Source: a virus. From it: a stretch of 25,012 bases of DNA. The notes beneath the pieces were generated by a model. The model made no database searches and had not been told where the DNA came from. It worked only from the letters and a program-made list of their open reading frames with translations. Positions 1 to 25,012 of the stretch are shown piece after piece (the stretch's first letter is position 1; each line of letters begins with the position of its first letter). The stretch lies in IMG/VR virus record IMGVR_UViG_3300009008_000230, positions 1 through 25,012 of that record; one strand, 5' to 3'. A program made the translations under genes and the position numbers.

Positions 1-1
1 T

Positions 2-1183
2 TTGCATAATAGTGCGAAGAAGTACAAGAATGCTGAGGAGTTTAAAGCAAGAGGATTTGATGAGATATTAAAAGATGTTAGGGGAGTTGAACGAGATAGC
101 GTTGTAACAATTCCTACAGATAAAGTTGAGATAAAATGGAAAGATGACTACAAAAACGCATTAGATACAGCTAAGAAAGATTATAATCCAAAAACAGCAC
201 TTCCAGTAGATTTGATATATGATTTTAAGAAAGATAAATATATTTTGGATGATGGTCATAATAGATATGTTTCTGCTCAAAGGAATAATCAGCCAATAAA
301 AGGTGTTGTCCAACATATAGAAGGCAATATGGAGGAATTAGCTGATTTATATAAGAAAGAAAAAGGTGAATCTATCACCGACATCTGGAACAAGGCAAAC
401 AAGGTTGACCCACTAACCGAAGAGGCGAAGAAGTACAAGAGTGCTGAGGAGTTTGTGGCGAGCCAAGATATCTCTGCGGTATCTGACTATTATACAGATA
501 CAGGAGAAGCAAGAGAATTGGCACATAAAGCAAAAAAAGGAGATCCTGTGGCTATTTCTAAAATGGCGGAAGAAATGGCAATCCTTGTTCCTAAAGAAAC
601 AACGCTTATCCCTGTTCCTTCTTCTTTAGGAAAAGCAACAATAACAAAAGAACTTGTGGATAAAATAGCAGAAATTACAGGAAGCAAAGTTGCTGACATA
701 GTTACAGGGAACAAGAGAGCATCATTGTACTCATTAAAGAAAAAGGGAAAGTCTTTAAGTAAAGACGAGCTAGGATTTAAGCTATCTGCAACAGTTCCTA
801 AAGGCAAATATATGATAGTTGATACTGTTTTGGGAACAGGAACAACTATGCGAGCCATTAAGGGCATTCTTCCTAATGCGAGGATTTTAGTTCACAGTAT
901 TGACAAGCAACAACTCACCGACATCTGGAACAAGGCAAACAAGGCAGACCCAGGCGAGACTTTATCAGGAGCAAAAGAGACAGGCATCAATGCTGGTGAT
1001 TGGGTCACGCAAAGTAGAAAGTATGCCGAAGAACATGGGCAACGGCACCTTGGCGAAACAGCAAATGATTTTGAGCTTGCCAGAGAAGGTGTGCAGTTCA
1101 AGATAATTGAGCAGGAAGTTTATGCGGATGAACTGTTTAGCGAGGGCAACAGCATCCATGAATGGGGCTATGACCCTCGATAA
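2..1183 (+). CDS. Modular polyvalent-type protein with ParB-like and phosphoribosyltransferase domains (5'-partial)
   Basis: The frame is open to the left edge, so the true start is probably outside the window and this is a C-terminal part of at least 393 residues. Counting from base 2, a YKNAEEF linker (residues ~5-14) leads into a ParB/sulfiredoxin-like domain with DDGHNR at 83-88. A TDIWNKANK linker (~125-135) is followed at once by a second linker pair (YKSAEEF at ~144; TDIWNKANK at ~305-315) enclosing a phosphoribosyltransferase-like domain with the PRPP-loop-like VDTVLGTGTT at 273-282. The last ~75 residues hold GDWVTQSRKYAEEHG and end in SIHEWGYDPR, resembling the tails of phage polyvalent proteins. 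The two cargo stretches are clearly AT-rich compared with the rest of the window, suggesting recent acquisition. Polyvalent proteins are thought to be injected with phage DNA; that role here is inference. Domain calls rest on motifs only. Confidence 0.8.
   Translation: MHNSAKKYKNAEEFKARGFDEILKDVRGVERDSVVTIPTDKVEIKWKDDYKNALDTAKKDYNPKTALPVDLIYDFKKDKYILDDGHNRYVSAQRNNQPIKGVVQHIEGNMEELADLYKKEKGESITDIWNKANKVDPLTEEAKKYKSAEEFVASQDISAVSDYYTDTGEARELAHKAKKGDPVAISKMAEEMAILVPKETTLIPVPSSLGKATITKELVDKIAEITGSKVADIVTGNKRASLYSLKKKGKSLSKDELGFKLSATVPKGKYMIVDTVLGTGTTMRAIKGILPNARILVHSIDKQQLTDIWNKANKADPGETLSGAKETGINAGDWVTQSRKYAEEHGQRHLGETANDFELAREGVQFKIIEQEVYADELFSEGNSIHEWGYDPR
14..43 (+). repeat. Left linker repeat, copy 1
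   Basis: Bases 14-43 match 425-454 at 29 of 30 positions; only the 17th base differs (a versus g). Both encode the KKYK(N/S)AEEF linker and sit in the same frame. In each case the DNA directly downstream is AT-rich and unrelated between the copies. Confidence 0.85.
375..404 (+). repeat. Right linker repeat, copy 1
   Basis: This 30-bp stretch, encoding the TDIWNKANK linker, recurs exactly at 915-944, 540 bp away and in the same frame. It closes the ParB-like cassette; the second left linker begins only ~20 bp later. Confidence 0.88.
425..454 (+). repeat. Left linker repeat, copy 2
   Basis: Second copy of the KKYK(N/S)AEEF-encoding linker, 29/30 identical to 14-43. It opens the phosphoribosyltransferase cassette. 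Confidence 0.85.
915..944 (+). repeat. Right linker repeat, copy 2
   Basis: Exact 30-bp copy of 375-404, encoding TDIWNKANK. It closes the phosphoribosyltransferase cassette and joins it to the C-terminal GDWVTQ...SIHEWGYDPR module. Confidence 0.88.
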
Positions 1184-1215
1184 CATTAGAATTAACGATT
1201 CACTGAGGATCAGAC

Positions 1216-1512
1216 ATGAATTATCACGCCCGAGTAATCAAAGACCGCATTGCCCAGATGAAGGCCAATGATGCCAGCAATATGCCGCCCGGGCTAAAAG
1301 AAGGTGCGCGGTTACGCCTGAAGGCCAAAGCAGTAGACGATGATCGCCGGCAGCGCAAGATCGATGCAACGCAAGGGCTGAAGAAGAACCGGAACACTTA
1401 TTCTGCCGGCGAGCGGTTTGATTCCGAGATTCATCAGTCCCTGGACGGTGAACCGATCATCAACAAGGACGGCTCTTTCCGGAAGAAAACAAACTGGAAG
1501 CAGAATGTTTGA
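1216..1512 (+). CDS. Hypothetical phage protein, 98 aa
   Basis: I do not recognise a family. The protein is highly basic and polar (many K and R, e.g. RLRLKAKAVDDDRRQRK around residues 35-50), with no membrane segment or signal peptide. The C-terminal part resembles small phage head-region proteins that end in a short polar tail. The start follows a GAGG ribosome-binding site at about 1205. Its stop overlaps the ATG of the next gene (ATGTTTGA), suggesting translational coupling. The position before the scaffold and capsid genes suggests a role in head assembly or a moron-like accessory function, but this is only inferred from context. Confidence 0.7.
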   Translation: MNYHARVIKDRIAQMKANDASNMPPGLKEGARLRLKAKAVDDDRRQRKIDATQGLKKNRNTYSAGERFDSEIHQSLDGEPIINKDGSFRKKTNWKQNV

Positions 1513-1816
1513 TTTTATTCGGATTCCATTTCGCGGCCGCAAACGGTACGACGAGAAGCGCGCAAAGCAGGACGCTCTGGTTAGGGCAGATTTCGCAGCG
1601 TTAGTGCTGAATAACTCGGCCTTCTTCGACGCATACCAGGCAGAACTTGACACCCTGGTCGATGCAATGCTCGAAATAGAGCCGGTAACGGTCGACTCTG
1701 AACGGCAGATATTGCGGTTACACGCAAGAATCCGCGAACTGAACAATTTAATAACTATTCTCCAGTCATTTGCTCGCCAGAAGGAAGTGATTGAGATACA
1801 GGCCGAAGCAGCCTGA
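1505..1816 (+). CDS. Hypothetical phage protein, 103 aa, helical
   Basis: The frame is open from 1418, but I place the start at the ATG at 1505, which overlaps the previous stop. The product is 103 residues, begins MFDFIRIPFRGRKRYDEKR (basic, amphipathic) and continues as predicted long helices with heptad-like spacing (residues ~35-100, e.g. LVDAMLEIEPV and ILRLHARIRELNNL). There is no recognised domain. It lies between the 98-aa unknown and the scaffold gene and is probably co-transcribed with both. A coiled-coil assembly or scaffold-accessory role is possible but unproven. Confidence 0.7.
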   Translation: MFDFIRIPFRGRKRYDEKRAKQDALVRADFAALVLNNSAFFDAYQAELDTLVDAMLEIEPVTVDSERQILRLHARIRELNNLITILQSFARQKEVIEIQAEAA

Positions 1817-1844
1817 AGATTTTTCAACTACATGGTGAATGACT

Positions 1845-2921
1845 ATGGCTGATGTACAACCGGCAACGCCGGATACCTCTCAGTTGCCAGCGGACCTTAG
1901 TGTTCACGAGGCAGCAGACCTTTTAGCAAAGTATCGGACTGAACCCCAGAAACTGGGGGAGTCAGCAGCCGAGAATGCCGAGAGTGTTATCGAGGAAATC
2001 CCTGACCAAGAGCAACCGGAAGAGATCGAAGCGGTCGATCCGGACTCCTCTGAGGAAGGGTCGGATGAAGAAATCACCGAAGATGCCGAAGATGACCTGG
2101 AGTCTCTTGCCGAAGGCGAGGAAGACCAACCGGAAGACCTCGAGGCAGAACCGGAATTCTATGAGATTGAAGGCGAGGAAGTCTCGCTGGATACCATCAA
2201 GGAATGGCGCGAATCTGGAATGCGCCAGGATGAATTCACCCGCAAAACACAGGTACTTGCCCAGCAGACGCAATCAATAACTGAGATGGAGAAAAACCTG
2301 AATCAGTTTGCCCATGCGTCGGCGCAGCAGCACAAAGGAAGGCTCTCAAAGATCGAGGGCGCTCTGAAGCAGTACCAGTCGGTAGACTGGGCGCGTTTGG
2401 CATCAGATGACAATCAGAAGTTCACTGTTCACAAAGAGCAGTTTGAACAACTGAAACGTCAGTATGCCAGCGAGCAACGCGAATTCGCAGGATTTGCCAA
2501 GGGGTTTGATACCCTTTCTAAGCAAGTTACTGCGAAGAAAGCCGAAGCTGCCTACCCTGAGATCAAGCAACGGATCAAAGGGTGGAATGAGGGGCGCTAT
2601 CACGAGTTGCGTGAGTTTCTTACCGGAAAGCTGGGCGCTAACGTGAACCAGGTCAACAACATTACTGACCCATGGTTCTGGGAACTTGCAAATGCCGGCG
2701 TTACCTATCTCAGTGGAAAGAAGTTGAACACCGGGAAACGGAAGATACGACGGCCCACTAAAACACTCAAAGCGAAGGCACCTGTTGCAAAAGCAGATCC
2801 AAAAGGTACGGCCGACAAGGCTGGGCTTGAAGCCATCAGCAAATCCATGGGTTCAGCAAGGGATCAGATGGATGCTGGGGCGGCATTGCTGAAGCAGCGC
2901 AGGGGCAAGAGCAAAAGGTAA
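1845..2921 (+). CDS. Probable capsid scaffolding protein
   Basis: About 358 residues. The N-terminal third (residues ~20-125) is extremely acidic, rich in E and D (e.g. DSSEEGSDEEITEDAEDD). The middle is glutamine-rich and helical (LAQQTQSITEMEKNLNQF onward), and the C-terminus is basic and lysine-rich. This charge layout and the place directly before the major capsid gene are typical of podovirus scaffolds, which assemble inside the procapsid and then leave. Two in-frame ATGs are possible (1839 and 1845). I prefer 1845 because GGTGA at 1834-1838 lies 6 nt upstream of it. The function is inferred from composition and gene order, not from a recognised catalytic motif. Confidence 0.75.
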   Translation: MADVQPATPDTSQLPADLSVHEAADLLAKYRTEPQKLGESAAENAESVIEEIPDQEQPEEIEAVDPDSSEEGSDEEITEDAEDDLESLAEGEEDQPEDLEAEPEFYEIEGEEVSLDTIKEWRESGMRQDEFTRKTQVLAQQTQSITEMEKNLNQFAHASAQQHKGRLSKIEGALKQYQSVDWARLASDDNQKFTVHKEQFEQLKRQYASEQREFAGFAKGFDTLSKQVTAKKAEAAYPEIKQRIKGWNEGRYHELREFLTGKLGANVNQVNNITDPWFWELANAGVTYLSGKKLNTGKRKIRRPTKTLKAKAPVAKADPKGTADKAGLEAISKSMGSARDQMDAGAALLKQRRGKSKR

Positions 2922-2927
2922 AATACA

Positions 2928-3938
2928 ATGGCTACATTACAACATTCACGCGGTGCCGTTGCTGCTGATTCAGCAGTAGGGCCACCGTCAAATGTACATG
3001 ATACCCAGGGTGAGAAGGAAGATTTTTCCGATATTATCGGCCTGATCGCCCCCTACGATACCCCGGTTTACAGCACCCTCCGCAAGGTTGACGCTGTTGC
3101 CCCGGTGATCCACTGGCAGGAAGACGATCTCGCCGCCGCTGCATCCAATCCAGTTGCGGAAGGTGCGACGGTAACTATCGCCGCTCAGACTTCACCGGGG
3201 ATCTCGATCAACTACACTCAGTTGTTTGAGAAGACCGCATCTGTTTCCAGCACGGCCGAAGCCACTCAGTGGTACGGAAGAGCCTCAGAAATGGATTACC
3301 AGATTATGAAGAGGGGTCGGGAAATGAAGCGCGATGTAGAATTCGCGCTCGTTGGTTCCGGTGCCGCTGCTGCTGAAGGTAGTTCTGATGGTGAAGGTGG
3401 GATCACGGCCCGGACCATGGGATCTGCAGAATCGCTGATCTCGTCCGGTAACTCCAAAGCTCTTGGGGCAGCTACCAACGTCACAGAAGCAGATGTTCTG
3501 GAGAAACACCAGGACTGCTATGACAATGGTGGTGATCCCAACTGGATGCTGGTGTCTCCCGGCACTTCGACGGTTGTGGCAAACTTTGCCTACATCGATC
3601 CGACTACGACGTCATCCAATGGTGCGCGTCAACGACAGACTGAAGGCAATCGCCTGGTCAACATCGTTGAAATCTACCAGTCGCCGTTTGGCACGATGAC
3701 GGTTGTCACCGACAAATTCATCGAAGGCGCTGCAGGTGCTAGTGGCGATGAAACCGGTGTCAGCCTGTTGCTGTTGGAAACGGATCGCTGGGCGATTCCG
3801 GTTCTTCAGCCGATGCAGGTCGAGGATCTGGCGAAGGTCAGTCACTCCGAGGACAAACTCGTTTCTTGTGAGCTTTCACTGCTCCACGAGAATGAGAATT
3901 CTTCGGCAATCATCACCAACATCGATACGACTGCTTAA
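2928..3938 (+). CDS. Major capsid protein (SU10-type, DUF5309-like)
   Basis: 336 residues with the hallmarks of the SU10 major capsid family, an HK97-fold shell protein: an N-terminal segment with FSDIIGLIAPYDTPVYSTL (residues ~33-51), then IHWQEDDL, the ISINYTQLFEKTASVSSTAE stretch (~88-107), a MKRGREMKRDVEFALVGSG helix (~129-147) and a C-terminal domain containing SPFGTMTVVTDKF. The length is normal for the family. It lies straight after the scaffold-like gene and is followed by a strong intrinsic terminator, consistent with very high expression. The Shine-Dalgarno sequence is weak (AAAGGT before the ATG). The protein forms the icosahedral head. Family assignment is from recalled sequence features. 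Confidence 0.92.
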   Translation: MATLQHSRGAVAADSAVGPPSNVHDTQGEKEDFSDIIGLIAPYDTPVYSTLRKVDAVAPVIHWQEDDLAAAASNPVAEGATVTIAAQTSPGISINYTQLFEKTASVSSTAEATQWYGRASEMDYQIMKRGREMKRDVEFALVGSGAAAAEGSSDGEGGITARTMGSAESLISSGNSKALGAATNVTEADVLEKHQDCYDNGGDPNWMLVSPGTSTVVANFAYIDPTTTSSNGARQRQTEGNRLVNIVEIYQSPFGTMTVVTDKFIEGAAGASGDETGVSLLLLETDRWAIPVLQPMQVEDLAKVSHSEDKLVSCELSLLHENENSSAIITNIDTTA

Positions 3939-3957
3939 CTGCGGTTTGTCGTTAACT

Positions 3958-3990
3958 GAAAGGGGGGCTTCGGCTCCCCTTTCTTTTGAG
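3958..3990 (+). terminator. Rho-independent terminator after the capsid gene
   Basis: An 11-bp stem (3958-3968 with 3973-3983) has a single G-U pair and closes with a C(UUCG)G tetraloop; TTTT follows at 3984-3987. It lies 20 bp past the capsid stop and 9 bp before the next start, so it probably lowers read-through from the strongly expressed capsid gene into the tail genes. Confidence 0.88.
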
Positions 3991-3998
3991 GGTATAAA

Positions 3999-4361
3999 AT
4001 GTCTGCAAAGGTCGGCGTAAATATTGAGCGTCAGGATTTCAGCAACAAGATCAAGTATGAGGTCAGGCATTCAACCCCCATTGATCCGTTGCTAAAACAC
4101 GCTGAGTTCATGCGTGGCAAGGAAGAGTTTGCGCGAAAGGTTCGCAATAATGAGATTGAGCCGATGTGCGCTCTTGGCCCGGTAGAGGTCATGCAGATCA
4201 AGTCCAGGCACGGCATTGATGTAATGAACCTGAAGGGCAACGATGGTGAAGCCTTGAAATTCATCATCGAGACCGAATTTCCGTACCTGAAAACAACCAA
4301 CAAAAAACTGTATCGGCGCGGCGGCAAAGGCCAGAAAGGAATGCACTTCGGGGCTAAATAA
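3999..4361 (+). CDS. Hypothetical phage head-region protein, 120 aa
   Basis: A soluble, basic protein of 120 residues that I do not recognise. It has no membrane segment, signal peptide or clear motif; the C-terminus is a glycine/lysine-rich tail (RRGGKGQKGMHFGAK). Located between the capsid gene's terminator and the adaptor gene, it could be a head-completion or stabilising protein, or a small capsid-associated factor, but that is context only. Its TAA shares one base with the ATG of the adaptor gene (TAATG), suggesting translational coupling. Confidence 0.72.
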   Translation: MSAKVGVNIERQDFSNKIKYEVRHSTPIDPLLKHAEFMRGKEEFARKVRNNEIEPMCALGPVEVMQIKSRHGIDVMNLKGNDGEALKFIIETEFPYLKTTNKKLYRRGGKGQKGMHFGAK

Positions 4362-5074
4362 TGGCTTTATCCACATATACAGAATTACAGGCATCAGTCG
4401 CCAACTGGCTGAATCGTGTTGACCTGACCAGTGATATTGTTGATTTCATTGCGCTGGCAGAAGCGAAAATGAATCACGGCATTGCAATCGATCCTGATCG
4501 AACCATCAGTCTTCGGGTTGATGAGATGAAGACATCGACAACAGTCCTGATTGGAACTACAGATGACGATGTGACCAGGACCGTGTTCCCTATCCCGTCA
4601 GACCTCCTTGATCTGGAGGAAATACGACCGACAGGGACATGGGACGGCGATGACGGGGACGAAGTAGTGACTGCACTATCCCCGGCAAAGCCATATCTCG
4701 AGCGTGTATCCAATCACCGACTTGAGAGTTGGGTTGTCGGAGCCGGATGGCCCGCATTCTTTTCCAATGACCCAACCGGGGATAACTGGAACATTTGGCC
4801 GCGAACTGCCAACTATCAAATCACCGCATGGTACTGGGAGGATGTCCCGGCGCTGGCGTCTAATCCAACATCTGAGATTCTCACCCGATACCCGGACGTT
4901 TACCTGTACGGGGCGCTACAGGAAGCGGAGGCATTCCTGAAGCTTGAGAACACAACGTGGCGCAAGCAGTTTATTGCCGCTATTGCCAGCGCAAATCAAA
5001 TGACCAAGCGCAAGTCATGGGCAGGCTCTGATCTACGCACACGCAACCCCTACGGATGGAGCAGGGTTATATGA
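4361..5074 (+). CDS. Head-tail adaptor (connector) protein
   Basis: 237 residues. The N-terminal MALSTYTELQASVANWLNR with FIALAEAKMN at ~31-40, and the later PAFFSNDPTGDNWNIWPR and YLYGALQEAEAFLKLE (~181-196), match the pattern of the phage adaptor family that joins the portal to the tail in P22- and SU10-like podoviruses. The protein would sit under the portal ring and seal the packaged head. Length is normal. It follows the 120-aa unknown with a one-base overlap and overlaps the next gene by 4 bp (ATGA). Confidence 0.78.
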   Translation: MALSTYTELQASVANWLNRVDLTSDIVDFIALAEAKMNHGIAIDPDRTISLRVDEMKTSTTVLIGTTDDDVTRTVFPIPSDLLDLEEIRPTGTWDGDDGDEVVTALSPAKPYLERVSNHRLESWVVGAGWPAFFSNDPTGDNWNIWPRTANYQITAWYWEDVPALASNPTSEILTRYPDVYLYGALQEAEAFLKLENTTWRKQFIAAIASANQMTKRKSWAGSDLRTRNPYGWSRVI

Positions 5075-5784
5075 CCACAATATTTACGCTTGATGACACT
5101 ACGCCTGTTGCTATTGATGATGCTGGCGATACATTCACTGAGTTGCAGGAACTGAAAACTGCCATCCAGACATCTTTTGCCGGGTTTAATTCTGAATTAA
5201 ATGCAGTTTGCACAAAGACTGGCCCCGAGATTGATGATGGCATTGATGACGCGGCCGCTGCGCTGCCAAAAGCTGGCGGCGTTCTTACGGGGCCGGTTCA
5301 GACGACTGATCTTGAAATCGGCCACGCAACTGACACAACACTTTCCAGATCCGCTGCCGGAGTTCTTGCAGTTGAAGGGAATGTAATCCCGCATATCACG
5401 GCATCCGGCACTTTTGATGATACGTCGCTGACGTTCACCGGGTTCTCTGTCGATCCTACCGTTACGTTCAAATACAAAATAGACCAAGATGACTTGGTGA
5501 CGGTGTGGGTTACAGCAGAAACGGCAGGCACTAGTAATTCCGCAGTATTTTCAGCTACGGGGTGGCCTTCAGCATTACGCCCATCAAGTGAAACGGTGTA
5601 TACCTCGGTGTTTACTGCAACTGGATACGTTATAACCGAAGACAGGGGGGCAGCATTTGCAACAATCGCCACGGGGGGGGTAATTCTGATTGAACGAAGT
5701 GGCCGGTTAAACGGAGACGCATGGAACTTAACAGGGGCCAAGGGTTTTGCTCCCGGCACAGTATTCCAATATTACAAGAATTAG
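5071..5784 (+). CDS. Tail fibre-like or appendage protein, 237 aa
   Basis: An in-frame ATG exists at 5056, but I choose the ATG at 5071, which overlaps the adaptor stop (ATGA) and follows a purine-rich GGAGCAGGG. Fibre-type motifs are visible: LPKAGGVLTGPVQ at ~66-78 and TTLSRSAAGVLAVEGNVIP at ~90-108, both common in phage fibre shafts. The rest is Thr/Ser/Gly-rich beta-type sequence, with no catalytic motif. A short fibre or tail appendage attached to the adaptor/nozzle region is the likely role. It contains an 8-G tract at 5673-5680 and a 6-G tract at 5645-5650, which could slip. Confidence 0.68.
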   Translation: MTTIFTLDDTTPVAIDDAGDTFTELQELKTAIQTSFAGFNSELNAVCTKTGPEIDDGIDDAAAALPKAGGVLTGPVQTTDLEIGHATDTTLSRSAAGVLAVEGNVIPHITASGTFDDTSLTFTGFSVDPTVTFKYKIDQDDLVTVWVTAETAGTSNSAVFSATGWPSALRPSSETVYTSVFTATGYVITEDRGAAFATIATGGVILIERSGRLNGDAWNLTGAKGFAPGTVFQYYKN

Positions 5785-7368
5785 ATGCTCATCCCGATCA
5801 GAAACCTTGGAGCAGGCGGCGTAGTCACCGACGTATTGCCGTTTGACCTTGCGTTAAATCAATTCTCAAGCAGCAGCAATGTTGTTTTTCGTGACGGCAA
5901 GGCTGAAAAAATCCCCGGCTGGACCGAGGTCATCGAAGTCGATGCCACGGCAGACGCTTACTGGTTTCATGCCTGGAAGGATGTAGATGGTAGTGTGTAT
6001 GCCGTGTTCGGGCTTGATGCTGACATCAAACTGTATAACGGCGCGGCAATGAGCAACCCTGCACATCCAACCCTTACAGCCACTCACACAGACTGGCAGA
6101 TGGATCAGTTCGGGAAGTTCGTACTCCTGAACAACCAGTTTGATACGCCGATGTATTCGGACGATTCCGACGGCAGTTCTTTTGCTGTCCTCCCTGGCTG
6201 GACAACGTCGATTAATGCCAAGGCAAAGGTTGTCAGGCCTTTCAAGTCGTTTCTTGTTGCCCTGTGGGTTGGGAACGATCCATATACGGTGTATTGGTCG
6301 GATGAATCCGCGCCTGATGCGATTCCTGATGACTGGGATTACACAGCAACAACCAATCTCGCTGGACGTAATGCGCTGCCGGCAGCAGACGGTCAGCTTG
6401 TAGACGGGCTAACACTTGGTGACGCTTTTATTGTTTATACGGACTTTGCCGCTTACGCGATGCGGTTGGTTGCAAATACGACCTATGTGTTTTCATTCAC
6501 AAGGCTGAATGCGCGTGGCCTTCTGAATAAGAATTGCGTTGTCTCGTTTGAGACGCAGCATTTTTGCGTTGGTGATCAGGTTATTTACATCCATGACGGG
6601 TCGCGGATAACAAGGATTGCCGACAACAGGGTCGAGCACAAATTCTTCAGTGAAATAGCAGACGGCAGCAAGGTGTCCGTAGCAAAAGATGAAGCCAACC
6701 ATGAGGTTTTAATTTATTACCCAACGGGCGATGATACTCATTCCTCAAGGATTCTGCGCTGGAACTGGTTGGAGAATACATGGAACTTCGCCAACGTCGA
6801 TGACGGTGATGACGAGGTTTCATGCATCAGGCTGTCACTTCGGGCCCCTGTTGCTACCAGTTACCAGGATTTGCTTGATGCTGGCACAACATATGCGGGG
6901 TTGAGCGGGACAACCTACGCGGCCCTGTCTGGTAACGCCAATGACGAGTTAATCCCTCACCGACTGTCAGTTGATGTAAACACGGGGGGATCGACCTTCT
7001 GGGAGATGGAGTCCGGCTTTACCCGTGACGGGGCCGAGTACGATGCTTACGTCCAGAAACTTTATATTGATCTTGATGAACTGACCAGAACAACGGAACG
7101 AATCAAGCATATTTCTTCGATCCTGCCACAGATGGATGGGTCCGGAATAGTACAGATCAGGGTTGGAGCATCGATGGGTGTTAATGACGCCATAACCTGG
7201 AATGCCCCGGTGGAATTTGATCTCGACAGTGACCAGTACAAGGTGGATGTAAGAATATCCGGTCGATACCTGGCTATCCAGATTGGCGAATGGACAGGCT
7301 CTCCGACTGCAAACAACTGGCGATTATCCGGGCTTGATATTGAGGTGACGGACGGTGGCGGACGGTAG
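5785..7368 (+). CDS. Tail nozzle / tail tubular-like protein
   Basis: 527 residues, starting at the ATG directly after the preceding TAG. The opening LNQFSSSSNVVFRDGKAEKI and repeated beta-strand blocks (e.g. YWFHAWKDVDGSVYAVFG; LRWNWLENTWNFANVDDGDD) resemble beta-propeller-type nozzle or stabilisation proteins of podoviruses (P22 gp10/SU10 nozzle-like). Such proteins close the tail end and open to release DNA. Length and order (adaptor, fibre, nozzle) fit. A specific family is not certain; a general tail-tube or plug protein is the main alternative. Its end overlaps the next gene by 14 bp. Confidence 0.65.
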   Translation: MLIPIRNLGAGGVVTDVLPFDLALNQFSSSSNVVFRDGKAEKIPGWTEVIEVDATADAYWFHAWKDVDGSVYAVFGLDADIKLYNGAAMSNPAHPTLTATHTDWQMDQFGKFVLLNNQFDTPMYSDDSDGSSFAVLPGWTTSINAKAKVVRPFKSFLVALWVGNDPYTVYWSDESAPDAIPDDWDYTATTNLAGRNALPAADGQLVDGLTLGDAFIVYTDFAAYAMRLVANTTYVFSFTRLNARGLLNKNCVVSFETQHFCVGDQVIYIHDGSRITRIADNRVEHKFFSEIADGSKVSVAKDEANHEVLIYYPTGDDTHSSRILRWNWLENTWNFANVDDGDDEVSCIRLSLRAPVATSYQDLLDAGTTYAGLSGTTYAALSGNANDELIPHRLSVDVNTGGSTFWEMESGFTRDGAEYDAYVQKLYIDLDELTRTTERIKHISSILPQMDGSGIVQIRVGASMGVNDAITWNAPVEFDLDSDQYKVDVRISGRYLAIQIGEWTGSPTANNWRLSGLDIEVTDGGGR

Positions 7369-8278
7369 TGTTTACCAACCGGAACGTGCTGCACCGGATA
7401 ACGTCGAAGACGTTAGATTCTGGCTGCAGACCGAACTGGATAAGATTTCTGATGCAATTGCGCTCGTATATGGTGAAGCTGTGAGTGACACTAATTACCT
7501 CGTTGAGGTAGCAAAAGGCAATGTTGCCGGAAACAGGATGTGGGACGCTCTTGGGGAGAGAGAAACCATTGGGACAACAGCCAGCGGAGAAGATATGTGG
7601 AGGGGAAATGAACTGACCCCTGCACCGGCTTCTCATGTGCTTATTCCAACGCCTCCGGATGCCGGCGAGCAGATGACCGTGGAATCAGAAAGTACGGCCG
7701 ATACTGCAACAGGGACCGGGGCCGCAAAGGTAAAGATTGAATATCTCGATGCAAACGGATACGAGCAAACCGAGGAAGTCACGCTAACCGGCACAACCGG
7801 CGTTGACCTGGTAGAAACCAACGCTCGATTCATCAACGATATGTATGTCTCGGAACTGGGGTCGGCTAATACAACCGGGGTAGCAACGGGTCATATCAAG
7901 ATATACGAGAAGACCGGTGGTGCATCTGGAAATGTGTACAACATGATTGCGGCTGGCGGCAACAAGTCGATGGTCCCGCACAGGATGGTCCCAAAAGACA
8001 AGCGATTGATTGTCCAGAAATGGCTTGTTGGTGAGGGGAATAACAAGCGGCTGACCATGAGAATCAGATCAGATTGTAATAATTTCGTTCCACCGGTCAG
8101 GCAGGCCGGGGTATTTTTATTCAAATCGGTTATTTATTTGAACCAAACCACTGCGCCAATGGATCTTGCTTACGCTATTCCTGAATTATGCATGGTGAAA
8201 GTTTCCGTGTGGGCAGCAGCAATAGATGGGGAAGCATCCTGCCACTGGCGCGGTATTTTGGAAGATTACGTCACATAG
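7355..8278 (+). CDS. Possible tail fibre/decoration protein, 307 aa
   Basis: A GTG start at 7355, overlapping the preceding gene by 14 bp, is preceded by a GAGG sequence. The N-terminus is helical (DNVEDVRFWLQTELDKISDA). The middle is Thr/Ala/Gly-rich beta-type sequence (STADTATGTGAAKVKIEYLD; GHIKIYEKTGGASGNVYNMI), and the C-terminus has Cys-containing segments (ELCMVKVSVWAA). I do not recognise a firm family. Composition and place among tail genes suggest a virion surface protein: fibre, head decoration or appendage. Confidence 0.62.
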   Translation: MADGSVYQPERAAPDNVEDVRFWLQTELDKISDAIALVYGEAVSDTNYLVEVAKGNVAGNRMWDALGERETIGTTASGEDMWRGNELTPAPASHVLIPTPPDAGEQMTVESESTADTATGTGAAKVKIEYLDANGYEQTEEVTLTGTTGVDLVETNARFINDMYVSELGSANTTGVATGHIKIYEKTGGASGNVYNMIAAGGNKSMVPHRMVPKDKRLIVQKWLVGEGNNKRLTMRIRSDCNNFVPPVRQAGVFLFKSVIYLNQTTAPMDLAYAIPELCMVKVSVWAAAIDGEASCHWRGILEDYVT

Positions 8279-8287
8279 GTCTTTGAC

Positions 8288-9265
8288 ATGAGTTTATTTG
8301 AATCAGAATCAAGCGTATCCGGATCTCCCTGGGGGCCGCTGCGAGATCCGCTGTTGTATGGTCTCGACGAGGTTCAGGACATTTATGGACGCGGCACATG
8401 GGGCGGCCCATACACGGCCGGGATAGACCCAAACCAGACGGCCGGGATTGCGTCAGGCATTGCCAACGCTGGCGGCGCTGGGTCTGTTGGTGATGCCTAC
8501 AGAACCGCAGGGACCGGGATGATTCCCGGGCTGGGGTCTGCGTTCAATTACTTCAATAGTTCGCTGGGCGGATCACAGAACCCGTGGATGACCAACCAGG
8601 ATCAGTACATGGACTTTGCTGCCAGTATTGCTGACAGCCCGTACCTGAACAGCCAGATTACGGCTGCTTTGCGTGATCCATACCGAGGCCTGACTGAAGG
8701 TGCTTTGCCCGGTAACGCGATGAATGCCGTAATGATGGGTCAATCTGGTGGCTCTGGCCGGGAAGTTGGTGATGCCATTGCGCGGCGAGGCTATGAAGAC
8801 CGTGCTACCGATATCGGCGGTCAGATGCGCGGGAATGCTTACCAGACCGGCTTAAACTTTGCCAACCAGGCCGCAACAGGCGACCAAAAGGCAGCATGGG
8901 ATTCCGCATTGCAGTTAAGCGGCCTGGGCGCGCAGGGGCTGGGTTATCTTGGCGAGGGCTACGGATGGGATCAGACCGGCGCAACTGATCAGTACAACTG
9001 GGGTACAACAACCCAGAATCTCGAAAACGAGCAACTCGACGCTAATATGAGGGAATTCTACGAGCCGTGGAAGATGATCGAGAACTACGGTAATTACGTC
9101 AACCCGCTCACCGAGAACCTGTTCACGAGGACATCCGAGCAAGATCAGTTGATGCCGTGGCTGTTTGGGTCCGAAGGTCCACTGTCCGAGATTGGAGGGA
9201 AGTTAGGTGATGAATTTGGGGAGTACATAAAGGGCTTTGGCGATGATAATAAGTGGTTTGGCTAA
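8288..9265 (+). CDS. Glycine-rich presumed internal/ejection protein, 325 aa
   Basis: A Gly/Ala/Asn/Gln-rich, low-charge protein with no clear domain (e.g. TAGIASGIANAGGAGSVGDA near residues 55-74; later TGLNFANQAATGDQKAAWDS). No signal peptide or long membrane segment is visible. Together with the three following genes it forms a run of large, low-complexity proteins in the position where podoviruses encode internal virion proteins that leave the head ahead of the DNA. That role is inferred from position and composition. Its TAA is directly followed by the ATG of the next gene. Confidence 0.6.
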   Translation: MSLFESESSVSGSPWGPLRDPLLYGLDEVQDIYGRGTWGGPYTAGIDPNQTAGIASGIANAGGAGSVGDAYRTAGTGMIPGLGSAFNYFNSSLGGSQNPWMTNQDQYMDFAASIADSPYLNSQITAALRDPYRGLTEGALPGNAMNAVMMGQSGGSGREVGDAIARRGYEDRATDIGGQMRGNAYQTGLNFANQAATGDQKAAWDSALQLSGLGAQGLGYLGEGYGWDQTGATDQYNWGTTTQNLENEQLDANMREFYEPWKMIENYGNYVNPLTENLFTRTSEQDQLMPWLFGSEGPLSEIGGKLGDEFGEYIKGFGDDNKWFG

Positions 9266-11290
9266 ATGAACCGACTTCTTCAGACTCGACCGGCGGCATT
9301 CTCGCCCCTGTTCGGTCGGATTAACATTGGTACGGGCGAAAAGGACGATGGCGAGCAGGCGAACCTGTTTGGGGGGCGCAAACCAAGAGCGGTCCTGTCG
9401 CAAGAGGAAGAAGAAGAGGAAGAAGGCTCTGGCGGCGGCACTGGTGGTGGCACGGGAACTGGCGACGGGGCCGGGGTTGGTGACGGCACTGGTGTTTTTG
9501 ATGGCATTGACCCTGACCTGGATGGTGTCACCGAGGGTGGCGGGACGCAGCCGGGGGATACCACTGGCGGGACGCAGCCGGGGGATACCACTGGCGGGAC
9601 GCAGCCGGGGGGCACTGTTGGCGATACTGTTGGTGATGCTGTCGATCCATCGCCGTATGAATATGGCACGATGGATATCGGCTGGGGGATCAATGCCAAT
9701 ACTCCGTATGAAGGCTGGGAAGGGTCGATTGGTGCCCTGTCGGGCCTTTACAAGTTGTTTCCGGGTTTCTTTGGCAACGATTCTATCGTTCCGCAGGACA
9801 CGGATGTACCGCCGCCGCCTCCTCGCCCTGAGTTGGAAAGCAGTGACTACGAAGTTCGCAGGCAAATAGATGAAGCCATTCTTGCTGAAACTAATCCGGC
9901 TATCCGCGAAGGCTTGATCGCACATCGCCACGAAAGATACGGCGGGCCAATTACAGACGCTGATACAGCAGAGTATGAGGCTATGGAGTCGCGTAACGCT
10001 GATCAGATGTCTGAATACGAAACCGTTTGGGATGATTGGTTTGAGATTAACCGAGTAGGCATAGAAGAAGATTTAGGCTTTGGAGTGCCGGAAGACCTGA
10101 TTGGTGACGGTGCGCCTGATTCAATCGGGGGGGGTGGTCCATCTTCTGGTGGCTCGACTGATTCTGGTGGCTCGACTGATTCTGGCGGCGGTGGCGGCGG
10201 TGATGTAACGGTATTTGAGCCTCCTCCGGGGCCAAACATCATGGACATTGATCCGGACCTGATTTACGAGATGTACGGTGAGGATGCTTACAACGATTTT
10301 ATCAGGGCGACGACTGACCCGATAGCAGATGTAGCTTTTGAGGATTTCATTCCAGATTCAGATTCTTACGATGCGGCGGGCATGGGGGACTGGAGAAGTA
10401 CGACTGCAAGTTTTGGTTTACCCGGAGGATCCTGGCCGAGCGGCCCCACCATATCTGGTGGTGGTGGTTACGGTGGTGCAACCGAGCAGGCAGGCGAAGA
10501 ATTAGTACGGGCACTTGGCACTGCTCTATTTACTGATGAGTCCTATGACAGTGATGATTGGTTCAAAGCCGGTTTCCATACTTTGGCGGCGATGTTCCCT
10601 TATGTCGGTTCCTTTATCAGCGCCGGGTTTGACAAGATCTTTGATCCCGGCTATCAACCGGATCAGTCAGACTTTGACAAGATGGATAGCGTCATTGCTG
10701 ATCGAGCATTTAGGCAGCTGACCGGCAGGCTCGATCCTGATGCCGCCATCATCCCTGATGATTTCATGTTCAAACCCCGCTGGGACACGCAGCAGAATCT
10801 TGATAGCTGGGGGGGTGATGCGTGGGAGTATCAGAACACGCATTCCTTTGACCCGGCATCTATCGGCTATTCCGAGAACCCGTCATTCACAACGCCTGAC
10901 GAATATTCCTATACGCAGGGCGGGACTGACGCAACGGTCAGCCCACTCGGCCCGGTCAATGATGATCTGATGTACCTGTACTGGCTGAAGTCGCCGGAAG
11001 CAGCAGCATTGTCAGATGACGCCACAATTGAAGACAGGGTTCGTGCGCGACTGGATTGGTCGATGGATAATGGCTATGTTCCGATCAAGTACAGTGAGGA
11101 TATGTCGTTCATGGACCCGTACACACGGGAAAGCATTGATGCTGATCTTGCGGCATGGAAAGAACAAAATCCTGATGAATACGCAGAATTAATCAGGAAT
11201 CAGGATGAAGCCTATACAGAGTACTGGACTGAAAACGCAGATGAATACGCAAGGGATTTGGCAAGAGATTATATAAATTTCAATTACTGA
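9266..11290 (+). CDS. Large acidic Gly/Asp-rich virion protein with tandem repeats
   Basis: 674 residues. The N-terminus carries a Glu run (EEEEEEE at ~48-54) and a Gly/Thr-rich region with GGTQPGDTT repeated 2-3 times (~92-116). A second low-complexity stretch, GGSTDSGGSTDSGG, lies at ~295-308. A hydrophobic segment (FHTLAAMFPYVGSFISAGF, ~440-458) could contact membrane. The C-terminal half is acidic and rich in Asp, Tyr and Trp. I do not recognise a family. The start abuts the preceding TAA without a clear Shine-Dalgarno sequence, so translation is probably coupled. It is likely an internal/ejection or minor structural protein, and a terminator follows. The repeats may make it length-variable. 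Confidence 0.6.
   Translation: MNRLLQTRPAAFSPLFGRINIGTGEKDDGEQANLFGGRKPRAVLSQEEEEEEEGSGGGTGGGTGTGDGAGVGDGTGVFDGIDPDLDGVTEGGGTQPGDTTGGTQPGDTTGGTQPGGTVGDTVGDAVDPSPYEYGTMDIGWGINANTPYEGWEGSIGALSGLYKLFPGFFGNDSIVPQDTDVPPPPPRPELESSDYEVRRQIDEAILAETNPAIREGLIAHRHERYGGPITDADTAEYEAMESRNADQMSEYETVWDDWFEINRVGIEEDLGFGVPEDLIGDGAPDSIGGGGPSSGGSTDSGGSTDSGGGGGGDVTVFEPPPGPNIMDIDPDLIYEMYGEDAYNDFIRATTDPIADVAFEDFIPDSDSYDAAGMGDWRSTTASFGLPGGSWPSGPTISGGGGYGGATEQAGEELVRALGTALFTDESYDSDDWFKAGFHTLAAMFPYVGSFISAGFDKIFDPGYQPDQSDFDKMDSVIADRAFRQLTGRLDPDAAIIPDDFMFKPRWDTQQNLDSWGGDAWEYQNTHSFDPASIGYSENPSFTTPDEYSYTQGGTDATVSPLGPVNDDLMYLYWLKSPEAAALSDDATIEDRVRARLDWSMDNGYVPIKYSEDMSFMDPYTRESIDADLAAWKEQNPDEYAELIRNQDEAYTEYWTENADEYARDLARDYINFNY
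9539..9612 (+). repeat. 27-bp tandem repeat (GGTQPGDTT-coding)
   Basis: Two exact 27-bp copies at 9539-9565 and 9566-9592, then a third that is exact for the first 20 bp (9593-9612) before diverging. All are in frame inside the 674-aa protein. The G-rich unit and perfect copies suggest recent slippage or unequal recombination. Confidence 0.85.
10145..10180 (+). repeat. 18-bp tandem repeat (SGGSTD-coding)
   Basis: Two exact 18-bp units (10145-10162, 10163-10180) are followed by a related tctggcggcgg. They are in frame within the 674-aa protein and encode a flexible Gly/Ser/Thr/Asp linker. Confidence 0.82.
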
Positions 11291-11315
11291 TCCTGATTCA
11301 CATATTGATTAACAC

Positions 11316-11338
11316 AACCGCTACAAGGCGGTTTTTTT
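11316..11338 (+). terminator. Rho-independent terminator after the acidic virion protein
   Basis: A 6-bp stem AACCGC/GCGGTT (11316-11321 with 11328-11333) with a 6-nt loop is followed by an unbroken T run to 11338. It lies 26 bp past the stop at 11290 and before the next start at 11354. The short stem suggests a moderate rather than complete stop. Confidence 0.75.
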
Positions 11339-11353
11339 ATGGGTAAATGAAAA

Positions 11354-12613
11354 ATGGCAAATATGATCCCGAGAAACCCAAGCCAGCCAGCCCTTGATCC
11401 AAGGCAAAGGGCAATGATGCTCAAGCAGCAGATGCGCCCAGGCAACCCGGCACTGGCCCCAAACAGCACCGGCATATTGTCGCGTCAGCCAAACCCCATT
11501 CCTGCTGCTACCAAGCAGTACACGGGCGCTCTTGAGGACATGAAACCGAAGCAATCGATTGGCAGTATGTTGGGGTCGGCTTTGCTCCCAATGGCTGTCG
11601 GTGGTCTTGCTGGGGGGGGTTTCAAGGATTCTGTCTTATTCGGAATTGGCAGTGCTGCCAGCAATTACAGTCGGAACAAGGAAATGGTGCGCGGCATCGA
11701 TGAGAAGATTGCGATGGCGAATTACGGCAGTCCGATGCTTGAACAGGACTGGGAAGCCGGGGAGATTGATGCTAATACAGCCCGCCTGAAAATGAGGTAC
11801 CCGCAGTACTTTGTCAAAGGGATGGACCCGGGGGCTGTAGCTAAGACAATCCGTGAGATCGAGAGGATCACGGGAGCCAAACCTGGCACTCCAAAATTTG
11901 ATGAGGGATACAGTAAATACGCAGCGTCTGGTGATCAACGGCTGTATGCAAACCTTGGGCAGGACCCGGAATATTTGCAATGGGTTGAGTACATAAAACG
12001 CTCCGAAGGCTTCGGTAGGGAATCAGGAAAACAGGACGCGATTATCGCCGCTATCCCCGAGAAGGTCCGGGCTCAATATAACGCAGACTGGGGCGTTGGC
12101 GCTGACAAAAGGATCAAGGCAGCGATGGGGCAGATTGTTATGATCGATAGCGTGCTGGAAGAGGCAAAACTTGCCCTCGATTATGTTGGCCCGTGGACAA
12201 CCGGGATGACCGGCGCGATAATATCAAAGGTTGCTGGAACAAAAGCATATGCCCTTGAAGCCAAGGTGGACACACTGAAGGCAAACCTGAGTTTCGACAA
12301 GCTCGCGGAAATGAGAGCAAACTCGCCAACCGGCGGCGCTCTGGGCAACGTATCTGATCGTGAATTGAAACTGCTTGGTTCCGCTGTTGTGGCGCTGGAT
12401 GCGGCAAACACAGAGGAAGAAGTGCGGCGAGCAATAGAGAAGGTTCTTACTCACTACAACAACTGGAGGGGCGTGGTGACAGGCCGCATCGATGCTGACC
12501 GACTTTTGACAGGTGCTATTGATGAAATAGGCGCAACGACCAAACCTGAAGTCACGGCGGCAGACGTTATTGCCGAGGCCGAAGAAAGAGCAAGAAAGGG
12601 GGTGGGGAAATGA
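11354..12613 (+). CDS. Presumed internal/ejection protein, 419 aa
   Basis: The N-terminus is Pro/Gln-rich, followed by a Gly-rich hydrophobic stretch (GSALLPMAVGGLAGGGF, ~72-88). The C-terminal region contains ALEAKVDTLKANLSFDKLAE and SPTGGALGNVSDRELKLLGS (~325-344), a helical pattern I recall from many podovirus virion or DNA-transfer proteins. A role in DNA ejection is likely but inferred. No strong ribosome-binding site is visible at the ATG, which follows the terminator. The next gene overlaps by 4 bp (ATGA). An 8-G tract lies at 11612-11619. Confidence 0.66.
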   Translation: MANMIPRNPSQPALDPRQRAMMLKQQMRPGNPALAPNSTGILSRQPNPIPAATKQYTGALEDMKPKQSIGSMLGSALLPMAVGGLAGGGFKDSVLFGIGSAASNYSRNKEMVRGIDEKIAMANYGSPMLEQDWEAGEIDANTARLKMRYPQYFVKGMDPGAVAKTIREIERITGAKPGTPKFDEGYSKYAASGDQRLYANLGQDPEYLQWVEYIKRSEGFGRESGKQDAIIAAIPEKVRAQYNADWGVGADKRIKAAMGQIVMIDSVLEEAKLALDYVGPWTTGMTGAIISKVAGTKAYALEAKVDTLKANLSFDKLAEMRANSPTGGALGNVSDRELKLLGSAVVALDAANTEEEVRRAIEKVLTHYNNWRGVVTGRIDADRLLTGAIDEIGATTKPEVTAADVIAEAEERARKGVGK

Positions 12614-14640
12614 CGGATGTTGCCGTTCTCAAGGTCGCGCTTCAGGATGCTATCGACCAGGGTCTTCCTCGGCATATTCAGGATGAGATTGCTGACCAGA
12701 TTGTTGAGGCCGAGGGAGGCAAAAAGGAACCGCCTGGACACGTCCCGGTACTGCCATGGATTGATGCTGGGGTAAGTTTAGGTACAGACATTCTCGGCGG
12801 CATTATCGGCGGGTATGCCGGCATAGGAACCGGAATCACCAACGCCATTGGGATCACCGATTATCCTGCCGCTGAGGCTGTCCGGAATGTGCAAGATTTC
12901 ATTTCAATCGACCCATTTACCCGTCACGGTGAGGCCAAAAAAGACCTGTTCATGGGCGGGATGAAGAAAGCTGGGGATGCCACAAACTATTCGCTATCAG
13001 GGCTTGTAGGGCTTGCCTCAATACCCTGGGGGGCAGAGGCCGCCGCCGAGAATGTCCGCGAAGTACAGGACACCGGAATCAGTGAGTTTCTCGGAGAAAC
13101 GGGGTATAAGTACGGTGGACCCGCTCTTGGTGCCGTCGGCAAAGCAACACCGATGGCGGTGCTTTCCGGCGCTGGACTTTCTGCTGCCAGAACGCCTGGG
13201 GCTGTCGCCGGCAGTGACATGGGTGCGTTGAATAGCACAATCGCGAAGCCGAAGATCACAGGGCTGACAAACAAGGACCGGACGTATCTGGAGAACAGGG
13301 GGGCTAACGTGCGTGATCCATCTCCGGACAATGTTGGGGCACTGAATAGAACACTGGCAGCAGAAACAGAACGCGAGGCGGCGCGGGTTGCTGCACTTGA
13401 ACGGGCGGGACTTGAACCTACTCGGGCGCAGGTAAGCCGATCCGCAGATGACTTCCAGTTGCAGCAGGAATCATATAAGACATCAGGAGAAGTCAGGGCT
13501 GCGCTTGAAACCCAGGAGGGGATTCTTTCGAGTAATTTTGATAGGGCAATCGCCAGAACCGGCGGTCAAAGAAGCACATCCGGATCACCGGTAACAAACG
13601 AGATCGTCGGTCGATCACTGGCCCTGGACGAGCAAATTACCGAGTTATACAGGATGGCAGATGACGCTGCAGCCGGGGTGAAGAACGTGAAGCTCGAAGG
13701 GCTTGTACAGGCTCTGGATGACAACATAGGAGCAAATACGATAAGCAAGGGGCTGGTTGCGGCTATACGCGGGAACCTGAAGAAACGGGGGATTCTGGAT
13801 GCCCAGGGTCGCGTGACTGGACGCATTGACGTTAAGACGGCAGAGCAGATCCGGAAAGACATCAATAGCTACTACAACAGCACTTCTGACTTTGGCCGAG
13901 GGCTAATTCGTGAACTAAAAGAGGCTCTGGACAATGACGTATTCGTTGTTGCCGGTGAAGATATTTATCTTGCCTCAAGGGCGGCTAAGACCACATTTGA
14001 GCGAGGGCTGTCAAAAGCGAAAATCCACAAGTTCGATAAGAATGATCGCAGCCTGGTGAGAGATATTCTGGAGAACAAGGTTAATCCAGATACGTTAATA
14101 AATGATGTGGTCTTCTCAAAGAAACGGACTGCGGCTGAAATTCAGCAACTGAAGGACTACCTGAACCAAACACAATCAGGTCGTAGTGCGTTCAACGATC
14201 TCAGGGCGCAGACTCTTGACGAGATTCAGACAAGAGCATTCCAGGGTCCGATTGATGAGGCCGGGATAGCGAAAATAACCCGGGCATCACTCGAAAGAGC
14301 AATGAAGTCAATCGGCCGCGAAAAAATGGAAGTGCTTTTCACCCCCGAAGAAATGAGCCTGATCGACAACATTGTCGAAGTAACAAAAATCAGGGAGCCG
14401 GTAGCTGGCACGTTCCTTGGTAAGGGGCCGTCTGCACAGGCCGTGAAAGAACTTCAGCTTGGGCTGATGAAACACCCAATACTCAGAACTTTATACAACG
14501 TCGTCAACGACAGACTGAAGTCTCGAGGCGTTCTCGCCGGTCAGGCATCAGAGGCTGGCGTTCTTGGGACGCGCAGAGCCGTAACTGGCGATACGGCAAC
14601 CGCCCTGGGCGTTGGCGCACTAACAGAGGCAATGCAGTAA
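12610..14640 (+). CDS. Presumed internal/ejection protein, 676 aa
   Basis: The N-terminal region has a Gly-zipper-like hydrophobic segment (GVSLGTDILGGIIGGYAGIG, ~54-73) that could insert into a membrane. The remainder is long, helical and charged (e.g. TLAAETEREAARVAALERAG), with a hydrophobic Ala/Gly-rich end. I do not recognise an enzymatic motif. Coupled by ATGA to the preceding ejection-like gene and by TAATG to the tailspike-like gene, it fits a large inner virion protein that helps carry DNA through the envelope; this is inferred from context. Confidence 0.64.
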   Translation: MTDVAVLKVALQDAIDQGLPRHIQDEIADQIVEAEGGKKEPPGHVPVLPWIDAGVSLGTDILGGIIGGYAGIGTGITNAIGITDYPAAEAVRNVQDFISIDPFTRHGEAKKDLFMGGMKKAGDATNYSLSGLVGLASIPWGAEAAAENVREVQDTGISEFLGETGYKYGGPALGAVGKATPMAVLSGAGLSAARTPGAVAGSDMGALNSTIAKPKITGLTNKDRTYLENRGANVRDPSPDNVGALNRTLAAETEREAARVAALERAGLEPTRAQVSRSADDFQLQQESYKTSGEVRAALETQEGILSSNFDRAIARTGGQRSTSGSPVTNEIVGRSLALDEQITELYRMADDAAAGVKNVKLEGLVQALDDNIGANTISKGLVAAIRGNLKKRGILDAQGRVTGRIDVKTAEQIRKDINSYYNSTSDFGRGLIRELKEALDNDVFVVAGEDIYLASRAAKTTFERGLSKAKIHKFDKNDRSLVRDILENKVNPDTLINDVVFSKKRTAAEIQQLKDYLNQTQSGRSAFNDLRAQTLDEIQTRAFQGPIDEAGIAKITRASLERAMKSIGREKMEVLFTPEEMSLIDNIVEVTKIREPVAGTFLGKGPSAQAVKELQLGLMKHPILRTLYNVVNDRLKSRGVLAGQASEAGVLGTRRAVTGDTATALGVGALTEAMQ

Positions 14641-16451
14641 TGGCAACGAACCTAGTCACAAACCCTGTCGATCTGACAGAAACGACACCGACTGAGCCGG
14701 ATGCTCGCGGTACGGACGTTATCAGTGCCGTGCAGAACCATGATCGAGTTAGGTTCTGGAGGCGCATGAACGAGCATCCTGATGCGCTAACCATCGACTA
14801 CTACGTTCGTGCAGATGGATTGGCCTCGGCCTATGCAGACGCAACCGACCCGTCAGTTGCTACGGGGGCTATGTCCCTCGCCACGCTCGACACTGAAAGC
14901 TCAAGCATCCCGGCCAATAGCGTGATTGGGTTTTCGTCGCAGGGTGGGGATTTTTCAGGCGCTGGTAAGTTCGCGGATCGGGACGAGGAAACGAACATAT
15001 CTCAGGTTTACCTGTTCAACACGCTGATCTACACCAACATTCCGGACGAGGATGTTGTTTTTGATGCGTCAGGACTCTCTGGTGGTGTCGGAGGAACGAA
15101 TGCGGCCTCGTGTTTTTTGGCGTCCAGCGTTCAGGGTGCAGCTTCATCTCGTGTTGTTGCCCAATCTCCGGGCAGTATCAGCGTAGATGGAGATGGATCT
15201 GTTGCGCTGGTTCAGGCTCGCGGCGCTGCGGGGGCTGGCAGCTACGGAATAAAAATAGAGCAGTTAACCTGTGGCGGCAACTATGACGCAGTTTCCGGCG
15301 TTGGAGATATTTACAGCACGACCGGCGAAACCGCCGAAATGGATGTCATTGGAGGCACGGTAACAGACAATTACGATGTGAACGGCGGCGCGACCGGGTC
15401 CGATCAGGTGTTTACTTCTCACAATACGTCTAAATTGCGCGGACGTGATGTCAGTGTTACGAACTTTACCTATTTATTCACGGGCGTTGGGGGTGGCCAG
15501 ATCGACCTAACCCGAATTACCGCCACGGGCGTTCAAGGCACGGCAGCTTTATTGAACGTCGATAATTCAGATGTAACCCTCAACCAGTGTGACCTGTCGG
15601 TCGGGTCGGTTGCTACGGCTAAATTCATCTCATCGAATGCTGGAACCAACGGGACACTCACTGTCAATGGCGGCACCGTCACCGGCAACACGGTGGGCAG
15701 CACTAACGACACCCTGAGCGGCACGGCGGGGATGTTGGTTACTGTTAACGGCGGGACATGGACATTCCCCGGTGGTGGTCACCGGGTAACGATGGGGGGC
15801 AGTGCAGACCTTATTTTCAACGATATGGTGTATGCGCTTACGGGGGCAGGGCCGACTCGCCGATTCCAGGTATCCGGCAACCTCAACCAGTTGACATGGA
15901 ATCGTTGTGTTCTCGATATGCGCTCGATGCCGACGAGCAACAACGGGTTTATACGTGTTACTAGCGACATCACCATGCACGCCGGATCAGGTATGTATGC
16001 GTGCGAGATATGGGACAACGAACACAACGGGCTGTACTACGGTAATGTTGTGCAATCCGGTGATACCGGGTTCCCGTTCAAGCAATGCACATTCCTTGGC
16101 GTGACCAGCAAGCCAATGGCGCTGTTTCAAGGGGCCGACACGACAGGCGTTGCGGAGTTCGAGAACTGTCACTTTTCAGGATGTGATGCAATTTCAGACA
16201 ATGGCGCATCCACAACGAGTTATTGCAGCTTTGATTCTGGCTCAACAAAAACCGACACCACCAACGCCAACGACATTGATGTGACGACCGAGGGCTTTAC
16301 TGACAAAGACGGGTATGACCTGCACATCGACTCGGCAACGTCTGAACTGTATCAAGCAGGTGATGATCCGGCAACGGTTGGTGTGGCTACCGACCGCGAC
16401 GGTGTTGCGTTTGATTCGCCGAACGCATCAACAGGAGCGTATGAGGGGTGA
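14640..16451 (+). CDS. Beta-helix tailspike-like protein
   Basis: 603 residues, mostly Gly/Thr/Asn/Ser-rich short repeats typical of right-handed parallel beta-helices (e.g. GTNGTLTVNGGTVTGNTVGS; CDLSVGSVATAKFIS). The C-terminus LHIDSATSELYQAGDDP ... DRDGVAFDSPNASTGAYEG matches the end of many extracellular beta-helix domains. The N-terminal ~90 residues probably attach it to the tail. In podoviruses such spikes bind and often cut surface polysaccharide. I cannot point to catalytic residues, so enzymatic activity is unproven. It overlaps the lysis block's first gene by 4 bp (GTGA). Confidence 0.74.
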   Translation: MATNLVTNPVDLTETTPTEPDARGTDVISAVQNHDRVRFWRRMNEHPDALTIDYYVRADGLASAYADATDPSVATGAMSLATLDTESSSIPANSVIGFSSQGGDFSGAGKFADRDEETNISQVYLFNTLIYTNIPDEDVVFDASGLSGGVGGTNAASCFLASSVQGAASSRVVAQSPGSISVDGDGSVALVQARGAAGAGSYGIKIEQLTCGGNYDAVSGVGDIYSTTGETAEMDVIGGTVTDNYDVNGGATGSDQVFTSHNTSKLRGRDVSVTNFTYLFTGVGGGQIDLTRITATGVQGTAALLNVDNSDVTLNQCDLSVGSVATAKFISSNAGTNGTLTVNGGTVTGNTVGSTNDTLSGTAGMLVTVNGGTWTFPGGGHRVTMGGSADLIFNDMVYALTGAGPTRRFQVSGNLNQLTWNRCVLDMRSMPTSNNGFIRVTSDITMHAGSGMYACEIWDNEHNGLYYGNVVQSGDTGFPFKQCTFLGVTSKPMALFQGADTTGVAEFENCHFSGCDAISDNGASTTSYCSFDSGSTKTDTTNANDIDVTTEGFTDKDGYDLHIDSATSELYQAGDDPATVGVATDRDGVAFDSPNASTGAYEG

Positions 16452-16903
16452 ACATAGACCTCTATCGCTTCGCCTATACGCCTGATGAAACCCAGGGGCG
16501 ACTGGTGATCGACGGGCAGACCTTCTGGACTATCGAAAGAAGCTGGATTAAAGGCGAGCGAAAAGGCGGGATGCCGTTCAAATCTTGCATACCTGACGGT
16601 GAATACCAATTGGTGCCATTTGAGCGCAGCAATGGTGATGTGGTCCCGGCCCTGGTCAATCACGATCTTGGCGTACATCTTCACTCGGGGCCGCGCACTG
16701 CCTGTCTCATTCACTCCGGCAATGTCGTTGACGACGTTGTTGGCTGCATTGCTCCGGGTCTTGCTCGGGTAGTCACAGAGTTTCGTGGCAAGACTCAGGT
16801 CATGGTGACCAATAGCCGCGCAGCAATGGCCGAGATTGGTCGACTGATGCCGTTTGATGAAACTCACACATTGACGATCCACAATGCTGGAGGAACAACA
16901 TGA
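16448..16903 (+). CDS. DUF5675-family protein, possible lysis enzyme
   Basis: 151 residues from a GTG start overlapping the spike stop; AGGAG lies upstream. Features of DUF5675 are visible: an N-terminal LVIDGQTFWTIERSW, CIPDGEYQL (~47-55), HDLGVHLHSG (72-81) and CLIHSGNVVDDVVGCIAPG (86-104). The His-89...Cys-100 arrangement is reminiscent of the catalytic H-S-H-G-C pattern of L,D-transpeptidase-like (YkuD) folds. It leads a run of membrane proteins that look like holin and spanin, so it may modify or cut peptidoglycan during lysis. The family assignment is fairly good; enzyme activity is inference. Confidence 0.68.
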   Translation: MNIDLYRFAYTPDETQGRLVIDGQTFWTIERSWIKGERKGGMPFKSCIPDGEYQLVPFERSNGDVVPALVNHDLGVHLHSGPRTACLIHSGNVVDDVVGCIAPGLARVVTEFRGKTQVMVTNSRAAMAEIGRLMPFDETHTLTIHNAGGTT

Positions 16904-17070
16904 AGATCCGAATACGCAAACCGGTTGCCAAATGGGGCAAAACAGAATCAGGTGCGCTGGTTGGCGCAATCGTAACCGTGATGGGGTTGACGTTCGGCCT
17001 GTCGCCCGAATACCACACACCGCTGATTGTTATTCTCAGCACGGCTGCAGCATTTGTGACGGTTGAGTGA
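16900..17070 (+). CDS. Small membrane protein, holin-like candidate (56 aa)
   Basis: Begins at the ATG overlapping the preceding TGA (ATGA), with AGGAACA upstream. It encodes 56 residues: a basic N-terminus (MKIRIRKPVAKWGK), a hydrophobic segment at ~18-34 (GALVGAIVTVMGLTFGL) and another at ~41-55 (PLIVILSTAAAFVTV). The two-membrane-segment layout and place in the lysis block fit a small holin or antiholin. The overlap with the next gene (GTGA at 17067) indicates coupling. No family is recognised. Confidence 0.66.
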   Translation: MKIRIRKPVAKWGKTESGALVGAIVTVMGLTFGLSPEYHTPLIVILSTAAAFVTVE

Positions 17071-17393
17071 ATATCTTCAAGTCTATCTTTTCTGCTCCGA
17101 AGGCGCTGGACGCCATTATTAATACTGGTGATGCGCTGGTGTTTACTGATGAGGAAAGGAAGGAAGCTGTATTTAAGATGACCGAGTTGCTTGGCCCGCA
17201 GAACATTGCGCGCCGGGTTGTAGCCATGATGGTGACCGGGGTCTGGTCATTGTTCACCCTGACTGAAGCGGTCATCATCCTGACAGGGTTTGGGAAGATT
17301 GCCGAATTTCATGATCTGTATGGATATGTCAGCGCCGCCTTCGGCGGCATTATGGTCTTTTATTTTGGTGCCCACTTAAAGCGAGCGAAGTAA
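17067..17393 (+). CDS. 3TM (GTA-type) holin-like protein
   Basis: 108 residues from a GTG start overlapping the preceding TGA. The layout matches the holin family first described for gene-transfer-agent release: an amphipathic N-terminus with ALDAIINTGDALVFTDEERK (~13-32), then NIARRVVAMMVTGVWSLFTL (46-65) leading into hydrophobic segments at ~51-74 and ~84-102, and a basic tail (HLKRAK). Holins form membrane lesions that let lysis enzymes reach the cell wall. Neighbours on both sides are lysis-type genes. The Arg-Arg just before the first hydrophobic segment is typical of the group. Only two long hydrophobic segments are obvious by eye. Confidence 0.72.
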   Translation: MNIFKSIFSAPKALDAIINTGDALVFTDEERKEAVFKMTELLGPQNIARRVVAMMVTGVWSLFTLTEAVIILTGFGKIAEFHDLYGYVSAAFGGIMVFYFGAHLKRAK

Positions 17394-17405
17394 GGAACGT
17401 GATGA

Positions 17406-17726
17406 ATGGCATTATCTATACTGGAAACCATAGGCATCGTATCGGCTGTAGTTATTCCGTGGCTTATATGGGAGTGGCGTAAGATGGCTATGATTAAAAA
17501 GCTTGTTGATATGCACGAGGCGCCGGATCAATACGGGTTTGGCACGGGCGGCACCAACAGCATCCTGTCAAAGCAGACTACCGCTCTCAGCCAGATCATG
17601 ACTGACCAGCACCGCAGTACGGAGAAGTTGGTAGAGGCAGTGGACGATCTGACGCACTATATCCGCTGGTTCACCCACGAACAGACCGGGCGGCAACCGC
17701 CACCACCGTTAAAGGATTCAGGGTAG
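17406..17726 (+). CDS. Single-span membrane protein, lysis-block unknown
   Basis: 106 residues. An N-terminal hydrophobic segment (ILETIGIVSAVVIPWLIW, ~5-22) is followed by a basic stretch, then a polar helical part (residues ~55-92) and a Pro-rich end (RQPPPPLKDSG). The start has AAGGA about 10 nt upstream. It sits between the holin-like and spanin-like genes, so it may be an inner-membrane lysis accessory or second holin. No family is recognised; the single span and helical tail would also suit a spanin-like protein. Confidence 0.64.
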   Translation: MALSILETIGIVSAVVIPWLIWEWRKMAMIKKLVDMHEAPDQYGFGTGGTNSILSKQTTALSQIMTDQHRSTEKLVEAVDDLTHYIRWFTHEQTGRQPPPPLKDSG

Positions 17727-17735
17727 AATGACGCC

Positions 17736-18065
17736 ATGAACATACCAGTCAAGGACATTGTCGTAACAGCATCCGGGGCCGTATTGGTGGCCGCAGTGCT
17801 GTGGCTTGCGGCAAACATGGTATTTGCCAGTGACCTGAAGCAGGTTGAAAAGGACATAGAAACAGCCAGAACAGAAGTGACGGGAGAAGTGAACGAGGTA
17901 AAGCAGATTGTGCTACGCAGGGAACTTCGGGATATCTCCCGAGATTTGCGTATGCTCGACGCCCAGGCTGACCTTTCGCCGGCAGAGTCCAGTTATCGCG
18001 CCCAGCTTGAAACTGACCTTGACGTTGCCCAGACCCAGATGGATGAGATTCTCGATGACGATTAG
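17736..18065 (+). CDS. Spanin-like (Rz-type) membrane protein candidate
   Basis: 109 residues. A single N-terminal hydrophobic segment (~8-30: IVVTASGAVLVAAVLWLAANMVF) is followed by a long charged coiled-coil-like region (LKQVEKDIETARTEVTGEVN, then KQIVLRRELRDISRDLRMLD). This is the layout of inner-membrane spanin subunits, which link inner and outer membranes in the last step of lysis of Gram-negative cells. No outer-membrane lipoprotein partner is evident nearby, so the call is tentative. Its final codons and TAG stop lie in the first copy of a 15-bp repeat (18058-18072) and overlap the methyltransferase start. Confidence 0.6.
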   Translation: MNIPVKDIVVTASGAVLVAAVLWLAANMVFASDLKQVEKDIETARTEVTGEVNEVKQIVLRRELRDISRDLRMLDAQADLSPAESSYRAQLETDLDVAQTQMDEILDDD

Positions 18066-18621
18066 GGCAATTGATGTCCACCGTATTGTTCTGCCTCCTG
18101 TTTTGGATGCCTGTTGTTCAACTCGGATGATGTGGTTCGATAAACAAGATACCCGCGCCCTATACATAGACAAAAGGAAGGGGACAAGAGTGATCGATGT
18201 TGGAACGCCAGGAACAAAAGGCAGAAAGCCAAAAACGGTTGCGCCTGATGTCTTGGCAGATTTTCGGGAAATGCCATTCCCTGACGAGTCATTTGACCAT
18301 GTGGTTTTCGATCCTCCGCACTTCTATAAAGGCGCAGGGAAAACGGGAAGAATCGCATTCGATTTTGGACTACTGGAAGAAACATGGCGCGATGATTTAC
18401 GGCAAGGATTCGCCGAGTGCTTCCGAGTGCTGCGGGATCGTGGAACGCTGATTTTTAAATGGTGCGAAGTGGAAACTCCATTACGCGAAGTATTGGCACT
18501 TACGCCAGAAAAACCACTTTACGGTCACCGAAGCGGCAAGAAGGCAATGACACATTGGGTGGCATTCATTAAGCAGAACAAAGAGCTGAGTGGCGGAACG
18601 TCCACTCAAGCGGGAAGTTAA
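18055..18621 (+). CDS. Class I SAM-dependent methyltransferase-like protein
   Basis: 188 residues from the ATG at 18055, inside the end of the preceding gene; the frame is open from 17908, but homology-like sequence begins near 18055. LDACCSTRMMWFD (17-29) and PFPDESFDHVVFDPPHF (74-90) are hallmarks of a small phage methyltransferase group: the DPPHF sequence corresponds to the DPPY-type catalytic motif. ECFRVLRDRGTLIFKWCEVE and PLYGHRSGKKAMTHW are also typical. Such enzymes probably methylate DNA bases and may protect phage DNA. The substrate is unknown. It is the last plus-strand gene of the late block and is bracketed by 15-bp direct repeats, suggesting insertion as a unit. Confidence 0.78.
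   Translation: MTIRAIDVHRIVLPPVLDACCSTRMMWFDKQDTRALYIDKRKGTRVIDVGTPGTKGRKPKTVAPDVLADFREMPFPDESFDHVVFDPPHFYKGAGKTGRIAFDFGLLEETWRDDLRQGFAECFRVLRDRGTLIFKWCEVETPLREVLALTPEKPLYGHRSGKKAMTHWVAFIKQNKELSGGTSTQAGS
18058..18072 (+). repeat. 15-bp direct repeat, left copy
   Basis: The sequence acgattagggcaatt occurs here and exactly at 18675-18689. This copy contains the spanin-like gene's TAG stop and the start region of the methyltransferase. Confidence 0.85.
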
Positions 18622-18627
18622 AATTTA

Positions 18628-18648
18628 GGTTGCGTGAGGTGCGCGACC
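18628..18648 (+). terminator. Possible weak bidirectional terminator in the convergent gap
   Basis: A 7-bp stem (18628-18634 with 18642-18648, one G-U pair) with a 7-nt loop lies 6 bp past the methyltransferase stop. The flanks are A/T-rich (aaaattta on the left, atttaaag on the right) but lack a clean T run, so function is uncertain. A stop signal would be expected here because the late plus-strand genes meet the minus-strand operon. Confidence 0.3.
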
Positions 18649-18674
18649 ATTTAAAGAAAACACCCATTGGGTAT

Positions 18675-18689
18675 ACGATTAGGGCAATT
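18675..18689 (+). repeat. 15-bp direct repeat, right copy
   Basis: Exact second copy of acgattagggcaatt, 617 bp from the left copy. It sits between the methyltransferase stop (18621) and the stop of the minus-strand zinc-finger-like gene (18699). Confidence 0.85.
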
Positions 18690-18698
18690 TAAGACGTT

Positions 18699-18992
18699 TT
18701 ACCCCTCAGACGGGCAATCCTTGGTATTTTTAGATATCGTCGCTTCTACCCCCCGTTTTCGACCCCCAAATGGACGATTTGGCCCCAACCAGAAGCCCAG
18801 ATCAGTCAAATACCAGTTTTCCTCTGCCATCCATGCTTTATTCCGGCATTTGCGGTCTGCGCCGGGGCCGTAGCGGTGAGCATCAAACCAGTGGGTAGAG
18901 TTGAAAAACTCCCCGCAGGTGCGGCATAAGCATCGTCTGTGGGTCAGATGTTCCATTCTCGGGTCTGCGTTTTGTTCTGCCCATGTGGTCAT
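18699..18992 (-). CDS. Small zinc-finger-like phage protein, 97 aa
   Basis: The frame is open from 19070, but the start is placed at the ATG at 18992, just after the upstream gene's TGA. The protein has CLCRTCGEFFNSTHWFDAHR (residues 21-40) and a later Cys-49. Cys-23, Cys-26, His-39 and Cys-49 (or His-34) could bind zinc. This CxxC...FDAHR...C arrangement recurs in small unannotated phage proteins. It is the last gene of the minus-strand operon and could be a DNA-binding or regulatory factor; function is unknown. Confidence 0.66.
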   Translation of the reverse strand: MTTWAEQNADPRMEHLTHRRCLCRTCGEFFNSTHWFDAHRYGPGADRKCRNKAWMAEENWYLTDLGFWLGPNRPFGGRKRGVEATISKNTKDCPSEG

Positions 18993-18993
18993 A

Positions 18994-19305
18994 TCAGTAC
19001 CAATTCTCCACGGTAAACAGAAGCACCTGGATCTCACCGGGCTCCTCGACCACAAATACCGGCACTCCACGCTCCCTGGCAGCAGCGAAATACTTCTCCT
19101 GCCCGTCCCGTAATTTCTTCCCGGGCATCTTCACCTCCACCTCGAACAGAATCCCCTTGTAGTCACAGCGCAGATCAGGCAAATCCTTCTGGGCTATCTT
19201 GCGTACCGTGACGCCTCTGGCCTCCAGTTCATGGATAACGGCTGGCTCGTTCTGGTCGCGCTTACCCACCATTACGTTTCGCCGGCTGTGTGTGTTGTTG
19301 CCCAT
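18994..19305 (-). CDS. VRR-NUC domain nuclease
   Basis: 103 residues. The core LPDLRCDYKGILFEVEVKMP (42-61) gives the PD-(D/E)xK pattern with Asp-44, Glu-57 and Lys-59. The following LRDGQEKYFAAARERGVPVF (65-84) is the helix-plus-strand typical of VRR-NUC proteins, with Gln-69 conserved in the family. These small phage nucleases resemble Holliday-junction resolvases and may act in replication or recombination. Length is normal for a stand-alone domain. It lies between a small unknown gene (44-bp overlap) and the zinc-finger-like gene in the minus-strand operon. Confidence 0.85.
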   Translation of the reverse strand: MGNNTHSRRNVMVGKRDQNEPAVIHELEARGVTVRKIAQKDLPDLRCDYKGILFEVEVKMPGKKLRDGQEKYFAAARERGVPVFVVEEPGEIQVLLFTVENWY

Positions 19306-19447
19306 TTTGCCCCCTGACTGCTGCTATATATTCATTATAACCGCACTCCCAAAATGCTCCCCACTTCTCCGCCTCCCCATCAAACCCCAGTAATCTGAGC
19401 CGCCAGACGTTCCTGGCATCTTGGGTTTTGACTTCATCGATCAGCAT
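19262..19447 (-). CDS. Small hypothetical protein, 61 aa
   Basis: From the ATG at 19447 (a TTG at 19465 is also possible), encoding 61 residues beginning MLIDEVKTQDARNVWRLRL. The sequence is Trp- and acid-rich (GFDGEAEKWGAFWECGYNEY) with a polar tail overlapping the VRR-NUC gene by 44 bp. No family is recognised and no strong ribosome-binding site is visible. It fills the gap between the replication-like and VRR-NUC genes in the same direction, which supports it being real, but a spurious frame is possible. Confidence 0.45.
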   Translation of the reverse strand: MLIDEVKTQDARNVWRLRLLGFDGEAEKWGAFWECGYNEYIAAVRGQNGQQHTQPAKRNGG

Positions 19448-19515
19448 CTGGAGATATAGATTCAATCTTGTTAGCTAGTTGATTTCATCTCTGTATTGCT
19501 CCCGTATGTTTAACA

Positions 19516-19995
19516 TTAAAATGGGCAAGATGGCCCCTCAAGATACTGATGCGCGCTGGAGTGAAGCTGTTGTAAATGGAAATTGTACTTGTCAGGGATG
19601 CCGCGCACCATGAAGTTTTTTGTCCAGATCAGTTTGGATAATTGCTCAGTGGTGAAGTTAACTCCGTTAGTATCCTGAATGCAGACGTTGACTGCTTTGG
19701 CCGCTCCCAGTAAACCAGCATGAGGCACAGTCGGGTCTTCAGGTGGAGCCTCTGACTTGTACTCCCGGTCAGGCATTTCCACCTCGTCATCCCACCTGCC
19801 GGCGTTGAGCCAGCTTGCCGGGTGCGGGATGAACTTCCTCTCTTTGCCAATCCAGACAAAGCGCACCTGGCGCTCAACCGCAGCGATAATAGTGTCGGCA
19901 ATATCGTCGCAGTTCAGTTTGTCCCATGCTTTCTTGGCCGGGGCTTTGGCTATCTTGCGGGGCCAAACGGTCCAGAAATCATCAAATCGGTTCAT
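19516..19995 (-). CDS. Phage replication protein-like (O/DnaT-type region)
   Basis: 159 residues starting MNRFDDFWTVWPRK, with IAKAPAKKAWDKL (15-27). This FWxxxPRK...KxxAxxAWxKL motif, followed by FIPHPASWLNAGRWDDE (54-70), is common in phage replication or helicase-loader-type proteins, usually placed after an N-terminal winged-helix DNA-binding domain. That domain is absent here, but the gene directly upstream encodes a separate HTH protein, so the two may work together as a split initiator. The start overlaps the HTH gene's stop (ATGA). The exact function is inferred. Confidence 0.68.
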   Translation of the reverse strand: MNRFDDFWTVWPRKIAKAPAKKAWDKLNCDDIADTIIAAVERQVRFVWIGKERKFIPHPASWLNAGRWDDEVEMPDREYKSEAPPEDPTVPHAGLLGAAKAVNVCIQDTNGVNFTTEQLSKLIWTKNFMVRGIPDKYNFHLQQLHSSAHQYLEGPSCPF

Positions 19996-20210
19996 GCTGC
20001 CTCCAAGCGGTATTCCATCACGCTGACCTTCTCACCAAATCGGTTGGTGACTTTCACCCGTTCTCGAGCAATTGTGTGGCCGAGGTTCTCAAGATCGATA
20101 ACCCTGGCTGAGAGTTCAACAATGCCAAGTTGGTTGAATGACTGCAGCCGGGTTAGCGTCCTGCCCTGCTCCAGATGATCCAGTAGCCGTTGTGCTTGGG
20201 TGCTTTTCAT
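19992..20210 (-). CDS. HTH_39-like winged-helix DNA-binding protein
   Basis: I place the start at the ATG at 20210, preceded by GGAGAAAGAG, giving 72 residues (MKSTQAQRLLDHLEQGRTLT...). The pattern LLDHLEQGRTLTRLQSFNQL followed by ARVIDLENLGHTIARERVKV and EYRLEAA matches the HTH_39 family of small phage and mobile-element winged-helix proteins: an ~70-aa domain with a recognition helix and a beta wing. It probably binds DNA in replication initiation or regulation. It overlaps the HNH gene upstream and the replication-like gene downstream by 4 bp each. Confidence 0.78.
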   Translation of the reverse strand: MKSTQAQRLLDHLEQGRTLTRLQSFNQLGIVELSARVIDLENLGHTIARERVKVTNRFGEKVSVMEYRLEAA

Positions 20211-20590
20211 CTCTTTCTCCAATCGGTTTGATTCCAATTACCTTTGCCAATATTGCAGTCCTCACAAAGAACCTGCAGATTGGTGATCTGCAATTCCAAT
20301 TCGGGATATTTGGATCGCGGCTTTATGTGGTCAACGTGCATTCGACCTTCTTTTGTTCTGCAGCAAGCACATTTTCTGCCTTGCTCATCAAGTACTCGAT
20401 AACGTAATTCCAGCCATTTTCGGCTGTTGAAAAATGTTTCTTTTGCTGGTTTGTGCTTTGATTTCTTCTCGCTATATTTTTTTGCATACCTTTTTGCGGC
20501 TCTTCGTTTCTTTGCAAGCCTTTCACAGTCATTTGCTCCCTGTTCATTTGGGTTGAAGAATCCCTTAACTGAAGTATTGCTTATTCCCAT
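20207..20590 (-). CDS. HNH endonuclease
   Basis: 127 residues: a basic helical N-terminus, then KWLELRYRVLDEQGRKCACC (58-77), RMHVDHIKPRSKYPE (83-97) and NLQVLCEDCNIGKGN (104-118). The zinc-binding CxxC pairs (Cys-74/77 and Cys-109/112) and the catalytic His in HVDHI are intact. The closest recalled group is 5-methylcytosine-type and other phage-encoded HNH nucleases. It heads the minus-strand operon. Possible roles are DNA processing, homing or host DNA degradation. No strong Shine-Dalgarno sequence is seen upstream of this start. Confidence 0.86.
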   Translation of the reverse strand: MGISNTSVKGFFNPNEQGANDCERLAKKRRAAKRYAKKYSEKKSKHKPAKETFFNSRKWLELRYRVLDEQGRKCACCRTKEGRMHVDHIKPRSKYPELELQITNLQVLCEDCNIGKGNWNQTDWRKR

Positions 20591-20795
20591 TTGCTTGCTT
20601 GTCTATCCCTTTCGGTTTGAGGTGCGCCCCCCTACCCCCCACAGCCTTTTGTGTGAAGGTAGAACGGCAACTATCCCTTTTCGGAGTCGTTAGCGCCTCA
20701 TCAGTATGGTTGACGCGCCTGATGGATTTAACCCCTACGCGCCCTCTTTAACGGGAGGGATGACCTGCTGGACTTATTTGGATATGGATGTATAA

Positions 20796-20825
20796 AATAG
20801 GTCAGCACGGCAATAATAGGTCAGC
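20796..20825 (+). repeat. AATAGGTCAGC direct repeats
   Basis: Two exact 11-bp copies (20796-20806, 20815-20825) with starts 19 bp apart; an inverted TGACCT lies nearby at 20761-20766. They could be iterons or operator half-sites for the HTH proteins encoded alongside. Confidence 0.7.
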
Positions 20826-20865
20826 GCCTCCCTTGCCGTCAAGTCACCACCAACGCAGTGACATC

Positions 20866-20905
20866 AAAAGCCCCGGCGGTCCATGATCGTTCGGGGCTTT
20901 TCTTT
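20866..20905. terminator. Intrinsic terminator, possibly bidirectional
   Basis: A perfect 10-bp stem AAAAGCCCCG/CGGGGCTTTT (20866-20875 with 20892-20901) with a 16-nt loop. The T tract is longer rightward (TTTTCTTT); leftward there are four T's. It can end leftward transcription from the regulator/60-aa gene pair and a possible rightward small RNA. Confidence 0.8.
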
Positions 20906-20987
20906 GTGTCCCATACCGTTCTATGCCGTCCAACTGTAGTTAACATGAACCCGCACAACTTTCACCGGCTTCCACCCGTGAGGTTCA

Positions 20988-21170
20988 TCACACATTCTCC
21001 TCAATGAATTCCTCTGTTGCTTTCAAGATGTCAATGATCCTCAACCTGTCCAAATTGTGCAGGGGACTACCATCTGTCGCTTTGAGTATCTGCTTTGCCC
21101 GTGCAATCTCTTCCAGAATGTCAGGTTCATCATCGAATGGTGATGCCGTTTTCCACTGGTCGTAACTCAT
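20988..21170 (-). CDS. Small acidic hypothetical protein, 60 aa
   Basis: 60 residues beginning MSYDQWKTASPFDDEPDILE, helical and acidic, ending in EEFIEENV, with no membrane segment or known motif. Its ATG overlaps the stop of the Cro/C1-like regulator (ATGA), so the two are translated together from a leftward transcript that probably ends at the 20866-20901 terminator. It may be an anti-repressor-like partner or an unrelated small phage protein; function is unknown. Confidence 0.68.
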   Translation of the reverse strand: MSYDQWKTASPFDDEPDILEEIARAKQILKATDGSPLHNLDRLRIIDILKATEEFIEENV

Positions 21171-21349
21171 TTCGCCTCCTCCCTCGCCACGATCCGCTCG
21201 AGCTTCTTGCCTCTGGAGTAGCTCATCTCCATCTTGCCTGTCGCCCAGCGGCTAATTGTGGGCTGTGCTGCTCCCATTCTTTTTTGTAGCTCGTTGCTGC
21301 TCATCAGCTTGAGAGCCTTTCGTACCAACGGTTGTGTGTAATTTCTCAT
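21167..21349 (-). CDS. Cro/C1-type HTH transcriptional regulator
   Basis: 60 residues. SSNELQKRMGAAQPTISRWA (17-36) is a clear helix-turn-helix with the PTISRW recognition helix of Cro/C1 proteins, and the protein is of Cro-like size without a dimerisation/autocleavage domain. Its gene runs divergently from the rightward early operon, and the intervening ~90 bp contains a strong promoter and AT-rich repeats likely to be its operator. It probably represses early transcription or its own promoter. Confidence 0.85.
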   Translation of the reverse strand: MRNYTQPLVRKALKLMSSNELQKRMGAAQPTISRWATGKMEMSYSRGKKLERIVAREEAK

Positions 21350-21365
21350 ATTTCACCTTATATAC

Positions 21366-21394
21366 TTGACGCTATATATCGAAGTTGCTATATT
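21366..21394 (+). promoter_or_regulatory. Strong sigma70-type promoter for the early operon
   Basis: TTGACG (21366-21371) and TATATT (21389-21394) are separated by exactly 17 bp. It points at the gene starting 21438. GCTATAT occurs at 21371-21377 and again at 21387-21393, overlapping the -35 end and the -10, and is a plausible operator for the adjacent Cro-like protein. On the minus strand, TATATA near 21359-21364 may be part of the divergent promoter. Confidence 0.82.
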
Positions 21395-21437
21395 CTCATC
21401 TCGCCTTACAGAAAACAACCTTTTCGGGAGAAAGGAA

Positions 21438-21599
21438 ATGACTACTAACGAAGCACGAAGAACCCTCGAAATGTACGCATCCCGTGAGGAGGCCGTTTCC
21501 GCTCAGGATGTTGAGTCTTGGGATGAGGTCTGGCAAATAGCCTGGGAGGATGAACCCACCCACTTCGATGTGGCCGGTGGGAGTTACCACTTCGGGTAG
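21438..21599 (+). CDS. Small acidic early protein, 53 aa
   Basis: The frame is open from 21366, but translation must start downstream of the promoter, at the ATG at 21438, preceded by a good GGGAGAAAGG. The 53-residue product (MTTNEARRTLEMYASREEAV...) is acidic and Trp-rich in the middle (SWDEVWQIAWEDEP) and has no known domain. As the first gene behind a strong phage promoter it may be a host take-over or counter-defence protein; that is inference from position. Confidence 0.68.
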   Translation: MTTNEARRTLEMYASREEAVSAQDVESWDEVWQIAWEDEPTHFDVAGGSYHFG

Positions 21600-21678
21600 C
21601 GGTTATTCGAGCAAGGCGCAGCAGACGCTCGCTCACTGGCCGATCATGCCACCAGACACAGCACATCGGGAGATCAGC

Positions 21679-22089
21679 ATGAACTCAACACCAAACCTCG
21701 GCACCGACCCGCGCAACAACAGCGCACTGTTCGATCAAGCGGCAAGGGACGCTCGCCGTCTGGCAGAGCGAGTAGTAGCCAAGCAAAAGGCTCTGCCGCC
21801 AGTTGACGATAAGCGCACAGAACTTGTTCAGGAGTTTCGCGACGAACTGCGCGCCAGCGAGTCATGGCGCAATGACATTACCGGAGAGGCCACTGTCGGC
21901 CGCGAGCAGCGAATCATCAAAGCCTACCTTTCAGGCGACATTCTGGAACTCGGCGCAATCCTGAACGAAGGGCTGAACTTTGAGTTTGAGGATGTCATCA
22001 AGCGCCGCCACAAGGCATGGACCGACGATCCGAGCAACGGTCCTGAAGCAGTAAACCCTGCTGACTATTACGCGGACCCACACAAATGA
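21679..22089 (+). CDS. Hypothetical early protein, 136 aa
   Basis: The frame extends left to 21550, but the ATG at 21679 follows GGGAGA and avoids overlapping the preceding gene. 136 residues, charged and helical: a basic helix (DARRLAERVVAKQKALPP), then RTELVQEFRDELRASESWR and AYLSGDILELGAILNEGLNF. No family is recognised and there is no membrane segment. It overlaps the following small gene by ATGA. Confidence 0.7.
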   Translation: MNSTPNLGTDPRNNSALFDQAARDARRLAERVVAKQKALPPVDDKRTELVQEFRDELRASESWRNDITGEATVGREQRIIKAYLSGDILELGAILNEGLNFEFEDVIKRRHKAWTDDPSNGPEAVNPADYYADPHK

Positions 22090-22208
22090 ACGTCCGCGAC
22101 CGACTCAAAGAACGTGATCGACTTTTGCGCGAGTACCGCAAAGCCGGGAAATCGAAAGACTGGATCAAATCATGGTTAAGAGGCTGGAAAGCAGGAGGCC
22201 GGAAATGA
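22086..22208 (+). CDS. Very small basic protein, 40 aa
   Basis: A 40-codon frame from the ATG overlapping the previous TGA (ATGA), ending at a TGA that overlaps the next ATG. The protein is strongly basic with several Trp (MNVRDRLKERDRLLREYRKA; SKDWIKSWLRGWKAGGRK). It would suit a nucleic-acid-binding peptide. Tight coupling to both neighbours supports it, but small size limits certainty. Confidence 0.55.
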   Translation: MNVRDRLKERDRLLREYRKAGKSKDWIKSWLRGWKAGGRK

Positions 22209-22381
22209 GCAACCCTGCATTTAACGTGATGATCTACGAACTCGATCACGGCGACCGCTGCACCTTGCTTGAATACATTGACCCGGACTGGATATCTCAC
22301 TTCCCACCGGATCAGCCTGAGATTGGCCTTGAGTTTTACAAAGACGAGATAACGCCGGAAGTTATCAGGGAGGCGATATGA
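22205..22381 (+). CDS. Hypothetical early protein, 58 aa
   Basis: The start is the ATG at 22205, overlapping the preceding stop and preceded by GGAGGCCGG. The product of 58 residues (MSNPAFNVMIYELDHGDRCT...) is acidic, with aromatic residues (YIDPDWISHFPPDQPEIGLE). No motif is recognised. It overlaps the next gene by ATGA in the coupled early operon. Confidence 0.66.
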   Translation: MSNPAFNVMIYELDHGDRCTLLEYIDPDWISHFPPDQPEIGLEFYKDEITPEVIREAI

Positions 22382-22698
22382 GCCATTCATTCACAGTAGA
22401 CGTAAAACACCGCGATACAACGTACACCGTGACGGGCGAGTACACGGCAGGACGACCAATGCGTATGGCTGATATGCACCAACCAGGTGAACCGGCAGAA
22501 CCGCCTGAGATTGAGGTGCTGAAACTCGTATCTGACGATGGGCCGGAACCGCTCGACGATGACTACCCCGATCTGGTTGACGAGCTTTACGAGTACATTC
22601 TGATAGAGGCTGAAGATTACTTGACCGACCGAGCGCAAGCATGGGCTGAAGATGCCGCCGATGCAAAACGCGAACTAATACGGGAGCGCGAATTGTGA
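22378..22698 (+). CDS. Highly acidic early protein, 106 aa
   Basis: 106 residues. The N-terminal ~35 are beta-type (SHSFTVDVKHRDTTYTVTGE), followed by a very acidic middle (EPLDDDYPDLVDELYEYILI) and a charged helix (DYLTDRAQAWAEDAADAKRE). The density of Asp and Glu is reminiscent of DNA-mimic inhibitors, but I recognise no family. It overlaps its neighbours by 4 bp (ATGA upstream, GTGA downstream). Confidence 0.7.
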   Translation: MSHSFTVDVKHRDTTYTVTGEYTAGRPMRMADMHQPGEPAEPPEIEVLKLVSDDGPEPLDDDYPDLVDELYEYILIEAEDYLTDRAQAWAEDAADAKRELIREREL

Positions 22699-22832
22699 TC
22701 CACAAAGACTACGCCGACCGTTGGACAGACGAACGCAACGAATGGCTGCTCAACGATAACTCAGCGGCTATTGCCGGCTTCTTTTACGGCGCGTTAAGCG
22801 TGTTTGTGGCCTTTGTTGCGCTGGCGCAATGA
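22695..22832 (+). CDS. Small membrane protein, 45 aa
   Basis: A GTG start overlaps the preceding TGA. The 45-residue product has a charged N-terminus (MIHKDYADRWTDERNEWLLN) and a C-terminal hydrophobic segment (AAIAGFFYGALSVFVAFVAL, ~24-43). Its TGA overlaps the ATG of the ERF gene. A membrane anchor or early envelope factor is possible; no family is recognised. Confidence 0.55.
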   Translation: MIHKDYADRWTDERNEWLLNDNSAAIAGFFYGALSVFVAFVALAQ

Positions 22833-23485
22833 ATGACGCTGTTGAAATTTATGATGATGGTGCTGCTTGGCATCAGAACGAACTTGAAGGCCGACAGGCC
22901 GAGGAGACTGAAATGTTAGAACAAAAGACAACAATGCACGGCGAGATCGGGCCGCTGTTTGAAGCACTGAGCAAGGCACAGGCTGAACTCGGTCCCGCTA
23001 TCAAGTCCAGCACTAACCCGCATTTCAAATCCAGTTATGCCGACCTGACCGCGAACCTTGAGACCGCTCTGCCGGTATTGGCAAAGCACGGTCTTTCGTT
23101 GATCCAGCTACCAGGCAACAAGGACGGCATGGTGACGGTCACAACTATACTCGGGCACAAGGATGGCGCGTATATTCAGGGCATTTTCGGTATGGCTCCT
23201 AACAAGCCGGGGCCACACTCGGTTGCTTCGTGCGTGACCTACCTTCGTCGGTACTCACTGAGTATTTATGGCGCGTTCGCTGACGATGATGACGCTAACA
23301 CGGCGCAGAACGAGGGCAAAATTGAGACCGACCTCGAGGCGACCAAGGCCAAACTGACCAAGGCCAAGGATCTCAAGAAAGAGTGGGCGGGATTGCAACC
23401 TGCCGAGCGCAGAGCAATAGCCGATAACGCGTCAACCTGGTGGGCCGGACTAAAAGACTCCCGCGCAGAAAAGGCCGCAGCGTGA
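22829..23485 (+). CDS. ERF-family single-strand annealing recombinase
   Basis: 218 residues. The core motifs are SSTNPHFKSSYADLTANLET (60-79), VTTILGHKDGAYIQGIFGM, and SVASCVTYLRRYSLSIYGAF followed by ADDDDA (131-156), all typical of ERF proteins such as that of P22. These form rings on single-stranded DNA and anneal complementary strands in phage recombination. An inner ATG at 22913 is an alternative start; 22829 is favoured by the overlap with the upstream stop. It is followed directly by a YqaJ exonuclease, its expected partner. Confidence 0.9.
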   Translation: MNDAVEIYDDGAAWHQNELEGRQAEETEMLEQKTTMHGEIGPLFEALSKAQAELGPAIKSSTNPHFKSSYADLTANLETALPVLAKHGLSLIQLPGNKDGMVTVTTILGHKDGAYIQGIFGMAPNKPGPHSVASCVTYLRRYSLSIYGAFADDDDANTAQNEGKIETDLEATKAKLTKAKDLKKEWAGLQPAERRAIADNASTWWAGLKDSRAEKAAA

Positions 23486-24039
23486 AACTGACCGCCTCAA
23501 ATTTCGGCGCGGCACTTGGCCTGAGTCCGTGGCAATCCCGGCAGAAGCTATTCCGAGTCATGCTTGGCATTGAACCTCGCGACCCCATGAACGCAAATAT
23601 GCAGTGGGGAATCGATAACGAACTAACCGCCGTTGCTGGAGTAGAGGCGCACACCGGGATCGTGTTCGATTTCACCGGCAAGAATCAGCGGCACCTGACC
23701 GTCGAGATTGACGGGGTGACCTTGGGCGCTACGCCGGACGGGTCATGCGGCAGTACAGGGATCGAGGTCAAGTGCCCGTCAAAACTACCCGACGAAATCC
23801 CGCCGCACTATGTCCCGCAGATATTAGGCCAATGCCTTATCGCTGGGTTTGACAGCGTGTTCTTTTCGGCATGGACGCCGACCGAGCAGCGTATCTGGCA
23901 CGTCCCGCGTTCCAGCGAATACATCGAATTCATGTTGCCGCTTCTGACTGAGTTTATCGACTACCTGAAAAGCGACACCGAGCCGAAGCGCAAGAAGAAA
24001 GTAATACCACCTGATTTTGAAAATGAGAGGATATTGTAA
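23482..24039 (+). CDS. YqaJ-like (lambda Exo-type) recombination exonuclease
   Basis: 185 residues from a GTG overlapping the ERF stop; the frame is open from 23440. Features of YqaJ/lambda Exo nucleases are visible: LTASNFGAALGLSPWQSR (3-20), WGIDNELTA with Glu-47, GATPDG with Asp-86 and GIEVKCPS with Glu-95 and Lys-97, then HYVPQILGQCLIAGFDS (109-125). These enzymes digest one strand of linear DNA to feed an annealing protein, here the ERF protein. All catalytic residues appear intact. Its TAA shares a base with the following ATG. Confidence 0.9.
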   Translation: MKLTASNFGAALGLSPWQSRQKLFRVMLGIEPRDPMNANMQWGIDNELTAVAGVEAHTGIVFDFTGKNQRHLTVEIDGVTLGATPDGSCGSTGIEVKCPSKLPDEIPPHYVPQILGQCLIAGFDSVFFSAWTPTEQRIWHVPRSSEYIEFMLPLLTEFIDYLKSDTEPKRKKKVIPPDFENERIL

Positions 24040-24428
24040 TGGACCGCATCAAGTTAGCACTCTGGAAAAATGAAAAGCGCGAGACACCATCTCACCCGCC
24101 GCTCAAGGGCGGGAAGCCTGTCGAGATAGGTGGCAGTCAGTATTGGATTTCGGCGTATGTGAACGGGCCGAAAGACAACGCGCAAATGGAAGAGTCCATT
24201 AATCGCATGATCGACAAGCTGGCTGAACTGAACGGCAATTATCCAATTGTGTCGATTTCATTGACGCCGGTACAGGGCCAGCAGGGTACGTCGCAGTCAC
24301 CGAGGGAGCCGGGGTCTGATGATGAGCCTGACTTCAATGATGACATACCGTTCGCCGTGATCTTGCCATTTGTAGGCACAATTATGGGGGCCGGATATGT
24401 TATCCAGGCAATGCTTCATCAAGTGTGA
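24039..24428 (+). CDS. SSB-like small protein with hydrophobic C-terminal extension
   Basis: 129 residues. The opening IKLALWKNEKRETPSHPPLK with the following QYWISAYVNG resembles the small phage proteins found beside recombination genes. DDIPF at 101-105 matches the acidic tip of single-strand-binding proteins that recruits partner enzymes; it usually stands at or close to the C-terminus. Here a hydrophobic ~20-residue tail follows (VILPFVGTIMGAGYVIQAML). Position after ERF and YqaJ supports a role in single-strand DNA handling; membrane association would be unusual. It overlaps the next gene by 4 bp (GTGA). Confidence 0.66.
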   Translation: MDRIKLALWKNEKRETPSHPPLKGGKPVEIGGSQYWISAYVNGPKDNAQMEESINRMIDKLAELNGNYPIVSISLTPVQGQQGTSQSPREPGSDDEPDFNDDIPFAVILPFVGTIMGAGYVIQAMLHQV

Positions 24429-24721
24429 GCAGTATAAATTGCTATATGAGGTTCACCAGTAAAATGAAAACCCTCCCTCGCCCACAATGTCCGCACTCCT
24501 TTCTCCCAAGATGTACTGCGGTCAGGGCGGGCGGAGGTCTTTGGGATTTCATATTGCTGGTGTTTGCTATTGCGGTGGCGGTATATGCGATTGCAACGTA
24601 CAGGACAGCACACGCTGATCCAGCACCCGGCTATCAGCCTATTCGCTGCATGAAACCTTGCACGTTACTGAGTCACGATTTACCGGACGTTTTGCATCAT
24701 GAAATCCTTGATTGCTATTAG
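24425..24721 (+). CDS. Small membrane protein, 98 aa, early region
   Basis: Starts at a GTG overlapping the preceding TGA; ATGs at 24446 and 24464 are alternatives. A hydrophobic segment at ~39-58 (LWDFILLVFAIAVAVYAIAT) is preceded by a Cys/Pro-rich basic region and followed by an HADPAPGYQPIRCMKPC stretch. No family is recognised. It overlaps the next gene by 23 bp. It could be an inner-membrane exclusion or envelope factor; that is inference. Confidence 0.58.
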   Translation: MSSINCYMRFTSKMKTLPRPQCPHSFLPRCTAVRAGGGLWDFILLVFAIAVAVYAIATYRTAHADPAPGYQPIRCMKPCTLLSHDLPDVLHHEILDCY

Positions 24722-24950
24722 CCTACTCTCCCTGCCGGTTCATGCAGACGTAACCGAGCTATCGCGCCATACCGGTATTGGTTGGACGGTTATCTGTTAC
24801 AGCAATAACGATCAACCCGAGGGGATTTACTTTGAGAAATACAACCGGACCGAGCCACAGGTTTCAACGATACGGAATCAGAAGGTCTGGTTCTCATTGT
24901 GCTGGGAGCCGAGATACCAGGCGGGACCGTGCAAGGGTTGTCATGAGTAA
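24699..24950 (+). CDS. Small secreted (signal-peptide) protein, 83 aa
   Basis: The N-terminus MKSLIAISLLSLPVHA is a classic short signal peptide with a likely cut after residue 16 (VHA-DV). The mature ~67 residues have four Cys (Cys-33 in WTVICYSNN, one in SLCWE, two in PCKGC), suggesting disulfides or metal binding in the periplasm. There is no known domain. Exported early phage proteins often block superinfection or alter receptors, but no specific function can be read here. The last 8 bp overlap the next gene. Confidence 0.68.
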   Translation: MKSLIAISLLSLPVHADVTELSRHTGIGWTVICYSNNDQPEGIYFEKYNRTEPQVSTIRNQKVWFSLCWEPRYQAGPCKGCHE

Positions 24951-25012
24951 GCGAGGAAGCGTATTCGATCCGAAGAGCCAGAGCGTAGCCCTGACCGCAA
25001 GGATGTTTCTCA
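24943..25012 (+). CDS. Start of a further early gene (3'-partial)
   Basis: The ATG at 24943 overlaps the end of the preceding gene and remains open to the right edge: MSKRGSVFDPKSQSVALTAR, then MFL, about 23 residues. It is too short to assign. The coupled layout suggests it continues the early operon. Confidence 0.5.
   Translation, partial: MSKRGSVFDPKSQSVALTARMFL

What the first reader, a model, noticed from the sequence alone, without database searches (positions are those of the whole stretch)
14..944. DNA-level cassette architecture: different AT-rich domains held between near-identical linkers
Two unrelated domains (ParB-like and phosphoribosyltransferase-like) are each enclosed by the same linker pair. 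Left linkers 14-43 and 425-454 agree at 29/30 bases, and right linkers 375-404 and 915-944 are identical over 30 bp, while the cargo is AT-rich and unrelated. Domain shuffling in phage polyvalent proteins is known, but such linker identity at DNA level suggests that homologous recombination between linkers swaps or adds cargo domains, a kind of in-frame cassette system. The protein could be an injected multi-effector polypeptide.
Basis: partly seen in the sequence, partly recalled or inferred. Interest (0 to 1): 0.8.

Follow-up and report, generated by a model that had tools for sequence, protein, structure and literature searches.

The report
Swappable protein-domain cassettes in phages
The window starts with two small enzyme-like protein domains, each held between the same two short DNA ends, and the same ends enclose more than a hundred different domains in many unrelated uncultivated phages, so phages appear to trade ready-made protein parts in frame through a shared DNA connector.

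Summary
They enclose a ParB/Srx-fold domain and a weakly supported phosphoribosyltransferase-like domain. The linker pair encloses 119 distinct cargos (42-234 aa; ART, ParB, nucleotidyltransferase, GNAT and unknowns) in uncultivated phages. Linker codons agree far beyond each contig's codon usage, also among loci with unrelated host genes. Three pairs of near-identical phage genes (97-100% DNA identity on both sides) carry different cargo between the same linkers. One 188-bp cassette (98.4% identical) sits in two otherwise unrelated phages. Of 107 units, 11 are flanked by direct repeats of 12-26 bp (0.15 expected), like target-site duplications. In the window the two cassettes interrupt an ART-like domain of a gene between portal and scaffold. 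The window phage also encodes an Erf annealing protein and a RecE-like exonuclease, suited to short-homology recombination. Best explanation: mobile in-frame domain cassettes, swapped by annealing at conserved ends and occasionally inserted at new sites. The enzyme responsible for new insertions is unknown. No description was found in the papers searched.

The parts
1..13 (+). Outer edge of the left end; the contig starts here at an assembly branch point (this cassette start is joined to two different upstream sequences, L002 and L032)
   Evidence: window 1-119 is 100% identical to the end of L032, whose upstream sequence is unrelated to that of L002; L118 shares window 1-43 at 97.7%
14..43 (+). 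Left linker, cassette 1 (AKKYKNAEEF)
44..374 (+). Cargo 1: ParB/sulfiredoxin-fold domain with DGHNR motif, GC 0.308
375..404 (+). Right linker, cassette 1 (TDIWNKANK); conserved DNA core ends at 396, exactly where contig L026 ends
405..424 (+). Spacer between cassettes 1 and 2 (VDPLTE)
425..454 (+). Left linker, cassette 2 (AKKYKSAEEF)
455..914 (+). Cargo 2: phosphoribosyltransferase-like domain (VDTVLGTGTT PRPP-loop-like motif), GC 0.383; weakly supported
   Evidence: no usable model
915..944 (+). Right linker, cassette 2 (TDIWNKANK)
945..971 (+). Outer part of the right end (ADPGETLSG), shared with L118 (window 909-971 at 96.8%)
972..1183 (+). C-terminal part of the host ART-like domain (GDWVTQSRKYAEEHG...HEWGYDPR), resumed after the cassettes
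1839..2921 (+). Head scaffolding protein, context of the host gene
2928..3938 (+). Major capsid protein (SU10-type), context
22829..23485 (+). Erf-like single-strand annealing protein: candidate recombinase for cassette exchange
23440..24039 (+). RecE-like/YqaJ recombination exonuclease: candidate partner of the Erf protein

Best explanation
The region holds two tandem copies of a mobile, in-frame protein-domain cassette. A cassette is a promoterless, stop-free stretch: a conserved left DNA end of about 45-50 nt (encoding roughly PLIEEAKKYKSAEEFV), a cargo domain of about 40-235 aa, and a conserved right DNA end of about 38 nt (encoding KSQLTDIWNKA). Shown by comparison of natural sequences: the same ends carry many unrelated cargos; cargo is replaced between otherwise near-identical genes at the linkers; one cassette occurs in unrelated phages; whole cassettes are gained or lost; some cassettes are flanked by 12-26 bp direct repeats. 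Inferred: swapping happens by homologous, annealing-type recombination between linkers of co-infecting phages (Erf/RecE-like enzymes in this phage), so cassettes whose ends match the common sequence spread best; arrival at a new position duplicates a short target, by an enzyme not identified, and only in-frame events survive. In the window, a ParB-like and a PRTase-like cassette sit inside a loop of an ART-like domain in a large protein encoded between portal and scaffold; by family precedent it is probably a virion-borne multi-effector protein.
For: 119 distinct cargos, 47 blastp families, between the linker pair; Pfam labels include ART-PolyVal (30), GNAT (3), nucleotidyltransferase (1), ParB_N and ddrB-ParB, and PHROGs adds many ParB-like. 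Third-position identity of linkers 0.714 vs 0.495 simulated (left) and 0.564 vs 0.489 (right), above all 300 simulations; in mutually host-unrelated loci 0.723 vs 0.501 (n = 45) and 0.553 vs 0.492 (n = 36), above all 500 simulations. Information content falls to background within about 30 bases outside the linkers. Swaps in place: L054/L072 (flanks 99.6% and 97.9%), L143/L181 (98.8% and 99.0%, sharing a mutated right linker, so the site keeps its own end), L064/L082 (100% over 978 bp and 97.3% over 3.9 kb; nucleotidyltransferase vs ART). Transfer: a 188-bp cassette 98.4% identical in L025 and L094/L038, with no other similarity; L118 carries an ART-like cargo between the window's own extended ends. 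Gain or loss: L020 vs L027/L016 diverge right after the right linker. Direct repeats of 12 bp or more: 11 of 107 units vs 0.15 expected in a cross-locus control. Interruption of the host domain: phrog_2579 positions 332-405 and 409-462 match either side of the cassettes, and Vibrio phage 1.081.O has an ART homologue without cassettes. Reciprocal absence of cassettes in homologous genes L109/L161. Erf and RecE-like genes in the window.
Against: No recombinase common to linker-bearing records was found: ERF in 4 of 40, YqaJ in 3 of 40, RecT in 0 of 40, although most records are fragments. Direct repeats vary in length (12-26 bp) and lie at variable distances from the linkers, unlike a precise transposon. 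The window's own array has only a 6-7 bp repeat around it (read from L002), so insertion with duplication is not shown for it. All evidence is comparative, from metagenome assemblies; no reads were available. Selection on the linker peptide may add to the conservation.
Confidence: 0.78

Rival explanations
1. The linkers are a conserved peptide element, for example a helical hinge, packaging signal or processing site, selected at protein level; cargo diversity is ordinary phage mosaicism and the DNA identity only reflects recent shared ancestry.
For: The linkers are conserved as peptides in nearly all 119 cassettes and are predicted as short helices next to the ParB domain. Recombination at conserved sequence is normal in phages (PMC3945230).
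Against: Synonymous sites are conserved far beyond codon usage, also among host-unrelated loci, e.g. GAG at each glutamate of AEEF in 88 of 92 where about 30 are expected. Direct repeats flank cassettes. Identity of swapped pairs breaks at linker edges.
Confidence: 0.15
2. A dedicated site-specific recombinase or transposase, encoded elsewhere, recognises the two DNA ends and moves cassettes, in the manner of integron cassettes or non-autonomous transposons.
For: Two distinct ends conserved as DNA; direct repeats of 12-26 bp resembling target-site duplications; the same cassette in unrelated phages.
Against: No enzyme common to the loci was found in the limited search made; boundaries and repeat lengths vary; complementarity between the two ends is only slightly above shuffled controls; in-place swaps need no special enzyme.
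Confidence: 0.25
3. The paired linkers in the window are an old tandem duplication of one cassette that later diverged.
For: The two cassettes are adjacent and their linkers are nearly identical.
Against: The cargos look unrelated; the ParB cassette occurs elsewhere without the second cargo; linkers of the same sequence exist in many unrelated phages.
Confidence: 0.03
4. Assembly chimerism: short repeats made the assembler join unrelated phages.
For: Several contigs end at or near linkers, and overlaps of exactly 119 bp between contigs show graph branch points.
Against: Identical architecture in separate assemblies (L002, L003, L028); swapped pairs and direct repeats occur in unrelated samples; linkers of about 40 bp are shorter than the 119-bp overlap, so branching there points to real sequence variants.
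Confidence: 0.04

Closest known systems
Polyvalent proteins of phages and conjugative elements (Iyer et al. 2017, PMC5512222)
   Same: Large multidomain phage proteins with ART, ParB/ddrB, phosphoribosyltransferase, nucleotidyltransferase and GNAT domains, often near virion genes; ART-PolyVal is the commonest cargo label here. The paper raises cassette recombination as a possibility for kinase loci.
   Different: A full-text find returned no use of the word linker; no DNA-conserved cassette ends or target-site duplications were seen in the passages read.
Type I restriction hsdS domain movement (PMC3077401; mechanism partly from own knowledge)
   Same: In-frame domains exchange and move position by recombination at conserved sequence.
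   Different: One gene family with fixed positions and one domain type; here many host genes, many cargo folds, arrays, and direct repeats at insertion sites.
Polymorphic toxin and CDI C-terminal module exchange (PMC3482391, PMC7662968)
   Same: Cargo domains replaced by recombination next to a conserved motif.
   Different: One conserved side, C-terminal only; here two conserved ends, internal and in tandem; linked immunity genes were not looked for.
In-frame repetitive elements (PARCEL, PMC2996958; Rickettsia palindromic elements, own knowledge)
   Same: Sequences conserved as DNA that insert in frame into unrelated genes.
   Different: Those are short elements without exchangeable cargo; here the conserved parts are the ends and the cargo varies.
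Integron gene cassettes (own knowledge)
   Same: Promoterless cassettes in arrays with conserved recombination sequences.
   Different: Whole genes inserted by IntI at attC/attI; here in-frame domains, no integrase found (not searched systematically), linkers inside the reading frame.

Membership tests
Phage polyvalent protein (host gene) | Several effector-type domains in one polypeptide | tested here: met
   ART-like host domain plus ParB and PRTase-like cargo in one 847-aa frame
Phage polyvalent protein (host gene) | Gene close to virion structural genes | tested here: met
   Terminase and portal upstream in L198, scaffold and capsid downstream
Phage polyvalent protein (host gene) | Carried in the virion and injected | not testable with these tools
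   needs virion proteomics
Transposon or insertion sequence | Direct repeats of target flanking the element | tested here: met
   11 of 107 units with 12 bp or more vs 0.15 expected; not seen for the window's own array
Transposon or insertion sequence | Precise conserved termini and fixed duplication length | tested here: not met
   distances and lengths vary, 12-26 bp
Transposon or insertion sequence | Transposase within or linked to the element | tested here: inconclusive
   cassettes encode only cargo; linked genes were not searched for transposases
Integron cassette | IntI-type integrase and folded attC site | tested here: inconclusive
   end-to-end complementarity only slightly above shuffled; integrase not searched for
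Homologous-recombination domain exchange (hsdS/CDI-like) | Identity on both sides, different domain between, breakpoints in the conserved flanks | tested here: met
   L054/L072, L143/L181, L064/L082
Homologous-recombination domain exchange (hsdS/CDI-like) | Confined to one homologous gene family or position | tested here: not met
   one cassette in unrelated phages; reciprocal positions in L109/L161
Intein | Splicing motifs, with element removed from the protein | not tested
   considered because of the HNS sequence at the left edge; not pursued, as other cassettes have DPLIEEAKK there instead

The most novel reading that the evidence does not exclude
Uncultivated phages share a previously undescribed class of mobile DNA, the in-frame domain cassette: two DNA-conserved ends that act at once as protein joints and as a common recombination standard, letting unrelated phages exchange, stack and newly insert effector domains inside their proteins.
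Probability: 0.6. Interest if true: 0.92.

Novelty: categorically new. Interest (0 to 1): 0.86.

Why it matters
If true, it gives phage protein modularity a concrete carrier: a shared DNA connector that moves protein domains between unrelated viruses, comparable to integrons for genes but at the scale of domains. It would explain how polyvalent proteins acquire new anti-host domains, offer a sequence handle (the linkers) to collect effector domains from metagenomes, and make the question of how in-frame domain shuffling occurs directly testable. The literature check was limited to openly licensed PubMed Central papers and found no description.

Tried and rejected
Simple duplication of one cassette: rejected, cargos unrelated. 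Hairpin or inverted-repeat ends: L:R duplex energy -13.3 vs -12.2 for shuffled sequence, lower in 68 of 107; judged weak. The stronger contrast with synonymous redraws is confounded by the GC content of the linkers. RecT as a common recombinase: 0 of 40. Cultured phages and plasmids: no linker in INPHARED or PLSDB. The genome-contig scan gave mostly chance matches; only L206, L225, L242, L256 and L257 look genuine. Searches with the outer left and right end sequences returned the window's relatives, L118 and one further contig (L194) that was not examined. The scan for relatives of the host gene's N-terminal part returned only near-identical contigs. A model of the PRTase-like cargo was too poor for use. 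One comparison of right linkers was out of register and was redone. A reference with the wrong frame failed.

Full report
Observation. The linker pairs are as described: 14-43/425-454 at 29/30 and 375-404/915-944 at 30/30. All lie in one open frame, 2-1183. The window is the complete 25,012-base virus record, so this frame is cut at its start. The near-identical contigs L002 and L003 supply the whole 847-aa protein. Upstream of it lie terminase and portal genes (L198); downstream lie scaffold and SU10-type major capsid protein.

What the two cargos are. Cargo 1 models as a ParB/sulfiredoxin fold with good confidence. Cargo 2 has only weak matches to phosphoribosyltransferases around the PRPP loop and no usable model. 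Both are AT-rich (GC 0.31 and 0.38) in a gene of GC 0.55. Across 105 units, cargo GC averages 5 points below the rest of the contig, which suggests a foreign, AT-rich source (inference).

Where they sit. PHROG family 2579 matches the protein before the cassettes at profile positions 332-405 and after them at 409-462. A cultured Vibrio phage protein of 217 aa carries both halves without the cassettes, though with a longer loop of its own at that place, as does L047. So two cassettes, about 320 residues, are inserted in a loop of an ART-like domain.

The linkers elsewhere. The exact right-linker 22-mer was found in 19 stretches of viral contigs. With profiles built from these, 107 cassette units and 119 distinct cargos of 42-234 aa were collected; blastp groups the cargos in 47 families. 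Family scans name ART-PolyVal, GNAT, nucleotidyltransferase and ParB domains, and many are unnamed. None was seen in cultured phages or plasmids, and only a few in MAG contigs.

DNA-level conservation. Third codon positions of the linkers agree much more than each contig's own codon usage predicts (0.714 vs 0.495 left, 0.564 vs 0.489 right). This holds when only loci with mutually unrelated host genes are kept. Conservation falls to background within about 30 bases outside the linkers. The degenerate patterns that collected most of these loci do not favour any codon; the few loci brought in by exact patterns are a minor bias.

Exchange in place. L054 and L072 are 99.6% identical up to the end of the left linker and 97.9% from the right linker on, with a ParB-like cargo in one and a different cargo, ART-like by eye (YHGTPNK motif), in the other. 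L143 and L181 behave alike (98.8% and 99.0%) and share a mutated right linker (TCC for GAC), so the site kept its own end while the cargo changed. L064 and L082 are 100% identical over 978 bp on one side and 97.3% over 3.9 kb on the other, with a nucleotidyltransferase cargo against an ART-like cargo; L082 also carries an additional stretch before its left linker. L020 and L027 agree until the end of the right linker, after which L020 has a further cassette and L027 a stop codon.

Movement between phages. A 188-bp stretch including both linkers is 98.4% identical in L025 and in L094/L038, which share nothing else detected. L118, another phage, carries an ART-like cargo between the window's own extended ends. 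L032 joins the window's first 119 bases to an unrelated reading frame. The overlaps of exactly 119 bp between contigs mark assembly branch points: at window base 1 and at base 396, the last base of the conserved right linker. Inference: the sampled populations contain alternative neighbours at these points. All such evidence comes from assemblies.

New insertions. Exact direct repeats of 12-26 bp flank 11 of 107 units; pairing left and right flanks from different loci predicts 0.15. Homologous genes L109 and L161 have cassettes at different positions, each lacking the other's. Repeat length and distance to the linkers vary, which speaks against a precise transposase. For the window's own array only a short AAGAGA-like repeat is seen (L002 sequence), so target duplication is not shown there.

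Mechanism. Shown by comparison: shared DNA ends, cargo replacement, transfer, gain/loss, and flanking repeats. Inferred: swapping by annealing of short homologies. The window phage has an Erf-like annealing protein and a RecE-like/YqaJ exonuclease. Erf with its exonuclease was shown experimentally to recombine sequences only 78% identical (PMC3945230). However, these genes were seen in only 3-4 of 40 linker-bearing records, most of them fragments, so the enzyme in the other phages is open, as is the source of new insertions.

Known systems. The host protein fits polyvalent proteins (PMC5512222), whose authors raised cassette recombination for kinase loci; the word linker does not occur there. 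Domain movement in hsdS (PMC3077401), polymorphic toxin cassettes (PMC3482391) and PARCEL repeats (PMC2996958) each share part of the behaviour. None combines two DNA-conserved ends, variable in-frame cargo, tandem arrays and insertion at many sites. On this basis the unit is rated categorically new, subject to the limited literature searched.

Noticed in passing
L026 7544-8427 vs L002 5858-5898: A second variable site in the same gene: L026 has about 885 bp (an ART-like domain) where L002 has 41 bp, not bounded by the linkers; contig L198 ends at this point.
   Followed up: partly
window 22829-24039: Erf-like annealing protein followed by an overlapping RecE-like/YqaJ exonuclease, a compact recombination module.
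   Followed up: yes
window 17938-18621: DNA methyltransferase-like gene (phrog_954, E = 4e-61).
   Followed up: no
L118, either side of the cassette at 3065-3532: A 26-bp direct repeat (TCAGAAGAGAATTTAGACTTTTTGCA), the longest seen, flanks the cassette; part of it also forms the left edge of the window's array in L002.
   Followed up: partly
L025 and L094: A cassette with a cargo of only about 43 aa is 98.4% identical in unrelated phages.
   Followed up: partly
window 14-43 and 375-404 and their relatives: Left and right linker DNA show imperfect complementarity slightly above shuffled controls; meaning unclear.
   Followed up: partly
phrog_2579: The PHROG label ParB C-terminal domain covers an ART-like region; the name looks misleading.
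   Followed up: no
L225, L242, L256, L257, L206: Genuine linkers also occur on contigs binned into MAGs of several bacterial groups and one archaeon; probably phage contigs, host unknown.
   Followed up: no
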